Of a stretch of 64,000 nucleotides of DNA, positions 1 to 64,000 are shown one piece after another. Origin of the DNA: a virus. Below the pieces are notes generated by a model. It was not told where the DNA came from, searched no databases, and saw only the letters and a program-made list of their open reading frames with translations. Each line of letters starts with the position of its first letter. The first letter of the stretch is position 1. The position numbers and the translations under genes were made by a program. Location: IMG/VR virus record IMGVR_UViG_3300045120_000051, positions 1-64,000 of that record. One strand, given 5' to 3'.

Positions 1-1
1 G

Positions 2-256
2 GCGAAGACAACCAGCGTCATCCACACCCTTGTCAACTCGCAACTGACGGCTTCGAAGCAAGCCGAGTTTGATTCGATCACCCGTGAACTGGCATTGCTG
101 CGGGAAATTGAGGGCATCGGCCCAGCCACCATCAGGATTACGGAGGCCATTGCGAAGGCGGAGGCGGCTCTTGCCGAATTGCAGGCAGTCCTCGCTGATC
201 GTAGGCTATCGGCTGTCGATGTTGAGAAGCAGCAGCGTGATCAATCTAAAATCTAA
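2..256 (+). CDS. Partial small phage protein (5' end cut by window)
   Basis: Frame 2 is open from the window edge to a TAA at 254-256 and gives about 84 residues. It begins KTTSVIHTLVNSQLT and continues as a helical, Glu/Ala-rich segment that looks like a coiled coil. Proteins with a similar start sit in lysis or late regions of rhizobial phages, but I cannot assign a function. The gene lies 11 bp upstream of a DUF3597-like gene with a good SD (AAAGGAG), so the two are probably in one operon. The real start is outside the window. Confidence 0.7.
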   Translation, partial: AKTTSVIHTLVNSQLTASKQAEFDSITRELALLREIEGIGPATIRITEAIAKAEAALAELQAVLADRRLSAVDVEKQQRDQSKI

Positions 257-267
257 AGGAGCCCACC

Positions 268-573
268 ATGTTCGACAAAATCATCGCTGCGCTGAAATCG
301 ATGTTTCATCCTGACGTGGCCACGCGCGACGGGGAACGAGAGCATAGCGAGATATCGGCGGCCTTGGACAAGAAGGCCAAGGGCTTGGCGTGGCGCACGT
401 CCATCGTTGATTTGCTGAAGACGCTGGAACTGGATAGCTCGCTGGAGGGACGCCGCACCCTGGCGAAGGAGTTAGGATACGCAACCCCGTTCACCGGATC
501 GGCAAAGGACAATATGTGGTTGCACGACCGTGTGCTATCAGAGGTGAACAGGCACGGGATCAAGATCCCGTAA
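268..573 (+). CDS. DUF3597-like protein
   Basis: The product has 101 residues. The core WRTSIVDLLKTLELDSSLEGR followed by a KELGY segment and a late WLHDRVLSEVNRHG segment matches what I know of DUF3597, a small helical family of unknown function found in proteobacteria and their phages. The N-terminal half (MFDKIIAALKSMF) is amphipathic. The start has AAAGGAG eight bases upstream. The neighbours are small membrane proteins, so a role at the envelope or in lysis is possible but only inferred. Confidence 0.8.
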   Translation: MFDKIIAALKSMFHPDVATRDGEREHSEISAALDKKAKGLAWRTSIVDLLKTLELDSSLEGRRTLAKELGYATPFTGSAKDNMWLHDRVLSEVNRHGIKIP

Positions 574-586
574 GGGGAGACACGCC

Positions 587-661
587 ATGGAACTGATCCT
601 GATCATCATCCTGCTTCTCATCTTCCTTGGGGGTGGCAGGCACTTTGGTGCGATGAACTGA
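587..661 (+). CDS. Tiny membrane protein, 24 aa
   Basis: ATG at 587 is preceded by GGGGAGA (574-580), a good SD. The product is a single hydrophobic helix (ELILIIILLLIFLGGG) with a short polar tail. It resembles the very short DUF3309-type membrane peptides of Rhizobiales. It lies between two other envelope-type genes on the same strand. The function is unknown. Confidence 0.55.
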   Translation: MELILIIILLLIFLGGGRHFGAMN

Positions 662-686
662 CGAACGGCTAACAAAGGAGGCTACC

Positions 687-896
687 ATGGGTCTGATCAT
701 CCGCATCCTGTCCATTCTACTTGCCATCGCGTTTGTGGTTCTTGCTTACTATGTTGTGATTTGGATTCTTGGTCTGCTCGGTATCCATATCCCGCAAAAC
801 ATCCTGACGGTGATCTTCGTCATCATTGGGTTGATGGCGGCCATCGGGGCGTTGTCTGGTCAGTTTGACAACATCTTTCGATGGCCAAATCCGTAA
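687..896 (+). CDS. Small two-TM membrane protein, holin candidate
   Basis: The product has 69 residues with two hydrophobic segments at about residues 3-33 and 38-60, joined by a short loop, and a short polar C-terminus (DNIFRWPNP). An AAAGGAGG SD lies just upstream. Size and topology fit a class II holin, but there is no sequence signature to prove it. The position before two TM-plus-coiled-coil proteins supports a lysis-cassette reading. No endolysin is visible in the window. Confidence 0.7.
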   Translation: MGLIIRILSILLAIAFVVLAYYVVIWILGLLGIHIPQNILTVIFVIIGLMAAIGALSGQFDNIFRWPNP

Positions 897-940
897 GGTG
901 GCGCGTCATCTTTTCTCCAAAGGACGATGGTAATGAAACC

Positions 941-1228
941 ATGTTCGACTGGACCATTAGCCTCGGCAACGTCATCAATGTTCTGATCGTCGCCGGTGGT
1001 GGTGTCCTATTCGTGTATTCCATTCGCTGGAAAGTGGATGATTTGGCGAGGGACATTCTCGAAATGCAGACACAGCTTAAACGGATGGTTGACGTACTGG
1101 TCGAGCAAGGCCGACACGCTGAACGCCTAGCCGCAATGGATAGCCGGATCGCAGCGCAGGGCACGCGGCTTGATGAACTGACGAATCGCTTCAACCGGGA
1201 CCACAATGGTCTGGGGATGAGAAAATAG
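941..1228 (+). CDS. Single-TM coiled-coil protein
   Basis: From ATG 941 the product has 95 residues: one TM helix (residues about 5-25, ISLGNVINVLIVAGGGVLFVYS) followed by a long charged coiled coil (VDDLARDILEMQTQLKRM). An in-frame ATG at 881 would add 20 residues and overlap the preceding gene by 16 bp, but no SD precedes it. The SD for 941 is also distant (AAAGGA, 18 bp), so the start is uncertain. The N-in/C-out topology would suit an i-spanin or holin partner. That is inference. Confidence 0.7.
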   Translation: MFDWTISLGNVINVLIVAGGGVLFVYSIRWKVDDLARDILEMQTQLKRMVDVLVEQGRHAERLAAMDSRIAAQGTRLDELTNRFNRDHNGLGMRK

Positions 1229-1231
1229 AAG

Positions 1232-1600
1232 ATGCCGCCTCGTCGTCCCCCTCCCCCGCCAACTGGATGGTGGTCTCAATTGTCCATGACAGCAAAATTT
1301 GCCACAGCAGTCGGCGCCATAGCCGGTTCCGTCGTTGCGATGGGAACGGCCTGGGCGTTCCTTGACCTCCCTGTCGTCTCAACGAGATCGTGGACGATGG
1401 CCCAGGTCGAGCGGCTTGAGCGAAACATCAAGCAGCAGGGCCAGATCCTCTATGACATCCGGCGTGGGCAGCTTGAGCGCAACGTCATCGACCTTGAGCA
1501 AAAATCCAAGCGGAACTCTGACGAGGAATACCGTTTGCGCGCTCTGAAAGAGGATATGAGGAGGCTCGATACGCAGATCGACCAAATGGGGAAAAAATAA
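1232..1600 (+). CDS. Pro-rich N-term, TM and coiled-coil protein
   Basis: The product has 122 residues: a proline-rich start (PPRRPPPPP), a TM helix at about residues 22-45, then about 75 residues of strongly charged coiled coil ending DTQIDQMGKK. It starts 4 bp after the previous gene. The layout (short cytoplasmic segment, TM, periplasmic coiled coil) is that of inner-membrane spanins, but no partner lipoprotein was found nearby. It is the last gene before a rho-independent terminator. Confidence 0.75.
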   Translation: MPPRRPPPPPTGWWSQLSMTAKFATAVGAIAGSVVAMGTAWAFLDLPVVSTRSWTMAQVERLERNIKQQGQILYDIRRGQLERNVIDLEQKSKRNSDEEYRLRALKEDMRRLDTQIDQMGKK

Positions 1601-1669
1601 TAACGGTTGCTATTGCGGAGGATTGCGCGCCTAGTGTGTGGACTTCATGAAAATCCTCCCCGCTACTTG

Positions 1670-1696
1670 GGCCGCCCGCCAATGGGCGGTCTTTTT
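1670..1696 (+). terminator. Rho-independent terminator
   Basis: A CCGCCC / GGGCGG stem (1672-1677 with 1684-1689) closes a six-base loop and is followed directly by TCTTTTT. It ends the rightward lysis-like operon and separates it from the convergent leftward early operon. Confidence 0.8.
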
Positions 1697-1887
1697 CATT
1701 TCACCGCGCGGCGCAGGTATCGTGGAAACCTTGGTGGATTTCGATGCTGGCCGTCTACAATGAACCGATAACAAGCGGCGGTCTTGACGGCTAACATAAG
1801 GGGCTGCTTGCCGGCGCCGTGCTTCTTGCGGCGGGCCTTTTGCAGTCCTTCCCACCAGCATTGCCAGCCGTACAGATATCGTTTCAT
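1696..1887 (-). CDS. Hypothetical basic Trp-rich small protein
   Basis: The product has 63 residues, basic, with a GWQCWWEGLQKARRKK segment near the N-terminus. Its ATG overlaps the stop of the upstream gene (ATGA at 1884-1887), which argues for real translation by coupling. It is the last gene of the leftward operon. I do not recognise a family. Confidence 0.5.
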   Translation of the reverse strand: MKRYLYGWQCWWEGLQKARRKKHGAGKQPLMLAVKTAACYRFIVDGQHRNPPRFPRYLRRAVK

Positions 1888-2183
1888 GGTTCAAGGTCGC
1901 ATCGGGCGATGACGCGCCCTTTGTCATCGACGTGGATCGCAGTCCCGCTTCCGGTGGGATCTACAGCGGCGTTCAGGTACGTCCGCGCGGACATAGAGTG
2001 CCCGGTGGAGATTGGACCTGAGATGAACGTCCCCGGATTGGGCCTGCCTGCCGTTCCTTCCTGTGCCTTGATCGGGGGACGGTATTCGATGGTCATCCCG
2101 ATCAGCACGCCAATCATGATGCTAGAAAATACCAAACCGACATACAAAAAGATTTCAAACCTTGCTGGAGTGAAAATCCTCAT
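1884..2183 (-). CDS. Single-TM hypothetical protein
   Basis: The product has 99 residues: a TM helix at about 9-30 (FLYVGLVFSSIMIGVLIGM) followed by a polar Gly/Thr-rich domain ending IHVDDKGRVIARC. I chose ATG 2183 because AGGAGG lies 7 bases upstream and because it overlaps the stop of the upstream gene as ATGA. A longer reading frame upstream exists but lacks these signals. Function unknown. Confidence 0.7.
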   Translation of the reverse strand: MRIFTPARFEIFLYVGLVFSSIMIGVLIGMTIEYRPPIKAQEGTAGRPNPGTFISGPISTGHSMSARTYLNAAVDPTGSGTAIHVDDKGRVIARCDLEP

Positions 2184-2578
2184 GCCTTCCTCCTGTTTGC
2201 GATCTTGCGAGATGGCCACTTCCTTTTTGCCGTCAATTTATCGGTCGAAGATCGGAAGTGCGGTCCCTCAGACTTGGCTAGCAGGCGGCGGGTGAATTCC
2301 TCATTGGCTCGTGTGAGCCTCTTGCCCTTGGCAATCGCCGGTACGTCGATCTTGGCGGTTTTCTCGCGGTGGACGGCCACAAGTTTAGGGTCCAGGTTCC
2401 ACCATGAGGCGGGGCCATCGTGGGCATGGAATACAATATGATCGAAGTGGAACAGGCTGATCACGCCATCGGCCTTCACCTTCCGTCTGCGCAGGTCGTC
2501 CCGTTGCTCCTGCGGTAGTAGGCAGGCCAGTGTGGCGGCTAGGCGCTCGGGGAGGGGGACGTAGGAGCGGTTAGTCAT
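2180..2578 (-). CDS. HNH-like small phage protein
   Basis: The product has 132 residues. The segment FHFDHIVFHAHDGPASWWNL followed by HREKTAKIDVPAIAKGKRL resembles small phage HNH-type proteins, with His/Asp pairs and a basic C-terminus. I have not identified a complete HNH metal site, so nuclease activity is an inference. The start at 2578 overlaps the stop of the 27-residue gene upstream (ATGA), which settles it over in-frame ATGs further upstream. Confidence 0.6.
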   Translation of the reverse strand: MTNRSYVPLPERLAATLACLLPQEQRDDLRRRKVKADGVISLFHFDHIVFHAHDGPASWWNLDPKLVAVHREKTAKIDVPAIAKGKRLTRANEEFTRRLLAKSEGPHFRSSTDKLTAKRKWPSRKIANRRKA

Positions 2579-2658
2579 GCTGGCCCCCATGCCAATCGCA
2601 TGGCCATAACCGTCCAGACTATGAGCGTGGCCCAAAGGATTGCCTCCAATATCCTCAT
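2575..2658 (-). CDS. 27-aa membrane peptide
   Basis: This short frame encodes MRILEAILWATLIVWTVMAM followed by RLAWGPA, a single hydrophobic helix. Its start overlaps the stop of the upstream gene (ATGA at 2655-2658) and its stop overlaps the start of the downstream gene (2575-2578), so it fits exactly into a chain of coupled genes. That placement is the main evidence that it is real. Confidence 0.6.
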   Translation of the reverse strand: MRILEAILWATLIVWTVMAMRLAWGPA

Positions 2659-2897
2659 CTACCTAGCTTCCGGCTGCCTGCTGCCATCTCCTTGGCATCC
2701 TTGATCATGTCATCGCGCAACTCGCACCACTCTGGAGTATCCTCCAGAGGATGCATCAGACGAGACGGCTTTACATGGGTGCATGTGTTGTGGACGCGGA
2801 ACACGCACCATGTGCAGATAGCGCGGAAGGAGCCATCATCCTCATGCCTTACGATGGGGCCGAATGATCGCTTGTCTCGCCATTTCGATTTCTTCAT
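2655..2897 (-). CDS. Cys-rich small protein
   Basis: The product has 80 residues with CTWC at about 29-32, then C40 and H42 in CTHV and a later WC, so it could bind zinc. The N-terminus is basic (MKKSKWRDKRS). It is followed by an ATGA-coupled membrane peptide. I do not recognise the family. Confidence 0.6.
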   Translation of the reverse strand: MKKSKWRDKRSFGPIVRHEDDGSFRAICTWCVFRVHNTCTHVKPSRLMHPLEDTPEWCELRDDMIKDAKEMAAGSRKLGR

Positions 2898-2909
2898 GTG
2901 CGTCCTCTT

Positions 2910-3092
2910 TCATAGATGCTCATTCGTTGATGCAGAAATTTCCTCGTCAATCTGCTTCAGAAGCTCTGCGGAGTTCCTCTGCGTTTCCGCGTCTTCATCA
3001 TTGCCTGCATCGGACACGTACTGACGAGCCTCTTTCAGAAGAGCGATCAGGATGCGCCGCTGGCAATCATCGATCTTGCAGTTAAAGATCAT
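2910..3092 (-). CDS. Small acidic helical protein
   Basis: The product has 60 residues, mainly charged helix (LKEAREY-type heptads, then DAETQRNSAELLKQIDEEIS). It sits 12 bp from its neighbour in the leftward early operon. Function unknown. Confidence 0.6.
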   Translation of the reverse strand: MIFNCKIDDCQRRILIALLKEARQYVSDAGNDEDAETQRNSAELLKQIDEEISASTNEHL

Positions 3093-3103
3093 TGCCTGTC
3101 TTC

Positions 3104-3358
3104 CTATTTGTATGACTTCCCGCCAGTGTTGCGGCCGTTGTCCATCGCCTCGGCCGCTTCTTCCTCTGTTTCAGGAACGAACGGACGGCGGACAGTCTTC
3201 TTGAGGGTGATGACTTGGAACCCCGCGCGCCCGAGTTCGATTATCAGGTCGTCGGCAGTTTTATAAGCAAGCCCACGGCCCCAGTTACGAAAGTACGTGG
3301 CGATCACGTCGCGCGCCATCGTGTAAGGTGGCTCTGGCCATTTCCATTCATCGCTCAT
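3104..3358 (-). CDS. Hypothetical early protein
   Basis: The product has 84 residues and starts MSDEWKWPEPPYTMARDVI. I chose ATG 3358 because a longer frame would run through the separate small gene at 3372-3551. Central residues TADDLIIELGRAGFQVITLKK suggest a small helix-strand fold. The tail is acidic and Gly/Lys-rich. Function unknown. Confidence 0.65.
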   Translation of the reverse strand: MSDEWKWPEPPYTMARDVIATYFRNWGRGLAYKTADDLIIELGRAGFQVITLKKTVRRPFVPETEEEAAEAMDNGRNTGGKSYK

Positions 3359-3371
3359 GTTTCGTCGCTCA

Positions 3372-3551
3372 TTAAACCGCCGGATCGAGATCGGCCGGAA
3401 TCTTCCAGCCCAGCGCCTTTGCCAAAGTGAGGCATTCGGCCGCCTTGATGGCAAAGAAAAGGGCGTGAACGTCATCGCCCTTGGCCTTGGCCTTGACCGC
3501 AGCGTCGGCTAGGTCAACCGCAAGCTTTCCGATTTCCTCTGCGCCTGTCAT
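3372..3551 (-). CDS. 59-aa helical protein
   Basis: The product (MTGAEEIGKLAVDLADAAVK start, ending GWKIPADLDPAV) is Ala-rich and helical. A GGGGAG SD lies just upstream of ATG 3551. It has no stop-codon problems and fills the gap between two other early genes. Function unknown. Confidence 0.6.
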   Translation of the reverse strand: MTGAEEIGKLAVDLADAAVKAKAKGDDVHALFFAIKAAECLTLAKALGWKIPADLDPAV

Positions 3552-3561
3552 GGAAACTCCC

Positions 3562-3642
3562 CTAGTTACCCTTCGCCTGGAATTGCAGCCGATACCGCAG
3601 CCTCCCGTACAATCTCTCGTAATCGGGATATGTGCAGTTCAT
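3562..3642 (-). CDS. 26-aa basic peptide
   Basis: This short frame encodes MNCTYPDYERLYGRLRYRL and a short tail. The start overlaps the stop of the upstream gene as ATGA (3639-3642). It is basic and Tyr/Arg-rich. The coupling is the main support. Confidence 0.45.
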   Translation of the reverse strand: MNCTYPDYERLYGRLRYRLQFQAKGN

Positions 3643-3818
3643 CTATCCAAGCCTAAGCGCAGGCTTACTGCTTCTGCCTCATTATCAAATGGTCCGTCAG
3701 TTGGTTCGCCGCCGAGGGGCCAAGTGTAGAGATACCATCCAGCGGTGATGTTGTTGCCAACGCTATCTAGCAAATCGTTGCCGTTGCAGTCTTGATCCAA
3801 ATATACCACGATTTTCAT
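3639..3818 (-). CDS. Hypothetical early protein
   Basis: The product has 59 residues and starts MKIVVYLDQDCNGNDLLD. I chose ATG 3818 because GGAGG lies upstream at a normal spacing. An in-frame ATG at 3848 lacks this. The last part (GPFDNEAEAVSLRLGLDR) is helical. Function unknown. Confidence 0.6.
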   Translation of the reverse strand: MKIVVYLDQDCNGNDLLDSVGNNITAGWYLYTWPLGGEPTDGPFDNEAEAVSLRLGLDR

Positions 3819-3875
3819 CGCCCATCCTCCACGTTCTGCTTCATCCACATTCCTGGTCGTCTGGCTGTTTCATCG

Positions 3876-4241
3876 TCAGCCTTCCGCGTTGACAGTTGCC
3901 ATTGCTGCGGCGCCCTCAAGGGCTTCGATGACGTCGTCAACCGTGCGCTCTTCCGCATTATTCCAAAGGGCGCAACCGCCCTCCGAAATGATACGCTTTG
4001 ACACACCCTTGCTCAGCAGGTAGCGGTATAGCGCGCGAGTCTCTGCGCAGCATAAGCGGTCATTGTGTGTCTCCCCCGTGATGGCAATGCTGATCGCGCC
4101 ATGCACGCAAACGCGCCCTGTACGGTCTTCTTGCTCCCATTTTGCTAAACCACGCCTGCGCACGATCCCGGCGGCTAGCAGCAGGTTTTGACGCCATAGC
4201 TCATTCGATTTTGGCTCATTCCATTTTGGGTCAAATAACAT
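3876..4241 (-). CDS. DUF6197-like protein
   Basis: The product has 121 residues. An N-terminal helix (LLLAAGIVRRRGLAKWEQED) is followed by a GRVCVHGAIS segment and a C-terminal WNNAEERTVDDVIEALEGAA segment. This order (helix, GxxCxxGA, then W-N-x(5)-T-x-x-DVI-x-x-L) is that of DUF6197, a family of unknown function common in actinobacteria and phages. Its start overlaps the stop of a possible 21-aa ORF (4241-4306) and has a GGAAGGA SD. Confidence 0.7.
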   Translation of the reverse strand: MLFDPKWNEPKSNELWRQNLLLAAGIVRRRGLAKWEQEDRTGRVCVHGAISIAITGETHNDRLCCAETRALYRYLLSKGVSKRIISEGGCALWNNAEERTVDDVIEALEGAAAMATVNAEG

Positions 4242-4306
4242 CAGTTATTTCCTTCCGGTTTTGTCATCGTGGTGCCGTCGCCGCCCACCAGTCTCAGCGA
4301 CGGCAT
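4241..4306 (-). CDS. Possible 21-aa leader ORF
   Basis: A short frame (MPSLRLVGGDGTTMTKPEGNN) ends by overlapping the start of the DUF6197-like gene (TGATG). It may be a small coupled gene or just the spacer carrying the next SD. Weak support. Confidence 0.25.
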   Translation of the reverse strand: MPSLRLVGGDGTTMTKPEGNN

Positions 4307-4322
4307 GCGAGCGGGGAGGCCG

Positions 4323-4709
4323 TCACCGCTCGCTCGGGGAGGGACGCCGTGACAGCGGCGGTGGGCCCCGATCTCGTTTCTCCATATTGGCAACCTCTGG
4401 TTCGTCGGCGAACCGTTCGAGCGCCTGACTGATAACCGGCCAGCGCACGAGGGTTTCCTGCCCAAGGGCCATAAGCCGCTGTTTGAGATTCCCGGCCTTG
4501 AATTCCTTCGCCATCTGCACCGCATTGATACGCCGGCCGAGTTCCGTTTCCGTTACCGATGGGGCACCGTCCAGGCGGGCGCGGAGGTCCTTGGCGACGG
4601 CCTTGAGTACCGATAGTTGCCGTGGCAGCAGGTCGGAACGGAACGGCATCTCTTCGTATTCCTCGATCAGGAGTTCGATGACCTCAATCTTCTCTTGGAG
4701 GGTGATCAT
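4323..4709 (-). CDS. Hypothetical helical early protein
   Basis: The product has 128 residues. The first half is coiled-coil-like (LQEKIEVIELLIEEYEEMPF, then RQLSVLKAVAKDLRARLDG) and the C-terminus is disordered and rich in Pro/Arg/Ser. It overlaps its upstream neighbour by 4 bp and belongs to the ERF operon. Function unknown. Confidence 0.65.
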   Translation of the reverse strand: MITLQEKIEVIELLIEEYEEMPFRSDLLPRQLSVLKAVAKDLRARLDGAPSVTETELGRRINAVQMAKEFKAGNLKQRLMALGQETLVRWPVISQALERFADEPEVANMEKRDRGPPPLSRRPSPSER

Positions 4710-5323
4710 GTGATTGTCCTTGCGGGCCTGCGACAGACAAAATCTGGCGGTGTCGTAGGAGGCTTGATGGGCCCCACCTTTGCCGGCCTGCGTTTCCCGG
4801 GCATTGGCGTGACCGCTGGTGCGTTTTCAGGGCCGGTGGCTATCTTGGTAGCCTCTGATGCCGTTGGCGCGTCAGGCGGGCTCGCTGGGGCCTCTATGCC
4901 CACCATGGCTTCCAACTCTGCCCGGAGGGCGCCCTCCTGCAAGCCGGGGATGATCTCGTTGCAGACTACCCACACCATGCGGTTGAAAATCCTGTTAAAT
5001 GCATCCTGAGACAGGGACGCAAAGGCGATGGACTTCGGGATGATTGCCACCTGTTTGGTGCGCGGGTTCTGGAGCATGGTGACGTGGCGAGCCTTGATCT
5101 TGAGCCAAGACATGCTGTCCTCGCGGTCGTGCAGGAAATCGACGGCCTCGCCGACCACTTGCGCCAATGCCCATGCGAGCCGGAACTGACGTACATTGCG
5201 CGGTGTCTTGACCTCGACAAGCAGGGACTTCGTGGTTGGGATTTGGCAGATTTGATCGGCCGAAACCTCGTCCACTGGCACAAGGTGGCTACCTTCACGG
5301 CGCATGGCGATTTCCGTGGTCAC
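4706..5323 (-). CDS. ERF-linked phage protein (DUF1367-like)
   Basis: The product has about 205 residues. The conserved-looking core VKTPRNVRQFRLAWALAQVV, then FLHDREDSMSWLKIKARHV, PKSIAFASLSQDAF and EIIPGL resembles a phage family near DUF1367 that sits next to recombination genes. The C-terminal 60 residues are Pro/Ala-rich and probably disordered. GTG 5323 overlaps the stop of the ERF gene as GTGA, so I chose it. ATG 5305 is the alternative. A role in replication or recombination is inferred from the neighbour. Confidence 0.65.
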   Translation of the reverse strand: MTTEIAMRREGSHLVPVDEVSADQICQIPTTKSLLVEVKTPRNVRQFRLAWALAQVVGEAVDFLHDREDSMSWLKIKARHVTMLQNPRTKQVAIIPKSIAFASLSQDAFNRIFNRMVWVVCNEIIPGLQEGALRAELEAMVGIEAPASPPDAPTASEATKIATGPENAPAVTPMPGKRRPAKVGPIKPPTTPPDFVCRRPARTIT

Positions 5324-6435
5324 GGTGCGAGCCTCTGTTCGAGTTTGCGCCAAACCCCAAGCAAATCCTCCCAATCAGGGGGGAACCAATCTGATTCCGT
5401 AGGCGCTACCGTGCCGTTCCAGAAGGCTTCGGCCTTGTCGTATTCCTTGAACGTCATGAGCTTGGCGATAACCCACTTGCGGACTTCCTCGGGGGGGCCT
5501 TTGAGCGATGGCATCGCGTCGGCCAGCAATATCTCCCCGTCCGCGGTCACGATCTCGTCCGGGGTCAGTTCCTCCCGCCTTTCCTTCATGGCCTTCATCA
5601 CGGTCTTGAGGCGAGCGGGGTCTTTCTTGGCCAGCAGTTTCAGGTTATCGCGGTTTACCGCGTCCCACTGGAGGACCTCTGCGGCAGTCTTCGCCGCGGC
5701 GATGTAGTCCAACATCTTGCCTGCCCAATCGGAGGTCGATGCAGCACTGAAGGCGTGGGGCTCGGCCGGTGCAGATGGCGGCGGAGGAGGGGATGGCACA
5801 CGGGACTTCGGTGCGGTGCGTTGTGGTGGGGCATCGTTGCCGCCCTTGTCCGCGTCGTCATCGTCTCCCGTGGGGATCTGGAACAATGCCAACAGGAAAT
5901 ACTTGCGCGCCGCGGTGTGCGCCTTGTTGAAGGATTTGTCGTCAAATCCGCCCTTGCTGTCGCGGCACCGCGAAAGTCCAGTTTGCACCGGGTGCTCGGG
6001 CCACACCTCGCCGGACGAGTGGACAATCGTGAAGGCGTAGCGCACGGCCACGGCGCGATCCTCATCGAACATGGTGCGGTCAATTTCAGTTTGGAACACG
6101 ACGAGCCCGTGCCTCGCCATCAACGGCGTGAGGCGCTGCAAAATATCTTCCATCCTGGCGTAGTCGTAGCGGTGAAACTCGTTCCTGCCATCCTTGCCGA
6201 TGACGCCGATTTCGCTCATGACGGCACTAATCGCCTGAGCAATCTTGGCCACGCTGGTTTGGGGCAGTTGCGGGAATGGAGCTATTGGCGCAACTGCTGG
6301 CAAAGGCCATTGTGCCACTATCGCCGGAGCCGTCACTGACGACGGGATATCCTGCACAGTGTTACCCATAACTGGGTAACCCGTAATGTTGTCAGGCGAC
6401 GGGACGCGCGTTGCGGATTTCTGGTTCATGTTCAT
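5320..6435 (-). CDS. erf: ERF-family single-strand annealing protein
   Basis: The product has 371 residues. Residues about 60-200 carry the ERF pattern: an N-terminal helix (KIAQAISAVMSEIG), GKDGRNEFHRYDYARMEDI, then PLMARHGLVV and a SFNKAHTAARKYFLLALF helix ending in GDDDDAD. ERF proteins anneal complementary single strands during phage recombination. After a Pro-rich linker (about 205-235) comes an extra C-terminal domain of about 130 residues, longer than in P22 Erf. The start overlaps the upstream stop (TAATG). Confidence 0.9.
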   Translation of the reverse strand: MNMNQKSATRVPSPDNITGYPVMGNTVQDIPSSVTAPAIVAQWPLPAVAPIAPFPQLPQTSVAKIAQAISAVMSEIGVIGKDGRNEFHRYDYARMEDILQRLTPLMARHGLVVFQTEIDRTMFDEDRAVAVRYAFTIVHSSGEVWPEHPVQTGLSRCRDSKGGFDDKSFNKAHTAARKYFLLALFQIPTGDDDDADKGGNDAPPQRTAPKSRVPSPPPPPSAPAEPHAFSAASTSDWAGKMLDYIAAAKTAAEVLQWDAVNRDNLKLLAKKDPARLKTVMKAMKERREELTPDEIVTADGEILLADAMPSLKGPPEEVRKWVIAKLMTFKEYDKAEAFWNGTVAPTESDWFPPDWEDLLGVWRKLEQRLAP

Positions 6436-7316
6436 TACCTCACATCTGCCTGATCTTCGACGGTTACGCCGGGGACTGTGCGCCCTGCCTTGACTTCCTG
6501 TTGAGCGAGCTTGAGCAAGAGCACTTTCACTTCGGCATGGTTTTGAAAATACGCATAGAGCGCCTTATCGTCCGTAATGCCGGTGACAACCTTGACCACC
6601 CCAATGTGGGCCGCCTTGCCGGTGGCACCCCTGATTTTGGTGACGGCTGGAGCCTTCTCGGCGGGGCGCGCCTTGAGTTTCGTCGTCTCCCACTTGATCA
6701 TCGCAGCGCGGATCGCGTCGGCCGCAGCCTTTGCGGCCTTCACGACGGGTTGCCATCTGGCATCGACATCCTTCGCGGCTTGGAAGTGTGGAGCCTTCTC
6801 TTTTTCCCTCTTGGAATCGGCCTCATTGGACAGTTCGAGCAACCGCGAACGCAACGTCTGCGCCCGTGTTAGCGTGGCGTCGTCGGTGATCTCGGCATAG
6901 GCTTCCGCACCGACCTTGGCGCTCTCGATCTGTTCGCGGATCAGTTCTAGGTCACTGATCGTTCCGCTGTTGTCGCCGATGCCTCGGCCGTTAGTCTGTT
7001 CGTGGACCGTATCATCGATGTCGGACCATGAACCGCCGTCCTCCACCTTGCGGAATTCCGCCTCTGAGATTGGGTGTTGTACGGCCCCCATCCATGCATC
7101 CGCAGCCTGGATGGCATTGACCTCGCGTCCATCAATCACGCCTCGGAGGAAGCCGTTCTCATCACGCCAGAACGCAGCGCCGACGTAGTGGTGCCTGCCT
7201 GATATCCTGTCCTTGCGGCGGATGCGGTAGTAGCCGCTCTCTACGTTGTCGATGCCCTCATGGATGGGCACCTTCTCGCCTGCAAGGCGCCGTTGCCAGT
7301 TAAGCCATTGATTCAT
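6435..7316 (-). CDS. Recombination-operon coiled-coil protein
   Basis: The product has 293 residues. Residues 1-90 form a folded-looking domain with many aromatic residues (YYRIRRKDRISGRHHYVG, FWRDENGFLRGVIDGREV). Residues about 120-240 are a long charged helix region (SRLLELSNEADSKREKEKAP, FQAAKDVDARWQPVVKAAKA). Similar proteins lie beside ERF genes in rhizobial phages. I would not assign an activity. Translation is coupled to ERF (TAATG). Confidence 0.7.
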   Translation of the reverse strand: MNQWLNWQRRLAGEKVPIHEGIDNVESGYYRIRRKDRISGRHHYVGAAFWRDENGFLRGVIDGREVNAIQAADAWMGAVQHPISEAEFRKVEDGGSWSDIDDTVHEQTNGRGIGDNSGTISDLELIREQIESAKVGAEAYAEITDDATLTRAQTLRSRLLELSNEADSKREKEKAPHFQAAKDVDARWQPVVKAAKAAADAIRAAMIKWETTKLKARPAEKAPAVTKIRGATGKAAHIGVVKVVTGITDDKALYAYFQNHAEVKVLLLKLAQQEVKAGRTVPGVTVEDQADVR

Positions 7317-7639
7317 GATGCCACCCTCGTCTCATGCTCAACCGTCCAATCTGTGCCGACATAGTGAGATCGATTTCCGAAAGTACCATTCTTTAATTTT
7401 GTGACGCCATGAACGGACACTGAGAAGTCGAGGGTGTCTTGCCATGACCAGACATCGGCCTTGGTGATTTTGTATAGATGCCCATTCTTATCTTTAACGA
7501 TGCTGCCTATCGCGACTCCGCATTCTGCAAGACAATGGTCGCGCAGGGCTGCTTGTGCGATATCTAATTTTTCTTTTGCCGCTTCGCATTCGGCCTTAGC
7601 TGCCTCAATCCTTTGCTTCAGTTCCAAGAAGCCCATCAC
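7313..7639 (-). CDS. Hypothetical early protein
   Basis: The product has 108 residues with an N-terminal coiled coil (ELKQRIEAAKAECEAAKEKL) and a beta-rich second half containing GSIVKDKNGHLYKITK. The stop overlaps the next start by 4 bp. Two adjacent ATG codons could start it. Function unknown. Confidence 0.7.
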   Translation of the reverse strand: MMGFLELKQRIEAAKAECEAAKEKLDIAQAALRDHCLAECGVAIGSIVKDKNGHLYKITKADVWSWQDTLDFSVSVHGVTKLKNGTFGNRSHYVGTDWTVEHETRVAS

Positions 7640-7679
7640 ACTGTCTCCGTTTCTCTATCGAGAAGGTCTGCGGTTTCGA

Positions 7680-7904
7680 CTAAATCCTATCCTGATTTCT
7701 AAGTTCATCGTCCTCGGCGCATTCCATCATTTCGTTGTGCAGGCGCTCTAGGTCTTGAATCGCATCGATCTCGGTGGCACCAAATCCAACCATGTGTCGG
7801 TTGGCTGAATCCTCCGCGCCGTCGTAGTCGTCGTAGGTGGCGGACCAGTCGTATCCGCGTATCGGGATGGGCTTGGCCCAATAGTGGGTGTTGATCACTC
7901 GCAT
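7680..7904 (-). CDS. Hypothetical small acidic protein
   Basis: The product has 74 residues from ATG 7904 (MRVINTHYWAKPIPIRGYDW). GTG 7913 and TTG 7916 are alternative starts. The middle holds a TYDDYDGAEDS stretch and the C-terminus is an acidic helix with DLERLHNEMMECAEDDEL. This resembles small phage proteins with a predicted beta-hairpin and helix. Function unknown. Confidence 0.6.
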   Translation of the reverse strand: MRVINTHYWAKPIPIRGYDWSATYDDYDGAEDSANRHMVGFGATEIDAIQDLERLHNEMMECAEDDELRNQDRI

Positions 7905-8080
7905 GGGTTCCACCAATCCTCGCGGTCAGCAGCGGCTTCCATCCGGTCCAGATCGAGCGGGTCGCCCTGGTCGCCGACGACAAACCCAAGGGCACGCAGT
8001 CTGCCAAACAGCACGTCATCCGGGATTGCGGCCATGGCATCGCTGAGTTCCGCGAGCGTTGGGATTTTTGGCTCAGTCAT
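7895..8080 (-). CDS. Hypothetical 61-aa protein
   Basis: The product (MTEPKIPTLAELSDAMAAIP start) is acidic and helical and ends DREDWWNPCE. It overlaps the next gene by 10 bp. Function unknown. Confidence 0.6.
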   Translation of the reverse strand: MTEPKIPTLAELSDAMAAIPDDVLFGRLRALGFVVGDQGDPLDLDRMEAAADREDWWNPCE

Positions 8081-8081
8081 C

Positions 8082-8183
8082 TCACCCTCCTGCCATCACG
8101 AGAACAGCCACGCACACCATTGCAACGGCAGCGCATACGAATTGGGCTGCGATCCAGTAGATTTCTGTGCGGTCGTCGGTCAT
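8082..8183 (-). CDS. 33-aa membrane peptide
   Basis: This short frame encodes a polar head (MTDDRTEIYW) and one TM helix (IAAQFVCAAVAMVCVAVLVM). It fits between two genes with almost no spacing and its end carries the SD (GGAGG) for the next gene. One of several micro-membrane proteins in this operon. Confidence 0.5.
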   Translation of the reverse strand: MTDDRTEIYWIAAQFVCAAVAMVCVAVLVMAGG

Positions 8184-8185
8184 GT

Positions 8186-8404
8186 TTACCTCCATGCCAC
8201 GACGGCGGTGATGTCCTCGCCGTAGTAGGCGAGCGAGGACGGCCCGTAGGTCATGCAATCGCTGACGCGACCGCCACGACCACCTTTGGCCAGTTTCTTT
8301 GCGAGTTGCATCGCAATGATCTTGTTAGACATCGTTGCAATCTGCTGCGTGCAGATGCCGCGGGCCTCATCGTCCCAAACAGTTGTGATGGTGTAGGTGG
8401 TCAT
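8186..8404 (-). CDS. First gene of leftward early operon, hypothetical
   Basis: The product has 72 residues (MTTYTITTVWDDEARGICTQ start) with a basic Gly/Lys-rich middle (AKKLAKGGRGGRVSDC). It follows directly after the divergent promoter region, so it is the first translated gene to the left. Function unknown. Confidence 0.65.
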   Translation of the reverse strand: MTTYTITTVWDDEARGICTQQIATMSNKIIAMQLAKKLAKGGRGGRVSDCMTYGPSSLAYYGEDITAVVAWR

Positions 8405-8439
8405 TTCGTCCGCCCCTTGTTCGGTTGCGTCGCAGGTGT

Positions 8440-8468
8440 GTTATGGGCGCATTGACAGGCGGTGTCAA
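8440..8468 (-). promoter_or_regulatory. Leftward early promoter (candidate)
   Basis: On the minus strand TTGACA (8468-8463) is followed after 17 bases by CATAAC (8445-8440), a reasonable sigma70 promoter. The -35 box is the right arm of a palindrome whose left arm is the -35 box of the opposite promoter. Confidence 0.55.
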
Positions 8469-8469
8469 T
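8451..8469. promoter_or_regulatory. Palindromic operator candidate
   Basis: ATTGACA and TGTCAAT form a perfect 7-bp inverted repeat around GGCGG. Each arm contains one -35 hexamer, so a dimer bound here would block both early promoters. The adjacent Cro-like gene at 8514 is the obvious candidate binder. That pairing is inference. Confidence 0.6.
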
Positions 8470-8480
8470 ACGCATATACG
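8452..8480 (+). promoter_or_regulatory. Rightward early promoter (candidate)
   Basis: TTGACA (8452-8457), 17-base spacer, TATACG (8475-8480). Two tandem ATACGCAT octamers (8469-8484) overlap the -10 region and could be a second protein site. Confidence 0.6.
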
Positions 8481-8513
8481 CATATTTGTGAATTAAATTC
8501 TGGAGACAAACGA

Positions 8514-8717
8514 ATGCGCTATTTTTGCAACAGTGACCTAGTGAAACTGGCCCGCCAGGAAATCGGGGATGGAACCCAGAAGGAATGGGCAAAACGGAAG
8601 GGTGTATCAGTGCCGTACCTGTGCGACTTTCTGAACGGTCGCATCGAGGCTGGCCCCATGATTCTGAGGGCCTTGGGCTTTCACGTTAGGCCATTTTACA
8701 AGAGGGTAGAGAAATGA
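8514..8717 (+). CDS. Cro/CI-like HTH regulator
   Basis: The product has 67 residues. Residues about 20-50 (GTQKEWAKRKGVSVPYLCDF, then LNGRIEAGPMILRALGF) form a helix-turn-helix of the XRE type, the only domain present. This size fits a Cro-like repressor. ATG 8514 has GGAGA eight bases upstream. It is the first rightward early gene and probably controls the divergent promoters next to it. No full-length CI repressor or integrase was found. Confidence 0.75.
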   Translation: MRYFCNSDLVKLARQEIGDGTQKEWAKRKGVSVPYLCDFLNGRIEAGPMILRALGFHVRPFYKRVEK

Positions 8718-9172
8718 ACAAATTCACCTGGACCCCCGAAAATCTAGCCTATGCCGTTGAGCAATGGGCACAAGGCGCGACCTCAACGCTGATCGCCGCT
8801 GCCATTGGCACCACCCGCAATTCGGTAATCGGAAAGCTGAAGCGCGTGGGTGCCGTGCCAGCGCACCGCATCACGTTGCCGGTGGCGAGGGCTACCAAGG
8901 CAGCCGAGGCACCCCAAAACGCTCCCACGGTCACCCCTGTTACGCCTAAGGCCCCTCGCAGGGTTAGGGTGTCCAGGCCCAAGACCCTGCTGAAGTTGAG
9001 GTTTGCCACGGAGCACCGCCGCGCCGACTGCCGTTGGCCGCTCGGGAACTGGGCGTTTGGCAAGAATCTGCACAACGACCCCCCTGCCACGCTGTTCTGC
9101 GGAGCGCCTGCGGAGATGGGGAAATCGTGGTGTACGGCCCACTGCCAGCAAGCATTCCAACGTCGGAGATGA
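8714..9172 (+). CDS. GcrA-family regulator
   Basis: The product has 152 residues. The N-terminal part (WTPENLAYAVEQWAQGATST, then GTTRNSVIGKLKRVGAV) is the GcrA DNA-binding helix-turn-helix, and the C-terminus has the family motif CRWPLGNW with FCGAP and SWCTAHCQQAF. GcrA proteins of alphaproteobacteria activate sigma70 promoters, in Caulobacter at sites methylated by CcrM. A phage copy may redirect host cell-cycle transcription or drive phage promoters. Coupled by ATGA to the Cro-like gene. Confidence 0.9.
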   Translation: MNKFTWTPENLAYAVEQWAQGATSTLIAAAIGTTRNSVIGKLKRVGAVPAHRITLPVARATKAAEAPQNAPTVTPVTPKAPRRVRVSRPKTLLKLRFATEHRRADCRWPLGNWAFGKNLHNDPPATLFCGAPAEMGKSWCTAHCQQAFQRRR

Positions 9173-9429
9173 ACATGAAAACGACCTACGATGTCGAAGT
9201 CCGTGCGCAGTGTCCCGTAAATCCGAGCGACACCGACGTGTATCACTTCACGATTGAGGCAGAATCCATGATCGAGGTCGAGAAGATCACGGCGTTTTTC
9301 GCCGACAACTCCGGTCTGAAAAACATCTTTCAGGAGACACTGACAAACAAGTGCGCCGTCACGCTCGGGGCCAAGGTCAAGAGCGTCGGGTGGCACTCAG
9401 GAGTCAAGGTAACATGCGAGGCACCGTGA
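9169..9429 (+). CDS. Hypothetical beta-rich protein
   Basis: The product has 86 residues (MNMKTTYDVEVRAQCPVNPS start) with alternating strands and one helix (SMIEVEKITAFF). ATG 9169 overlaps the GcrA-like stop as ATGA, which fixes the start against longer frames. Function unknown. Confidence 0.65.
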   Translation: MNMKTTYDVEVRAQCPVNPSDTDVYHFTIEAESMIEVEKITAFFADNSGLKNIFQETLTNKCAVTLGAKVKSVGWHSGVKVTCEAP

Positions 9430-9430
9430 A

Positions 9431-9625
9431 ATGAAAACCTACAGTCTTGAACAGGGCATTATGAACCCCCGTGACAAAACTTTGAACTGGCAGACCTATG
9501 ATGTTTACGAAACCTTGGAACAAGCCAAAAGGGAAGCCAAGAAAAGTCCAAGGTGTTTTTGGCGAGTCATTGAATCTACTGTTGTCTGGGAACACCGCGA
9601 CACAATGGGCATCAAGGTCGTATAG
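9431..9625 (+). CDS. Hypothetical 64-aa protein
   Basis: The product (MKTYSLEQGIMNPRDKTLNW start) has a Lys-rich middle (EQAKREAKKSPRCFWRVIES). It starts one base after the upstream stop. Function unknown. Confidence 0.6.
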   Translation: MKTYSLEQGIMNPRDKTLNWQTYDVYETLEQAKREAKKSPRCFWRVIESTVVWEHRDTMGIKVV

Positions 9626-9637
9626 CGGAGCCGACAT

Positions 9638-9772
9638 ATGGACAAGTTCAACGCCATGAAAACTTCACGGCAGAAAGTCCGTCAAAGGGACCATGATTTA
9701 CTTGAGCGGGTGCATCCGTCACGACGTGAGCCATCCGATGCTGGGATTTATTCACGTCCCCCGACGCCGTGA
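9638..9772 (+). CDS. Possible 44-aa ORF overlapping next gene
   Basis: A frame starting MDKFNAMKTSRQKVRQRDHD has a CGGAG SD and ends inside the TGT-like gene after an 80-bp overlap. It may only supply the coupling sequence for that gene. Weak support. Confidence 0.3.
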   Translation: MDKFNAMKTSRQKVRQRDHDLLERVHPSRREPSDAGIYSRPPTP

Positions 9773-10307
9773 GGCATTGCCTGATGGGTGCATCTGGGCC
9801 GCCGATAATGGCAGGTTCAGTGCCCCATGGGAGTACACCGATGAAGCCTACTTACGATGGCTGGGGAGCCAAGATAGGGAACGCTGCCTTTTTGCGACGG
9901 CACCGGATGTTCTGGCCGACCATATGGCGACTGTCGAACTTTCAAGACCATTATTCCCGCACCTTCGCGCTCTCGGCTATCGCGCGGCTTTCGTCGCCCA
10001 AGATGGATGGCAGGATGCGACCACGCCGTGGGACGAGTTCGACGTGCTGTTCTTAGGCGGGACTACCTCGTTCAAATTAGGTGTTGGAGCCAATGCTATC
10101 GCCTCGGCACAGGCGCGAGGAAAGGCAACGCACATGGGCAGAGTCAACAGTTTCACACGACTGCGTGTAGCCGCTGCGATGGGATGTGACAGTGCTGATG
10201 GTACATACCTTAAATTTGGCCCCGACATCAACACGCCAAAGATGCTGGCTTGGCTTGACCGACTGCAAGTCAACGAGATGCTTCCGTTTCATGCGAGGAC
10301 GTTATGA
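9693..10307 (+). CDS. TGT/DpdA-like phage protein
   Basis: The product has 204 residues. The run of motifs (IWAADNGRFSAPWEYTD, ATAPDVLADHMATVELS, AAFVAQDGWQ, FDVLFLGGTTSFKLG, HMGRVNSFTRLRVAA, CDSADGTYLKFGPD) is that of phage proteins annotated as queuine tRNA-ribosyltransferase-like or DpdA-like. Those enzymes swap a guanine for a 7-deazaguanine in tRNA or DNA. It is shorter than a bacterial TGT and no preQ0 synthesis gene is seen in the window, so it would depend on host queuosine precursors or have another role. Start has GGGA upstream. Confidence 0.7.
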   Translation: MIYLSGCIRHDVSHPMLGFIHVPRRREALPDGCIWAADNGRFSAPWEYTDEAYLRWLGSQDRERCLFATAPDVLADHMATVELSRPLFPHLRALGYRAAFVAQDGWQDATTPWDEFDVLFLGGTTSFKLGVGANAIASAQARGKATHMGRVNSFTRLRVAAAMGCDSADGTYLKFGPDINTPKMLAWLDRLQVNEMLPFHARTL

Positions 10308-10543
10308 ACGAACGCGACAAACGGATTCTGGCTATGGCTACCACCAAATCTAACGGCATGATCGCAAACGAACTCGAAGTTAGCCGTTCTGTCGTCTCAG
10401 GGGTCATATTCCGCAACCGCTACTCGCAGAAAGACCGAGGACCAAAAAATACAGTTGGATGGGGAAACCAAGGCCCCGGCAAGTGGGCCAAGGAACACTA
10501 CAAAACAGGACCGAAAACTGGAGAGCAACTTGATGGACAATGA
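10304..10543 (+). CDS. Small HTH protein
   Basis: The product has 79 residues. Residues 1-40 (MNERDKRILAMATTKSNGMI, then ANELEVSRSVVSGVIFRNR) look like a helix-turn-helix related to the GcrA N-terminus. The second half is Gly/Lys-rich. ATGA overlap with the upstream gene. Probably DNA binding; target unknown. Confidence 0.6.
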   Translation: MNERDKRILAMATTKSNGMIANELEVSRSVVSGVIFRNRYSQKDRGPKNTVGWGNQGPGKWAKEHYKTGPKTGEQLDGQ

Positions 10544-10721
10544 CAACTACGAGATGGTGATCACGCTGGACGCCAAGACCGTGCAGCGGCTGGCTCAGGT
10601 CGGTCGATACCTTGGCGGCGTACATCCTAGGAAAATTGCCGAGAAATTGTTGCGGGACGTGTTAAATGATGACGCAATGATCGAGGCTTGCTTGACGCAG
10701 TCCACCACCCGCCTGAATTAA
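10533..10721 (+). CDS. Hypothetical 62-aa protein
   Basis: The product (MDNDNYEMVITLDAKTVQRL start) has a strand then helices (KIAEKLLRDVLNDDAMIE), a layout like ribbon-helix-helix proteins, though this is not certain. It overlaps the upstream gene by 11 bp. Confidence 0.55.
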   Translation: MDNDNYEMVITLDAKTVQRLAQVGRYLGGVHPRKIAEKLLRDVLNDDAMIEACLTQSTTRLN

Positions 10722-10749
10722 CGCATCAAATCGAAGGGAGAAAATTAAC

Positions 10750-11130
10750 ATGGCTCGACCGAGGAAAGAGGCGTCCTACAATTTGACACCGGCAAAAGAC
10801 CTCAAGGCCCTGCTGAGAGCCGGCCAGAGGAACGATGTCGAAACCAACGCCCTGAATTCGTTGCTGAAGGACAAAATTGCTGATGCTGTCGCCAATAAGG
10901 GCTTGCACCGGAAAGCATTTTCCAATGCCCGTGCTCTCGACAAGCTGGAGCCGGAAGAGTTGAACGCCTTTTTCCGGAATTTCGACCATTACTGCGAGGT
11001 TTTCGGGCTGCGCACGAGGGCCGACTCGGCACCTGCGCTTGAGATGCCGGAACCGGAGCCCGCACCTGAACGTGACAATGTGTCGCAGATCGGCCGTGGC
11101 CGCCGACGAGAATTGGCCGACGTGGGGTAG
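10750..11130 (+). CDS. Hypothetical early protein
   Basis: The product has 126 residues, basic at the N-terminus (MARPRKEASYNLTPAKDLKA), helical in the middle and Pro/Glu-rich at the C-terminus. GGGAG lies upstream. Homologues exist, to my recollection, in rhizobial phages without a known role. Confidence 0.6.
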   Translation: MARPRKEASYNLTPAKDLKALLRAGQRNDVETNALNSLLKDKIADAVANKGLHRKAFSNARALDKLEPEELNAFFRNFDHYCEVFGLRTRADSAPALEMPEPEPAPERDNVSQIGRGRRRELADVG

Positions 11131-11136
11131 GCGTGA

Positions 11137-11587
11137 ATGTCCCGCAAGTTCGAACTTGTGCGCCTGACCCTTGCTGAGGCCAACGCCTTCGTGCGTGCCC
11201 ATCACCGGCACCATAAACCTGTGATTGGGCACGTATTCTCCATCGGCGCTGCGCTGGACGACAATGTCGTCGGTATATCCATCATCGGCCGACCCGTTTC
11301 TCGTCATCGGGACGACGGGGTGACGGCGGAGATTACGCGCCTCTGTACGGACGGAACCAAAGATGCGCCATCGTTCCTGTACGGTGCCAGTGCTCGAGCA
11401 GCGTTTGCATTAGGATTCAAGAGGATAGGAACATACATCCTCGCAACTGAACCGGGGGACATCCCTGACAGCCGCAGGATGGAGATGTCTTGGAGAACGC
11501 GGCGGCGGATCATGGTCTGTGCCTAGCCGACCGCGCGTCGATAAACATCCAACACAGACTAAGTTGTTGTTCGAAGTAGCCTTATGA
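11137..11587 (+). pseudogene. XF1762-family acetyltransferase, frameshifted
   Basis: The first 105 residues (ANAFVRAHHRHHKPVIGHVF, GISIIGRPVSRHRDDGVTAE, RLCTDGTKDAPSFLYGASAR, FKRIGTYILATEPG) match the XF1762 N-acetyltransferase-like phage family. After a run of five Gs (11454-11458) the frame leaves the family and stops at 11526. Removing one G restores TSLTAAGWRCLGERGGGSW and VDKHPTQTKLLFEVAL, which is the family C-terminus, and the restored stop at 11585-11587 overlaps the next start as ATGA. It is a mutation, a sequencing error or programmed slippage. As read, the product has 129 residues (11137-11526). Confidence 0.8.
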
Positions 11588-12114
11588 GCCTCTTGGACCT
11601 CATCGAGCAGGGCGATACAGAAGCGGTTGCCCCGCTCCTTGTGGTCACCATGTCGGGGGCCCCAATCGGCAAGGGCAGGCCCCGTTCCCGCATCGTTCGC
11701 CCCCGCAATGGCCCCCAATTCGTCAGTGTCTACACGGATGCCTCTACGAGGGCCTACGAGGCCCGCCTACGCGCTGCCGCGCTCCGGGCCATGCGAGGCC
11801 AGCCGCCGCTGGAAGGGCCACTGGCGGTCACCGTATGGGCTTACGTGGTCATTCCAGAGAGTTGGTCGCTCAAGAGGCAGAACGCCGTGGTGGGAGGCTA
11901 TGCGCCCGGTCGTCCCGATCAGGACAATATCCATAAGCTGGTGCTCGATTCCTTCAATAGTTCCAAGAAAATGGGTCCCGGTGTCTGGCGTGACGACGCC
12001 CAAATCGTGGACGGCAGGACGATCAAGCTCTACGCCCGGCGCCGGCCTGGGCTCATCATCGAGGTCCGGCGTGCCGGCACTCCGCCGACGCCATGGGCGG
12101 AGGATTATATATGA
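11584..12114 (+). CDS. rusA: RusA-family Holliday junction resolvase
   Basis: The product has 176 residues. Residues about 28-40 (GKGRPRSRIV), the acidic GRPDQDNIHKLVLDSFN segment at about 109-125 and DDAQIVDGRTIKLYA at about 137-150 are the RusA core, including the conserved Asp residues that bind magnesium. RusA cuts four-way junctions during phage recombination and before packaging. With ERF this gives the phage an annealing-and-resolution pathway. The start is coupled to the frameshifted upstream gene. Confidence 0.85.
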   Translation: MSLLDLIEQGDTEAVAPLLVVTMSGAPIGKGRPRSRIVRPRNGPQFVSVYTDASTRAYEARLRAAALRAMRGQPPLEGPLAVTVWAYVVIPESWSLKRQNAVVGGYAPGRPDQDNIHKLVLDSFNSSKKMGPGVWRDDAQIVDGRTIKLYARRRPGLIIEVRRAGTPPTPWAEDYI

Positions 12115-12311
12115 CCAGAGATCGCCGCGCAGGAACGACCACCAAGCAAGCGAAATTGCGCCGTGATGTGGCATTGGCGCGGAACGATTTCCGCTACCCT
12201 TCCGTGGAGCGGGAGGCCCCGGCAGGGGTAACGTCGATGCCTGTCAAGGCGGTGGATGCCGCTACCCGGAGGCTGATTGACGAGGCGCTGGCGAGGATAA
12301 ATGGCCGGTGA
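12111..12311 (+). CDS. Hypothetical basic small protein
   Basis: The product has 66 residues, basic in the first half (MTRDRRAGTTTKQAKLRRDV). It overlaps rusA as ATGA. Function unknown. Confidence 0.55.
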   Translation: MTRDRRAGTTTKQAKLRRDVALARNDFRYPSVEREAPAGVTSMPVKAVDAATRRLIDEALARINGR

Positions 12312-12390
12312 CGCTACCCCTAGCGTCATCGAAATAAACCCTACCACATCTAGGGACTTGCACTTCTGCGTGTGAAGGCGCATAAACAGA

Positions 12391-12416
12391 AACCCCCGCC
12401 AATGAAGGCAGGGGTT
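12391..12416 (+). terminator. Terminator-like hairpin
   Basis: AACCCCCGCC pairs with GGCAGGGGTT with one mismatch around AATGAA, followed by a weak CCGTTT. It lies between two transcription units on the same strand. Confidence 0.45.
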
Positions 12417-12477
12417 CCGTTTGGGTCACCCGTTGAGGGACGGGTTCCGCAGGCGGACCACGGTGTATGAGGCACCA

Positions 12478-12771
12478 ATGGCTACCCACCAAATAGACAA
12501 TATCCCAAGTTCGCGCAAGACCTCTGCCGGTCGCCGCCATGAACTGCGCCTGCCTACGGCAATCCACATCACTGAAGCCCGCAAGATCGCCGAAAGGATC
12601 GGCGCGGACCAAGTGATGGTGATTGCCTTCAGCCGGGACCATTATGCGGCAGTGAGTTACGGCAAGACCAAGGCTCTGTGCGCTGATGCTGGAAAATGGC
12701 TAGATCGAATCTGCGATAATTTGGCTGACGGCACGCTGCCGGCGCCAACGAAGTCTGTAGCGTCTGAGTAG
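12478..12771 (+). CDS. Hypothetical protein
   Basis: The product has 97 residues (MATHQIDNIPSSRKTSAGRR start). The core ITEARKIAERIGADQVMVIA, then FSRDHYAAVSYGKTKALCAD resembles small phage proteins predicted as alpha/beta folds. GAGG upstream of ATG 12478 decides the start. It has its own terminator after it. Confidence 0.6.
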   Translation: MATHQIDNIPSSRKTSAGRRHELRLPTAIHITEARKIAERIGADQVMVIAFSRDHYAAVSYGKTKALCADAGKWLDRICDNLADGTLPAPTKSVASE

Positions 12772-12809
12772 ACGGGCTGCCAGCAACCGCTGGTGGCCCG
12801 TTTTGTTTG
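12772..12809 (+). terminator. Rho-independent terminator
   Basis: A long GC-rich hairpin (ACGGGC and GCCAGC arms around AACC, closing with GCTGG and GCCCGT) is followed by TTTTGTTTG. It ends the unit that starts with the Cro-like gene. Confidence 0.75.
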
Positions 12810-12844
12810 TGCGGTCGCCTCTATTTTGCAAGGACGACCGAAGT

Positions 12845-12884
12845 TGGCCGCCGATATGAGGGGAAATTCTCATATTGGCGGCCA
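12845..12884. repeat. 16-bp inverted repeat upstream of helicase
   Basis: TGGCCGCCGATATGAG (12845-12860) and CTCATATTGGCGGCCA (12869-12884) are inverted repeats matching at 15 of 16 positions around an 8-base loop. A second 6-bp inverted repeat (CGGTCG 12812-12817 / CGACCG 12835-12840) lies just before it. There is no T-run, so it is not a terminator. It is in the 330-bp gene-free stretch (12810-13140) before the helicase. An operator or replication-origin element is possible. Confidence 0.75.
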
Positions 12885-13140
12885 GCGACCCACCGGGTGA
12901 TCAACCGGACGGGACTAGGGGATCGCAGACGTAGCCGGGAACCCCACCCGGCGCGACCGGCGAAGCTATGACACCATGCCAGAGTGCCGATTTCCCCTCT
13001 TTCTTTCTTACTAACTGACTCTCTACCAAGTTGAGGGTCATCAAAGAAAACAAGTTCCTTTCTCGGAAGTCCTCTTTACTGAGCCGCGCGCGAGTAGGCC
13101 GGTTCCGACGCAACGGTAGCAGACGACAGGAGTACAACCA

Positions 13141-14637
13141 GTGATAAGCGAGTTGCGTGATTACCAAGTCAGCCTCATGACCGCGCTGCGTCAGACGATA
13201 GCGCAGAGGGTGTTGCGGGTGGTGGTCCAATCCCCGACCGGGTCCGGCAAGACGGCCTGCGCGGCGGCTATCGTTGACGGTGCCCTCCAGAAGGGCAACC
13301 GGGTTGCGTTCGTCGTGCCTTATTTGTCACTGATAGATCAGGCGCAGGCCATGTTTTATTACGAGGGGATCACCGACGTTGGAATCATCCAAGGGCAGCA
13401 TCAGGCAACCGATTGGAGCAAGCCGGTCCAAATCTGTAGCGCGCAGACCCTTGAACGCCGTGAGCGGTTTCCAGAGGCGCATGTTGTCATCATTGACGAA
13501 TGCCATCTGCTTCGCAAACACCACATCACTTGGCTGAAGCACCCCGACTGGCAAAAGGTCCCATTCATTGGATTGTCCGCTACGCCGTTCACCAAGGGGC
13601 TCGGCAAGTATTTTGAGACGATGCTGATTGCTGCGACGACGCAAGAATTGATCGACAAGAAATACCTGTCGCCGTTCCGCTGTTTTGCGTCGGGACATCC
13701 AGACTTGTCGAATGTCAAAATCGTGAGCGGGGAATATCAGAAGGACCAATTATCAGGAGCGATGCAAGAGGGAACGTTGACGGCTGACATCGTGAGCACA
13801 TGGAGGGACAAATGGGGTCAGGACAAGACGCTCTGCTTCGGTGTGGATCGGGCGCATGCAAAGAATATACAGGAGCGTTTCACGGAAGCTGGTATCAGTT
13901 GTGCCTATCAGGATGCGAACACTCCGCCCTCAGAGCGCGCCGAGATCAAGCGCAAGTTTCACAATGGGGAATATCGGGTTATCTCGAATGTTGACACGCT
14001 GAGCGTTGGTGTAGATTTTGACGTGCGGTGTCTGATTTTGGCGCGGCCCACCCGGAGCGAATCAAGGTATGTGCAGATTGTCGGTCGCGCTCTGCGCACG
14101 GCACCGGGAAAAGATGCGGCACTGATTTTGGACCACAGTGACACGACGCAGAGGCTCGGATTCGTGACTGACATTTATCACGACCGCCTCGATGATGGAA
14201 AACCTAAGCAGGCTATCGAGCGTAAGCCACGCCTTCCGAAAGCATGTCCGCAATGCACGGCGCTGCGTCCCGCAGGCGTCTCCAAATGTCCGGCATGTGG
14301 ATTTGAGGCGGTGCGCGTCAATGGACATTTTGAACTGGACGGCGAGCTTGTCGAGATTGCGCCGGGAAATTCGCTAAAGAGAAAGGGTGCCAAGCGTGAA
14401 TATACGATGGCGGAAAAGTCTACATTCCTTGCAGAGTTGAAGGCATACGGCATTTCGAAGCAATACAAGCCCGGATGGGCATCGCGAAAGTATCAGGAAA
14501 AGTTCGAGGCATGGCCGCATTGGTCGATCAAGGACGTTGCGCCCGCTCCCTACCCGTCGTCGGCTACGATGATGTTCATAAAGTCTCGGCAAATCGCGTG
14601 GGCAAAGTCTAAGCGGAACGAAGTTCATGCGCAGTAA
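13141..14637 (+). CDS. SF2 DEAD/DEAH-like helicase
   Basis: The product has 498 residues. Motif I SPTGSGKT (31-38), motif II DECH (119-122), motif III SAT (146-148) and motif VI QIVGRALR (about 312-319) define a complete superfamily 2 helicase of the type III restriction ResA/UvrB-like group. A C-terminal zinc ribbon (CPQC at about 369 and CPACGF at about 387) follows. It probably unwinds DNA in phage replication. GTG 13141 has AGGAG upstream. No primase or polymerase is in the window, so the host replisome is likely used. Confidence 0.9.
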   Translation: MISELRDYQVSLMTALRQTIAQRVLRVVVQSPTGSGKTACAAAIVDGALQKGNRVAFVVPYLSLIDQAQAMFYYEGITDVGIIQGQHQATDWSKPVQICSAQTLERRERFPEAHVVIIDECHLLRKHHITWLKHPDWQKVPFIGLSATPFTKGLGKYFETMLIAATTQELIDKKYLSPFRCFASGHPDLSNVKIVSGEYQKDQLSGAMQEGTLTADIVSTWRDKWGQDKTLCFGVDRAHAKNIQERFTEAGISCAYQDANTPPSERAEIKRKFHNGEYRVISNVDTLSVGVDFDVRCLILARPTRSESRYVQIVGRALRTAPGKDAALILDHSDTTQRLGFVTDIYHDRLDDGKPKQAIERKPRLPKACPQCTALRPAGVSKCPACGFEAVRVNGHFELDGELVEIAPGNSLKRKGAKREYTMAEKSTFLAELKAYGISKQYKPGWASRKYQEKFEAWPHWSIKDVAPAPYPSSATMMFIKSRQIAWAKSKRNEVHAQ

Positions 14638-14908
14638 ACACCTCGATAGCCTGCTGTTTGCAATCGGCGTTCACGGTCCTACGGTGGCATTCGAGCATTT
14701 GTCGTACATTCGGCGGCTGCGGACGACCGACAAGGATGCATTCCACGAGGTCAAGATGACGCTGATCGAGGCCGGAATGGAGCATGGCGACGTCATGGAA
14801 ATGGTTCTCGGCCGTCACCCGCTCGGCTGCGCCTGCTGGCGGTGTGTCCTGATGCTGCACACACAGGCGCTACGGCACCACGTAAGGCTCAATCAGGGAG
14901 GGGTTTGA
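14627..14908 (+). CDS. Hypothetical protein with Cys cluster
   Basis: The product has 93 residues, helical, with a CACWRC cluster near residue 70. It overlaps the helicase by 11 bp, so it is probably co-translated. Function unknown. Confidence 0.6.
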   Translation: MRSKHLDSLLFAIGVHGPTVAFEHLSYIRRLRTTDKDAFHEVKMTLIEAGMEHGDVMEMVLGRHPLGCACWRCVLMLHTQALRHHVRLNQGGV

Positions 14909-15117
14909 TGGACGATATCCTGCAAGCCGAATCGATATCCTGCGAACTGTGCGAACATAGCTCCGCGGTGCATGTCTGCCTGCACGATGGAGACGGGGAG
15001 ATTTTCGCTGTGGCGCACGTCCCGGCGTCGAGCGGCAAGGAATTCCTCGCGCAGTTCAGGGCGTGCCTGAAGGCGACAGGGGAGATGACGACAGCGCCAT
15101 CCGACTGGGTGCAGTGA
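14908..15117 (+). CDS. Hypothetical protein
   Basis: The product has 69 residues with CELC near the N-terminus and a strand-rich middle (GEIFAVAHVPASSGKEF). The start overlaps the upstream stop by one base (TGATG). Function unknown. Confidence 0.6.
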   Translation: MDDILQAESISCELCEHSSAVHVCLHDGDGEIFAVAHVPASSGKEFLAQFRACLKATGEMTTAPSDWVQ

Positions 15118-15302
15118 TGCTCACCCCTGACCACATCGCCCGCAGTGACAACCTCCGCCTCGCGCACGATCTTTAGGCGACTGCCGCCGCATTGAAACTT
15201 GCCGATGCCTTTGCCAATGGCGCGGCGATTGATTTTGTCACAACCAGTGGAGTGTTACCATGTTCAACGATCCCAACTACACCGACGAAGAGATCAGATT
15301 GA
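15117..15302 (+). pseudogene. Small ORF interrupted by an in-frame amber
   Basis: ATG 15117 (overlapping the upstream stop) encodes MLTPDHIARSDNLRLAHDL and stops at TAG 15174-15176. The same frame then continues with protein-like sequence ATAAALKLADAFANGAAIDF to a TGA at 15300-15302. It may be a 19-aa peptide plus spacer, or a 61-codon gene broken by one nonsense codon. Confidence 0.35.
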
Positions 15303-15571
15303 TCACGGAAATGCGCGGCCATGAAATCACATGGTCGGAGATCAGGCGAGAACTGGTTGAGTCTGGCTACCGCCTCCGCAGTACGGACGCGCTCAAGCGA
15401 GCGATGCATCGTCGCCGAGAGGGGTTTGTCCGAACGCCCAAGGTGTATGATGAGCGGGCTGAGGAAGCAGTGGATGCCTCAGAGGCCCGGCTGGAACTGC
15501 GGAAGCTAAAGCGGGCAGACGAGGCGTTTTGTAGAGCTATGGCGCTGGAACTAAACGGAGCACACAAATGA
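15260..15571 (+). CDS. SANT/HTH-like small protein
   Basis: The product has 103 residues. Residues 7-55 (YTDEEIRLITEMRGHEITWS, then EIRRELVESGYRLRS) resemble a Myb/SANT or GcrA-type helical DNA-binding unit. The C-terminal half is charged coiled coil. Probably DNA binding, target unknown. Confidence 0.6.
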   Translation: MFNDPNYTDEEIRLITEMRGHEITWSEIRRELVESGYRLRSTDALKRAMHRRREGFVRTPKVYDERAEEAVDASEARLELRKLKRADEAFCRAMALELNGAHK

Positions 15572-16014
15572 CCAAGAGCGTTGCGACCAACGGCAAGACC
15601 GACCCTGTTTTCCCCGTGCGCAATCTTCCGCCTGCCATGCCGGTGGAATTACATCCGAAGGCACAACAAGCTGCCGCGGCGTGGAGCGACATGTGCGGTG
15701 CTATTGAGCGGCAGGAAGCGGAGATCGGCCAACTGCGGGCCGACCTCGCGGTGGAGCGTCGGCACGTTTCCGACTTGCAACGGATGCTTGACGCTAAGAT
15801 TGTGGACAGTGGCAGGTACCAGCGGTATGCCATTGAAATCCGTACCCGCCTTGCCCGCCTCGTCAAGGACGCGGAAAGCCTCAAAGCGACAACGCTCGAA
15901 GCTGATAGTTGCGCTCTGGAATTCTCATTGGAAGAGCCACCGACCGAGGCCCGCCCCGACGCGGTTGCTGCGGTCGAGAAAGCAATTGCAGGCGTGGCGC
16001 ATGGGCGGGAGTGA
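15568..16014 (+). CDS. Coiled-coil hypothetical protein
   Basis: The product has 148 residues with a central coiled coil (RQEAEIGQLRADLAVERRHV, then SDLQRMLDAKIVDSGRYQRY). It overlaps its neighbour as ATGA. Function unknown. Confidence 0.65.
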   Translation: MTKSVATNGKTDPVFPVRNLPPAMPVELHPKAQQAAAAWSDMCGAIERQEAEIGQLRADLAVERRHVSDLQRMLDAKIVDSGRYQRYAIEIRTRLARLVKDAESLKATTLEADSCALEFSLEEPPTEARPDAVAAVEKAIAGVAHGRE

Positions 16015-16019
16015 CGAGG

Positions 16020-16343
16020 ATGGACGAGAAAGAACAGGCCAAGCACATTGCTAGCATGTGGCTTGATGGCCGAATGAACTCGCTCGTGCAGATGATCCCC
16101 GGCGATCCCGACTGCGACGCCTACGTGCTTGCGCGTCAATACCTACGCGCACTCGATGCAATTGATGACCTCCGCCGCCCATCCGCCAGCGACATAGACC
16201 CAACCGCTGGCGCTGATCCTTATTGGAATTGGGGCCGCGGCACAAAGGCCCTGCTACTCTGCGTCATTCTGCTAGCCGGCTGCGGCGGCCCCGGTGGCTG
16301 TCCAGCTACCGATCCGGCATGCACGCAGCCGACCCGGAGGTGA
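16020..16343 (+). CDS. Hypothetical protein with C-terminal lipobox-like segment
   Basis: The product has 107 residues. The first 75 are soluble and acidic, followed by a hydrophobic stretch (ALLLCVILLAGCGG) and a Cys/Pro-rich tail. LLAGC looks like a lipobox but is far from the N-terminus, and no internal ATG, GTG or TTG sits where a separate lipoprotein would start. It may be a C-tail-anchored protein. GAGG precedes ATG 16020. Confidence 0.6.
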   Translation: MDEKEQAKHIASMWLDGRMNSLVQMIPGDPDCDAYVLARQYLRALDAIDDLRRPSASDIDPTAGADPYWNWGRGTKALLLCVILLAGCGGPGGCPATDPACTQPTRR

Positions 16344-16347
16344 TAAA

Positions 16348-16710
16348 ATGAGCCCCTCAGACCCACCATTCCCCCCACGCCGCCGGCATATGGCCAATAG
16401 GCGGCCAGCAATTACGTTTCAGGTGGAGCATCGAACCCATAGTGGAGCGGAATTTCCGTACCACGTCACAGTCGGTCTTTACCGCGATCAATCCATTGAT
16501 ATTGGTGAGATTTTCATTAATACTGCGGGAAAGGCCGGGAGCGACATCGACACGATGGTCAGTGATGCCGCCGTTGCCGTAAGTCTCGCCCTGCAATACG
16601 GTTGTCCCATCGAGGTTTTGAGGTCGGCCATGAAACGCAACCCAGACGGCAGCCCCGCTGGCCTCATGAGCCACGCCTTGGACGAGGCCGCAAAGGTGGT
16701 GGGACGATGA
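16348..16710 (+). CDS. Stand-alone TSCPD-domain protein
   Basis: The product has 120 residues. The part IGEIFINTAGKAGSDIDTMV, then SLALQYGCPIEVLRSAM and GLMSHALDEAA is a TSCPD domain, which in bacteria is the C-terminal part of B12-dependent ribonucleotide reductase. No catalytic RNR domain is in the window. AGGAGGTG before ATG 16348 gives a very strong start. It could modulate host nucleotide reduction, which is inference. Confidence 0.75.
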   Translation: MSPSDPPFPPRRRHMANRRPAITFQVEHRTHSGAEFPYHVTVGLYRDQSIDIGEIFINTAGKAGSDIDTMVSDAAVAVSLALQYGCPIEVLRSAMKRNPDGSPAGLMSHALDEAAKVVGR

Positions 16711-16937
16711 CAACCAAGGCAGAACTCGCAGCCCTCGAAAAGGTCTTCGCGAGAGAAATTAAAGGGAACCTGCCCTTCCAGTCGAAGGCAAAGATATTTG
16801 CCAAATTGGCAGAGAAGGGGATGATCGAGCCGATGGTGAGAGAATTTCGCGGCGACCGCTTTGGCTCCTGTCGAGTTGAAGGATGGCTAATTGTCTCATT
16901 TAGGTCGGCTGACCTACTGCATGTCATGCGATGGTGA
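16707..16937 (+). CDS. Hypothetical protein
   Basis: The product has 76 residues (MTTKAELAALEKVFAREIKG start), helical then strand-rich (CRVEGWLIVSFRSADLLHV). ATGA overlap with the TSCPD gene fixes the start. Function unknown. Confidence 0.6.
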   Translation: MTTKAELAALEKVFAREIKGNLPFQSKAKIFAKLAEKGMIEPMVREFRGDRFGSCRVEGWLIVSFRSADLLHVMRW

Positions 16938-16981
16938 CGAGCCCAACGATAGTTCCACGATGACCCCACAAACGGCCACAA

Positions 16982-18430
16982 ATGCCCAATGGTAAGAAAA
17001 ACACGGCTCCTGGTACCAAACCAGCCCCCAAGGCCAAAAACGCGCCAGCGAGCCTTCCTTGGCCTGCCGAGAGGATAGAAAAACGGCTTATCGGGGATTT
17101 GACTGCCTATCCCAACAATTCCCGCATCCACAGCGACGACCAGATTGATTTAATTAGCAAATCAATTACGGAATTTGGCTGGACGACGCCAGTCCTCGTG
17201 GACGAGGGGGACGGGGTAATTTGCGGCCACGCCCGCATCCGGGCGGCCCAGAAGCTCGGATTTGCCGAGGTCCCGGTCATGGTAGCCCGCGGCTGGACTG
17301 AGGCGCAAAAGAAAGCCTACGTCATTGCCGACAATCAAATCCCGCAATCCGGCGCCTCGTGGGATTATGATTTATTGAAGGTCGAATTAAACAGTTTGGC
17401 CAAATTAGACTTTGATCTCAAGTTGATAGGATTTGATGATTTGCAGCTTGTGCAATTCATGGCCCAGCCCAATGGAAATGATCCCGACGAGGTTCCTGAG
17501 CCGCCGGTCGTCCCCGTCTCGCGCACGGGGGATTTGTGGATATTGGGCAATCATCGGCTGCTGTGTGGGGATTGCACGTCCGCATCTGACGTAGCGGCGT
17601 GTTTGGGGAAAGTTAAGCCGCATCTGATGGTTACGGACCCGCCTTATGGGGTGAGTTATTCGGCGGGGTGGCGCAACAAGGCCATGCCATATAAAAATGA
17701 TCCTTCTCGTTGGAAGGACGGCGCCGGTAGGGCTACCGGCGCCGTAACTAATGATGATCGCTCAGATTGGCGAGAAACATGGGTCTTGTTCACCGGGGAC
17801 GTTGCATATGTGTGGCATGCTGCCACTGAGGGCCATATTGTTGCGGAAAGCCTAATGGCTTGTGATTTCACAATACGTTCCCAGATTATTTGGGCTAAAA
17901 ATCAATTAGTTATTTCACGGGGGCATTATCACCCGCAGCATGAGCCCCTATTCTATGCAGTGCGCAAATCAGCAAATGGGCATTGGTGTGGGGGCCGGAC
18001 ACAGACGACTCTTTGGCAAATAAACAAGCCAGTCAAATCTGAAACGGGCCATTCAACTCAAAAACCCGTCGAATGCATGAAGCGCCCAATCGAAAACAAT
18101 TCCTCCGTAGGGCAGGCAGTCTACGACCCATTTGTTGGCTCAGGCACCACCATAATTGCCGCGGAGATGACACAACGCTCTTGTTTCGCTATAGAAATCG
18201 ACCCCATCTACATAGACGTAGCCCTCCAGCGCTGGCAGAACTTCACCAACAAGCAAGCCACCCTCGAATCCACCGGCCAGACCTTTGAACAAGTCAAGCA
18301 AGAGCGCCTAGACCATGCCAAAGAAAACCCAAAAACAAAGATTCGAGGGCGTATTCAAACAGGCAGTAGCCGAAGCCCTCGTGGAAATGCAGGACGTACA
18401 GGACAGCCAAGGCAGGACGTTCCAGGTTGA
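16982..18430 (+). CDS. ParB-domain DNA methyltransferase
   Basis: The product has 482 residues. Residues about 30-150 are a ParB/Srx-like domain (LTAYPNNSRIHSDDQIDLIS, GDGVICGHARIRAAQKLG). A class-beta MTase follows: motif IV DPPYG (219-223) and motif I DPFVGSGTT (382-390). It probably methylates adenine or cytosine N4 in DNA, protecting phage DNA or marking it. The last 38 codons overlap the TerS gene in another frame (116 bp), an unusually long overlap. The native C-terminus may end earlier. Confidence 0.85.
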   Translation: MPNGKKNTAPGTKPAPKAKNAPASLPWPAERIEKRLIGDLTAYPNNSRIHSDDQIDLISKSITEFGWTTPVLVDEGDGVICGHARIRAAQKLGFAEVPVMVARGWTEAQKKAYVIADNQIPQSGASWDYDLLKVELNSLAKLDFDLKLIGFDDLQLVQFMAQPNGNDPDEVPEPPVVPVSRTGDLWILGNHRLLCGDCTSASDVAACLGKVKPHLMVTDPPYGVSYSAGWRNKAMPYKNDPSRWKDGAGRATGAVTNDDRSDWRETWVLFTGDVAYVWHAATEGHIVAESLMACDFTIRSQIIWAKNQLVISRGHYHPQHEPLFYAVRKSANGHWCGGRTQTTLWQINKPVKSETGHSTQKPVECMKRPIENNSSVGQAVYDPFVGSGTTIIAAEMTQRSCFAIEIDPIYIDVALQRWQNFTNKQATLESTGQTFEQVKQERLDHAKENPKTKIRGRIQTGSSRSPRGNAGRTGQPRQDVPG

Positions 18431-19013
18431 TAAACTTAGACTTCTCGCCAGATCCCTCGTCCACGAGGGCATCAAGGGTGATGTCGTCGCCATCAAGGAA
18501 ATCAACCGCCTTGAGATCAAGCCCCCACGCGGCCACCCAACATCCTACAAACCAGAATTCGACGCCCAAGCCCATAAACTGTGCCAATTAGGGGCAACAG
18601 ATAGGGAACTAGCTGATTTCTTTGATGTTTCAATCGATACAATCACACAGTGGAAATCCGTTCACCCTCGTTTCTCCGCCTCCCTAAAAGTTGGAAAAGA
18701 TGAGCCAGATGAACGGGTTGTAAGGAGTTTGTACCAAAGGGCTATGGGCTATTCGTTCGATACCGAGGAGATATTTGTCGTGGGCGGGGAGGTTACGCGC
18801 GTGCCCGTCCGCAAGCACGTACCGCCTGACGTAACTGCTTGTATATTCTGGCTAAAGAACCGGAGACAGCAGCAGTGGCGCGACGTTCACAAGCTTGAGC
18901 ACGGCCAGCCCGGCGACTTCGACCGCCTGACCGACGACGAGCTAGTGCTTGAGATACGGCGGGAGAGCGAGGCCATTGCGTTGCTGGGCCACGGCAAGGG
19001 GACTGTTAACTGA
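18315..19013 (+). CDS. terS: Terminase small subunit (TerS)
   Basis: The product has 232 residues. After an N-terminal helical part (1-70) the segment DAQAHKLCQLGATDRELADF, DVSIDTITQWKSVHPRFSAS, ERVVRSLYQRAMGYSFDTEE, then PPDVTACIFWLKNRRQQQWRD is typical of HTH-type phage small terminases that recognise the packaging site. It precedes the large subunit by about 2.2 kb, with a cluster of tiny genes between them. It overlaps the methyltransferase gene by 116 bp. Confidence 0.8.
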   Translation: MPKKTQKQRFEGVFKQAVAEALVEMQDVQDSQGRTFQVDKLRLLARSLVHEGIKGDVVAIKEINRLEIKPPRGHPTSYKPEFDAQAHKLCQLGATDRELADFFDVSIDTITQWKSVHPRFSASLKVGKDEPDERVVRSLYQRAMGYSFDTEEIFVVGGEVTRVPVRKHVPPDVTACIFWLKNRRQQQWRDVHKLEHGQPGDFDRLTDDELVLEIRRESEAIALLGHGKGTVN

Positions 19014-19055
19014 GGTTTGATTGACAATCGTCCGTAAATCGTCCATCAAACGTCT

Positions 19056-19421
19056 ATGGACGCACCCAAGTGCAGACTGTGTGGCGAGCGGCACTACGGC
19101 CTCTGCCCCGGCCTTTCGAGGGGGCGTCCTGCTGTAGAGCCCAAGCGAGAAGTCAGGGGGCCGGTCAGCCGGTCGTCTGCGGTACACGGGGGAAAATCCG
19201 GGAGTGGTCACTCGGCCAACCTGCCTCGGCCCACCGGGCAGGCATCCAGTCCGCCCGCCGTGCAAGACCTCACGGCAACCAAGCCCAAGCGCGGCCGTCC
19301 TCGTGTCGAGGATCGCGGTAAGACCCTTGCGGCAATCAGGCCATGGGTGGCCGCTGGCATGTCGCGGGCCACTTGGTATGCGCGGCAGCGTGAAAAGAAA
19401 AACGGCGTACCCCCAAAATAA
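19056..19421 (+). CDS. Cys-motif protein with HTH-like GMSxxTWY unit
   Basis: The product has 121 residues. An N-terminal CRLCGERHYGLC (6-17) could bind zinc. A basic linker follows, then GRPRVEDRGKTLAAIRPWVA with AGMSRATWYARQR, a short helix-turn-helix-like unit that recurs twice in the gene at 20579. A DNA-binding role is inferred. Confidence 0.6.
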   Translation: MDAPKCRLCGERHYGLCPGLSRGRPAVEPKREVRGPVSRSSAVHGGKSGSGHSANLPRPTGQASSPPAVQDLTATKPKRGRPRVEDRGKTLAAIRPWVAAGMSRATWYARQREKKNGVPPK

Positions 19422-19489
19422 TTGTGCCACCCCTATTGACCTCCGTGCCAAATCGTGCCAATATGCGTCATCAGCAACGGAGAGCGCAG

Positions 19490-19822
19490 ATGGCTTCCAC
19501 CAAATACTTCCAGGGCGAGACGGAACTGACCCGCATCCAGCCGATGGACAACAAGGTGTTTGCCGCTCGCTTTCCGGGCGTCAAGGGCCGCCGCTGGGAT
19601 GGTTTCTCCCGCATCGTCGGTATGCCGGTCGGCTATCAGCCGGCTTGGACGGGCCGCGGCTACAGTGAAGACCTGCGCCCTGTCGAGCGCGTAATCGCGT
19701 ACAAATCCAACCCCAGCAAGCACAAGTGCGATGGACGCTGCCTCAATGCCAAGGGTGGCAACTGTGAGTGCGAGTGCGGCGGCAAGAACCATGGCGCAGG
19801 CTTCCACTGCGTGGCGGCCTAA
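19490..19822 (+). CDS. Cys-rich zinc-binding-like protein
   Basis: The product has 110 residues. The C-terminal 30 residues (KCDGRCLNAKGGNCECECGG, then KNHGAGFHC) carry seven Cys/His ligands in a pattern seen in small phage proteins. ATG 19490 has GGAGAGCG upstream within a repeated leader. Function unknown. Confidence 0.65.
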   Translation: MASTKYFQGETELTRIQPMDNKVFAARFPGVKGRRWDGFSRIVGMPVGYQPAWTGRGYSEDLRPVERVIAYKSNPSKHKCDGRCLNAKGGNCECECGGKNHGAGFHCVAA

Positions 19823-19860
19823 GCCCCCCTTCCCACCCAATCAGGAGTAACGCAGATGAC
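19823..19860 (+). repeat. Repeated leader, copy A
   Basis: A 38-bp block (pyrimidine run CCCCCCTTCCCACCC, then TCAGGAGTAACGCAG and ATGAC) is identical to the block at 20308-20345. It carries the SD and start codon of the next gene. A diverged relative is at about 20072-20115. Confidence 0.85.
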
Positions 19861-20050
19861 GCTCACCTACAGCCGCCCCGACCTAGATGCCGCCAGCACC
19901 ACGACAGATCACGGTCGTGCGATGCATGGCTGGCAATGCCCGGAGTGCTACGGAGTTAGGGTCGTTCCGCAATCTCCGCCTCGTCGTCCCCACGATCCTC
20001 ACCGCTATGTTTGCAGCGAGTGCGGCTGTCAGTGGACAGGAGTAGCATGA
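19856..20050 (+). CDS. Zinc-ribbon small protein
   Basis: The product has 64 residues with CPEC (28-31) and CSECGC (53-58), a complete zinc-ribbon pair. It starts in repeated leader A. Function unknown, possibly nucleic acid binding. Confidence 0.65.
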   Translation: MTLTYSRPDLDAASTTTDHGRAMHGWQCPECYGVRVVPQSPPRRPHDPHRYVCSECGCQWTGVA

Positions 20051-20112
20051 TGGCCGGTCGCCCCCTCGACGGTAAGCCCCCCTTCCCACCCTATCAGCAA
20101 CGGAGAGAGCAG

Positions 20113-20304
20113 ATGAAGAAGGTTCTGGCAGAAATGGCCCGCGAGTGTGACGTGTGGGGCAAGAACGTGACTTGGCGTTGTGAGGCGGGCGATAGCACTA
20201 TCCGCAATGTTGTCGGCATTGGCCGTACAGCGGATGAGGCAATTGCTGATGCAAAGCGCCAATACGCATTCCCAGTGACAATTGAAGTGGTTGAGACGCC
20301 GTAA
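20113..20304 (+). CDS. Hypothetical protein in repeated-leader cluster
   Basis: The product has 63 residues (MKKVLAEMARECDVWGKNVT start). I chose ATG 20113 because the sequence before it copies the leader of the gene at 19490 (CAGCAACGGAGAG). ATG 20047 overlaps the upstream stop as ATGA and would add 22 residues beginning MMAGRPLDGKPP, so it is possible too. Function unknown. Confidence 0.55.
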   Translation: MKKVLAEMARECDVWGKNVTWRCEAGDSTIRNVVGIGRTADEAIADAKRQYAFPVTIEVVETP

Positions 20305-20307
20305 TGC

Positions 20308-20345
20308 GCCCCCCTTCCCACCCAATCAGGAGTAACGCAGATGAC
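20308..20345 (+). repeat. Repeated leader, copy C
   Basis: Exact 38-bp copy of 19823-19860, including the start codon and next two bases. Confidence 0.85.
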
Positions 20346-20394
20346 CCACGTACAGATTCCCGCCTACACTGACCGTTGGATGGTGCCGATATGA
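20341..20394 (+). CDS. 17-aa ORF after repeated leader (truncated?)
   Basis: The frame MTHVQIPAYTDRWMVPI ends in an ATGA overlap with the next gene. The start (HVQIPAYTDRWM) recalls a longer phage family that continues MGDRFGEV, so this may be a truncated copy. That comparison is from memory. Confidence 0.35.
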   Translation: MTHVQIPAYTDRWMVPI

Positions 20395-20582
20395 TCATCG
20401 TTATTTGGAACAAGAATGGCATGCGCCTGCGCGTGCTTGAGGTGTTTGAAGGGAAGTGGGGCGAGACTTGCCTCATGGTCTGTAAAGAGACAGCGCCTAA
20501 TCCGATCATGGGGCTCTTCTCCGTTCGTGCCGATCAAACATCACTGCTCGACCATATGGTGTGGAGGGGGCCGGTTCCATGA
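20391..20582 (+). CDS. Hypothetical 63-aa protein
   Basis: The product (MIIVIWNKNGMRLRVLEVFE start) is strand-rich. It is coupled by ATGA on both sides. Function unknown. Confidence 0.5.
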   Translation: MIIVIWNKNGMRLRVLEVFEGKWGETCLMVCKETAPNPIMGLFSVRADQTSLLDHMVWRGPVP

Positions 20583-20866
20583 CCCAAACTAAGCGTAAGA
20601 GCGGTCGCCCCCTCGACAGCCAGAAGCACACGACCCTGACGGCGACCAAGCCGTGGGTTGCGGAGGGCATGTCGCGTAGAACTTGGTACCGTCGGCGTAA
20701 GGCGGAGGCTCTACCTACCACCAAGTCTAACCGCGGTCGTCCCCTCAAGGGCGCGGAGCCTCGGCCGAAGCCATGGATTGCGCTCGGGATGAGCGAGTCC
20801 ACATGGCGACGTCGGCAGAAGGGGCCGAGGAGGACGGCCAACCACTGGCGGAGGGCACCGGCATGA
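20579..20866 (+). CDS. Tandem GMSxxTW HTH-like protein
   Basis: The product has 95 residues, very basic, with two copies of one unit: TKPWVAEGMSRRTWYRRRKAE and a diverged PKPWIALGMSESTWRRRQK. Each looks like a short helix-turn-helix with a basic recognition helix. The gene at 19056 carries a third copy. DNA binding near packaging genes is inferred. Confidence 0.6.
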   Translation: MTQTKRKSGRPLDSQKHTTLTATKPWVAEGMSRRTWYRRRKAEALPTTKSNRGRPLKGAEPRPKPWIALGMSESTWRRRQKGPRRTANHWRRAPA

Positions 20867-20897
20867 CCCGAGCCTTTCAAACGAACGGAGAAAAGCA

Positions 20898-21089
20898 ATG
20901 ATTGACGGTACAATCCGCTCCCACCGCGGTCGCATTGTGGTGGACTACTCGACACCGCCCGTGATCGAGTACGTTGACGAGCAGCCATTGCCGCTCAAGT
21001 GGCAGTTGTTCGCCGCCTTTATGGCCTGCTCTTGCACTGCGGCGATAGGCTTCATCTGGGCATGGCTGATATTTGGGGTGGCGCAATGA
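20898..21089 (+). CDS. Single-TM hypothetical protein
   Basis: The product has 63 residues, with a soluble N-terminus and a C-terminal TM helix (FAAFMACSCTAAIGFIWAWL). GGAG precedes the start. Its stop overlaps the next start (ATGA). Confidence 0.6.
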   Translation: MIDGTIRSHRGRIVVDYSTPPVIEYVDEQPLPLKWQLFAAFMACSCTAAIGFIWAWLIFGVAQ

Positions 21090-21265
21090 TCTATCTGTTA
21101 ATGACGTTACTCGTAATTGTTCCTCTCGCTATGCACATCGACGCATGCAACCTGCATGTGTGGGCGGTTGATAGCATGGGCGACGAGATAGATCGGGAGA
21201 GGTGGCGGTGTGAGCCGTTCTATCGCTACTGCAAATTCATGTCTTGGCCGTTACGATTGTTTTAA
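21086..21265 (+). CDS. Single-TM hypothetical protein
   Basis: The product has 59 residues with an N-terminal TM helix (MIYLLMTLLVIVPLAM) and a charged C-terminal part (DEIDRERWRCEPFYRYCKF). The end overlaps the first possible TerL start. Confidence 0.55.
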   Translation: MIYLLMTLLVIVPLAMHIDACNLHVWAVDSMGDEIDRERWRCEPFYRYCKFMSWPLRLF

Positions 21266-21266
21266 T

Positions 21267-22937
21267 GTGACCACGTCCACCATCGACAGGCCGAGGATCG
21301 AGCGCATCGGCAAGATGATAGCCGAGCACCACAGACGCATGGCCCGGAAGGCGCAGAGCGGGCCGGGTGGGCTGATGGAGTTCATCCGGTACTACTGGCA
21401 TGTTTTGGAGCCTGAGACGCCGCTGGTCGAGGGCTGGACCATGGAGGCCATCTGCGAGCACCTTGAGGCCGTTACGGCAGGGAGAATCAAACGGCTGCTG
21501 ATCAACGTCTCGCCAGGGAGTTGCAAGTCGCTAATCGTCAATGTGTTCTGGCCTGCGTGGGAAGCTGGGCCGATGGATATGGCGCATCTGCGCTACGTGA
21601 CGTTCTCCTACTCGGCCAGCTTGACCATGAGGGACAATGGCCGTTACCGGGACCTCATCGTTAGCCGTGAGTATCAGGAACTGTGGGGCAAGCGTGTCCG
21701 GCCCATCAAGATCGGGGAAATGAAGATCAGCAATGACCACCAGGGCTGGAAGCTCGCCTCGTCGGTTGGCGGCGTTGGAACTGGAGAACGTGGCGACCGG
21801 GTTATTCTGGACGATCCGCACAACGTCAAAGAGGCCGAATCGGACGTGGTACGTGATGAGACGATCCGGTGGTTTCGTGAATCTATGTCCAACCGCCTGA
21901 ACAGCCTGGAAACCGGCGTTATCATCGTGATCATGCAGCGGGTGCATGAAGAGGACATCAGCGGGATCATTTTGTCGCTGGGGCTGGAATACGATCATCT
22001 GATGATTCCGATGGAGTATGACTGGTATCGCCAGACCAATGATGATGGGTCACCGCAGCGGACCTCAATCGGCTGGTATGACCCTCGATGGGCTGAAACA
22101 CCGGAGGAATGCGACAAGTCGCTGGCGTGGCCAGAGCGGTTTCCTCCCGCGGTTATCGAGAGCACGAAGCACGTTGTGGCCCCCTTCGCTTGGGCCAGCC
22201 AGTACCAACAGAGCCCTGAGCCTCGTGGCGGTGGCATCTTCAAGCGGGAGTGGTGGCTGACGTGGGCTCCGCCTGACGGCAAGTTTCCTGAGTTCGAGTA
22301 CATCGTGGCTAGCCTCGACAGCGCCTTTACGGAGAACGAGCAGAACAATCCCAGTGCGATGACGGTGTGGGGGGTGTGGCTGAACGATCAGAAGAAACGC
22401 CGGCTGATGCTGATCAACGCATGGCGGAAGTTCCTGCCGATGCATGGGCCTCGGGTGGAGAAGCAGCCTAACGAACTGGTCCAGGTCTATCGCCAGCGAT
22501 CCTTGCAGCATTGGGGGCTTGTGGAGTGGTGCGCCGATACGTGCCGCCGGTTCAAGGCTGACAGGCTGCTGATCGAGGCCAAGACTAGCGGTATCACGGC
22601 CGGCCAGGAACTCGCCCGGCTTCACGGCCGCGAGGGCTGGGCGGTGCAAATGTGTCCTGTGAAGGGGGATAAGGTTGCCCGTGCCCTTGCGGTTCAGCCG
22701 ACGTTCTCCCAAGGTATGGTTTACGCCAACGAGCGGCTGGACTGGGCGGAAATGGTCATTGACGAGATGGCTAAGTTTCCAAAAGGCAAGTATGATGACC
22801 TGACCGACAGCGCCACGATGGCGATTAAACACCTCCGCGACATTGGTCTAGCGCAGACTGACGAGGAAGCCGTGGCGGAGGAAATGGACCGGGTACGGCA
22901 CCGGCCGAGGCTGCGGCCCCTCTATCCGACCGCCTAA
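21267..22937 (+). CDS. terL: Terminase large subunit (TerL)
   Basis: The product has about 556 residues. The ATPase part has a Walker A-like loop SPGSCKS (82-88), a variant of the usual form, and Walker B VILDD (179-183). The C-terminal RNase H-like nuclease part is visible from IVASLDSAF (about residue 350) to DLTDSATMAIKHL (about 512). It packages DNA with TerS. GTG 21267 is used here because GTG 21210 (19 residues longer) lies wholly inside the preceding gene, although that GTG has a better SD. Confidence 0.9.
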   Translation: MTTSTIDRPRIERIGKMIAEHHRRMARKAQSGPGGLMEFIRYYWHVLEPETPLVEGWTMEAICEHLEAVTAGRIKRLLINVSPGSCKSLIVNVFWPAWEAGPMDMAHLRYVTFSYSASLTMRDNGRYRDLIVSREYQELWGKRVRPIKIGEMKISNDHQGWKLASSVGGVGTGERGDRVILDDPHNVKEAESDVVRDETIRWFRESMSNRLNSLETGVIIVIMQRVHEEDISGIILSLGLEYDHLMIPMEYDWYRQTNDDGSPQRTSIGWYDPRWAETPEECDKSLAWPERFPPAVIESTKHVVAPFAWASQYQQSPEPRGGGIFKREWWLTWAPPDGKFPEFEYIVASLDSAFTENEQNNPSAMTVWGVWLNDQKKRRLMLINAWRKFLPMHGPRVEKQPNELVQVYRQRSLQHWGLVEWCADTCRRFKADRLLIEAKTSGITAGQELARLHGREGWAVQMCPVKGDKVARALAVQPTFSQGMVYANERLDWAEMVIDEMAKFPKGKYDDLTDSATMAIKHLRDIGLAQTDEEAVAEEMDRVRHRPRLRPLYPTA

Positions 22938-22950
22938 AGGAGTGATCCAT

Positions 22951-23376
22951 GTGGAACAGACAGCCGATAGAGTGCTGATGCTATCTATCGCCTTGCTTCT
23001 AGCTCTTACGTTGGCGTTCTACGCATATCAGGCTGCGGCACGCGAACTATACGAGGGTCAATACGCGCAGGTCGCTCCCTCCACCCGGCAGTGGTTCAAG
23101 GATCAGAAAGTACCGGGCACGCAGCGGTTGTGTTGCAGTGAGGCTGATGGGACTTCCGCCGAAGAAGATATTCGTCAAGGTCACTATTGGGTGCGTTTCA
23201 CCGCCACGCAGTACAATGAAGGTGCTCCTCCGACTGAGGTTGACTCGGGGTGGATGCAGGTGCCGGACGAGACGGTTATCCACAATGCCGGCAATCCGAA
23301 TGGGGCCGCCATTGTCTGGTGGGGCTGGCAAGATCGCTTGTTTATCAGATGTTTCGTCCCCGGCGCCAAGGTCTGA
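22951..23376 (+). CDS. Exported hypothetical protein with Cys pair
   Basis: The product has 141 residues: an N-terminal TM or signal segment (LMLSIALLLALTLAFYAYQ) and an ectodomain with QRLCCSEADG, HYWVRF and AAIVWWGWQDRLFIRCFVPG. This CC...VPD...CFVPG pattern recurs in Rhizobiales and their phages without a known role. GTG 22951 has AAGGAG eight bases upstream. It sits between TerL and portal, an odd place for an exported protein. Confidence 0.65.
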   Translation: MEQTADRVLMLSIALLLALTLAFYAYQAAARELYEGQYAQVAPSTRQWFKDQKVPGTQRLCCSEADGTSAEEDIRQGHYWVRFTATQYNEGAPPTEVDSGWMQVPDETVIHNAGNPNGAAIVWWGWQDRLFIRCFVPGAKV

Positions 23377-23399
23377 GCCACAAAGCAAAGGAGTAGGTA

Positions 23400-23687
23400 A
23401 TGCACGACAAAATCATCATGCCCAGCGAGGGCAACGGCGCAGTTCATTCTGACCCCAGCGTTGTCGCGTGCATCAATTTGCTTGAGCAGGCATTGACCGC
23501 GGCGAAGATGGGGCAGATCACGTCTGTGGCCATCGTGTCGTGCATGCATGGCGGCTTTGGTGCCGCCTTTGCCGGGACGCAGGGTGCTGAACTGAATCTA
23601 GGGCTCGACAGTCTCAAGAAGAACATCATAGAGGCGATCAGCAATCCCAAGAACCAGAGCAAGATCGTGCGGGCGAGGCCGATATAG
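23400..23687 (+). CDS. Hypothetical protein
   Basis: The product has 95 residues, an alpha/beta-looking sequence (ACINLLEQALTAAKMGQITS, VAIVSCMHGGFGAAFAG). AAAGGAG lies upstream. Function unknown. Confidence 0.65.
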   Translation: MHDKIIMPSEGNGAVHSDPSVVACINLLEQALTAAKMGQITSVAIVSCMHGGFGAAFAGTQGAELNLGLDSLKKNIIEAISNPKNQSKIVRARPI

Positions 23688-23716
23688 TGCGAGGCTGATG
23701 TCGTGAGGAAATGCCG

Positions 23717-23881
23717 ATGACAATAACTGAACTTATGGGCATTAGACGCTCAATGATTATGCTTCGGGATGATGCAAACTCTCATGGCTTGTGGACACTT
23801 TGGATTGAGTACGGGGATTCGGTAGCATGGATCGAAATTGAGATATTAAAGATGCTTCAAATGAAGGTGTCGGTTCGTTGA
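23717..23881 (+). CDS. 54-aa hypothetical protein
   Basis: The product (MTITELMGIRRSMIMLRDDA start) is helical with a short strand (LWTLWIEYGDSVAWIEIEIL). GAGGAA upstream favours ATG 23717 over 23711. Its end overlaps the next TTG start. Confidence 0.5.
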   Translation: MTITELMGIRRSMIMLRDDANSHGLWTLWIEYGDSVAWIEIEILKMLQMKVSVR

Positions 23882-24570
23882 GTTCCGGCCACACTCACAA
23901 GTCCAAGCGCACGGCGGCAGAGTTGGACGCCCTGCTGGACAATGCGCTGGCGGAACCGAAGATCAAGGCGCGGTGGGCGCGACCGTATAAGTTAGACCGA
24001 GGGCATGACATTCCATTGCTGGGGTCGTCCTCGATTGGGGGCAAGACGGTTTATTTGAGCCGCAATTTGCCAGCGTATCTTCAGATTGATGGCAAGCGGG
24101 TTGAGACTGCGCCTCCCCTCATTCGCCACGAGCGCATTGAGCAGGCTTGCGAGGACGAGTTGGGCTACGGCTACGAATTGTCCCATGAGATTGCCACGCG
24201 GTGGGAGCATCGATGGTTGACCGAGCGCAAGATTGATCCGGCCGAGTACGAGGCGGCCTTGGCCCCCTACATTCGGCGCGATGAGAGTGAGAAGCTGGAG
24301 AAGGTGCCAACGGACCTGGACCTCCGCCCCGAGCTAGCGCCGCCCAAAGACACCGCCATGCTGGCCCGCATTCGTGCAGCGCAGGCCAAGGACAAGGCGC
24401 CTCAAGCCGTGGTAGACTACGTGGACAAGTCGCAGTCGAGCCGCCGTTGTGGCTTGTGTTCCATGTACGTCTATCCGGCCTATGGCGGACCCGGCTGCAC
24501 TCTGGTAAAAGACCCGATCAATCCACATGGATATTGCAAGAGGTTCAAAGCAGGAGAGTTGGGCGCATGA
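23878..24570 (+). CDS. Phage protein with C-terminal zinc motif
   Basis: The product has 230 residues. The middle (LIRHERIEQACEDELGYGYE, LSHEIATRWEHRWLTE) is His/Glu-rich and may bind metal. The C-terminus has CGLC and later CTLV and YCKRF, a likely zinc site. It starts with TTG overlapping the upstream stop as TTGA. Function unknown; structural or packaging context. Confidence 0.65.
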   Translation: MSSGHTHKSKRTAAELDALLDNALAEPKIKARWARPYKLDRGHDIPLLGSSSIGGKTVYLSRNLPAYLQIDGKRVETAPPLIRHERIEQACEDELGYGYELSHEIATRWEHRWLTERKIDPAEYEAALAPYIRRDESEKLEKVPTDLDLRPELAPPKDTAMLARIRAAQAKDKAPQAVVDYVDKSQSSRRCGLCSMYVYPAYGGPGCTLVKDPINPHGYCKRFKAGELGA

Positions 24571-24743
24571 CTAAACGTGAACTTTGGAAGCTATATGAGG
24601 CGCTTGAGCGCATCGAGGCAAAGTTGTCGCGCGCCCATGTTGGAACTTTCTGGGATGGTGAATTTGTCTCAAAGGAGGGAGTTGGGTTTCTGCGACGGGC
24701 CGTCCTTGATGCTGCCGAAGATCGGGTACTAGCCGATGCCTGA
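24567..24743 (+). CDS. 58-aa helical protein
   Basis: The product (MTKRELWKLYEALERIEAKL start) is coiled-coil-like. ATGA overlap with the upstream gene. It ends in the first copy of a repeated 31-bp block. Confidence 0.55.
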   Translation: MTKRELWKLYEALERIEAKLSRAHVGTFWDGEFVSKEGVGFLRRAVLDAAEDRVLADA

Positions 24744-24767
24744 AACACCCGTCCAGTCAGACCTAGG
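24737..24767 (+). repeat. Direct repeat, copy 1
   Basis: 31 bp matching 24997-25027 at 28 positions. It contains a truncated copy (ATG 24736, MPETPVQSDLGELGG then stop) of the start of the gene at 24996. Confidence 0.8.
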
Positions 24768-24775
24768 AGAACTCG

Positions 24776-25003
24776 GTGGCTAAGCGCCCATCTTTGAAGG
24801 ACTACTGCGGGGACATCTTGCCTGCATTCTGGGAAATGGATTGCGTGGTAGAAGTGAAAGACGGGAAGATTTTGGCTAAGGGAAACGGCAAGGAAATAGT
24901 GATTTTGACTGAGGATGAACTTAAAAGAGGGAGATTGGTGAAGATTTTGGATGAGCGCATACAAGAGTGTAAAAGACAATTCAAGGTGATCCACCGTGCC
25001 TGA
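24776..25003 (+). CDS. Inserted small gene between repeat copies
   Basis: The product has 75 residues, Lys-rich (CVVEVKDGKILAKGNGKEIV, then ILTEDELKRGRLVKILDERI), and its DNA is more A-rich than its neighbours. GTG 24776 with AGGAG. It is bracketed by two copies of a 31-bp repeat, as if added by duplication or insertion. Function unknown. Confidence 0.6.
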   Translation: MAKRPSLKDYCGDILPAFWEMDCVVEVKDGKILAKGNGKEIVILTEDELKRGRLVKILDERIQECKRQFKVIHRA

Positions 25004-25271
25004 AACACCTGTTCAATCAGACCTAGGCCGCGCCGTCAGCCACGATCCTAACCAGGACTGGCCCGACAAGATCGAGATTGCGGCCTATTGGGGCAAGCGC
25101 AAACGCTGGATTGCGATTGACGCCGACCAGTTTTTCGGGCGCAACACGCATGGGGCTCCGATGTCGGGGGAGCAGTTGATTGCGGCGGTCGATCGGCTGC
25201 GTCGGATGGGGCCGGACCCTGTAGAGCGGTCGTTCGCTGAGATCCGGGATGAGGCCAAGGGCAAGAAATGA
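24996..25271 (+). CDS. Hypothetical protein upstream of portal
   Basis: The product has 91 residues (MPETPVQSDLGRAVSHDPNQ start). It starts with GTG inside repeat copy 2. Sequence DKIEIAAYWGKRKRWIAIDA suggests a small folded domain. ATGA overlap with the portal gene. Confidence 0.65.
   Translation: MPETPVQSDLGRAVSHDPNQDWPDKIEIAAYWGKRKRWIAIDADQFFGRNTHGAPMSGEQLIAAVDRLRRMGPDPVERSFAEIRDEAKGKK
24997..25027 (+). repeat. Direct repeat, copy 2
   Basis: See copy 1 at 24737. This copy forms the real start of the downstream gene. Confidence 0.8.
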
Positions 25272-27613
25272 CCATGCCGGCATCTGAGGGCCTGCAAGTC
25301 GTTATCCAGGCCGACGACAAGGATGCCGTGCGCGTTGACCCGGTGACGGGCACCATTGAGACGGACACGGATGACGGCGGCGTGGTAGTCCAACTAGACG
25401 CCCACCGCGCCAGTGAAGGCGCAGATGCCGATGATCCCGAGGAATTCTACAAGAACCTAGCCCTTGAGCCGGACATGGCGTCTCGGCTCAGCATCATCGC
25501 GGATGACCTCTACCAGTCCATATCGGCTGACAATGACAGCCGTGGCAACATGGATGCCATCGAGGCCCGCGGCCTTGAGTTGATGGGGATCAAACTACAG
25601 GAACCAAATTCCGGCGTTGGCGATACCTCGGCCCCACTGGAAGGCATGTCGAGTGTCACCAACCCACTGCTGTTGGATGCCTGCTTGCGGAGTTGGGCCA
25701 ACGCAGTGGGGGAACTGTTGCCGGCCAATGGGCCCGTGAAGGTCAAGGACGACGGGGAGGAAACCAACGCCGAGGATGATCTGGCCGACGCTCTTGAGCG
25801 GGACTTCAATCATTGGTTCACGGTTTCGGCCCCGGAGTATTATCCCGACACGTCGCACATGCTGTTGTGGGGCACGCACTTCAAGGGCTCCGGCTTCAAG
25901 AAGATTTACCGCTGTCCGTTACTGCGGCGCCCGACCTCCAAGCAGGTATCCAGCAAGGACTTAATCGTCAGTGATACTGAGACGGATTTGAAATCCTGCG
26001 CCCGCATCACGCATAGTATCAGAATGCGACCATCCGTGATGAAGCGGATGCAAATGATTGAAGCATATAGGGATATTCCACTCGCCCAGCCGACGCCCAC
26101 GCCGAATGCGGTGGACGAGAAGATTGCCGGCATCCAAGGGACGGCACCGAATAACACAAGACCAGAGGACCAGCCCTACACGCTTTGGGAGAGCCAATGC
26201 GAGTTGGATTTGGATGAATATGCTCCTGACGAGTTCAAGGGGAAGGGCATCCCACTTCCGTATCTGGTGACGCTGGACAAGGACAGCCGCGAGGTCTTGG
26301 CGATCCGCAGGGATTGGCAGATTGGCGATGACCAGTGCAATCGACGCCGGATGTACGTCAGGTATCCATACGTTCCTGGCCCAGGCTTTTACGGCACTGG
26401 CCTATTGGGCATTTTGGGCAATTCCACTGCGGCGATGACGGCGGCGTGGCGTGAGGCGCTAGACGCCGGGATGTTTGCCTCGTTCCCCGGTGGGCTCATG
26501 GCCAAACTGGGGACACGGCAGAATACCAGCAATTTCCGTGTTGCACCGGGCGAGTTTGCGGCTGTCGAGACTTCGGGCTTGCCGATCAATCAAGTCGTGA
26601 TGGGGATGCCCTACCACGACGTGACGCCCGGCTTGATGGCGCTGATGGACAAGATCACGGCACAGGCTGAGAAGGTCGGCGGTGCCGCGAATACGCCAAC
26701 GGCAGAGGGTGTGGCGAATACGCCGGTCGGCACAATGCTGGCGCAGATCGAGCAGGCGACCAAGGTGATGTCGGCCGCTCACAAGGGCATGCATCAGGCG
26801 CAGAGCGAGGAAATCGAGCTAATCGCTGAACTGTTCCGGGAGAGCCCCGAGGACTTCTGGCGCGCTAACAAAGTTGCTCCGAAAGACTACTGGAACGAAC
26901 AAAAGTTCATTCAGGCACTGAACGACTGCAATCTTGTTCCGGTGTCCGACCCGAATGTGCCGAGCCACATCCACCGCGTGATGAAGGCGGTAGCGTTGGT
27001 TCAGTTGATGGCAGTCCCACAGTTTGCCACGCGCCTTGACCCGAAAGAAGTTCTGCTGCGTGTGCTGCGGGCGATGAAAGAGGACAGCGTTGGGCTAGTG
27101 GTCGATCCTCCGCCGAATGCTGGGACAGACCCGAAGGAGATAGAAGCCCAATCCAAGATCATTGTGGCGAAGACCAAGGAGAACGAGGCGAAGGCCAAAC
27201 TGGCAATGCAGCCACAAGAACTGGCTGCTAAGCAGGAAGAATTCCAGACCAAGCGGGATCTTGCCACGGTGGACCTTGCGCGTGAGAAAATAATCCACCA
27301 GTCTGATGCCACGCAAGCGGCGGCCAAGATGGCGATGGCCGACCGTGAGCACCAGTTAAAGTCCACCGATCAGGCATTGACCGCAGTTAAGACCATCTCG
27401 GATGTCTCTAAGGCCGCGCATGACAAGACCATCGGAGTAGCGCAGCATGGGCTTGCTACGGACCAAGCGCAGCACGGTCAGGCGATGGACGTTGCGAAGC
27501 ACGGTCTGGACCTCGGACAGGCGGCGCATGATAGGACGATGGCCGAGAAGCAGCACGAGCTAGACAAATACGTTGCCAAGCATCCTCCGAAGCCTGCGAA
27601 GCCCAAGAAATGA
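25268..27613 (+). CDS. Portal protein
   Basis: The product has 781 residues. The order (acidic N-term, DDPEEFYKNLALEPD, a GMSSVTNPLLLDACLRSWAN helix, GPVKVKDDGEETNAEDDLAD, YVRYPYVPGPGFYGTGLLGI) fits portals of P22-like podophages. After about residue 620 comes a long Lys/Glu/Ala coiled coil with irregular repeats containing HG and Q (AQHGLATDQAQHG, VAKHGLDLGQAAH), probably the barrel or a tail extension. It forms the DNA entry ring. It lies downstream of TerL as expected. Confidence 0.85.
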   Translation: MTMPASEGLQVVIQADDKDAVRVDPVTGTIETDTDDGGVVVQLDAHRASEGADADDPEEFYKNLALEPDMASRLSIIADDLYQSISADNDSRGNMDAIEARGLELMGIKLQEPNSGVGDTSAPLEGMSSVTNPLLLDACLRSWANAVGELLPANGPVKVKDDGEETNAEDDLADALERDFNHWFTVSAPEYYPDTSHMLLWGTHFKGSGFKKIYRCPLLRRPTSKQVSSKDLIVSDTETDLKSCARITHSIRMRPSVMKRMQMIEAYRDIPLAQPTPTPNAVDEKIAGIQGTAPNNTRPEDQPYTLWESQCELDLDEYAPDEFKGKGIPLPYLVTLDKDSREVLAIRRDWQIGDDQCNRRRMYVRYPYVPGPGFYGTGLLGILGNSTAAMTAAWREALDAGMFASFPGGLMAKLGTRQNTSNFRVAPGEFAAVETSGLPINQVVMGMPYHDVTPGLMALMDKITAQAEKVGGAANTPTAEGVANTPVGTMLAQIEQATKVMSAAHKGMHQAQSEEIELIAELFRESPEDFWRANKVAPKDYWNEQKFIQALNDCNLVPVSDPNVPSHIHRVMKAVALVQLMAVPQFATRLDPKEVLLRVLRAMKEDSVGLVVDPPPNAGTDPKEIEAQSKIIVAKTKENEAKAKLAMQPQELAAKQEEFQTKRDLATVDLAREKIIHQSDATQAAAKMAMADREHQLKSTDQALTAVKTISDVSKAAHDKTIGVAQHGLATDQAQHGQAMDVAKHGLDLGQAAHDRTMAEKQHELDKYVAKHPPKPAKPKK

Positions 27614-27978
27614 CGTTTGACGAAAAGACACTGACTGAGGTGATTGAGGGTCGGTATCCTGTCGGCGCGCCAACGGACTGGTATCGTTCCGTGACGGGAG
27701 AGCCGTATGTTGAAATTGGATTGCAAGCAGACGGTAAGCCATCCGTGCCGGGGACGGTCGATGAAGACAAGGCGCGGGAAGTGGCATTTGATAGCGAGAC
27801 GGCGTACTGGTCTGCGCTGTCCAGTTTTGAGTCCTACGCCGAAGATCGAAAGGGCGTGCTATACTGGCGTGTGAAGCCGCGTCTGGAGTGGAGTGATGAC
27901 AAGTCGCGATGCATGTTCTACATGCGTCTTCTGATTTCCGAGACACTGCCTGACCCCAAGTTCGCAGTCTGCCCATAG
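27610..27978 (+). CDS. Hypothetical head-region protein
   Basis: The product has 122 residues with a strand-rich C-terminus (GVLYWRVKPRLEWSDDKSRC). ATGA overlap with portal. Probably a virion or assembly protein by position only. Confidence 0.6.
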   Translation: MTFDEKTLTEVIEGRYPVGAPTDWYRSVTGEPYVEIGLQADGKPSVPGTVDEDKAREVAFDSETAYWSALSSFESYAEDRKGVLYWRVKPRLEWSDDKSRCMFYMRLLISETLPDPKFAVCP

Positions 27979-27987
27979 GAGGCAACA

Positions 27988-28629
27988 TTGGCCCACCCCT
28001 ACAATAGCGTTCGTCAGTCTCGCGTCGAGCATAGCCGCGCCGGTACTCTCACCAAGGGCTACGCATCCGGCGGTGCCGTGGTCGAGCGCGCCCGCGGTGG
28101 TCGAACGAAGGGCACAAACGTCAACGTGATTATCTCGCCGTCCGCCGGACAGGCTGCGCCCCCTCCACCCATGCCCATGGCTGGCCCCGTAGCCGCCCCT
28201 CCAATGCCCCCGCCGAGGCCGCCCATGGCCCCGCCGCCTGGGGTTGGCATGGTGCCCCCCGGTGGGCCTCCGATGCCTCCTGGCGGCCCTATCCGCAGCA
28301 CGGGTGGCAGGACGGGCTACAAGAGCGGTGGAGTGGTTCCTGGTCCAGCCTGGAAGGAAGGGCTGCGTAATGGGACGCAGGTAACTCATGGCCCCGGCAA
28401 GATGGATGGAAAGGATATTGGCCGTCCCCGCGCGATAACCTACGCCAAGGGTGGTTCTGTTGATGCTCCGCAACGGGAGGAAGCAAATCAGCCAAGGCGA
28501 GCCACGGGCGGTGCTGTCGAGCACCCCATGAAGGGTGGCCGAGCGCCGCATCTGCCCGGTGGGGCGGGCGGTGGTCTTGCACGGATTGCCAAGCAGCACC
28601 GCGGCAAGGTGGGAGGCAAGGCGATCTGA
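27988..28629 (+). CDS. Pro-rich protein with repeated GGxV motifs
   Basis: The product has 213 residues, largely disordered. It has a Pro/Met-rich centre (residues about 55-100) and several GG motifs (YASGGAVVE, YKSGGVVPG, YAKGGSVDAP, RATGGAVEHP). TTG start with AGGAGG. The GGxV motif recurs in other virion proteins of this phage. Possibly a virion-associated or scaffold-linked protein. Confidence 0.6.
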   Translation: MAHPYNSVRQSRVEHSRAGTLTKGYASGGAVVERARGGRTKGTNVNVIISPSAGQAAPPPPMPMAGPVAAPPMPPPRPPMAPPPGVGMVPPGGPPMPPGGPIRSTGGRTGYKSGGVVPGPAWKEGLRNGTQVTHGPGKMDGKDIGRPRAITYAKGGSVDAPQREEANQPRRATGGAVEHPMKGGRAPHLPGGAGGGLARIAKQHRGKVGGKAI

Positions 28630-28799
28630 TGCCCGATACCGAAAACAAATGGCCTTTCACGGAAGTAGATCGTCGCGTTGACGACGGCCCATATCTTATT
28701 GAAATAACTCAGGAGATTGGCGGATCAACTGTTCACGCTCAGTTCACCGTTGATCCAAGATGGCTCGCTGCCATTGAGGCACCTGTCGATGACTGCTGA
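28629..28799 (+). CDS. 56-aa hypothetical protein
   Basis: The product (MPDTENKWPFTEVDRRVDDG start) is strand-rich (YLIEITQEIGGSTVHAQFTV). Start overlaps the upstream stop (TGATG). Confidence 0.5.
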   Translation: MPDTENKWPFTEVDRRVDDGPYLIEITQEIGGSTVHAQFTVDPRWLAAIEAPVDDC

Positions 28800-29016
28800 A
28801 TCCCCCGTCCGCATGTTTGCCCTAGACGACCACCGCACACCAAAGCGGCTGGCGGACAAGATGGCTGCGGAGCGTGACAAGGCCATCGAGGCGCTGCGGT
28901 TCGCGCAGGACTGGGCCGACTTCAAGCGGCGTTCAGGGTTTATCGCTGGCCTGGAGGCGGCTATCGCTACCTGCAATGAGATCAACGAAGAACTATCCGG
29001 CAAACAGGGGAGATAA
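28789..29016 (+). CDS. 75-aa helical protein
   Basis: The product (MTAESPVRMFALDDHRTPKR start) is charged and helical (DKAIEALRFAQDWADFKRRS). It overlaps the upstream gene by 11 bp. Confidence 0.5.
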   Translation: MTAESPVRMFALDDHRTPKRLADKMAAERDKAIEALRFAQDWADFKRRSGFIAGLEAAIATCNEINEELSGKQGR

Positions 29017-29018
29017 AT

Positions 29019-29435
29019 TTGGCTCGATCCAATGTTATGGGCAAGATGCGGCTTATTGCCGAATCGACGCTTGATGCGAAGGCGGCTTTGCTCAAAGAAT
29101 TAGGTGACCTGTCTGGCGTCGAGGTTTTGCATAGTCAGGTATTGGTCGCCACCCGCATTGCCAACGCCAAGACGGCAGGCGGGGTTTTCCTTCCCGACAG
29201 TGCCATCCGCGAAGATCAGTTTCAGGGCAGTATCGGGCTTGTCATTGCTATCGGTCCTGGCGCCTTTCGGGATGGTCCGATTGCTGAATTCCACGGGATC
29301 AAACTCAAACTCCACGATTGGGTGATGTTCCGCCCCTCGGATGGCCTGCAATTGGCCATTCGCGAGGTTCCCTGCCGGTTGTTCGAGGATACCGGCATCA
29401 AGATGCGGGTTAAAGATCCAAGTTTGTTCTGGTGA
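29019..29435 (+). CDS. GroES-like phage protein
   Basis: The product has 138 residues. The segments VLVATRIANAKTAGGVFLPD, SAIREDQFQGSIGLVIAIGP and WVMFRPSDGLQLAIREVPCR match GroES/Cpn10-like phage proteins: a beta-barrel with the TAGGxxLPD element that in GroES begins the mobile loop region. It may help GroEL fold capsid protein, or be a capsid decoration. TTG start. Confidence 0.7.
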   Translation: MARSNVMGKMRLIAESTLDAKAALLKELGDLSGVEVLHSQVLVATRIANAKTAGGVFLPDSAIREDQFQGSIGLVIAIGPGAFRDGPIAEFHGIKLKLHDWVMFRPSDGLQLAIREVPCRLFEDTGIKMRVKDPSLFW

Positions 29436-29443
29436 GGTAGACC

Positions 29444-30451
29444 ATGGCTGACGACGAGGAAATCGCCGTAACAATCGAACAGGAAACACCGGAAGCTGGT
29501 GCCGTCACGGTTGAAAAGACCGACGACAAGCAGGTAGCCGTTGATCCGGTAGCGGACCTCAAGGGTCAGTTCGAGACACTACAGACACAGACTGCCAATG
29601 AACGGCAGCGCCGCGAGGCAGCGGAGCGCGCCCGTGCGTTTGCGGAGGAAAGGGCTACCCAGGCCGAGAGGCAGGCATCGCAAGCCCTTGGGCGGGCTGC
29701 TGAGAGCCAATACGACACCGTTTTATCGGGACTGGAGGCCGCGAAGGCAGAATCGGAGTCCGCAGAACGTGAGTATCAGGCGGCCTACGATGCCGGCGAT
29801 GGCAAGGCGATGGCGGCGGCGCAGCGCAAGATGGCGCGAGCCGAAGCCAGGGCGGTTGAGTACGAAGGGGCCAAGAACAGCATCGAGGCCCGCGCCCGCC
29901 GATCCGATCAAGAGCAAACCGTAGAGAGGCGGACAGAGCCCACCGAGGCATCACAGGTTCAGCAACCATCGGACCCTGTTGAGGCGTATATCTCCCAGCG
30001 AACCGAGCCGACGCAAAAGTGGCTGCGCGAGCACAAGGAATGGATTTCGGACCCATCCAAGAATGCCAAGCTGACGGCTGCGCACTGGAATGCCGTTGGT
30101 GATGGTCTGGCGCCCGATACTCCGCAGTATTTCGAGCATGTGGAGAAGTTCATTGGGCTGCGGCAAGCGTCAAAATCTGGGAACGGGGCGGCGCGCAAGA
30201 GCGGCGGCCCTCCGGTTGCGCCAGTAGGGTCACCCAGCGGCGGCGGGGCGAATGGAGGGAGCAATACCGTGACATTGACGGCGGGCGAAGCGAGGGCGGC
30301 TACGGATGGCACGCTAACGTGGAACTATCCGGATCCGACCGGCAAAAACAGATGGAAGAAAGGGGACGCAATCGGCGTCCAGGAGTTCGCCCGGCGCAAG
30401 CAGGAAATGAAAAAGCAGGGGCTCTACGATAAGAGCCTGACCGAAGGATAA
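29444..30451 (+). CDS. Scaffolding-like coiled-coil protein
   Basis: The product has 335 residues. Residues about 35-170 are a long coiled coil (QFETLQTQTANERQRREAAE, RAFAEERATQAERQASQALG, YQAAYDAGDGKAMAAAQRKM). Residues about 180-250 are a helical domain and a Gly/Ser linker leads to a C-terminal helix (VQEFARRKQEMKKQGLYDKS). Size, charge and position between portal and capsid fit a scaffolding protein. Confidence 0.65.
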   Translation: MADDEEIAVTIEQETPEAGAVTVEKTDDKQVAVDPVADLKGQFETLQTQTANERQRREAAERARAFAEERATQAERQASQALGRAAESQYDTVLSGLEAAKAESESAEREYQAAYDAGDGKAMAAAQRKMARAEARAVEYEGAKNSIEARARRSDQEQTVERRTEPTEASQVQQPSDPVEAYISQRTEPTQKWLREHKEWISDPSKNAKLTAAHWNAVGDGLAPDTPQYFEHVEKFIGLRQASKSGNGAARKSGGPPVAPVGSPSGGGANGGSNTVTLTAGEARAATDGTLTWNYPDPTGKNRWKKGDAIGVQEFARRKQEMKKQGLYDKSLTEG

Positions 30452-30456
30452 TTGCC

Positions 30457-31116
30457 ATGATCGATGAACCAGATGGCTCTCCTGACGAGCCCATGATCCG
30501 CAAGCGTCCCGGCCGTCCACCCGGTTCAGCCAAGGCAGCGCCTGTGCCAAAGCGTGCCTATGCACGTCAGGCTACCCGGCAGGAACAGCCGCGTGACTTG
30601 GCCCGCGAGCCTGCGCGTGACGGTGTTGTGGTCCAAGGGCGCGACGGGGAAGTGCTATCGCGCAAAAACAAGGACGTTGGTGATCCGTTTTACGTCGATC
30701 CTCGCATAATTCCCAAGGGCTGGGATTATCAGTGGAATACCTACACAGTGCATGGGCAGATAGCTGTGGATGAGCAAGTCAATATGCACGCCAATGGTTG
30801 GCGTGCTGTCCCGGCGTCTCGTCATCCCGGCCTTTACGTTCCGGTAGGAGAACAGGGTGCGATCATCAAGAAGGGGCTTCGCCTTGAGGAGCGGCCGAAG
30901 GCGATGTCTGAAGAGGCTCGCCAGGAGGAGTACGCCAAGGCTTATGGGCGCATGCGTGATGCGACTGATTCACTCCGTCTGACATCCAAGCTGCCGCAGG
31001 GCATGGAAATCAGTAAGAAGTATCGCGGGACTGGTGGCGATGTGAGGATTAGCACCGACCGCTATAGTGATATTCCAGCCCCGTCGTACCAGCCGCCAGA
31101 CGACAGTACGCCGTAG
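30457..31116 (+). CDS. Hypothetical virion-region protein
   Basis: The product has 219 residues: a basic disordered N-terminus (residues 1-70), then a folded domain (PFYVDPRIIPKGWDYQWNTY, YVPVGEQGAIIKKGLRLEER) and a tail with TDRYSDIPAPSYQP. Conserved near head genes of rhizobial phages to my recollection. Function unknown. Confidence 0.6.
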   Translation: MIDEPDGSPDEPMIRKRPGRPPGSAKAAPVPKRAYARQATRQEQPRDLAREPARDGVVVQGRDGEVLSRKNKDVGDPFYVDPRIIPKGWDYQWNTYTVHGQIAVDEQVNMHANGWRAVPASRHPGLYVPVGEQGAIIKKGLRLEERPKAMSEEARQEEYAKAYGRMRDATDSLRLTSKLPQGMEISKKYRGTGGDVRISTDRYSDIPAPSYQPPDDSTP

Positions 31117-31122
31117 GCCGTT

Positions 31123-32775
31123 GTGCCCAAACTCGTCATCAACATCATCACGCGCAACCGTCCCCACCTGATTGTGGAGACGGTTGAGAATTTCTTGGCT
31201 CAGATGACGACCGCGGACTGCGGCCTCATGGTTTCTGTCGATGACGATGACGTAGCGACCATCAAAGCACTGGAGCCTTACTGCGGGCGTCAACGGACCC
31301 ACATTTCAATCCAGCCTCGCGAGGACGCTATTGGCGACAAGTGGTCCCGTAGTTTCCGTTCGTTTCCCGATGCCGGCGCGCACATGCTGGCCGCGGACTA
31401 TGCGATCTGCAAGACCAAGGGCTTTGACAAGAAGATCATCGATGCAGTGGAGTTGCTGCCGGACAACATCGGGGTGATCGGCGGCAAGTTCTGCAATGCA
31501 TCGTTTTCGGCGTTCCAGGTGGTGACGCGGGGGCTGGCGAGGCGCATGGGCTTCGTCTACCCGCCCTACTTTCCCTACTGGTTTGTTGATCATTGGGTTG
31601 ACGATATCGCCCGGATGATCGGACGGCTGGTCTATGTGGACGTTGACATTGACGCCGTGTCTCGCAAGCCGCCGACGCAGGAAATGCGGGACTTGGTGTT
31701 TTGGTCTACGTTCTTTGATCTGTGCCGGGGGCGGCGGCACAAATGTGCTGAACGCATCCTTGATGATAGCGACACCAGGGTGTGGCTTAAGTCCATAATG
31801 GTCGGCAATTTCGAGATCACTGATGTCCGCTCCAAATGGATCAACGATTGCGTCCGTGCCAGTGCGGCTCATGTCGAGAACGCCATTGGCGCTGGCCCTC
31901 CCGACGAACGCTATCTGCGCTCGCTGGACGCAGCCAAGGCCATGATCCCGGAACTTGTCCAGGAAATGAAGGATGCCGGCGAGGACGTGTCGGCATGGAT
32001 ACCGCGCATGACCACGAACGTATCGCCCATCCGCAAATCAACCGGACCTCAGATGAAAAAGATTTTGCTGTTTGTCCCAGCCTTTGGGCAGATGATGTCC
32101 TGCACCACGGTGTCAACCATTATCCAGTTGATGCAGGTTTTACCGTCCAAGGCCATCGCAGGAGGATTTGGGACGCTCTCCTACCCCGACATTGCCGAGA
32201 TGAGGGACGCCGTGCTCTCCCGGTGGTACGACCACATGACGGACTACACGCATCTGCTATTTATCGATGCGGACATGGGCTTTGCCCCCGAATTGGTCCT
32301 GGACATGCTGTTGTTCGACCAGCCATTGGTCGGTGCGATCTACCGCAAGCGGATCGAGCCGCCGCAGTGGGCCGCCTCAGGGAGCGGAGGGCCTACGACA
32401 GCTAGGACGGGAGATTTTATTGAGGTCGATGGCCTCGGCATGGGTGTCTGCCTTATCCGCCGTGATGTGGTGACAACCATGCTGGAAAAGATGCCAGAAT
32501 TGTCTGACGACAAGATCGCCATGCTGTCGATCCGGGACCTCATGGACCCTGCGGCAACGCGGATTATTAGGGCATTTGACCCGATTCAGGGTCCGTCTGG
32601 TCGTGTGTCGGAAGACCTCTCTTTCTGCCAGCGGTGGCGTGAGTGTGGTGGAACCGTTTGGGGTGCGATTGGGCATTCTGTTTCGCATGTTGGAATGTAT
32701 GATTTTTGCGGGAGGTACGCGGATGTGGCAGATAAAGCCCCGATAGTGCCGCCCGCGTTGCAAGCTGCTGAGTGA
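31123..32775 (+). CDS. Two-domain GT-A-type glycosyltransferase
   Basis: The product has 550 residues. The N-terminal half (INIITRNRPHLIVETVENFL, GLMVSVDDDD) and the C-terminal half (ILLFVPAFGQMMSCTTVSTI, HLLFIDADMGFAPELVLDML) both look like GT-A glycosyltransferase folds with DxD-like acidic motifs. Tandem glycosyltransferases occur in phages that decorate DNA or virion proteins. It heads a metabolic cassette and is followed by the GGYNN module. GTG start. Confidence 0.8.
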   Translation: MPKLVINIITRNRPHLIVETVENFLAQMTTADCGLMVSVDDDDVATIKALEPYCGRQRTHISIQPREDAIGDKWSRSFRSFPDAGAHMLAADYAICKTKGFDKKIIDAVELLPDNIGVIGGKFCNASFSAFQVVTRGLARRMGFVYPPYFPYWFVDHWVDDIARMIGRLVYVDVDIDAVSRKPPTQEMRDLVFWSTFFDLCRGRRHKCAERILDDSDTRVWLKSIMVGNFEITDVRSKWINDCVRASAAHVENAIGAGPPDERYLRSLDAAKAMIPELVQEMKDAGEDVSAWIPRMTTNVSPIRKSTGPQMKKILLFVPAFGQMMSCTTVSTIIQLMQVLPSKAIAGGFGTLSYPDIAEMRDAVLSRWYDHMTDYTHLLFIDADMGFAPELVLDMLLFDQPLVGAIYRKRIEPPQWAASGSGGPTTARTGDFIEVDGLGMGVCLIRRDVVTTMLEKMPELSDDKIAMLSIRDLMDPAATRIIRAFDPIQGPSGRVSEDLSFCQRWRECGGTVWGAIGHSVSHVGMYDFCGRYADVADKAPIVPPALQAAE

Positions 32776-32795
32776 TGGTTTAGGATGTGATTTGC

Positions 32796-32855
32796 GGTAA
32801 GGCTCGCCTAGGTGGGGTCCGGCACGGTTGGGCGAGGCATGGTATGGCGAGGTTG
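32796..32855 (+). repeat. GGYNN pentamer array 1a
   Basis: Twelve units in perfect 5-bp phase; eleven start GG and one GC, and all twelve have a pyrimidine at position 3. It starts 20 bp after the glycosyltransferase stop. The two last bases of each unit vary. Confidence 0.8.
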
Positions 32856-32950
32856 CTTGACGTGACCTTGAATTGATGATTGGCTATCCAAATCGCGGCG
32901 ATCAACGCGATTCGAAACGCGGCACCATCGACAACTTCCCCGTCGTCCGG

Positions 32951-32970
32951 TGTCGCTGAAAAGTGACCCC
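32951..32970. mobile_element. IS21-end-like remnant
   Basis: TGTCGCTGAAAAGTGACCCC resembles terminal sequences of IS21-family elements. No transposase gene or opposite end is nearby. Recognition is from memory. Confidence 0.25.
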
Positions 32971-33021
32971 TGATTCCGCGTTTCCGGGCTTGATCGGCCG
33001 GGCGCGGGGGAGACCGTCTGC

Positions 33022-33087
33022 GGCGCGGCTTGGCATGTCATGGTGCGTGTCCGGTCGGGTAAGATTAGGCTTGGTATGGCAGGGTCT
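33022..33087 (+). repeat. GGYNN pentamer array 1b
   Basis: Thirteen units with one 1-bp slip at 33052-33053; ten start GG and twelve have a pyrimidine third. The last unit runs into the hairpin that holds the next gene's SD. A fuzzier stretch precedes it from 32996. Confidence 0.7.
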
Positions 33088-33105
33088 CCTTTCATCAAAA
33101 GGAGA
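33085..33105 (+). promoter_or_regulatory. SD-sequestering hairpin
   Basis: TCTCCTTT (33085-33092) pairs perfectly with AAAGGAGA (33098-33105) around CATCA. The right arm contains AAGGAG, the SD of the gene at 33116. In RNA this stem would block ribosome binding until opened. Confidence 0.7.
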
Positions 33106-33115
33106 GGACGATTAA

Positions 33116-33730
33116 ATGACTAAGACCTCAGCTAAGGTTGTTCATATCAGTGAACCGACTGATGGTGGCAATGAGACAATCGAACACTCAGAGCCTTACG
33201 CCGTCGCCGTAACTGTCGAAGGCTCCGCCGATTTTCTGTTTCATCGATGGAATCCGGAAGCCGTCGATGAGAAGGCCAAAGCCGCGAAGAACTCGAAGGG
33301 CAAAAAAACCGATAACATCGAGAGTTACGTTTATCGGCTTGACAACGGTGAACTCGCCATCCCCGGCGAATATATGCGGGGTAGTATCATCAATGCCGCC
33401 AAGTTCCGGCAAGACCCACGTTCACCGCGCAAGTCTGCGGCCGATTTGTTCAAGGCTGCAATCGTCGTCACGACGCCGCTTGCAGCGCTTGGCGTGAGTG
33501 ATTGGGACTATCTCGACAAGCGCCGCGCGATGGTCCAACGGCAGGGCATCAACCGCGTGCGGCCGGCAATGCGCGCCGGCTGGACGTGCGAGTTCCATCT
33601 GTTGGTGATGCTGCCGGAATACGTTGATCGCGGCGCGTTGCGCGAGACAATCGAAAGCGCGGGGCGGCTCATCGGCCTTGGTGATTTCCGGCCGACATTT
33701 GGCCGGTTTGGCATCGTCAACTTCGAATAA
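33116..33730 (+). CDS. RAMP-like protein flanked by GGYNN arrays
   Basis: The product has 204 residues. After a disordered start come AVAVTVEGSADFLFHRW (strand, about 29-45), a Lys-rich insert, ELAIPGEYMRGSIINAAKF (about 79-97), a Lys/Arg-rich helix (RQDPRSPRKSAADLFKAAIV), CEFHLLVMLPEYV (about 159-171) and IGLGDFRPTFGRFGIVNFE (about 186-204). The iPGxxxRG loop and the final Gly-rich segment after a helix resemble RAMP-fold proteins such as Cas7/Cas5. This is a pattern match, not proof. Its basic surface, the flanking arrays and its hidden SD suggest an RNA-binding protein with autoregulation. It may be a known but uncharacterised rhizobial-phage family. Confidence 0.65.
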   Translation: MTKTSAKVVHISEPTDGGNETIEHSEPYAVAVTVEGSADFLFHRWNPEAVDEKAKAAKNSKGKKTDNIESYVYRLDNGELAIPGEYMRGSIINAAKFRQDPRSPRKSAADLFKAAIVVTTPLAALGVSDWDYLDKRRAMVQRQGINRVRPAMRAGWTCEFHLLVMLPEYVDRGALRETIESAGRLIGLGDFRPTFGRFGIVNFE

Positions 33731-33738
33731 GGAGATCT

Positions 33739-33986
33739 GGTCGGGTGAGGCTGGGTGTGGCGAGGTCGGCCCTGGTCCGGCGTGGCATGGTGAGGCTAGG
33801 TTTGGTGAGGACGGGCGCGGCATGGCGCGGCAGGGCTAGGTCTGGCAAGGCTAGGTATGGTGAGGTACGGGCCGAAGGGCCGGTGTGGTACGGTCGGGTT
33901 CGGTGAGGCAAGGCTGGCTTCGGTTCGGTAGGCTCTGGTATGCTATGGTAAGGTGGGGCGAGATGGGGCTTGCTGAGGTGAGGATT
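33739..33986 (+). repeat. GGYNN pentamer array 2
   Basis: Counted by hand: 27 units in phase from 33739 to 33873 (26 start GG), a 3-bp slip over a GGCC-GAAG-GGCC hairpin, then 21 units to 33986 (16 GG, others GC or GA). 45 of 48 have a pyrimidine at position 3. Positions 4 and 5 vary freely. It ends in the SD of the next gene. No plus-strand coding sense is evident. Confidence 0.85.
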
Positions 33987-33991
33987 TAATC

Positions 33992-35377
33992 TTGAGGACT
34001 GTTTTATCACATGGTGTGTTTGATCCAATGCACATTGGGCATGTATTGCATTTGATCGAGGCACGGGCACAAGGCGACAGGCTTGTCGTAAGCGTTACAG
34101 CCGATGAGTTTGTTGCTAAAGGTCCAGATAGGCCCATCTTTAAGGGGGCTGAACGCGCGCAGGCATTGCGGGCTTTAAGTTGCGTTGATGACGTGATCAT
34201 TAGTGAGTCTTATGATGCTGTCGATGTAATCAACAAGGTTAGGCCAAATCTTTTTGTTAAGGGTGTCGATTATAAAGATGTAAACGATGCTGCATTACAG
34301 CGAGAAATAGCCGCTGTGGAGGCTCACGGAGGTCGTTTCTATACCACGCATTCTGATAGATGGTCATCGTCCCGCATTGTAAACGGCGCGAGATTTGATG
34401 ATGAAGCGATGGCTTATCTTGAGGGCGCCAGGGCGCGAGGGTTTTCTGACCGGATTTTGGCGGCATTCGAACGTGCAGACAAGCTGAAAATCGCGTTCGT
34501 GGGAGAAACGATCATTGACCGCTACCACTACGTTTCCCCGCTGGGGAAGCCGGTGAAGGAATTCTGCCTTGCCACGGTCGAGGCCAAGGAATCGGAGGAG
34601 TTCCTAGGCGGCGTCATTGCGGCCAGCAAACACGCGGAATGGCCCCATGTGAACGTGGTGACCAGCGGTCAGTTCATCCGCAAGACGCGGTATGTGGACG
34701 TGGCGTTTAACCGGAAGCTGTTCGAGGTCTATTCTGAGCGCGAGATTGAGTTGAACGAAAAGCAGAGGACGGCGTTCCGCAGTGATCTAGTCGATGCTTT
34801 GAAGGCGGTTGATGCTGTTGTCGTGCTGGATTTTGGGCATGGACTCCTAACATCCGAAGAGCGTAGCTTCATTAGATCGGCTGGGTTCAGGAAGACAAAA
34901 AAGAAACAAAAGCCCATATTTACTGCCATTAACTCTCAATCCAACACTGCCAATTTTGGGTTTAATCCAGTTACGTTGCATCCTGGCGCAAATTTTGTCT
35001 GTGTTGACGATCCAGAGGCGAGGCTTGCTACCGGGATGCAGAATGATCCAATGGGCGACGTTCTAACGTGCCTATCCGACAAGATGTGCTGTTACCAGTT
35101 CATTGTCACGCACGGTCGGAATGGATGTACCTCCTTCACGAGATACAAGAATCCAGCCGTTCACATCCCCGCCTTCGCCACCAACGGCATTGACACCATG
35201 GGGGCGGGAGACGCATTTCTGGCAGTGACAGCGCCGCTTGTTGCCGCGGGGCTTGGGCTGGAAGAGGCAGGCTTTGTGGGCAACGTGGCCGGCGCCATCA
35301 AGGTTGGCATCCTCGGCCATCGTCGCCATGTTGGTCGGCAGGAACTTATCCAGAGCGTGGAGGCGCTGCTTAAATGA
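33992..35377 (+). CDS. Nucleotidyltransferase-sugar kinase fusion (HldE-like, reversed order)
   Basis: The product has 461 residues. Residues 1-130 are a cytidylyltransferase-type domain with GVFDPMHIGH (HIGH at 14-17) and FVKGVDYKDV. Residues about 155-461 are a PfkB/ribokinase domain with FVGETIIDRYHYVS and the catalytic GAGDAF at about 404-409. HldE of heptose synthesis has the same two activities in the opposite order. It would make an NDP-sugar from a phosphorylated sugar. TTG start with SD GAGGTGAGG formed by the last array units. Confidence 0.85.
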   Translation: MRTVLSHGVFDPMHIGHVLHLIEARAQGDRLVVSVTADEFVAKGPDRPIFKGAERAQALRALSCVDDVIISESYDAVDVINKVRPNLFVKGVDYKDVNDAALQREIAAVEAHGGRFYTTHSDRWSSSRIVNGARFDDEAMAYLEGARARGFSDRILAAFERADKLKIAFVGETIIDRYHYVSPLGKPVKEFCLATVEAKESEEFLGGVIAASKHAEWPHVNVVTSGQFIRKTRYVDVAFNRKLFEVYSEREIELNEKQRTAFRSDLVDALKAVDAVVVLDFGHGLLTSEERSFIRSAGFRKTKKKQKPIFTAINSQSNTANFGFNPVTLHPGANFVCVDDPEARLATGMQNDPMGDVLTCLSDKMCCYQFIVTHGRNGCTSFTRYKNPAVHIPAFATNGIDTMGAGDAFLAVTAPLVAAGLGLEEAGFVGNVAGAIKVGILGHRRHVGRQELIQSVEALLK

Positions 35378-35559
35378 CGGACAAGGATTGGGAAATACCG
35401 AGCCCTCGCAAGTACCTTGCTATAAAATACTCAACCCCGCCTGGAACTTGCAAGTGTGGTGAGTGCCAATTGGTGCCGCCCGAAATGCTGATGGTATGGG
35501 ATGCTGAAATCCAGAGCCTCAAAGATCAGGTTAAACACCTGAGAATTATAAAACCATGA
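35374..35559 (+). CDS. 61-aa CxxC protein
   Basis: The product (MTDKDWEIPSPRKYLAIKYS start) has CKCGEC near residue 26 and a C-terminal helix. ATGA-coupled on both sides. Function unknown. Confidence 0.6.
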   Translation: MTDKDWEIPSPRKYLAIKYSTPPGTCKCGECQLVPPEMLMVWDAEIQSLKDQVKHLRIIKP

Positions 35560-35774
35560 CCGACCTCCCCCCTCTCCACGTCATCGTCAAGTTCGGGAAG
35601 GATATCCCGCTATCCATCCAAGGGCCGGCGTTGCTGGAGATGGAGCGGCATCTGCGCAAGCTGGCGGCGGAGACGGTGTGCGGGCCCCTGTGGATTGAAG
35701 TCTTTAAGGAGGCCAAGGGGGATGATAGTAAGTTGCGCAGCGCCATGACCGAAAAGCAAAGATCAAAACTATGA
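35556..35774 (+). CDS. 72-aa hypothetical protein
   Basis: The product (MTDLPPLHVIVKFGKDIPLS start) has a helix (LLEMERHLRKLAAETVCG). ATGA-coupled to the radical SAM gene. Function unknown. Confidence 0.6.
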   Translation: MTDLPPLHVIVKFGKDIPLSIQGPALLEMERHLRKLAAETVCGPLWIEVFKEAKGDDSKLRSAMTEKQRSKL

Positions 35775-36934
35775 CCTCGCCCATGCCCGATTTTGTCGAT
35801 CACGTTCTCGGCGTTGCTCCCGATTCCCCGTCCGTTCACAATCTTCAATTGGATGGGACAAAAATAGCTTGGTATCGAGATCGCGTTGAGGCATGGGCTC
35901 GGGGCGAGCGCATCGCTCCGATCACGATGGACGTGGCCTGGACTCGCAAGTGCCAAGCAGCGTGCGGATTCTGCTATGCGAGTCTACAGTCCAGTGAAGG
36001 CGGCATCGATGTAACCCGGCAGGAAGCATTCGACTTCTTGGAAGACGCCGCAGCCATCGGCGTCAAGGGCGTCAGCCTCATAAGCGACGGGGAAAGCACT
36101 GGCGTCCCCTACTATGCCGAATCGATCAAGTACGGTGCGTCCCTTGGTCTGCAAATGGGGATCAGTTCAAACGGGGTGACGCTCACCCGAGATGTTCTGG
36201 AGGACATCCTGCCGTCGCTGAGTTACCTCCGGTACAATTTCAGCGGTGGCAAACGCAAGCGTTACGCTGAGATCATGGGGTTGAAGCAGATTTGGTTTGA
36301 CCGCGTGGTGTCAAGCGTCAAGACCTCGATGGAGATCAAACGGCGCGACAACCTCCCTTGCACGGTCAACATGCAATTTGTCGTCCGTCCTGTAGACGGG
36401 GACCAGATTGTACCGTTTGCTAAACTCGCCGCCGAAATCCGCCCTGATTACGGAATCCTGAAGCACTGTTCCGATAGCTCGACCAATGACCTCGGTGTGG
36501 ATTACCGAAAGTACAGCGAATTATTCCCGTTGTTTCAGGAGGCCGAAGGCTACTCGGACAAGGATTTTCGCATTGCGGTCAAGTGGTCGCGTATCCAGGA
36601 CGAGGGCAAGCGAGATTACCAACGATGCTATGGGCCTCCGTTCATCCTGCAAATGTCCGGCAATGGCTTGATTGCTCCTTGCGGGCAGAAGTTCAATTCC
36701 AAGTACCAGAAATTCCACATGGGCCGGTTGTCGGAGATGCGTTTCCGGGACATCTTCAAGAGTGACCGCTACTGGGACATCATCAACTATCTCGCCAGCG
36801 AGGACTTCGACGCGCAGAAGGATTGCGGCGAGAACTGCTTGCAGACAAACAGCAACTCGTGGCTGAATCGCTATGTGAACGGGCAAGCGCAGTTTGCGAC
36901 AACGCCCCCACCCCCGCAGATCGGTTTTCTGTGA
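35771..36934 (+). CDS. Radical SAM enzyme with SPASM-like C-terminus
   Basis: The product has 387 residues. CQAACGFC (C61, C65, C68) is the radical SAM iron-sulfur motif; GVKGVSLISDGESTG and MGISSNGVTLT continue the barrel. C-terminal cysteines (CYGPP at about 286, APCGQ at about 304, CGENCLQTN at about 353) suggest an auxiliary cluster. It belongs to the sugar cassette, so a sugar epimerase or dehydratase role is possible; this is inference. Confidence 0.85.
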   Translation: MTSPMPDFVDHVLGVAPDSPSVHNLQLDGTKIAWYRDRVEAWARGERIAPITMDVAWTRKCQAACGFCYASLQSSEGGIDVTRQEAFDFLEDAAAIGVKGVSLISDGESTGVPYYAESIKYGASLGLQMGISSNGVTLTRDVLEDILPSLSYLRYNFSGGKRKRYAEIMGLKQIWFDRVVSSVKTSMEIKRRDNLPCTVNMQFVVRPVDGDQIVPFAKLAAEIRPDYGILKHCSDSSTNDLGVDYRKYSELFPLFQEAEGYSDKDFRIAVKWSRIQDEGKRDYQRCYGPPFILQMSGNGLIAPCGQKFNSKYQKFHMGRLSEMRFRDIFKSDRYWDIINYLASEDFDAQKDCGENCLQTNSNSWLNRYVNGQAQFATTPPPPQIGFL

Positions 36935-37701
36935 CATTCGACATCGCCGCTGCCAAGGAACGGTGCCGGCGCTATCGGCGGCGCATTCTGGACATCTCGC
37001 AGCAGGTTTCGGCGCTTCACATTGCCAGCGCCTATTCATGCACCGAGATTGTGGATTGCATCTACCACGGTCTGATGCGACCGCAGGAGACGTTCATCTT
37101 GTCCAAGGGACACGCCGGCATCATGCAGTATGTGGTACTGGAAGATCTCCGGGTGCTCAACAGAAGTGACCTTGAGGCTTATTGCACCCGAAATGGGGTG
37201 CTTGGAACGCATCCCGACTACGGCAATCCGGGGATTGCTGCCTCGACAGGCTCCCTCGGTCACGGCCTTGGGATGGCGGTGGGAATGGCTCTGGCCAACC
37301 GTTCGGAGCGGGTTTACGTGGTTCTCAGCGATGGGGAGTTGCAGGAGGGATCGACGTGGGAAGCCATCTTGCAGGCGTCGTCGCTACGGTTGAACAATCT
37401 CACGGTCTTTGTGGACAACAACGACTTCCAGAGTTTGCAGCGAACGTCGGTCACTCACCCATCGTTTTATCCATTGGCTGCTAAATTTGTGGCCTTCGAT
37501 TGGGGTGTGGTTGAAGTTGAGGACGGCCACGATAGTTGGGCCTTATACAAGGAATCTAAGCACGGGCATCTTTTCAGGCCCTTTGTGGTGATTGCGAAAA
37601 CGACCAAGGGGAAGGGCGTCAGCTTCATGGAGAACATTCCCATCTGGCACTACAGGTCGCCCAATGTGGAGGAATACGCCAAGGCGATAGCCGAGCTATG
37701 A
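36931..37701 (+). CDS. Transketolase-like, N-terminal subunit
   Basis: The product has 256 residues. FILSKGHAGIMQYV, GTHPDYGNPGIAASTGSLGH, GMAVGMAL, YVVLSDGELQEGSTWEA and FVDNNDFQ are the thiamine-diphosphate binding parts of transketolase (GDG variant SDGEL...N). GTG 36931 overlaps the radical SAM stop as GTGA. With the next gene it forms a two-subunit transketolase. Confidence 0.9.
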   Translation: MTFDIAAAKERCRRYRRRILDISQQVSALHIASAYSCTEIVDCIYHGLMRPQETFILSKGHAGIMQYVVLEDLRVLNRSDLEAYCTRNGVLGTHPDYGNPGIAASTGSLGHGLGMAVGMALANRSERVYVVLSDGELQEGSTWEAILQASSLRLNNLTVFVDNNDFQSLQRTSVTHPSFYPLAAKFVAFDWGVVEVEDGHDSWALYKESKHGHLFRPFVVIAKTTKGKGVSFMENIPIWHYRSPNVEEYAKAIAEL

Positions 37702-38633
37702 GGAATGTATTCGCTGAGACGCTTTTCGAGGAAGCTGTTGGTAATCCTAAGATTTTCGTCGTGGCTGCGGATATTTCTCCGTCTGGAAGCATGGCTAAGT
37801 TTGGCCTGGAATACCCTGATCGCGTCATCAATGTTGGGGTGGCAGAGCAATCCATGATCGGGATCTGCGCCGGTCTGGCCATCAAGGGGTGCCAGCCGTT
37901 CGCCTATACGATAGCGACGTTCAGTCTTTACCGGCCGTTCGAGATGGTGCGAGATGATCTTTGTTATCAGAACTTGCCAGTGACCGTCGTGGGGATGGGG
38001 GCGGGTGCGATCTACTCGACGCTGGGGGGAACACATCAGGCGATTGAGGACATCGCGATTGCGAGCGCGTTGCCCAACATGCAGATCATAGCTCCGTGCG
38101 ATCCGCTGGAATGTGCCGAGGCCGTGCGCTGGTGTGCCCGGCAAAGGAGTGGGCCGGTTTACCTGCGGCTTGGGAAGTCTGGGGAGTCCACCCTAACCAA
38201 GGATGCGGCGTCGTGGCAATTTGGCAAGATCAGGAAAATCCGTGCTGGTAGCGATATCTGCATTCTGACTTACGGGGTAATCGCGGCAATGGCTGTCAAT
38301 GTGGCGGATAGTCTAACGGGCTTGGGGTACTCTGTCGCCGTTGTGTCGGTTCACACGATGAAACCGTTGGATAGGCGTGGTATCGCGTCAATTTTGACCA
38401 ACTACCAGCATGTGGTTGTCATCGAGGAACACGTTCCGCAGGGAGGTCTTGCGGCTCAAACCAAGCAGATTGCTTGGGAATGCAAGGCGCGGTGCCGGCT
38501 GAACACGTTCACCTTGCAGGATGAATTCATCCATAACTATGGCACTCGTGACGAATTTCTCGCCGCGCATGGGCTTTCGGTTGAATGGATATCGGCGGCG
38601 GTTGCTCTTGACGCGCGTGCATTTTCGGCCTAA
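37698..38633 (+). CDS. Transketolase-like, C-terminal subunit
   Basis: The product has 311 residues. RVINVGVAEQSMIGICAGLA holds the conserved Glu of the pyrimidine domain; GGTHQAIEDIAIASALPNM and GPVYLRLGKSG follow, then the C-terminal domain with HTMKPLD. It pairs with the upstream subunit (ATGA overlap). The pair could move two-carbon units to make the sugar that the kinase-nucleotidyltransferase activates. Confidence 0.9.
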   Translation: MRNVFAETLFEEAVGNPKIFVVAADISPSGSMAKFGLEYPDRVINVGVAEQSMIGICAGLAIKGCQPFAYTIATFSLYRPFEMVRDDLCYQNLPVTVVGMGAGAIYSTLGGTHQAIEDIAIASALPNMQIIAPCDPLECAEAVRWCARQRSGPVYLRLGKSGESTLTKDAASWQFGKIRKIRAGSDICILTYGVIAAMAVNVADSLTGLGYSVAVVSVHTMKPLDRRGIASILTNYQHVVVIEEHVPQGGLAAQTKQIAWECKARCRLNTFTLQDEFIHNYGTRDEFLAAHGLSVEWISAAVALDARAFSA

Positions 38634-38683
38634 TGGACATTATCAGTTCCCATCACAAGCGCTGATGGTCGAGCTAAACGTCA

Positions 38684-38705
38684 GGTCTAGCGGTGCCCGC
38701 AGACC
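38684..38705 (+). other. Hairpin in gap before capsid genes
   Basis: GGTCT/AGACC plus GCGG/CCGC form a 9-bp stem with one bulged A and a 3-base loop. No T-run follows, so it is more likely an RNA structure than a terminator. The 171-bp gap (38634-38804) shows nothing else clear. Confidence 0.5.
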
Positions 38706-38804
38706 TTGACATATCACCGCAGCGAGCCGCCGCGGTCCACCTCTCGGCAATCCAGGCAACGCCTGCCCGGTCCAGCCCTCCGCAACCCGGAGCACGACCC
38801 GGCT

Positions 38805-39383
38805 ATGGCCAATTTACAATCGGCGTTCGGCTTCAGACATATCGGGTTTCTGTCCGGCTACGCTCCGGACTATCAGCAGCAAACCCGCCTCATCCAATCG
38901 ACCAACACGACGAAGATATTCAATGGCGATCCGGTCGTTAAATCCGGCGCCACGAATTACATCGTGCAGGGGTCCAGCACCACGATCCTGGAGGGCATCT
39001 TTGTCGGATGCACCTATCAGGCGACGGGTGGCTCGACTACGTGGTCGCCGTATTGGGTGGGCGCGGCAGCGGCCGATGCTATCGGATACCTGATCAACGC
39101 GCCGGGTGCGCTGTTCCTGGCCGCCGCGCTCAATACCGCCATCGTGACCGCGAACATCGGCGCCAACATCGGCTATAACATTGGCACCGGATCGACGGTC
39201 GGCGGTGGGTTCTCTGGCGCCACGCTGGACCAGAGCACGATCAACACCACCAACACCCTGCCGTTCCAGATTGTCAGCCTTTACCAGGGCATCGGCAACG
39301 GCTCAGATCCTCTCACGGCCTACAACTGGGCTGTCGTTACCTTCAATAACCAGAGGTTCAGAACTCTGACCGGCGTCGCGTAA
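38805..39383 (+). CDS. Head-associated structural protein
   Basis: The product has 192 residues, Gly/Thr/Ala-rich and strand-rich (HIGFLSGYAPDYQQQTRLIQ, then STNTTKIFNGDPVV), with features of phage head decoration or stabilising proteins. It precedes the capsid gene. ATG 38805 is preceded by GGAG at some distance. Assignment is by position and composition. Confidence 0.6.
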   Translation: MANLQSAFGFRHIGFLSGYAPDYQQQTRLIQSTNTTKIFNGDPVVKSGATNYIVQGSSTTILEGIFVGCTYQATGGSTTWSPYWVGAAAADAIGYLINAPGALFLAAALNTAIVTANIGANIGYNIGTGSTVGGGFSGATLDQSTINTTNTLPFQIVSLYQGIGNGSDPLTAYNWAVVTFNNQRFRTLTGVA

Positions 39384-39422
39384 GCGGCTGGCCGTCCCGT
39401 CGCACTAGCTTAGGGGCCATCA

Positions 39423-40337
39423 ATGCCCGTCGCCCTCGCAAATATCCGCAGCGAATTGTTGCCCGGCCTGTTCGACGTGCGTGGGTCATACGACATGATC
39501 CCGCGACAGTGGGACAAGGTGTTCACCACCCACAAGTCGGAAATGGCCGTCGAGCGTTCGACGCAGATGGCCTTTGTGGCGTTGCCGTTCCTGAAAGATG
39601 AAGGGGCCGCCACGCAATTCGATAACAATGCTGGCGAACGCTTCACCTGGGCCTTCACGCACATCGAAGTTGCCTTGGGGTACGCGATCACGAGAAAAGC
39701 GATTGACGATAACCTCTACAAGGCACAGTTCAATCCGACAAACCTGAAGCTCCAGGAAGCCTTTGCGCAGTTCAAGGAAATCCAGTCCGCGAACATCCTG
39801 AACCTCGGGACTACCTACAACTCAGCACAGATCGGAGATGGCGTTGCGCTGTTCTCGACGGCGCATCCCTACGACGGCGGCACATGGGCCAACACGTCGT
39901 CCGTGCCGAAGTCGCTGAACGAATCCTCGATGCTGGCCAACATGACGAACGTCCGCACGCAGTTCGTCAACGAACGCGGCCTGCGTATTTTGTCCAGGGC
40001 GCGTCGGCTTGTCGTGCCGCCCAATCTCGAACAAGTCGCAATCCGCCTCACCAAGACGGAGTTGCGCCCTGGCACCGCAGACAACGACGTGAACGCCATC
40101 CTCACCCTCTCCGGTGGGCTGCCCGAAGGCTTCATCGTCATGGACTTCCTGACCTCGAACTTCGCGTGGTTCTTGACCACGAATATCGAGGGATTGATTC
40201 ACATGCTCCGCATCCCGTATGAGAGCGATATGTGGGTCGATAATGTCACGGACAACTTGCTTGTAAAGGCTTACGAACGCTACAGTTTTGGCGATAACGA
40301 TCCTCGGGCCGCGTGGGGCGAGTTTCCCACGAGTTGA
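39423..40337 (+). CDS. Major capsid protein (HK97-like)
   Basis: The product has 304 residues. DMIPRQWDKVFTTHKSEMAV, GERFTWAFTHIEVALGYAIT, KEIQSANILNLGTTYNSAQI, ALFSTAHPY and YERYSFGDNDPRAAWG match Mu-like and related HK97-fold capsid proteins. It is likely the most abundant virion protein. AGGGG lies upstream. Confidence 0.85.
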   Translation: MPVALANIRSELLPGLFDVRGSYDMIPRQWDKVFTTHKSEMAVERSTQMAFVALPFLKDEGAATQFDNNAGERFTWAFTHIEVALGYAITRKAIDDNLYKAQFNPTNLKLQEAFAQFKEIQSANILNLGTTYNSAQIGDGVALFSTAHPYDGGTWANTSSVPKSLNESSMLANMTNVRTQFVNERGLRILSRARRLVVPPNLEQVAIRLTKTELRPGTADNDVNAILTLSGGLPEGFIVMDFLTSNFAWFLTTNIEGLIHMLRIPYESDMWVDNVTDNLLVKAYERYSFGDNDPRAAWGEFPTS

Positions 40338-40347
40338 CGTGTATTTG

Positions 40348-40377
40348 TTGACATTCACCCCGACAGAGGGAGATAAA
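40348..40377 (+). promoter_or_regulatory. Promoter candidate for HNH gene
   Basis: TTGACA (40348-40353), 18-base spacer, GATAAA (40372-40377). It would give the HNH gene its own transcript, as is common for homing genes. Confidence 0.4.
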
Positions 40378-40406
40378 AGACAGGTAGCAACAAAGGGAGT
40401 TTCCCA

Positions 40407-40931
40407 ATGCTTGATAACCTGTCTGCTGCCCATGTTCGCGCTATCTTCTCGTATGACCCACAAGAGGGGCTTTTGCGGTGGAGAAATGATTGCGGGATGG
40501 GAAACCGAATACCGGCCGGGTCAGTGGCAGGGACGCTTAATAAGGAAGGATATAGGTACGTTATCGTTGATGGTAGGCACTACCGAGCGGCACGGGTAAT
40601 CTGGCTCTGGATGACAGGGAAATGGCCCCTCGGACAAGTGGATCACAAGGATAGAGGTACCTCGAACGACAAATGGGAAAACTTGAGAGAGGCTACTGGC
40701 TCCCAAAACAAGGCCAATAGCCGGAAGTACCGAAACAAGAGTTGCTCTCTAAAGGGCGTGCAGGCAGTGCAGAAGCGTCATTCCATCCGATACCGCGCAG
40801 TCGTCACGAAGGACGGCGTGCGGCGAAGTATCGGAAACTTTGGAACGCCGGAAGAGGCGCACGCTGCATACGTGAAGGCCGCGCAGGAATTGCACGGCGA
40901 ATACGCTAGCGCGGGCACGGAGAACGGTTAG
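40407..40931 (+). CDS. HNH endonuclease with AP2-like C-terminus
   Basis: The product has 174 residues. The HNH part (RVIWLWMTGKWPLGQVDHKD, NLREATGSQNKANSR) has the VDHKD and N...N residues. The C-terminal SLKGVQAVQKRHSIRYRAVV with IGNFGTPEEAHAAYVKAAQE is an AP2-like DNA-binding domain. It is a freestanding homing-type nuclease inserted between the capsid gene and the next structural gene. Confidence 0.85.
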   Translation: MLDNLSAAHVRAIFSYDPQEGLLRWRNDCGMGNRIPAGSVAGTLNKEGYRYVIVDGRHYRAARVIWLWMTGKWPLGQVDHKDRGTSNDKWENLREATGSQNKANSRKYRNKSCSLKGVQAVQKRHSIRYRAVVTKDGVRRSIGNFGTPEEAHAAYVKAAQELHGEYASAGTENG

Positions 40932-42194
40932 ATGGCTGACAGCAATTTCCGCGGCCCGGTCACCTCCATGGGTCCGATGGAGAACTCTCCCGCGCAAGTC
41001 GAGATCTTCGACGGGCCGAGTGGGCTCTATCAGGGCAATGCGCTGCTTGATCCCCGTCAGGTTCCGTTCCCGAAGGATGGCACGACGCAGGGCCGGGTGG
41101 CGGCGTTCTTCAACTCGCCGCAGATCATCCTGGTTGACGCTATTCCGTCTGCGCTTTCGACCACTTCGATTGCGGCGGCGGCGAATGTGACTTCTGGCAC
41201 GGCGATGACGTTGGCGACCACGGCTCCGGGTGGTGCTGCGGGTGTGCCGTCGATTGCATCCGGTGTTCCGATCATTCCGTTCGGTAGTGGGACTGTCACC
41301 ACGGCGGCCTTGGCCTTGGATTTTGGTTTCACGACCGGCACGACTGCGGCGGCCAGTTCGACGGTGGCGGTGGTTGACAACAGCCAGTTTACGCTTGGCC
41401 AATGGGTTTGCATTGGCGGGGCGGGAAATTCCGCCAAGACGGCGGCGTTGCTCACGCAGGTTCAGTCGATCAGCACGACCAACACCACGACCATCACGGT
41501 GCTTCCGGCGCCGGCTGGTACGCTGTCCAATGCGCCCATCGGTGGGGCCAATCTGTGGTCCACGTTCTACCCGCCGAGCACGCAATTCGGCCCGCAGTCT
41601 CCGTCTGCCACGGCTCATAGCCCGAATATCGCGGCGGGGCTGTTGCGGCTGCACAATCCGCGCGAGGCCCTGGCCCGCGTGGTGTCGATCTCCAATGCGG
41701 TGAGCGCGTCGGGCGGCACCTTCACTGTGGCTGGATGGGACATCTATCGCCAACCGATGACCGAGACTATCACCGCGTCTCTGACGACCGCGGCGACGGT
41801 GTACGGCAAGAAGGCGTTCAAATACATCGGCTCGATCACGCCAAACTTCACCGATGCTCACAACTACGCGGTGGGGGTAGGCGACACCTTCGGCTTCTCG
41901 CTTCGCATCGATGAATGGGAAAATGCTCGTTTCTACTACGGTGGCGGCCTCATGGTAATCTCTACCGGCGTCATTGCGGCGGTCACTACAAATCCGGCCA
42001 CGGCGACTACGGGCGACGTTCGCGGGACCATCCAGGTTTCGTCCAGTGGAAACGCGACGGCGATTGCCTCGCCACTTGCGGCGGCCACGGATGGTGTCAA
42101 GCGATTGGCGATTATCGCTTCTGCGCCATTCCAGAATGTCACGTATGCGAACCCCAACAACTACGCGCCACTCTTTGGCGTCACTCAGGTCTGA
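40932..42194 (+). CDS. Structural protein (head/tail, Ala/Thr-rich)
   Basis: The product has 420 residues, rich in Ala, Thr, Ser and Gly with many beta strands (TTAPGGAAGVPSIASG, SGGTFTVAGWDIYRQPMTET). It looks like a virion surface or decoration protein. It directly follows the HNH gene and its true neighbour is the capsid. Function not certain. Confidence 0.6.
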   Translation: MADSNFRGPVTSMGPMENSPAQVEIFDGPSGLYQGNALLDPRQVPFPKDGTTQGRVAAFFNSPQIILVDAIPSALSTTSIAAAANVTSGTAMTLATTAPGGAAGVPSIASGVPIIPFGSGTVTTAALALDFGFTTGTTAAASSTVAVVDNSQFTLGQWVCIGGAGNSAKTAALLTQVQSISTTNTTTITVLPAPAGTLSNAPIGGANLWSTFYPPSTQFGPQSPSATAHSPNIAAGLLRLHNPREALARVVSISNAVSASGGTFTVAGWDIYRQPMTETITASLTTAATVYGKKAFKYIGSITPNFTDAHNYAVGVGDTFGFSLRIDEWENARFYYGGGLMVISTGVIAAVTTNPATATTGDVRGTIQVSSSGNATAIASPLAAATDGVKRLAIIASAPFQNVTYANPNNYAPLFGVTQV

Positions 42195-42207
42195 TAGGAG
42201 ACTGACG

Positions 42208-42486
42208 ATGAAGGGCAAGACGATCAAGCGCGCGAGCGGCGGCCGGATGCCCGACGTTGTCTCCGGGAACCCGAATGTTTTGAAAGAGGCCAAGGAACGC
42301 AAGAAGGGCGGTCGCGTGGCTGCTCCTACGAAGGTCGTTGGCCTTATGACAGGTGGGGCGGTGAAGCCTCGCATGGACCGTCCCGGCCGCAAGCGTGGCG
42401 GGGCTGTAGGAGCCAACAAGACCCCACTGAGCACGGCGCACAAGGCCACGTCGGCCGGTGAGCGGATGGGCGGCGAGCCGGACTAG
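42208..42486 (+). CDS. Basic GGxV-motif protein
   Basis: The product has 92 residues, highly basic and disordered with GG motifs (RASGGRMPD, KKGGRVAAP, MTGGAVKP, KRGGAVGA). TAGGAG SD upstream. Probably a virion-linked or DNA-condensing protein. It shares the GGxV motif with three large virion proteins. Confidence 0.6.
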   Translation: MKGKTIKRASGGRMPDVVSGNPNVLKEAKERKKGGRVAAPTKVVGLMTGGAVKPRMDRPGRKRGGAVGANKTPLSTAHKATSAGERMGGEPD

Positions 42487-42566
42487 GCTTGCTAATACAA
42501 GACTGACCCCTCGAGCGAAGGGCGACTTAGGCGGTTTTGGGCCGTTCCGCCCTTAAAGGACCGCCA

Positions 42567-43196
42567 ATGGCGCTACCAATCATATTCTCCCAGGTTCTGG
42601 GTGCGTCGAGTGCTACTGCGGTTGTCAACGCGCAGGGCACCACGGCTGCATTGACGGCATTCACCCTCGCGACGACCATCCTGGATGTCCAGCGCAGGCT
42701 CCTGCTGACGTTCACCGGGAACGAAAGCTCGAACACGTTCCGGGTGGTTGGGACCAATGCTGCCGGCAATACGATCCGAGAGACGCTGACCGGGACGAAC
42801 GCCACCACGGCGCAATCAAATCTGGACTTTAAGACGATCACCAGCATCACGCCGGTCAGTGCCACCGTGGGGACGACCTCGGCGGGGACCAATGGTGTTG
42901 GGTCTAGTCTGTGGCAAATCGTCAACTGGAACGCCGACCCATCAGATATTGGGTTTGGGGTGGAGCTTCGTAGCGGGGCGGCGAACTACACCGTCCAGTA
43001 CACCTACGATGACCCCAACAATCTGCTAACCGGATTGGTCTACCCGACCCCATTCAATCATTCGGTTGTCGCCGCCCAAACGACGACACTGGATGGTGTT
43101 TTTGCCTTCCCCGTCGTTGCGATCCGTCTTTTGACCAATTCCGGCACTGGGACTCTGTGGTTCCGGATGCTTCAGGCAGGACTAGGAAGCCCATGA
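42567..43196 (+). CDS. Structural protein
   Basis: The product has 209 residues, strand-rich with Thr/Ala repeats (IFSQVLGASSATAVVNAQGT, RLLTNSGTGTLWFRMLQAG). Probably a virion head or tail protein. Its stop overlaps the next start. The gap 42487-42566 holds only a weak GGCGG/CCGCC hairpin. Confidence 0.6.
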   Translation: MALPIIFSQVLGASSATAVVNAQGTTAALTAFTLATTILDVQRRLLLTFTGNESSNTFRVVGTNAAGNTIRETLTGTNATTAQSNLDFKTITSITPVSATVGTTSAGTNGVGSSLWQIVNWNADPSDIGFGVELRSGAANYTVQYTYDDPNNLLTGLVYPTPFNHSVVAAQTTTLDGVFAFPVVAIRLLTNSGTGTLWFRMLQAGLGSP

Positions 43197-44320
43197 TGAC
43201 CCCCAATCGCCATAGGATGGCCGTGCGTGCGGTTTTAGCGACGGTGGGCATCGTTGCCGCCATGGCGGCCATAACGCATCCCTGGAAGGCTCTGAGCCAG
43301 AGCGCGCAGCCTGTCATTCCGTTGATCAATGGAACTCCGGGTGGCACTTCTGGAAATCCCGTCAATGTCACTGGGTCGTTCTCATCGACAACGACCGGCT
43401 TTCCCACGACGCAAACGACCGGCACGCCGATCTCCGTCACCACGGGCGGCGTCACCGGCACGCTTCCATCTGGTGCGGTGGTTGTCGCCACCAACGTCGG
43501 AACCACGAACCTCGCCTATTGCAAGTTAGGCGCGTCTGCGACGACGAGCGATCAGGCAATTGCGCCTAATGGCGGCTGGTTTGCCTTTACGGTTGGTGCC
43601 TCGACGCAGTTGACATGCATCACCTCCACGAGCACGACGACTGTGAATATGGTCGGCGGTTCAGGGCTTCCGACAGGCACAGGCGGCGGCGGCGGCGGAA
43701 GTACTTCCAATTCGACTGGCGCCATTCAAAACGTAGCGGCTGCCACGAATATCCTCGATGCCCTCGGCGTCTGCCAATACCTCGCAACGCCACCAACAAT
43801 CACGGATACGCGGTATCAACAGTGTTTGATGGACGTGAATGGCAATGTAAAGGTTAGCGTTACAAATGTTAATGCAAACGGCCAAGCTACAATGGCGAAC
43901 TCGTCGCCAGTGGTTATTGCGAGTAACCAATCCACACTTAATGTCAATGTAACAAACGCTACCACTCCTGGGCAAGTTACGCCTGCAAATTCTTTGCCGG
44001 TCGTGCAAGCTGGTCTTCTGTATCAGGTCGTGGCTGCTGGTGCGACGGCAACGGCCTTGGTCGGGGCCGGTTCTGGAGCGACAGGGGATTATCTGTCACA
44101 TTGTGTAATTCAAGCGGCCAGTACGACTCCTGGCGTTGTTACGGTGTTTGATAATACAAATACCGGGGCTAACAATGTAATAGATTTCCCTGGCGGGGCA
44201 TCTAGTGTGTCTAATCTTGTGCCAATTTCTTATCCGGTAGGTGCATTTAGTAAGAATGGCCCCTGGAAGGTGACAACTGGCTCGAACGTGTCGGTACGAT
44301 GCTTTGGGAACTTTTCGTGA
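43193..44320 (+). CDS. Putative tail/receptor protein with signal-like N-terminus
   Basis: The product has 375 residues. An N-terminal hydrophobic segment (MAVRAVLATVGIVAAMAAIT) resembles a signal peptide. The rest is low-complexity Thr/Gly/Ser/Asn-rich beta structure (IQNVAAATNILDALGVCQYL in the middle). ATGA overlap with the upstream gene. Probably a fibre or spike component. Confidence 0.6.
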   Translation: MMTPNRHRMAVRAVLATVGIVAAMAAITHPWKALSQSAQPVIPLINGTPGGTSGNPVNVTGSFSSTTTGFPTTQTTGTPISVTTGGVTGTLPSGAVVVATNVGTTNLAYCKLGASATTSDQAIAPNGGWFAFTVGASTQLTCITSTSTTTVNMVGGSGLPTGTGGGGGGSTSNSTGAIQNVAAATNILDALGVCQYLATPPTITDTRYQQCLMDVNGNVKVSVTNVNANGQATMANSSPVVIASNQSTLNVNVTNATTPGQVTPANSLPVVQAGLLYQVVAAGATATALVGAGSGATGDYLSHCVIQAASTTPGVVTVFDNTNTGANNVIDFPGGASSVSNLVPISYPVGAFSKNGPWKVTTGSNVSVRCFGNFS

Positions 44321-44481
44321 TGCGAGTTGCGATCATCGTGGCGGTGCTTTTGACAGCCACTGCATCTCCGGCTGGCTTCTCGATGCTGCAAGTCATAGCT
44401 CCTCCTGCGGGATTTCTTTATGGTGACAGCGGCTCTGATTTTTTATTAGATGACGGAGCGGGAAAGTTGGTCGCGGAATGA
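44320..44481 (+). CDS. 53-aa exported peptide
   Basis: The product (MRVAIIVAVLLTATASPAGF start) has a clear signal-like N-terminus and an acidic tail (GFLYGDSGSDFLLDDGAGKL). TGATG overlap with the upstream gene. Confidence 0.5.
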   Translation: MRVAIIVAVLLTATASPAGFSMLQVIAPPAGFLYGDSGSDFLLDDGAGKLVAE

Positions 44482-45290
44482 ACCCCTTACCTCGTATCAT
44501 TGTAATTTGCTGGGCCTTTGTGATTGCTGGGATGCTATGCCTAGCACAGGCGCAGTCAATTGGGGGATTCCCTCCGGGAGTGTTTAATAACCGTGCAGCA
44601 TTGGATGCTGTGGGAGCACCTCCATCAGGCAGCGGATTTAGTGCTCACGGCACGAGCAATGATTTAAGTACCACTTCGATTACAAACGACACTGTAACTG
44701 GCAATACTACGAATTGGGGAACGGCACGAGGGACGCAAAGTCAAAATTCTGGTCTGCATTATTTTGAAGTCAAGATGCTTACCGCTTCTCCCGCTGGCTT
44801 GATGCTTGTCGGTGTGATGGATAATGCAACGGCAACTGGTGCCGGGATGGTTGATTTGGCTGGGAATTTTGCAAATGGTGTGGGGATTGTTCCGGCTAAT
44901 GGTTTAGCTCTTAACACTGGCACAGGGTATGGATCAGTCTCTATTTCCAGTTGGACATTGGCCGATGGCAATACGATGGGGGTTGCAATCGATCTAACAA
45001 ATGGTTTTGGCTACATATCAAGCAATAATAGTGGATCTTGTGTTTATCTAAACAGCGGTGTCCCAACATCTGGCGGCACGGGAACGGGGCATGTATTTAC
45101 GTTTTCCGGCTCCCTAACAGTGTTTCCAGTGGTGACAACAAACGGTATTGGAAGTGGCCAGGGGCAGTTTCAGTTGATTACGACAAACGCAGCTTTTGCG
45201 TGTGCCATGCCAAGCGGCTATTCTGAATGGGGCTTCTTGCTTGATCCTGCAAATGACAATCTCCCGATGTGGCTCGAACAGACGGCCTAG
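44478..45290 (+). CDS. SPRY-like exported protein
   Basis: The product has 270 residues: signal-like N-terminus (IIVICWAFVIAGMLCLAQAQ), then a domain with HYFEVKMLTASPAGLMLVGV and WTLADGNTMGVAIDLTNGFG that looks like SPRY/B30.2, a binding fold. It ends ANDNLPMWLEQTA, the same C-terminal motif as the next gene. Probably part of the receptor-binding set. Confidence 0.65.
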   Translation: MNPLPRIIVICWAFVIAGMLCLAQAQSIGGFPPGVFNNRAALDAVGAPPSGSGFSAHGTSNDLSTTSITNDTVTGNTTNWGTARGTQSQNSGLHYFEVKMLTASPAGLMLVGVMDNATATGAGMVDLAGNFANGVGIVPANGLALNTGTGYGSVSISSWTLADGNTMGVAIDLTNGFGYISSNNSGSCVYLNSGVPTSGGTGTGHVFTFSGSLTVFPVVTTNGIGSGQGQFQLITTNAAFACAMPSGYSEWGFLLDPANDNLPMWLEQTA

Positions 45291-45294
45291 AACA

Positions 45295-46614
45295 ATGATA
45301 GCTCGGTTAGTGCATGTCCTTTTAATCGTTGCGGCAGCATTGTCGATTGGCAATTCAAGCCAAGCGCAATTCTGGATTGGTCAACTAACTAGCGGGTCTG
45401 TGCCGGTCTACGACGGCATCGGCTCGACGCGCTCCGTTGCTCCGGGGGGTGGGTTATTAAGTACGTTTAAGCAAATGATGGCGCGTTCTGGCCACTATGC
45501 CCGCAGTGGCCTTAGCCAGATAAAAATTATCAGTTACAATTTTGTCCTGAATGCAGGAGTGGAATCTGCTCCCGGATCGACCGCGACTGTCACGGCGAGT
45601 ATCGAATATCCGCAAGGCACATGCACTAGAATTACATGGAACAGCGGCTCTACCAGTGTCACGGTGCCAGATGGAGGTCTGTCAACCTCTGATTATATCA
45701 CCTTGGCTATTCCCGATGGCAGTCTCTATTGGATACGCCAGTATTTCACGAGCACTGCGGGCGTGGTTGCGACAGTAAGCTACTACAACGATCCAACACA
45801 TCTGGGTGATGCGCTCAATGCTGGTGCCTCTGGCATATCCGATCAGACGATGAGTTGCGATGCGGTAACAAACGTATTCGACAATTTGATGTACGCGCCG
45901 ATTGCAATCATCTCTCCGATACAGGTACCTTCTGTCTGCCTATTGGGCGATAGCATTGAATACGGGGTGAATGGCGATACCAACATTACGAGTGGCGACC
46001 ACGGCATTCTTGCTCCGTCCATAGGGCCATCGTTTGGCTATTCGAGCATGGGGCAGTCTGGAGAGACCGCCGGTAATTTCGTCGCAAGTCACACCAATCG
46101 AGCCGCGATTCTACCATATTGCTCTCACGTCATTGTCGAGTATGGCGTCAACGACTTAGCGGCAGGGCAGACCGCAGCGCAGCTAGAAGCTAACCTGACT
46201 ACGATTTATGGGCTGGCTGCGGGCAAGACAATTTTCCAAACAACGATAACGCCAGAAAGCACGTCTAGCGACAGTTGGGCGACGGTGATGAACCAAACGG
46301 CGGCAGCGTGGGATGCCGCGCGGGTGACTTTTAATACCGCGCTCCGTAATAGCACATTTGGCCCTAACGGCGGCATGTTCGACACTGAGGCTGTTATCGA
46401 AAGTTCGTTGAACAGCGGCAAGTGGAAAGCCGGTGGCGCGTGTACACCTTGGACGGGCGATGGCGTACATCCCCTCCAATGTGCTTTTAATGAAGTGCAG
46501 TCGTCGGGTGCAATCGATACAAGTAGGATACATCTTCCCTACTTGCTTCGACGCGACGTGCTGCCAAATGCAGCAAATGACAACAGGCCAATGTGGGTGG
46601 AGCTAGCTGCATAA
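45295..46614 (+). CDS. SGNH/GDSL hydrolase tail protein
   Basis: The product has 439 residues: signal-like N-terminus, a beta domain, then an SGNH hydrolase with VCLLGDSIEYG (GDS at about 218-220), EYGVNDLA (GxND at about 284-287) and DGVHPL (Asp-x-x-His at about 388-391). It would deacylate host surface polysaccharide. It ends ANDNRPMWVELAA, matching the C-terminus of the gene before. Confidence 0.8.
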   Translation: MIARLVHVLLIVAAALSIGNSSQAQFWIGQLTSGSVPVYDGIGSTRSVAPGGGLLSTFKQMMARSGHYARSGLSQIKIISYNFVLNAGVESAPGSTATVTASIEYPQGTCTRITWNSGSTSVTVPDGGLSTSDYITLAIPDGSLYWIRQYFTSTAGVVATVSYYNDPTHLGDALNAGASGISDQTMSCDAVTNVFDNLMYAPIAIISPIQVPSVCLLGDSIEYGVNGDTNITSGDHGILAPSIGPSFGYSSMGQSGETAGNFVASHTNRAAILPYCSHVIVEYGVNDLAAGQTAAQLEANLTTIYGLAAGKTIFQTTITPESTSSDSWATVMNQTAAAWDAARVTFNTALRNSTFGPNGGMFDTEAVIESSLNSGKWKAGGACTPWTGDGVHPLQCAFNEVQSSGAIDTSRIHLPYLLRRDVLPNAANDNRPMWVELAA

Positions 46615-48587
46615 TGGACGCAAATAGACGTTTAGCTCTTCTTGGAGTTAGTGCGGCAGCATTGCTCGCGTCTTCGCAAGCTCGCGCCGACACGGCCTTC
46701 ACCTCTTTTGCCTTTCTGGCGACAGGAGGGACGCGCACCAGAACTGATCCTGATCGATGGGGTGACGTTACTAACGTCATGGATTTTACAGGCATCGATC
46801 CCACTGGGGTGGGCGACAGCACGGCTGCTATTCAAGCCGCGATAGATTATGCCGCCACTCAATCGGTTGTGCCACATGGAGGCGCCGTCTTTTTCCCTCC
46901 TGGGACCTACAAGGTATCTGCCCCGTTGATCAACGACAATGCCGCAACGCAGGTGCGGCTACTTGGGGCAAATCGGGCATCGTCGTACATTTTCGGAACA
47001 GTTGATGGATATATTATTGATCAGAGTTCAAACAACGCTGGCATTATTTATGCAGTTGAGCACTTGCATATCTACAATGCTCAATTGTCTGGTGGTATCG
47101 ATTTTTCGGTTGGGGCTATCCGATTTAACGGCCTGAGTAATGGGTTAATTGCCAATTGTCTAATATCGGGATGGAACGGGATCGCATCGTATGCCAGCGG
47201 CTTCCACATCACGATAATGAACTGCGATTTTTCTGGTCCTAATGGTGGTCAAATTGGCAGCGTAGGTTGCTTTTCGTCACAGGGGACTGTGATTTCGTGT
47301 AGCGCGACGGGGTGCTACATTGGATTTGTTTTGACAAATGGGGTTACGATCACTGGGAGTAGAAACGAAACCTGTTCTATTGGCGTTCTTGCTGGCATGG
47401 GTGTCCCATATGGTTCGTTGACTCCATTTGCCGATAATAGCGAAGGGGTTGTCACGCCGGTCCCCATTAGTGCTATCTCATGGTCCAGCGGCTCCGGCGG
47501 CGTGGCAACAGTGACTAGCAGCGTCTCGTTGACGACCATAGGATGGACGAGCGGCACCAAAACGATTCAAGTCATGGACGCGGGCGCTCCGTTGTTTGCC
47601 ACTGGCATCAACACCGATCTTTATTGGTTGCCGTTCCAATTTGCCACTTATGTTGATGACACTCATTTCACCTATCCGCTACCACACGATCCAGGGGCTT
47701 ATTCTGGCAGCGGGGCATCGTTCCTTTTCTTCACGCAATTGGCTTGCCGGTTTGCAAGTGTGAGTGGGTATCAGACAGAGCGTTCAACGATTTCGTTCTT
47801 AGGGTTAAATATCAGCATTTCGTCAATCGAAAATTTTATTTGTACCGCGACCGTAGGACCAAATTTTCCGGGGGCGTCAGTTACCGGGAATGGGACGACG
47901 GCAACTGTAACAATGCCTGCTGAATATAATCTAGATCGCCTGGGGTGGATTACAAATTCCACCACACGGCCTCTGACTATTCAGGGTGGCATATTCTCAT
48001 TGAACGATGTGAAAGTGACCGGAACTCGCACCAGCAACACGACTTTCACGTACCTCTCGGCTGTTGTGGGTACGGAGGCGTCGGTTGATGTTAGTTTTAA
48101 TCCCCACAATGGATTTCGTCTTCAAGGTCCAAGCGTTTTGACAGTTCAGAGTTGTTTCAACAACATTGCTGACGCAAATTTCGATGGTACGTCAGGTGCC
48201 GGTGGTATTGATATGTACTGTGCTGGTAGCGACTTTAACCCGTATGTCACCTTTATTGATTGCCAGATGACTGGGACCTTGGGGGGTACGCTTGGATGGA
48301 TTATGCCAAAAGCAACCTCCAAGGCAAATGTTCAATATATCAATTGCGATAATCCAACCGGGTCAACCAATGATGCGGCTGGTAGCCAATCGGGAATGAA
48401 TTTTGCCGATCTTCCTGGGCAGTCTGGTGTGATAATGACAACTCCTATCGAGGGGATGACTTACGATATTGTTAACTGTAATGCCGCAACATTTCTAGCG
48501 ACGGCCGCTGGTGCTGGTACTGGCGCAACGGCACACAGGCGCGTGCGGTACAATGCGGCAACGCCAGCGTGGCAGGTCATTGGATGA
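46614..48587 (+). CDS. Pectate-lyase-like tail spike
   Basis: The product has 657 residues: N-terminal signal-like segment (RRLALLGVSAAALLASSQAR), then a right-handed beta-helix depolymerase start (NVMDFTGIDPTGVGDSTAAI, GGAVFFPPGTYKVSAPL) and many repeated strands. Such spikes cut capsule or O-antigen. TAATG overlap with the SGNH gene. The C-terminal third is Gly/Thr-rich. Confidence 0.8.
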   Translation: MDANRRLALLGVSAAALLASSQARADTAFTSFAFLATGGTRTRTDPDRWGDVTNVMDFTGIDPTGVGDSTAAIQAAIDYAATQSVVPHGGAVFFPPGTYKVSAPLINDNAATQVRLLGANRASSYIFGTVDGYIIDQSSNNAGIIYAVEHLHIYNAQLSGGIDFSVGAIRFNGLSNGLIANCLISGWNGIASYASGFHITIMNCDFSGPNGGQIGSVGCFSSQGTVISCSATGCYIGFVLTNGVTITGSRNETCSIGVLAGMGVPYGSLTPFADNSEGVVTPVPISAISWSSGSGGVATVTSSVSLTTIGWTSGTKTIQVMDAGAPLFATGINTDLYWLPFQFATYVDDTHFTYPLPHDPGAYSGSGASFLFFTQLACRFASVSGYQTERSTISFLGLNISISSIENFICTATVGPNFPGASVTGNGTTATVTMPAEYNLDRLGWITNSTTRPLTIQGGIFSLNDVKVTGTRTSNTTFTYLSAVVGTEASVDVSFNPHNGFRLQGPSVLTVQSCFNNIADANFDGTSGAGGIDMYCAGSDFNPYVTFIDCQMTGTLGGTLGWIMPKATSKANVQYINCDNPTGSTNDAAGSQSGMNFADLPGQSGVIMTTPIEGMTYDIVNCNAATFLATAAGAGTGATAHRRVRYNAATPAWQVIG

Positions 48588-48737
48588 TCACAGGATGGAC
48601 ATTTCTCGCTCAAGTTCCTCGCGCTCTTGCGGCGTCATCAACGCTAGCCTCCGCTTTGCTTCCACGTTGAGCCATCGGATCCCGACCACGAGGCCGTACA
48701 CGATCATGGCAACAATGCTCAAAGCCAATAATTCCAT
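48588..48737 (-). CDS. 49-aa membrane protein on minus strand
   Basis: The product (MELLALSIVAMIVYGLVVGI start) has one TM helix and an amphipathic Glu/Arg-rich tail (LALMTPQEREELEREMSIL). GGAGGA is present upstream. It is the only minus-strand gene in the late region, and a weak TTGTCT/CATATT promoter lies upstream on its strand. It may be a moron gene. Confidence 0.6.
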   Translation of the reverse strand: MELLALSIVAMIVYGLVVGIRWLNVEAKRRLALMTPQEREELEREMSIL

Positions 48738-48923
48738 GGTGGCGTCCTCCAGATACGGTGGGTGGCAATATGGTGCTGTAATATATCTGAGACAAGGGTG
48801 AGTCTGGAATCCAAACGGGGCTGCGCAGGTTATAACGACCGGCGACCAGTGGGTCTCGAACTGGTCAGGCTGGCCAGCACCATGAGTGGTAAACAGTCCG
48901 TAGTGTGATAGGATGATGACGGC

Positions 48924-49616
48924 ATGACGAGCAGTGGCACATATGCATTCAACCTCAGTTATTCGCAGGTGACGCTTGCGGCGTTTGAGCGCATTCAAAT
49001 CCGCGCGCCGTCTATCCGCCAAGAGCATATGACCAGCGCCCGCACGGAACTGAATTTGGCGTTGGTGACATTCAGCAATTTGCAACCCAACCTGTGGTCG
49101 GTGGAATCGGGGTCGATAGCCATGGTGGCAGGGACGGCCACGTATTCGGTTCCCGCCCGCACGGTCATGATCCTTGACGCCTGGATCACGACGACTAGCG
49201 GTTCAGTGTCCAATGACCGCTATGTCACGCCGATCAGCCGCACCGAATATGCCAGCCTGTCCAACAAGCAGACGCAGGGCCCCCCTACGCAATACTGGTT
49301 CGACCGCCTTTTGTCGCCCACAGTGACCATGTGGCCGGTTGCCGATAGCAGCGGGCCCTACACGTTCAACTACTTCTTTTGCACCCAAATCCAGGATGCC
49401 AATCTGCCGGGGGGCGAGACGCCCAATATCCCGTACCTATGGCTGGACGCCTTGGTGGCGAGCCTCGCACACCGATTCGCCCGGATTTACAAACCAGAAC
49501 TAGAAGCAATTCGGGAAAAGGACTACAACCGCGCTTGGGAGATCGCCGCCACCCAGAACGTCGAAAATGTGGCTACCAGCTTCGCGCCGGCCATCGGCGG
49601 CTACTACCGGAGATGA
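48924..49616 (+). CDS. P22 gp4-like tail accessory factor
   Basis: The product has 230 residues. YWFDRLLSPTVTMWPVADSS, LWLDALVASLAHRFARIYKP and an N-terminal helix resemble gp4-type head-tail adaptors that bind under the portal. Followed by a zinc-ribbon gene as in related phages. Confidence 0.7.
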   Translation: MTSSGTYAFNLSYSQVTLAAFERIQIRAPSIRQEHMTSARTELNLALVTFSNLQPNLWSVESGSIAMVAGTATYSVPARTVMILDAWITTTSGSVSNDRYVTPISRTEYASLSNKQTQGPPTQYWFDRLLSPTVTMWPVADSSGPYTFNYFFCTQIQDANLPGGETPNIPYLWLDALVASLAHRFARIYKPELEAIREKDYNRAWEIAATQNVENVATSFAPAIGGYYRR

Positions 49617-49619
49617 CTT

Positions 49620-50006
49620 GTGGGCTTCCGTCCGCATCCAAGAAGGGCCGAGACAAGCACGGACAGTCCCAGAGGGTGGGCTACGTGCCAGCGATGCGGC
49701 TTTATTACGAATATGGTGAAGCTGATCAATCAGACCGATTGGCGCGGGACGCAACTCCAGAGCCTCTACACCTTCGTCTGTGAGTCCTGCCTCGACAAGC
49801 CCCAGCGACAGCTTGGCACTGTCATCCTGCCGCCGGATCCTGTTGGGCTGCTCAATGCCCGTCCAGAGCCATATCCATCTGATGAATACTGGATGTGGCT
49901 GTGGGAGAACACGGGCTATCCAGTCTATCAAGAGGGCAGCCAAAGCGCGATCACGCTGGAATATTCCATTTACAGCAATGATGGGGACTGGCCATGGCCG
50001 CCGTGA
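49620..50006 (+). CDS. Zinc-ribbon tail-region protein
   Basis: The product has 128 residues with CQRCGF (23-28) and CESC (54-57). Such proteins recur between gp4-like and tail genes of podophages. GTG start. Possible assembly factor. Confidence 0.7.
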   Translation: MGFRPHPRRAETSTDSPRGWATCQRCGFITNMVKLINQTDWRGTQLQSLYTFVCESCLDKPQRQLGTVILPPDPVGLLNARPEPYPSDEYWMWLWENTGYPVYQEGSQSAITLEYSIYSNDGDWPWPP

Positions 50007-50467
50007 TTACGCCCGGTCCCCTCAGTCAAATGGTGCTCTACACCGGGCCGTTCATTGGCACGGAACGAATGCCTATTATTATCCCGGATACTACGGTATC
50101 CACCGGGTTCACCAACAGAGCAATCACGCTAGCCGAGTTATCGACGCTCGTCCCATTCGGGGCATTTCCTCCCACCATCCTCACGTCGGGGGCCACGACT
50201 GGCAGTCCGTATGCAGCTACTGCAACAGATTTCCTGATCCTCGTGAACAAGACTGTATCAGCCAATACTGGAATTCTGTTCCCGACCTCTGTGGGGCGTG
50301 TGCTCCCCATTCTTGTGAAAGACCTCAAGGGTGATGCCGCTACGTACAACATCCATGTGACATTTACCGGAGGTCAATCGGCCGATGCGCAGACTGACTA
50401 CACCCTCATCGGCAACTACGTCTGGCAGTGGTTCTATCCCTATTCAGGGGGATGGTACGCAGCATGA
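49994..50467 (+). CDS. Tail-region structural protein
   Basis: The product has 157 residues, beta-rich, ending in YSGGWYAA. Similar sequences are found in tail needles or fibres. It overlaps its neighbour by 13 bp. Confidence 0.55.
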   Translation: MAAVITPGPLSQMVLYTGPFIGTERMPIIIPDTTVSTGFTNRAITLAELSTLVPFGAFPPTILTSGATTGSPYAATATDFLILVNKTVSANTGILFPTSVGRVLPILVKDLKGDAATYNIHVTFTGGQSADAQTDYTLIGNYVWQWFYPYSGGWYAA

Positions 50468-51192
50468 ACTACTCACAGTTTGTTATCTCGATTGCCAACC
50501 TTCTGGTGGTGCCGACCAACGAGCCGCGGTTTGTGATTGCGTTGCCGGATATCATCACGGACGCTGAACAGCGCCTTTACCGCGAACTGGACTTCCTCTC
50601 GACTACCGTGCGCGATAGTTCTCTCGCCCTGACATCCAGCAATCGTAATTTCACGTTGCCTGTCGGGACATCGACCACGGGTCCTACGGGGCCGTTCGTG
50701 GTGGTGGATGGCATCAACGTGATCAGCCCTGCCGGGACATCCAATCCAGACAGTGGCACGCGGAACCAACTGACGCCGGTTTCCAAGGAATTTCTGGATG
50801 CCTCGTGGAACAGCGTCACCGGGGCAACCGTCCCAGCCTACTTTGCGATGATCGATCAGGCGTCGATTATCGTAGGCCCTTGGCCAGATGGTGCGTATCA
50901 GATGGAGGTCATCGGAGAGCAACGCCCTGCGCCATTGTCGGCGACGAATACGACCACGTTCCTGTCGCTGTATCTGCCGGACCTGTTTCTGTCGGCCGCA
51001 ATGGTGTTTGGTTGCGCTTACCAAAAGAATTGGGGGAGCATGGCCGATGACCCGAAGATGGCCCAATCGTGGGAGATGCACACCCAAACACTGCTAAAGT
51101 CGGCGCAAGTCGAGGAAGCACGAAAGAAATTCAACGCGGAAGGCTGGTCGTCAAAGGAGCCTGCACCTCTAGCCACTCCGCCAAGGACATAA
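50464..51192 (+). CDS. Phage adaptor-like protein
   Basis: The product has 242 residues. The N-terminal helix with TDAEQRLYRELDFLSTTVRD and the later YLPDLFLSAAMVFGCAYQKN and AQVEEARKKFN match phage head-tail adaptor proteins. ATGA overlap. Confidence 0.65.
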   Translation: MNYSQFVISIANLLVVPTNEPRFVIALPDIITDAEQRLYRELDFLSTTVRDSSLALTSSNRNFTLPVGTSTTGPTGPFVVVDGINVISPAGTSNPDSGTRNQLTPVSKEFLDASWNSVTGATVPAYFAMIDQASIIVGPWPDGAYQMEVIGEQRPAPLSATNTTTFLSLYLPDLFLSAAMVFGCAYQKNWGSMADDPKMAQSWEMHTQTLLKSAQVEEARKKFNAEGWSSKEPAPLATPPRT

Positions 51193-51195
51193 CCG

Positions 51196-52098
51196 ATGGC
51201 TACCGCCAACATTCAATTAGCCACACCCGCGAATGGCTCTTTTGTGGGCACCTGGGACCAGCCCGTCAACGCCAACACGACGGTGATTGATGCCGTGGCG
51301 GGCAGCATCACGACCAAATCCCTCACCAATGCTAACGTCACCCTTTCGGTTACCGAGGCTCAGGTAGCCATTCTGCGGTTTACGGGCGTTCTCACCGGCA
51401 ATTGCATCATCACCCTCCCTGCGATTATCAAATCGTGGATATGCGAAAACCTGACCACGGGCGCCTTTACGGTGAAAATCTCCGGTAGTTCCGGCAATGT
51501 GGTGGCGCTGCGTCCCGGTTCCTGTCAGGTCTATTGGGATGGCACTAACGTACAGTTCATCAATCTTGGTGGTGTTGGGGACTATTGGGACGCGAGCGAG
51601 GCCGATACGCCGTTGTGGGTGTCAAGTTGCACAGTGCCGCCTGCGCTCAAGTGCGATGGGTCTACGTTCAGTTCGGTGACATATCCCATCCTGAATGCTC
51701 GCCTGGGCGGGACGACGCTTCCTGACTTCAGTGGTCGCACGGCAGCCTATCTTAATGGGGGGACTGGACGCATCACTACGGCCGGGTCAGGCATTGACGG
51801 TAATACGCGGTTTTCAGCAGGAGGGGCACAAAATATCACGCTTGATGCGACGACGCTGCCATCTCACACTCACACTGTAAATGATCCGGGCCACACTCAC
51901 ACGTCAAATGCAAGCAACATAGTCAGTGCTTTTATTTCTAACTCTTTCTCTTCTGTTCAGGCCATTGTCTCGAACAACACTGCAACGATTAACTCGGCAA
52001 CCACGGGGATTTCTTTGAATTCAACGGGCAGTGGCGGCGCTCACAACAACATGCCTCCTGCCGTCATAAGCGGCGTCCGCATGATATGGGCTGGATGA
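51196..52098 (+). CDS. Tail collar-domain fibre
   Basis: The product has 300 residues. CDGSTFSSVTYPILNARLGG, LPDFSGRTAAY and the HTHTVNDPGHTHT segment define a phage tail collar domain. The His-x-His pairs bind metal in T4 short tail fibres. The N-terminus is beta-rich and probably attaches to the virion. Confidence 0.8.
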   Translation: MATANIQLATPANGSFVGTWDQPVNANTTVIDAVAGSITTKSLTNANVTLSVTEAQVAILRFTGVLTGNCIITLPAIIKSWICENLTTGAFTVKISGSSGNVVALRPGSCQVYWDGTNVQFINLGGVGDYWDASEADTPLWVSSCTVPPALKCDGSTFSSVTYPILNARLGGTTLPDFSGRTAAYLNGGTGRITTAGSGIDGNTRFSAGGAQNITLDATTLPSHTHTVNDPGHTHTSNASNIVSAFISNSFSSVQAIVSNNTATINSATTGISLNSTGSGGAHNNMPPAVISGVRMIWAG

Positions 52099-52102
52099 TG
52101 CA

Positions 52103-54133
52103 ATGCCATTTTCCAGTGTTAGACTTATCCCAGGCGTCAACGTCGAAAGGACGGCAACCCTCCTAGAGGCCGGCTATTCGCAAAGCCAATTGATCCGGTT
52201 CAAGGATAGCCTTGGACAGAAATACGGTGGCTGGCAGAAGTTCTACGATCTCACTGTGTCAGGCATCCCTCGGGATATGCATGCGTGGGAGGACTTGAAC
52301 AGTGTCACGCATCTTGCCGTGGGGACGACGACGGAGCTTGGCGTCATCACGTCAGGCAACATCAACGTCATAACCCCACAGACATTCACCTCGGACTTTG
52401 CGCCGAATTTCAGCACGGTCATCTCAACGAACGTTGTCACTGTTTTAGACACAAATATCGGCACACTTTCGGTCTACGACTCTGTTCTGTTCCAGACGCC
52501 GATTTCCGTTGGCGGAATCATCATCTCAGGGCTCTATCCGATCCATTCGGTGCTGGGTGCCACGCTCTACACGATCATTGCCGATACCGCCACAGCGACG
52601 GTTAACAATGGTGGCGCAGTTCCCGTGTTCACCACGGCGATTACCGATTCGGCTGTTATCGTGACGCTCAATAATCATGGGCTGTCCATCGGCGGGCATA
52701 TCGCTTTTGGTGTCCCGACCACGGCCAATGGCGTCACTATCTCGGGGCTCTACACCGTAGCGACGGTGACGAGCGCCAATGCTTTTACAATCGCAGCATC
52801 GAATCAAGCCACCGCAAGCGGCTCGTTCAGCATGAATGCTGGGCTTGCTGATGCGGTCTATTACATCAATATCGGTCCTCAGGCAGTAGGGTCTGGATTT
52901 GGGATTGGTCCTTTCGGTGCTGGTGGATTTGGCACTGGCTCGACTACGACTGCACAGACCGGGACGCCCATCACTGCGGTTGACTGGACCTCGGACAATT
53001 GGGGGCAGATCCTTATTGCCGTCCCGCAGAATGGCGGGGTCTATGCGTTCGATCCGACCGGAGGATTTGCTAATGCTGGCCTTGTCGCAACAGCACCTCC
53101 AATCAATGGTGGGGGGTTCATCTCCAATGCGCAGCAAATCCTGATTTTATGGGCATCGTCCGTCGAGTACGACATTGGGGTGCAGCAAGACCCGATGACA
53201 GTGAACTGGTCCGCCTCGGGGGATTACACAAATTTCGTGGTGTCATCGACAACGCAGGCGGGGTCGTTCCGTATTCCCATAGGTTCGACCATCCGTGGCG
53301 GGATGGCGGTTCAAAATCAGAACCTGATTTGGACTGATCTTGACCTGTGGGCAATGAACTACATCGGTTTGCCGTTCGTCTATGGGTTCAACAAGATCGG
53401 CTCGGGGTGCGGGTTGATTGGCTCGCATGCCGCGCAGCAGGTGCGTGGTGGTGTCTACTGGATGGGGCCAACGAATTTCTATCAGTACGCAGGCTCAGGT
53501 GTTCAAGTTATCCCGTGCCCGGTTTGGGATGCCGTGTTTCAAAATCTCAATACGGCCAACTCCTACAAAGTTCGGGCGATGCCTAACACGCCGTTCAATG
53601 AGGTCGGGTGGGAATATCCATCCTTGAACGCGACGGAGAACGATAGTTACATCAAATTCAACATCACGGAACCTGGAGGGCCGTGGGACTACGGGTTGTT
53701 GGCGAGGTCGGCCTGGATTGATCAGACCGTGCTCGGGATGCCCATCGGGGCAACTACGGGCGGGATCATCTACCAGCACGAGACGACGCCGGATGATGAT
53801 GGAGCCCCTCTCACGGCATCGTTCACCACCGGCTATTTTATGATCGGGGACGGCGAGGATTTTGCCTACGTTGACCAGATCATCCCGGATTTCAAGTTTG
53901 GGCCATATGGGGGGAACCACTCCGCGCAAATCCAACTGACGTTCAACCTGATCAATTATCCTGGCGACACGCCTATCAGTTATGGACCATATACTTTCAT
54001 GGGCACAACGCAGTACATTCCGGTAGGGCTGCGGGGGCGTCAGATGAGCATCACGGTGCAATCCTCGGACGTTGGAAGCTGGTGGAGACTTGGGCGCGTG
54101 CGATATCGCTGGCGGCCGGACGGACGGGCATAA
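52103..54133 (+). CDS. P22 gp10-like tail hub protein
   Basis: The product has 676 residues, strand-rich. IPGVNVERTATLLEAGYSQS near the N-terminus, GGVYAFDPTGGF and AQQILILWASSVEYDIGVQQ in the middle and RYRWRPDGRA at the end resemble P22 gp10, which plugs the tail and holds packaged DNA. It follows the collar fibre. Confidence 0.75.
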   Translation: MPFSSVRLIPGVNVERTATLLEAGYSQSQLIRFKDSLGQKYGGWQKFYDLTVSGIPRDMHAWEDLNSVTHLAVGTTTELGVITSGNINVITPQTFTSDFAPNFSTVISTNVVTVLDTNIGTLSVYDSVLFQTPISVGGIIISGLYPIHSVLGATLYTIIADTATATVNNGGAVPVFTTAITDSAVIVTLNNHGLSIGGHIAFGVPTTANGVTISGLYTVATVTSANAFTIAASNQATASGSFSMNAGLADAVYYINIGPQAVGSGFGIGPFGAGGFGTGSTTTAQTGTPITAVDWTSDNWGQILIAVPQNGGVYAFDPTGGFANAGLVATAPPINGGGFISNAQQILILWASSVEYDIGVQQDPMTVNWSASGDYTNFVVSSTTQAGSFRIPIGSTIRGGMAVQNQNLIWTDLDLWAMNYIGLPFVYGFNKIGSGCGLIGSHAAQQVRGGVYWMGPTNFYQYAGSGVQVIPCPVWDAVFQNLNTANSYKVRAMPNTPFNEVGWEYPSLNATENDSYIKFNITEPGGPWDYGLLARSAWIDQTVLGMPIGATTGGIIYQHETTPDDDGAPLTASFTTGYFMIGDGEDFAYVDQIIPDFKFGPYGGNHSAQIQLTFNLINYPGDTPISYGPYTFMGTTQYIPVGLRGRQMSITVQSSDVGSWWRLGRVRYRWRPDGRA

Positions 54134-54469
54134 ATGGCGACCCTTGATGACGTAGTATCCAATCTACTCAGCATTGCCAAAAACATCGGCTCGCTGATTG
54201 GCGTGCTACAGACCACGTTGCCGCGTGTGACTGGGACGTTCACGATGGGCGCTGCGGCGACTACAGTGGTGACGGAGCCTGCGGTGAGGTCCAACAGCAT
54301 CATCACGTTGCTGCCCACCAATGCGTCTGCGGCGACGTTGTTTGGCAGTGTGAAATCGCCATACGTGTCGGCACGAACGGTGGGCGTGAGTTTCACTGTG
54401 GCGACTGCGAGCGGGGGCGCCGCGGCAGGAACTGAGACGTTCAGCTATCAACTTCAAAACCCGGCGTGA
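54134..54469 (+). CDS. Hypothetical tail protein
   Basis: The product has 111 residues, helical at the start (LDDVVSNLLSIAKNIGSLIG) and beta-rich after. Starts directly at the gp10-like stop. Function unknown. Confidence 0.55.
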   Translation: MATLDDVVSNLLSIAKNIGSLIGVLQTTLPRVTGTFTMGAAATTVVTEPAVRSNSIITLLPTNASAATLFGSVKSPYVSARTVGVSFTVATASGGAAAGTETFSYQLQNPA

Positions 54470-54473
54470 TGAC

Positions 54474-57400
54474 ATGCCCCTAGAGAAATCAAAATCACCG
54501 GCAGCGTTCAAGCGCAACGTGCGGACCCTGATGGGCGAGGTTGGCAAGTCACCGCATGTGCAGTCGCGGTCCCAAGCCTTGGCGGTCGCCTATAGCATCA
54601 AGCGGCGCGGCAAGGCAGAAGGCGGCGAGGTCGATGATCCGATCATGCCCATGCCTCGCAACCCTGCGGCGCCGGCAGATTGGGCACAGAACGCCGTGCG
54701 AGGCGCTGCCGGTAAGGTGGGTGACATCGTCATGGCGCCGCGGAGGGCGATGGATCAAGGGATGACTACCGCCGACGCCACGGACTGGGCTGGTGACGTT
54801 GCGACGACTATGGCTGGTACAGGAGGACTTGGCGCGGCCCGTGGTGCGTTAGGGACGGCCGGGGGCAAGTTGGTACAGCCCCAAGGCATCCGCGCCTTCC
54901 ACAGTTCGCCGCACGATTTCGACAAGTTCGATTTCTCCAAGATCGGCACTGGCGAGGGCGCGCAGGTTTACGGGCACGGCGGTTACTTCGCCGAGAACCC
55001 GGCGGTGTCTGGGCAGGGTGGGCAGTATTGGAACCAGTTTCAGCACCGGTTTGAAGGGCCGGAAGGCGATGCTGCAAGTTATTTGGCGCTGCATAATTTT
55101 GATCGGCAGACAGCCGCCAAGGCCGCGCGAGAGCAGTTAAATAAGAACATTGATTTTGCCAAAAACGTTCGTTCTTCGGACGAGCTAGCCAGCTTGGCGG
55201 CACAACGCGCCAGTTTTGAGAAAACGGTGAACTTACTTGAAGGTGGCTCCCCGGTCGGCCCGCGCACCTACGAGGTCAACATCGCCGCGCGGCCGGAACA
55301 GATGTTGGATTGGGACAAGCCGCTGGCGCAGCAGCCTGAGGGTATTCAGAGGCTCGTGGCGGAAGGCCCTTCTCGCCTCGGCGGCAACGATGTTGTGCGC
55401 GGACAGCTAACTAGCCCCACCGGAGAAAACATTTACAGGCGCTTGTCGGTAATGAAGGGCAACACGGGGGCACCGAAAGTATTGCAAGGCTACGATGTTC
55501 CCGGCATCCGCTACCTCGACCAGGAGTCGCGGCTTGCGACTGGAGATGCCGAGCGATTAATTAAGGATGTTCAACGGCGGTTGGCTTATGCCGATGAGAT
55601 CGGAGCATCTCCAGCAGCCAGGAAAAAATTGGCTGATGAATTGACTGGGTATCAGAACAAGATCAATGCGGGAACCCACAACTACGTCATGTTCCCCGGC
55701 ACCGAGGACAAGGTCAAAATCTTGAAGAAGTACGGCGTGGCCGGGGTGCCTGCCGCTGGCGCTGCGGCGGCTGCGACGGAAGGTCAGCGCCCCATTGCAG
55801 GATTTGCCGAGGGTGGAGATGTTGACCCATGGCAGGCCGGTGTGGATGCGGCTAACCGTGCTGGAACGATGAGGCCGTCGCCCGTGGATACCAGCACCCC
55901 AGATGCAATGATGAGCATCGGCAGGGCAGGCGACACGCTCCGCAAGAACGCACCATTGTTGGCGGATACCGGACCAGGACGCATTGCGCAGGCGCTCACG
56001 CGCGTAGTCACCGGGCAGACGCCGATTCCACCACACGGCATGCGACGGGAGGACTATACCGACGACCCGAATGCTCCGCAGCCGATTGAGCCACTGGTCA
56101 ATGATGCCATGAACGTGGCGGATGTGATGTCGCTTGGCAGTATGCCAATGGCGACCAAAGGGGCGGCCGGGATTTTCGGAGGCCGTCTTGCGGTGACGGC
56201 GGACCATCAAGCTCTTAATCGCGCCCAAGCCATGGCCAAGGCCGGCGCCCCGCGTGAGGCCATTTGGAATGATACCGGATGGTTCAAGGGCGGGGACGAC
56301 AAGTGGCGGTTTGAGATACCGGATAATAAGGCCAAATTGACTCGCGATTGGCTTACGTCATCGCTCGACACAAGCCCTAACAAAGTTGCCGCAAATAAAT
56401 ATGCCTTACTTGAAGGAGCAATAAAGCACCCGGACGCATTTGATGCTTATCCAGATACAAGGATGATGGGGTATAGGGGCCGGTTTGAGTATGGACCTGA
56501 TACAATCCTTCAACGTAAGACGGATACGGGTGAAATCGCAGTCGGGGCTGGCGGCGGCCATTATATACCAAGCCGAGATTCAATAGATGCTGGCGGATTC
56601 GGATACGACCGCCCGCAAGCCAAGGCCGGCGTTCTTTCAACAACATTGCATGAGTTACAGCACGCAATCCAATCGCGCGAAGGTTTCGTGCCTGGGGCGT
56701 CTCCTTCTGACTTCATGTATCAGAATAGCCCTCTCTTCAAATATAGAGGGCCGCTCAATACTGCGGAGCAGGCTTATCGCCGCGTTGCCGGCGAGGTCGA
56801 GGCCCGCAACGTGCAGGCCCGCATGAACATGACACCCGAGGAACGGCGCGCAAAGCCGCCTTGGCTGACTGAGGACGTGCCGGCAGGACAGCAGATATTT
56901 GGGGCACAGGCACCGGTCGGGCCGCAGATGTCGGCGGGCATCCCACCGAAGGAGCCATTTCGAATCCAGCCGCAAGATATACGCGCTCCAAAAGCCGCCA
57001 ACGTAAACACGTCAAAGGCCGAAGTTCTTGCAGACTTGCCTCCACCGCTCTCGCCATCTGATCGCATTTGGCAGAACTACGTAAAGCGGATGGGGCCGGA
57101 TGAAATGCTGAAATCAGGTCCGGTATGGAGTGCCGCGGAAAACTTGTCGGCGGCGAAGGGGATTTCACCGAGTGAAGCCTTTGCCGAGGTTGCCAACGAT
57201 ATGTTTGGTAGGATGGGGGCCAACCGTTTTATGACCCCTGCACAGGCTAAAATGCACATGGCGCGCGAGCGCGGGGTGCTAGTGCCGGTGCCGGCAGAGG
57301 GACTGACAATGAAGCGCCCGATATCAGGCTTTGCCGCAGGTGGCTCCCCTGACTTCAAGATTCACCCCTCCTACATTGCGAGGGCTCAGTCTCGGAGCCT

Positions 57401-57836
57401 CGGCCATACAGGGCCGATCAGTTCTATGGTGCCGGGGAGGACCGACCATCACGCGATGAGCGTGCCGCGCAACTCGTATGTCGTGCCGGCCGATATCGCC
57501 TCTGGCCTCGGCCAGGGCAACACTGCCGCAGGCATGAAAGTCTTAGGTGCCATGTTCCCGAAGTCTGGCCCCTACGGCTCCCCCGCAGCCGCGATGCACC
57601 GGGGCACGGGTATTCCGCGTCCTCCGCGTGCTGATGGTGGTGCTGCTGATGGTGTGGACCAAGACGTGCCGATCTATGCGGCGGGCGGGGAATTTATCGT
57701 GGCGCCGGCCGATCTGCACGATCTTGGCGGAGGTGACTTCAGTCATGCTCATGCTGTAATGGATGCATGGGTGAAATCAGAGCGCAAAAAACTAATAAAA
57801 ACACTCAAGTCTTTGCCAGGACCGGCAAAGGACTGA
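54474..57836 (+). CDS. Giant polyvalent internal virion protein (ART and HExxH domains)
   Basis: The product has 1120 residues. FHSSPHDFDKFDFSKIGTGE at about 142 with YGHGGYFAE is an ADP-ribosyltransferase-type domain of polyvalent proteins. HELQH at 726-730 matches the HExxH zinc-metallopeptidase motif. GG motifs (KAEGGEVDDP, FAEGGDVDP, FAAGGSPDF) recur. Polyvalent proteins are thought to be injected with DNA and to modify host targets. Probably ejected during infection. Confidence 0.8.
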   Translation: MPLEKSKSPAAFKRNVRTLMGEVGKSPHVQSRSQALAVAYSIKRRGKAEGGEVDDPIMPMPRNPAAPADWAQNAVRGAAGKVGDIVMAPRRAMDQGMTTADATDWAGDVATTMAGTGGLGAARGALGTAGGKLVQPQGIRAFHSSPHDFDKFDFSKIGTGEGAQVYGHGGYFAENPAVSGQGGQYWNQFQHRFEGPEGDAASYLALHNFDRQTAAKAAREQLNKNIDFAKNVRSSDELASLAAQRASFEKTVNLLEGGSPVGPRTYEVNIAARPEQMLDWDKPLAQQPEGIQRLVAEGPSRLGGNDVVRGQLTSPTGENIYRRLSVMKGNTGAPKVLQGYDVPGIRYLDQESRLATGDAERLIKDVQRRLAYADEIGASPAARKKLADELTGYQNKINAGTHNYVMFPGTEDKVKILKKYGVAGVPAAGAAAAATEGQRPIAGFAEGGDVDPWQAGVDAANRAGTMRPSPVDTSTPDAMMSIGRAGDTLRKNAPLLADTGPGRIAQALTRVVTGQTPIPPHGMRREDYTDDPNAPQPIEPLVNDAMNVADVMSLGSMPMATKGAAGIFGGRLAVTADHQALNRAQAMAKAGAPREAIWNDTGWFKGGDDKWRFEIPDNKAKLTRDWLTSSLDTSPNKVAANKYALLEGAIKHPDAFDAYPDTRMMGYRGRFEYGPDTILQRKTDTGEIAVGAGGGHYIPSRDSIDAGGFGYDRPQAKAGVLSTTLHELQHAIQSREGFVPGASPSDFMYQNSPLFKYRGPLNTAEQAYRRVAGEVEARNVQARMNMTPEERRAKPPWLTEDVPAGQQIFGAQAPVGPQMSAGIPPKEPFRIQPQDIRAPKAANVNTSKAEVLADLPPPLSPSDRIWQNYVKRMGPDEMLKSGPVWSAAENLSAAKGISPSEAFAEVANDMFGRMGANRFMTPAQAKMHMARERGVLVPVPAEGLTMKRPISGFAAGGSPDFKIHPSYIARAQSRSLGHTGPISSMVPGRTDHHAMSVPRNSYVVPADIASGLGQGNTAAGMKVLGAMFPKSGPYGSPAAAMHRGTGIPRPPRADGGAADGVDQDVPIYAAGGEFIVAPADLHDLGGGDFSHAHAVMDAWVKSERKKLIKTLKSLPGPAKD

Positions 57837-57906
57837 TAAGATCAAGGCCCGCTAGGTGTTGATGCACCGAGCGAGCCTCTAACCAAACGAACGTCGGGAG
57901 TTCGAA

Positions 57907-58656
57907 ATGGCTGACAGTCACAATACGCTTATGCCTTCTTCTGCGAAAGAGGCCAAAGAGAGAGGAGAAAAATTCTACTTTACAGGCGTTCCTTGTAAAC
58001 GAGGTCATGTTGCGTGCCGAGTTGCTAAAAAGGCCGCATGTGTTGAGTGCCTAAAGTTCTACTATCGTAAATATCGTGGTCAGAATCCTGAGCAGTGGAG
58101 ACAAAGGGAAAGGGAGTATCGAAACAGAAATATAGAAAAGTTCAAAGCGCAGGACCGCGCTGCTTATGCCAGGAATCCTGAAAAATATAGGGCCAATAGG
58201 CGAGAGTGGTATGCCAAGAACAAGGAAAAGGCGCGCAAAACTTTTCTTCGTTATATGGAGAAAAATCGCGATGTAGTCCTAGCGAAAGCTCGCATTCAGT
58301 CTGCCAAATATCGGGCAGAGAATCCTGAGAAAGCGAGGCAGGCGATTGACGACTGGTGGTCCAGAAATCCCGGACGAAAGAAGGTCTACCATCGAAACCG
58401 GAAGGCAAGAAAGCGTGGTAATGGCGGCTCACACACAGCGGAGGACATTGCAGCCATCTTCAAGGCGCAGCATGGCCGTTGTGCAATTTGTCGCAAAAAA
58501 CTCGGTGATGAACGCCACGTCGATCATATTACGCCAATTATCAAGGGCGGCAGCAACGATCCAAAAAACCTGCAAATGCTTTGTGAGCCTTGCAATCTTG
58601 CTAAGGCGGCCCGCGACCCCATCGACCACATGCAATCATTAGGATTTCTCTTATGA
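57907..58656 (+). CDS. HNH endonuclease
   Basis: The product has 249 residues. A Cys-rich N-terminus (PCKRGHVACRV, CVEC), a long basic coiled region and a C-terminal HNH part (RCAICRKKL, HVDHITPIIKGG, DPKNLQMLCEPCN). AT-richer than neighbours. It lies between two virion genes, like the HNH at 40407. Likely mobile. Confidence 0.85.
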   Translation: MADSHNTLMPSSAKEAKERGEKFYFTGVPCKRGHVACRVAKKAACVECLKFYYRKYRGQNPEQWRQREREYRNRNIEKFKAQDRAAYARNPEKYRANRREWYAKNKEKARKTFLRYMEKNRDVVLAKARIQSAKYRAENPEKARQAIDDWWSRNPGRKKVYHRNRKARKRGNGGSHTAEDIAAIFKAQHGRCAICRKKLGDERHVDHITPIIKGGSNDPKNLQMLCEPCNLAKAARDPIDHMQSLGFLL

Positions 58657-58919
58657 GCGACGATACACATCCGCTGTTGACCGATCCGTATCAAATCCAG
58701 GTTGGATTTCACAACCAAGTTGTCGGCGTCGGATTTATGAATGGCAACGTCAACATCACTCTGGCCGTCGCTCGCTTTACGCCACAAGATGGGAAGGTGG
58801 TACCGGACCTTGTGATATCCGCTCGCCTGCGCATGGATTTGTTTTGTATGCAACAACTTCATGATGAGTTAGGGCGCATCCTTGCGCAGAACGTGAAGCC
58901 GTCGAGCACAGTCCAATGA
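58653..58919 (+). CDS. 88-aa hypothetical protein
   Basis: The product (MSDDTHPLLTDPYQIQVGFH start) is beta-rich, then a helix (FCMQQLHDELGRILAQN). Coupled by ATGA to both neighbours. Function unknown. Confidence 0.55.
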   Translation: MSDDTHPLLTDPYQIQVGFHNQVVGVGFMNGNVNITLAVARFTPQDGKVVPDLVISARLRMDLFCMQQLHDELGRILAQNVKPSSTVQ

Positions 58920-59395
58920 CCATCCTGACCTGCCCAGTCCGCAAGGCCGACGCCGCCGACGAGGCGGAGCTTATGGAATTGTGCCGTGCACTTCATGCTG
59001 AGAACGGCATGTTCACCATGAGCGAGGACAAGGTGCGTGGAATGCTTCAGCGAGCCTTCAACAAGCAGGGTGCCATCGTGGGCGCGCTGGGGCCATCGGG
59101 GCATATCGAGGGTGCGATTTACCTGCTGATCTCGGACTACTGGTACTCTGACGATTGGCACCTGTCTGAACTGTTTTCGTTTGTGCTGCCGCAGTACCGC
59201 AAGTCGAACAACGCCAAGGAACTGATCACCTTCGCCAAGCGGTGTTCTGACGAGATCGGCATTCCTCTGATTATTGGCGTGATCTCGAACGAGCGCACCG
59301 AGGGCAAGGTCCGGCTGTATCAGCGTCAATTGAGCAAGCCTGCCGGGGCGTTTTTCGTGTACGATGCCAAGCATAGTCACCTGCATACTGCCTAG
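58916..59395 (+). CDS. GNAT-like acetyltransferase
   Basis: The product has 159 residues. VRKADAADEAELMELCRALH, then GAIVGALGPSGHIEGAIYLL, WHLSELFSFVLPQYRKSNNA and the YQRQL segment fit the GNAT fold. It may modify a virion protein or a host factor. Confidence 0.65.
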   Translation: MTILTCPVRKADAADEAELMELCRALHAENGMFTMSEDKVRGMLQRAFNKQGAIVGALGPSGHIEGAIYLLISDYWYSDDWHLSELFSFVLPQYRKSNNAKELITFAKRCSDEIGIPLIIGVISNERTEGKVRLYQRQLSKPAGAFFVYDAKHSHLHTA

Positions 59396-59406
59396 AGGAC
59401 AAGTCC

Positions 59407-62400
59407 GTGGGAACCAAGAATCAGACGACCACTACCCAGCAAACCCCCAATCCCACTGCGGGTGCTGCTTACAACAGCCTCCTCCAACGCGCCTCTGGCG
59501 TAGCGGATACGCCCTATCAATCCTATAGCGGAGAACTGGTTGCCCCCGTCAATGCGCAGCAGAACCTTGGCATCGGGAACATCAACCAAGGTGCTGGTTT
59601 TGCCCAGCCGTACATTCAGCAGGCGGCTCAGTACGCCACCAACGCCGCGCAGCCACTGACTGCGGAAGATATTGAACGCTATTCGGACCCGTACACACAG
59701 CAGGTTATCAACGCCACGGAGGGGCAATTTGCCCACGACAATGCCGTGCAGCAGCAGGGCGTGCTCGGCAATGCCGCGGCGCAGGGTGCCTTGGGTGGCA
59801 ACCGGGTGGGCGTGGCGCAGGCCCTGACGGCGGAGGGGCAACAGCGGGCGCAGGCTCCGGTCATCGCGGGATTACGCAGCCAAGGCTACAATACCGGCCT
59901 GAATACCGCGATGAACCAGCAGCAGCAGCAGGCGCAGGCTGCGTATTCCCTCGGGAATTTGGGCGTTGCCGGCCAGAACGCCTATCTGACCGGCGCCAAT
60001 GCGCAGATTGGGGCGGGGACGCTTCAGCAGGGCACGCAACAGGCATTGAACGCGGCCAATTATGGCCAGTTTACGCAGGCGCAGGCTTTTCCGTATCAAC
60101 AGGCCCAATGGCTGGCCGGCATCGATACGGGCGTGGGTTCCCAGATGGGGGGCACGTCTCAGACCACGAAGCCGGGGCCAAACCTCTTCAGCCAGATCGC
60201 TGGTCTGGGGATGGCGGGCGTGGGAGCCTTCACTGGAAATCCAGGGGCGGTCACTGGCGGATTGAACACTCTCTTTGGTGGAGGCAATAGCGCAGGCAAC
60301 TACGGTGGATCGCCGGCAACCAATCCAAATCTCAATCCTGCGTCATTTGGGAATCTACAGAACCCCTATAGCAACCCCTACGTCGCCCGTGGTGGTCGCA
60401 TAGAAGGCTTCGACAGCGGCGGCGCTGTAGTGCCATACGGTGGGGTAGGGATGCCTTATGCGGGTGCCGGTCCATCCTGGATGCCTCAGGCCCAAATAAC
60501 GCATGGGCGGGGCTTGCCGGGCGTTGCAGGGGGCGATGACACGCCTTCCTCCCCCGGTGTGGCCAAAATCATGTCGGATGCCACGATGCTGGCCCGGAAG
60601 TTCATGAGCCAGCCAGGGGGTGAGGGTGCTCGGTACGGTGGCGTTGTGGCCCCGCCATCCGATGGAAGCATTATGGTTCCTCGTGGGTATGACGACGGTG
60701 GAGGCGTCCCTTTGCCACGGCCCGATCCAAGAGGGCCGCCTATCATGATCGGTGGGGTTGACCAACGGCCATCGTCTGGTGCTCCGGAATATGGGGCTAG
60801 TGATCATTTGAAGGCCGCATTACGGGCAGTATTCGAAGGTGGAAAGTATCGAGAAAGCGCGACCTCTCGCGGGGAAAGGGATGATTCTGGTCTTTATGAT
60901 CGGCGGCGCGGATACGAGGACGGCGGGACGCCGACCATGGCCGGATTTGGTTCGGGTTCGATGGTGCCGCAGGATTTCAATTTATTCGACCCGAATCCGA
61001 CCCCTGCCTATGCAAACGGTTTCCCGCCGGAAGATCGTCCGCCAAGCCAGTGGGACAGTGGGAAGCTCCGGGAGGTACCCTTCGATCCTGCCAGTTTTGC
61101 CCCTGGCACGTTCGGTATGGCAACCCCAGATGACCAGCCGCCCGACCCATATATCGGTGGCCGCGATGAGGCTTACCGTGCCGCCATGGCGGCGGCTGGC
61201 GATGATCCATATGGTGCCATCGAAGCACGGGCGGGCGTTGGCGACTCTTCCCAGGAGGCCCCCGCGGCCGGCGTCGGCAATACTGGCGGCTGGTCATCTG
61301 GCATTGGGCCTGCGCTCATGTCGGCTGGTTTCGGGATGATGGCATCGCAGTCGCCGTTCATCGGGACGGCCATTGGCGAGGGTGGGTTGGCTGGCCTCAA
61401 GACCTACACCGAGGGTCAACAGCGCGAGGTGGCGAACCGCAGGGCCGAAGCCACGATGGCACGGCAGGCTGAGCAGACGAACATCCAGCAAAAGAGCCTC
61501 GGTTTGCGGGTGAATGAACTGAAGCAACGGGCCCTACAGGCGCAGGAGGCCCTAAAGGCGCAGACACAGCGTCAGCAGGAAGCACTGAAGTCTCAGAAAG
61601 AGCGTCAGCAGGAGGCCATAAAGGCGCAGCAGGAGCGGCATGACGCCGATCTTGCAGAGCGCGAACGCCTGCATAGTAATCCAATAAAGATTGGAGAGAA
61701 TCCTCGCACGGGCGCTGCCATCATGGGTGTGCGTGACCCGAAAAATCCAAATCAATTTTTGGACCCCATTACACGCGAGCCCATAGACGCAGGCACCATG
61801 ACCGGAGTGCAGCCATCTCGTCCATCGGGTACGCCGACTGCGCCTCCTGCGGCTGAACCTGTCAAGCCAGCCCCGCTGGAGGTTAAGGTTCCTGAATCGA
61901 GGGTCAAAACAGCATTCGGAGACGAGGAAGACGCAGCATCGGCGCTACGTGGCGTCCTAAATTCAGGTGGCACGCCTGAAGGCGTCAATCCAGACGTCCT
62001 TGATGATCCAATGTTGAGCGAGGGTGATCGCAACAAGGTCAAGGCAATCGGTGAAGGGCGCGCAGCGTTTCTGCCAATCAGCAGGGGCAACAAAGAAAAC
62101 CAGTTCATCATGAAGAAGGCTTACGAGTACAATCCCAATTTGGATCAGACGATGTTTCCGCGTCGTCAGAGAACCGAGAACTTTTATTCGGTCGGTACGC
62201 AAGGTGGGGGTGGCCAGCAAGTCATCGCTCTCAATAGATTTGCCGCCCACACAGGGTCGCTCTTGAAATTAGCCGAGAGCCTGGATGAAAGCCGGTTCCC
62301 AACTTGGAATGCTTTCCGCAATTTTGCTTCAAGACAGGGTGTTGGAGTTCTTTTCGGAGATAAGAAGGAAATGCAAGACGTTCTCGGAGCGTGGGACGTA

Positions 62401-62784
62401 AATGCGAAGGGAGTAGGCGATGAGGCTGCGAAGGTCTTCGCGGGGTCAAATCCTGCTCTTGCTGACCGCACAGTGTGGGAAAAGGTTCTGAAACCAGAGA
62501 CGCCTCTTTCAACCATCAAAGCCAAACTACGGCAGGCTGTTGAGATGAGCGAGGGGGCGCTTCAAGCACTTGCTGCGGGTTACAACGAGGGCACGCGCAG
62601 CAATCATCAGCCACGCGAGTTTCTGACGCCGCACACACAAGAAATTTTTGAGGCAGTGAAGGCCAATCGTCCTATCGGAGATGTTGTAAAACCGTCTGGC
62701 GGGGCCACGGCAACGGACAAGCCCAAGACTGTCATCCAGAATGGTCATAAGTACGAACTGCAACCAGACGGCTCTTATCGATGA
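59407..62784 (+). CDS. Giant internal virion/DNA ejection protein
   Basis: The product has 1125 residues. The N-terminal 250 residues are Ala/Gln/Gly-rich helices (AGFAQPYIQQAAQYATNAAQ) like podophage ejection proteins. GG motifs follow (FDSGGAVVP, YGGVVAPP, DDGGGVPLP) and a Gln-rich coiled coil lies near residue 720 (QEALKAQTQRQQEALKSQKE). GTG start. It probably forms part of the ejected protein set. Confidence 0.75.
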   Translation: MGTKNQTTTTQQTPNPTAGAAYNSLLQRASGVADTPYQSYSGELVAPVNAQQNLGIGNINQGAGFAQPYIQQAAQYATNAAQPLTAEDIERYSDPYTQQVINATEGQFAHDNAVQQQGVLGNAAAQGALGGNRVGVAQALTAEGQQRAQAPVIAGLRSQGYNTGLNTAMNQQQQQAQAAYSLGNLGVAGQNAYLTGANAQIGAGTLQQGTQQALNAANYGQFTQAQAFPYQQAQWLAGIDTGVGSQMGGTSQTTKPGPNLFSQIAGLGMAGVGAFTGNPGAVTGGLNTLFGGGNSAGNYGGSPATNPNLNPASFGNLQNPYSNPYVARGGRIEGFDSGGAVVPYGGVGMPYAGAGPSWMPQAQITHGRGLPGVAGGDDTPSSPGVAKIMSDATMLARKFMSQPGGEGARYGGVVAPPSDGSIMVPRGYDDGGGVPLPRPDPRGPPIMIGGVDQRPSSGAPEYGASDHLKAALRAVFEGGKYRESATSRGERDDSGLYDRRRGYEDGGTPTMAGFGSGSMVPQDFNLFDPNPTPAYANGFPPEDRPPSQWDSGKLREVPFDPASFAPGTFGMATPDDQPPDPYIGGRDEAYRAAMAAAGDDPYGAIEARAGVGDSSQEAPAAGVGNTGGWSSGIGPALMSAGFGMMASQSPFIGTAIGEGGLAGLKTYTEGQQREVANRRAEATMARQAEQTNIQQKSLGLRVNELKQRALQAQEALKAQTQRQQEALKSQKERQQEAIKAQQERHDADLAERERLHSNPIKIGENPRTGAAIMGVRDPKNPNQFLDPITREPIDAGTMTGVQPSRPSGTPTAPPAAEPVKPAPLEVKVPESRVKTAFGDEEDAASALRGVLNSGGTPEGVNPDVLDDPMLSEGDRNKVKAIGEGRAAFLPISRGNKENQFIMKKAYEYNPNLDQTMFPRRQRTENFYSVGTQGGGGQQVIALNRFAAHTGSLLKLAESLDESRFPTWNAFRNFASRQGVGVLFGDKKEMQDVLGAWDVNAKGVGDEAAKVFAGSNPALADRTVWEKVLKPETPLSTIKAKLRQAVEMSEGALQALAAGYNEGTRSNHQPREFLTPHTQEIFEAVKANRPIGDVVKPSGGATATDKPKTVIQNGHKYELQPDGSYR

Positions 62785-64000
62785 ACATCCACGGGATCGG
62801 CGTCACAGTAGAGGTTCCAAAGGGAGCCACACGCAAGGGCACTGACCCAGATGGAAAATCGTGGGCCACGAAGATGCCCGCGGCTTACGGGCGTATTCCA
62901 CGAACTACTGGTGCTGACCGTGAGCCCATCGACGCCTACATCGGCCCCCACGTCAAAAGCCCCAAGGTCTACGTCGTCAACCAAAACGACGCCGAGAGCG
63001 GTGACTTTGACGAACACAAGGTGTTCCTCGGATTTTCATCCAAGCGTCAGGTGATCCGCACTTACATGGCGGCATTCTCGGATGGGAATGGCGGAGATCG
63101 TCTTGGCCGCGTGTCTGAGATGGACGTTCCTAAATTCAAGGAATGGCTGAAGGGCGACACGACTGAACCCATCAAGCGTGCGGAAGGTGGTCCGGTAGAC
63201 AAGCCTGCGTTTGATCCATCGAAGCCGTTCGATCCTACCCCTGCGGTAGAAGCCAAGCCTGCATTCGATCCGTCCAAGCCGTTTGACGCTCCGACTGAAC
63301 AGAACCAATTCATTTCGGCCGTAACCGACGTGCCTCACGAAATTTATGAGGCCGGAAGGTCTGCTATCGGCGCAATGTCCAAGATGAATCCGTTCTCGGA
63401 TGAAGGTCACCAGCGCACGGTGGAAAGGCTCAAAAAGCCTGCGCTAGAGGCTATGAAGGAACAGTACGGCGATGTAGGTTCAGCCATTATGGGGGCCCCT
63501 GCATTGGCTGGCTCTCCTGTCACTGGCGCAGCGCGATCTCTTGTAGGCCATCCATACTCTGCCATCACGGGCATTCCATACGACGAGGCCAAGGGCGCTG
63601 TTGACTTAGCGATGTCAGCCGTCGCCCCTCGTGGGGTTAGCCCGATTGGTGCTCGCACTGCCCCAGTGCGCCCGCCTCCGGTGCCAACGGCAGAGGAACT
63701 GCACGCATCTGCCACTGACGCCTATCGGCAGGCACGCGCCACCGGAGTTGAGATTGATCCGCAGCCTATTAGCCACTTGGCTGCGCGTATTGAGAGCGAT
63801 CTTGCGGATATGGGATTGACCGCCCGAAATGTACCGGAGACGCATGAGATAATTAGAACTTTGCAAAATCCGCCACATGGCGGTGTGATGCGAGCGCAGG
63901 ACTTTGAGAGGGCTAGGCAGGAACTTGTGGCGGCGAGGCAGAATGTCACGAACAGACGGGAGGGTAGGGCCGCTAACATCGTCATCGATCAATTGGACAA
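62781..64000 (+). CDS. Polyvalent protein with pyrophosphatase-like N-terminus (3' end cut)
   Basis: Open to the window end, over 406 residues. Residues 1-125 (VTVEVPKGATRKGTDPDGKS, AYGRIPRTTGADREPIDAYI, VYVVNQNDAESGDFDEHKVF) match the inorganic-pyrophosphatase-like domain known from polyvalent phage proteins. An RAEGGPVDKP motif and two PAFDPSKPFD repeats follow, then a helical region. ATGA overlap with the gene before. Confidence 0.8.
   Translation, partial: MNIHGIGVTVEVPKGATRKGTDPDGKSWATKMPAAYGRIPRTTGADREPIDAYIGPHVKSPKVYVVNQNDAESGDFDEHKVFLGFSSKRQVIRTYMAAFSDGNGGDRLGRVSEMDVPKFKEWLKGDTTEPIKRAEGGPVDKPAFDPSKPFDPTPAVEAKPAFDPSKPFDAPTEQNQFISAVTDVPHEIYEAGRSAIGAMSKMNPFSDEGHQRTVERLKKPALEAMKEQYGDVGSAIMGAPALAGSPVTGAARSLVGHPYSAITGIPYDEAKGAVDLAMSAVAPRGVSPIGARTAPVRPPPVPTAEELHASATDAYRQARATGVEIDPQPISHLAARIESDLADMGLTARNVPETHEIIRTLQNPPHGGVMRAQDFERARQELVAARQNVTNRREGRAANIVIDQLD

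Follow-up and report, generated by a model that had tools for sequence, protein, structure and literature searches.

The closest described counterpart of the locus reported here is VIPR (Viral Interference Programmable Repeat), presented in a preprint dated April 2026 (PMC13142463). According to the text of the preprint, VIPR combines a RAMP protein with guide RNAs (vrRNAs) in which GGY and NN alternate. The NN pairs read double-stranded DNA, skipping one base between pairs, and the system silences genes and is directed against competing phages. For SUSP1 the same text shows by experiment a single-protein RNA-binding system with an array transcript and anti-phage action; RNA binding by Vipr is shown for SUSP1 and also for P. 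fulva, DNA binding and repression are shown for SUSP1, and targeting in SUSP1 can be programmed by changing the NN only (PMC13142463). Some vrRNAs of the P. fulva clade are described there as aiming at other VIPR systems, and the seven VIPR types of the main text have six vap genes between them, so that a type devoid of vap may already be known (PMC13142463). No RNA-guided DNA recognition with a noncontiguous code had been described before VIPR, which has also been proposed as a CRISPR ancestor, and the evidence so far consists of one preprint and two tested systems.

We analyzed a stretch of 64,000 nucleotides (the window) from an uncultivated phage and conclude, with a probability of about 0.92, that it carries a VIPR system of a tailed phage, consisting of Vipr and GGYNN guide RNAs directed against related competitors. 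What this contributes is a distant VIPR clade, found in uncultivated phages, a test of the one-base-skip code that is independent of laboratory data, and predicted VIPR-against-VIPR targeting in this clade. Targeting of one VIPR system by another was already known from the P. fulva examples in PMC13142463, and its extension to the clade of the window is the contribution of this work. The guide arrays found inside the gene and a covarying leader RNA, both described below, may also be new.

The virus record to which the window belongs is 69,980 bases long and encodes terminase, portal, virion and ejection proteins, and VIPR is "carried mainly by viruses and proviruses". The vipr gene lies at 33116-33730 on the plus strand, where the earlier note had placed it, and is an intact open reading frame from ATG to TAA, preceded by a ribosome-binding-like segment, AGGAGAGGA, and encoding a protein of 204 amino acids. 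That the gene is real follows from its 38 relatives in IMG/VR and from a match (E 4e-16) to PHROG_4652, a family of unknown function. The IPGEYMRGSI and GLGDFRPTFGRFG stretches are both present in the protein and fall within well conserved parts of the family. Neither Pfam (no significant match) nor PADLOC (no match) recognised the protein. Beside the locus are two genes that are probably metabolic cargo, one at 33992-35377 for a cytidylyltransferase and PfkB-kinase protein resembling heptose-phosphate kinase/adenylyltransferase, and one at 35771-36934 for a radical SAM/SPASM-like protein. Elsewhere in the window, at 16982-18430, a single phage protein joins a ParB-like domain to a DNA methyltransferase domain.

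The earlier note had proposed a RAMP/Cas7-like protein on the strength of the two stretches named above. An AlphaFold model built with 26 relatives (pLDDT 84, pTM 0.77) was compared with PDB structures using Foldseek, and the best matches listed were Csm3, type VII Cas7, gRAMP/Cas7-11 and Cmr subunits (E 5e-7 to about 1e-6, TM about 0.5), all of them Cas7-family RAMP subunits or fusions with 10-15% identity. The prediction that the structure would be of the RAMP type thus withstood the comparison on which it could have failed, its best listed matches being Csm3/Cas7-family subunits of type III and type VII complexes, and in the model the window protein and Csm3/Cas7 have a fold in common that is remote in detail. 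The Foldseek library predates PDB 36pp, so that this is a comparison with older RAMP structures. A family profile search, which the earlier note had also suggested, matched PDB 36pp, "SUSP1 Vipr protein", with an E-value of 5.7e-11, and in a single-sequence comparison with Vipr the 70 residues at the C terminus matched (E 4e-6). A tblastn search with the window gene led to Felixounavirus VpaE1 (locus L043), whose protein and SUSP1 Vipr are nearly identical across 195 amino acids (E 2e-127). PHROG_4652, the family matched by the window protein and by its relatives, has no function in PHROGs and can be read, at least in part, as Vipr.

As the earlier note had stated, arrays of pentamers lie on both sides of the gene, upstream at 32796-33087 and downstream at 33739-33986, all on the plus strand. 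The first upstream array, W_up1 (32796-32855), has 12 GGYNN units and decodes to the target AAxTCxTAxGGxCCxACxTGxGAxATxATxGAxTG. The second, W_up2 (33022-33087), occupies the gap between the leader RNA and the start codon and consists of 6 units, one extra base and 7 units, i.e. 7 units in phase at 33053-33087 or 13 units from 33022 when a one-base slip is allowed. Downstream are W_dn1 (33739-33873), with 27 units and ending in GGTAC GGGCC, and the more degenerate W_dn2 (33877-33986), with 22 units and ending in GGTGA GGATT. The opposite strand around the gene has no GGYNN array. The top array score in the window was 48, and 50 first-order Markov replicates gave a mean of 0.2 segments and a maximum score of 8.5; the arrays beside the gene far exceed chance. 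Neither tandem-repeat calls nor Rfam accounted for the window arrays. In the 2143 units counted in the window and its relatives, the positions are G (96%), G (85%) and a pyrimidine (92%), followed by two near-uniform positions. No earlier description of the array motif, or of pentanucleotide repeats in phages like Felix O1, came up in text searches.

A scan of IMG/VR led to the identification of 38 relatives of the window protein with 50-81% identity, and same-strand GGYNN arrays flank the gene in 37 of them, the exception, L030, having a degenerate array. Tblastn against named phages gave one close match, DSL-LC04 (59%), and weak matches in Pseudomonas phages LESphi2 and Medea1, in many Felixounaviruses and in Gordonia phage MakoManhole; in all five distant named-phage records inspected (coliphage VpaE1, Pseudomonas, Gordonia and others) arrays adjoin the gene on its own strand. 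The question raised by the earlier note, whether homologues always have adjacent arrays, can consequently be answered with nearly always. We also ran the reverse search, querying IMG/VR with the array alone (11 units plus GGY), and obtained at least 120 stretches. Among the 120 listed, a vipr gene was detected by profile in 88, and vipr and array share the strand in 57 of the 58 listed stretches with a recorded position, at a median distance of 191 bases. When 38 whole phage records were scanned, exact 7-unit arrays occurred in 24, each time on one strand only. In the other 32 listed stretches (e.g. L067, L073 and L075) long GGYNN arrays are present and no vipr was detected in the stretch fetched; these may be truncated contigs, loci of a more divergent Vipr type, or coding repeats.

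To read the arrays we decoded each of them and matched it at 0, 1, 2 and 3 skipped bases against the sequences gathered, arrays excluded. In this first decoding, 8 or more of 9 units matched 9, 97, 3 and 0 times at the four skips respectively, and the skip-1 matches concentrate in vipr genes of other phages. A second decoding, for which redundancy was removed to leave 139 vipr genes and 468 arrays and only non-self vipr matches were counted, gave 5, 100, 2 and 12 matches at skips 0, 1, 2 and 3, compared with 1-3 for shuffled guides at skip 1. The 12 matches at skip 3 were set aside as probably an array meeting an in-gene array, because both have a five-base period. Seven convincing guides against rival vipr genes resulted, two of which, the in-gene arrays of L020 and L038, are near-copies. 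In all seven the skipped base falls on codon position 3 (wobble), and 9-12 units match the non-self vipr as against 4-7 in the carrier's own vipr. None of 400 shuffles per guide reached the observed score, except for the L038 in-gene guide, where one of 400 did. The match of an L140 guide to L026 (8/9, with the skip at codon position 2), whose score is reached by 1/400 shuffles, was rejected as chance. Taken at the level of sequence, these results support the one-base-skip code for the related phages and for one guide of the window, W_up1.

For one of these pairs the window is on the receiving side. The guide upstream of vipr in the rival phage L009, which occupies the same slot as W_up2, matches the window vipr gene on the minus strand at 33220-33261 in 11 of 14 units, 10 of them in a row, as against 6 of 14 in L009's own vipr, and the window vipr is thus a predicted target of L009. 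Among the window's own guides, W_up1 has a self near-match in the neighbour gene 31123-32775, which belongs to a glycosyltransferase-like PHROG; at 32680-32705 on the minus strand 7 of 12 units match, antisense and with the skip at the wobble position. At the homologous site of four independent homologues W_up1 matches 7, 6, 6 and 7 units, and the match summed over the five homologues is 33, a value reached by none of 3000 shuffled guides (best shuffle 30). The simplest reading of this pattern is that W_up1 is aimed at a rival allele of the 31123-32775 gene that combines the partial matches, [HQ]S[IM][IM]SHVGPY[DE]F, with 32680-32705 as the position homologous to the inferred target; no such allele was present in the databases searched. 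Exact IMG/VR scans with decoded cores of 8-9 units gave no target for W_dn1 or W_dn2. The matches that five decoded window-array cores of 8-9 units did give in IMG/VR all failed outside the core and were rejected as chance, including 13 matches to one decoded core that come from a single sequence family.

We propose that the gene at 33116-33730 would make Vipr, a small RAMP protein, and that the flanking arrays would be transcribed from the vipr strand into vrRNAs, each coated by Vipr subunits at one per pentamer. The GGY triplets would be held by the protein and the NN dinucleotides would pair with double-stranded DNA, read as NNxNNxNNx; this reading is shown for SUSP1 in PMC13142463 and is supported here by the sequence matches. 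Binding would repress the target gene, the targets being genes of competing, related phages and, in the clade of the window, probably including the rival vipr. The guides appear to be tuned, with the carrier's own vipr a poor match and the skipped base on the wobble position of codons. This outlines a concrete arms race of guides against rival vipr genes, self avoidance and wobble-aligned skips, and provides guide-target pairs that can be tested, such as the L009 guide and the window vipr gene. The earlier note is right on the fold and close on the function. Its single-protein RNA-binding system with the array as transcript corresponds to what the text of PMC13142463 shows for the SUSP1 homologue and would apply here by homology, and its suggestion of defence against other phages agrees with the experiments reported there and with the rival vipr targets predicted here. 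Missing from it is that the array would be more than a scaffold, its NN pairs behaving as a guide read with one skip.

The regular five-base period with its conserved triplet, and the strand that protein and array share throughout, would equally suit a RAMP-fold protein that coats the RNA of its own array for regulation or as a sponge, the NN being meaningless spacers. TRAP, which binds regularly spaced triplets, would be the model. We consider this improbable because the NN, decoded with one skip, match rival vipr genes far above shuffles and other skips and are consequently not meaningless. Even less credit is due to the idea that the arrays came to lie beside the gene by accident, as low-complexity repeats that are selfish or arose by slippage. 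Array length does vary strongly among relatives (up to 116 units, in L011) and arrays occur even inside the gene, yet the units are not copies of one another, with GGY kept and NN near-uniform, whole records have arrays on the vipr strand only, their linkage to the gene spans phages of unrelated hosts, and the decoded targets are specific. The decoding statistics contradict an accident.

The similarity to Csm3/Cas7 raises a further explanation, in which the gene is a Cas7 or Cas5 of a class 1 CRISPR-Cas system, captured or degenerate, and accompanied by a decayed CRISPR array. The window protein shares with Cas7/Csm3 of type III-A and type VII CRISPR-Cas the RAMP fold, a conserved glycine-containing C-terminal segment and, presumably, the coating of a guide RNA. 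It differs from them in its 10-15% identity to Cas7-family subunits, in the lack of cas genes and of a CRISPR array or any array of identical repeats at the locus, in the lack of conserved neighbour genes and in a period of five bases, not six, in its arrays. Set against that low identity, the match to the SUSP1 Vipr profile is significant, and together with the arrays it refutes this explanation, to which we give very little weight.

The locus can be compared with the SUSP1 system (type II; PDB 36pp), as far as the text of PMC13142463 describes it. Both have a homologous, phage-borne, RAMP-fold Vipr, GGY/NN arrays on the strand of the gene in neighbouring noncoding DNA, one-base-skip decoding, and targets in competing phages that include other VIPR systems. 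In sequence the window protein is remote from SUSP1 Vipr, sharing 34% with the VpaE1 protein, nearly identical to SUSP1 Vipr, over the C-terminal third. Unlike the guides of 9-16 units in that text, the downstream window arrays have 27 and 22 units, are partly contiguous and have no evident constant 3' tail. Arrays of this clade can be long and contiguous. VIPR repeats are followed by a structured 3' tail; the 3' ends compared here differ (GGGNN plus hairpin; GGATA/GGATT plus T-rich; others), and no tail common to them was found. The window clade also differs from SUSP1 as described in guides aimed at rival vipr genes, in arrays within the vipr frame of some relatives and in having no vap1 partner. 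No vap partner gene was found in the window clade, and in the loci compared nothing within 4.5 kb is conserved except vipr and open reading frames overlapping the gene or the arrays. All vap1-like open reading frames lie outside the 53-tip clade to which the window belongs (clade support 0.71), which places the window clade outside type II. An Rfam search of the window locus and of 11 related loci found no hammerhead, so that the locus lacks the trait of the VIPR type in which hammerheads are interspersed between guides.

Upstream of vipr, at 32892-33015 on the plus strand, is a conserved structured leader RNA of about 125 bases, which is kept in at least eight loci (the window, L009, L001, L003, L035, L012, L021 and L038) and matches no Rfam family. 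Its consensus structure (alignment A3) has compensatory changes in 12 of 33 pairs, and both sides of a pair are changed in 24 cells, as against 8.3 in shuffles and 1-4 with slid partners. The 3' strand of the structure includes a ribosome-binding-like segment, GGGGGAGA, and carries the likely vipr ribosome-binding segment in L003, L012, L035 and L038. This location suggests that the leader exerts translational control of vipr, possibly as an autoregulatory leader.

In eight relatives (L012-L014, L019-L021, L037 and L038) an array lies within the vipr frame at about +377 in the gene, shorter in L013 and L014, at a position that corresponds to a loop between strands in the AlphaFold model. As decoded, the in-gene arrays of L020 and L038 form a guide that would be directed at the KGSKAKKTD region in the vipr genes of rivals, a weaker inference than for the other guides because this region is lysine-rich. 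A tentative picture, to which we give somewhat short of even odds, is a stand-alone VIPR clade devoid of vap, with VIPR against VIPR as a main guide use. Its stored guides would be directed against conserved motifs of rival vipr genes and tuned to spare self, some arrays would lie in the carrier's own vipr frame, where the same bases would serve as protein loop and as anti-vipr guide, and the structured leader would control vipr translation.

Some genome assemblies hold more than one vipr homologue. Two were found in the assembly of the Stenomitos rutilans MAG (L183 and L184) and two in that of the Phycisphaerae HBSAPP03 MAG (L187 and L194), and Phycisphaerae MAGs hold many other vipr homologue matches. 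Finally, 21 predicted tRNA genes are densely clustered beside the VIPR locus of L009 (L009 7841-10554).
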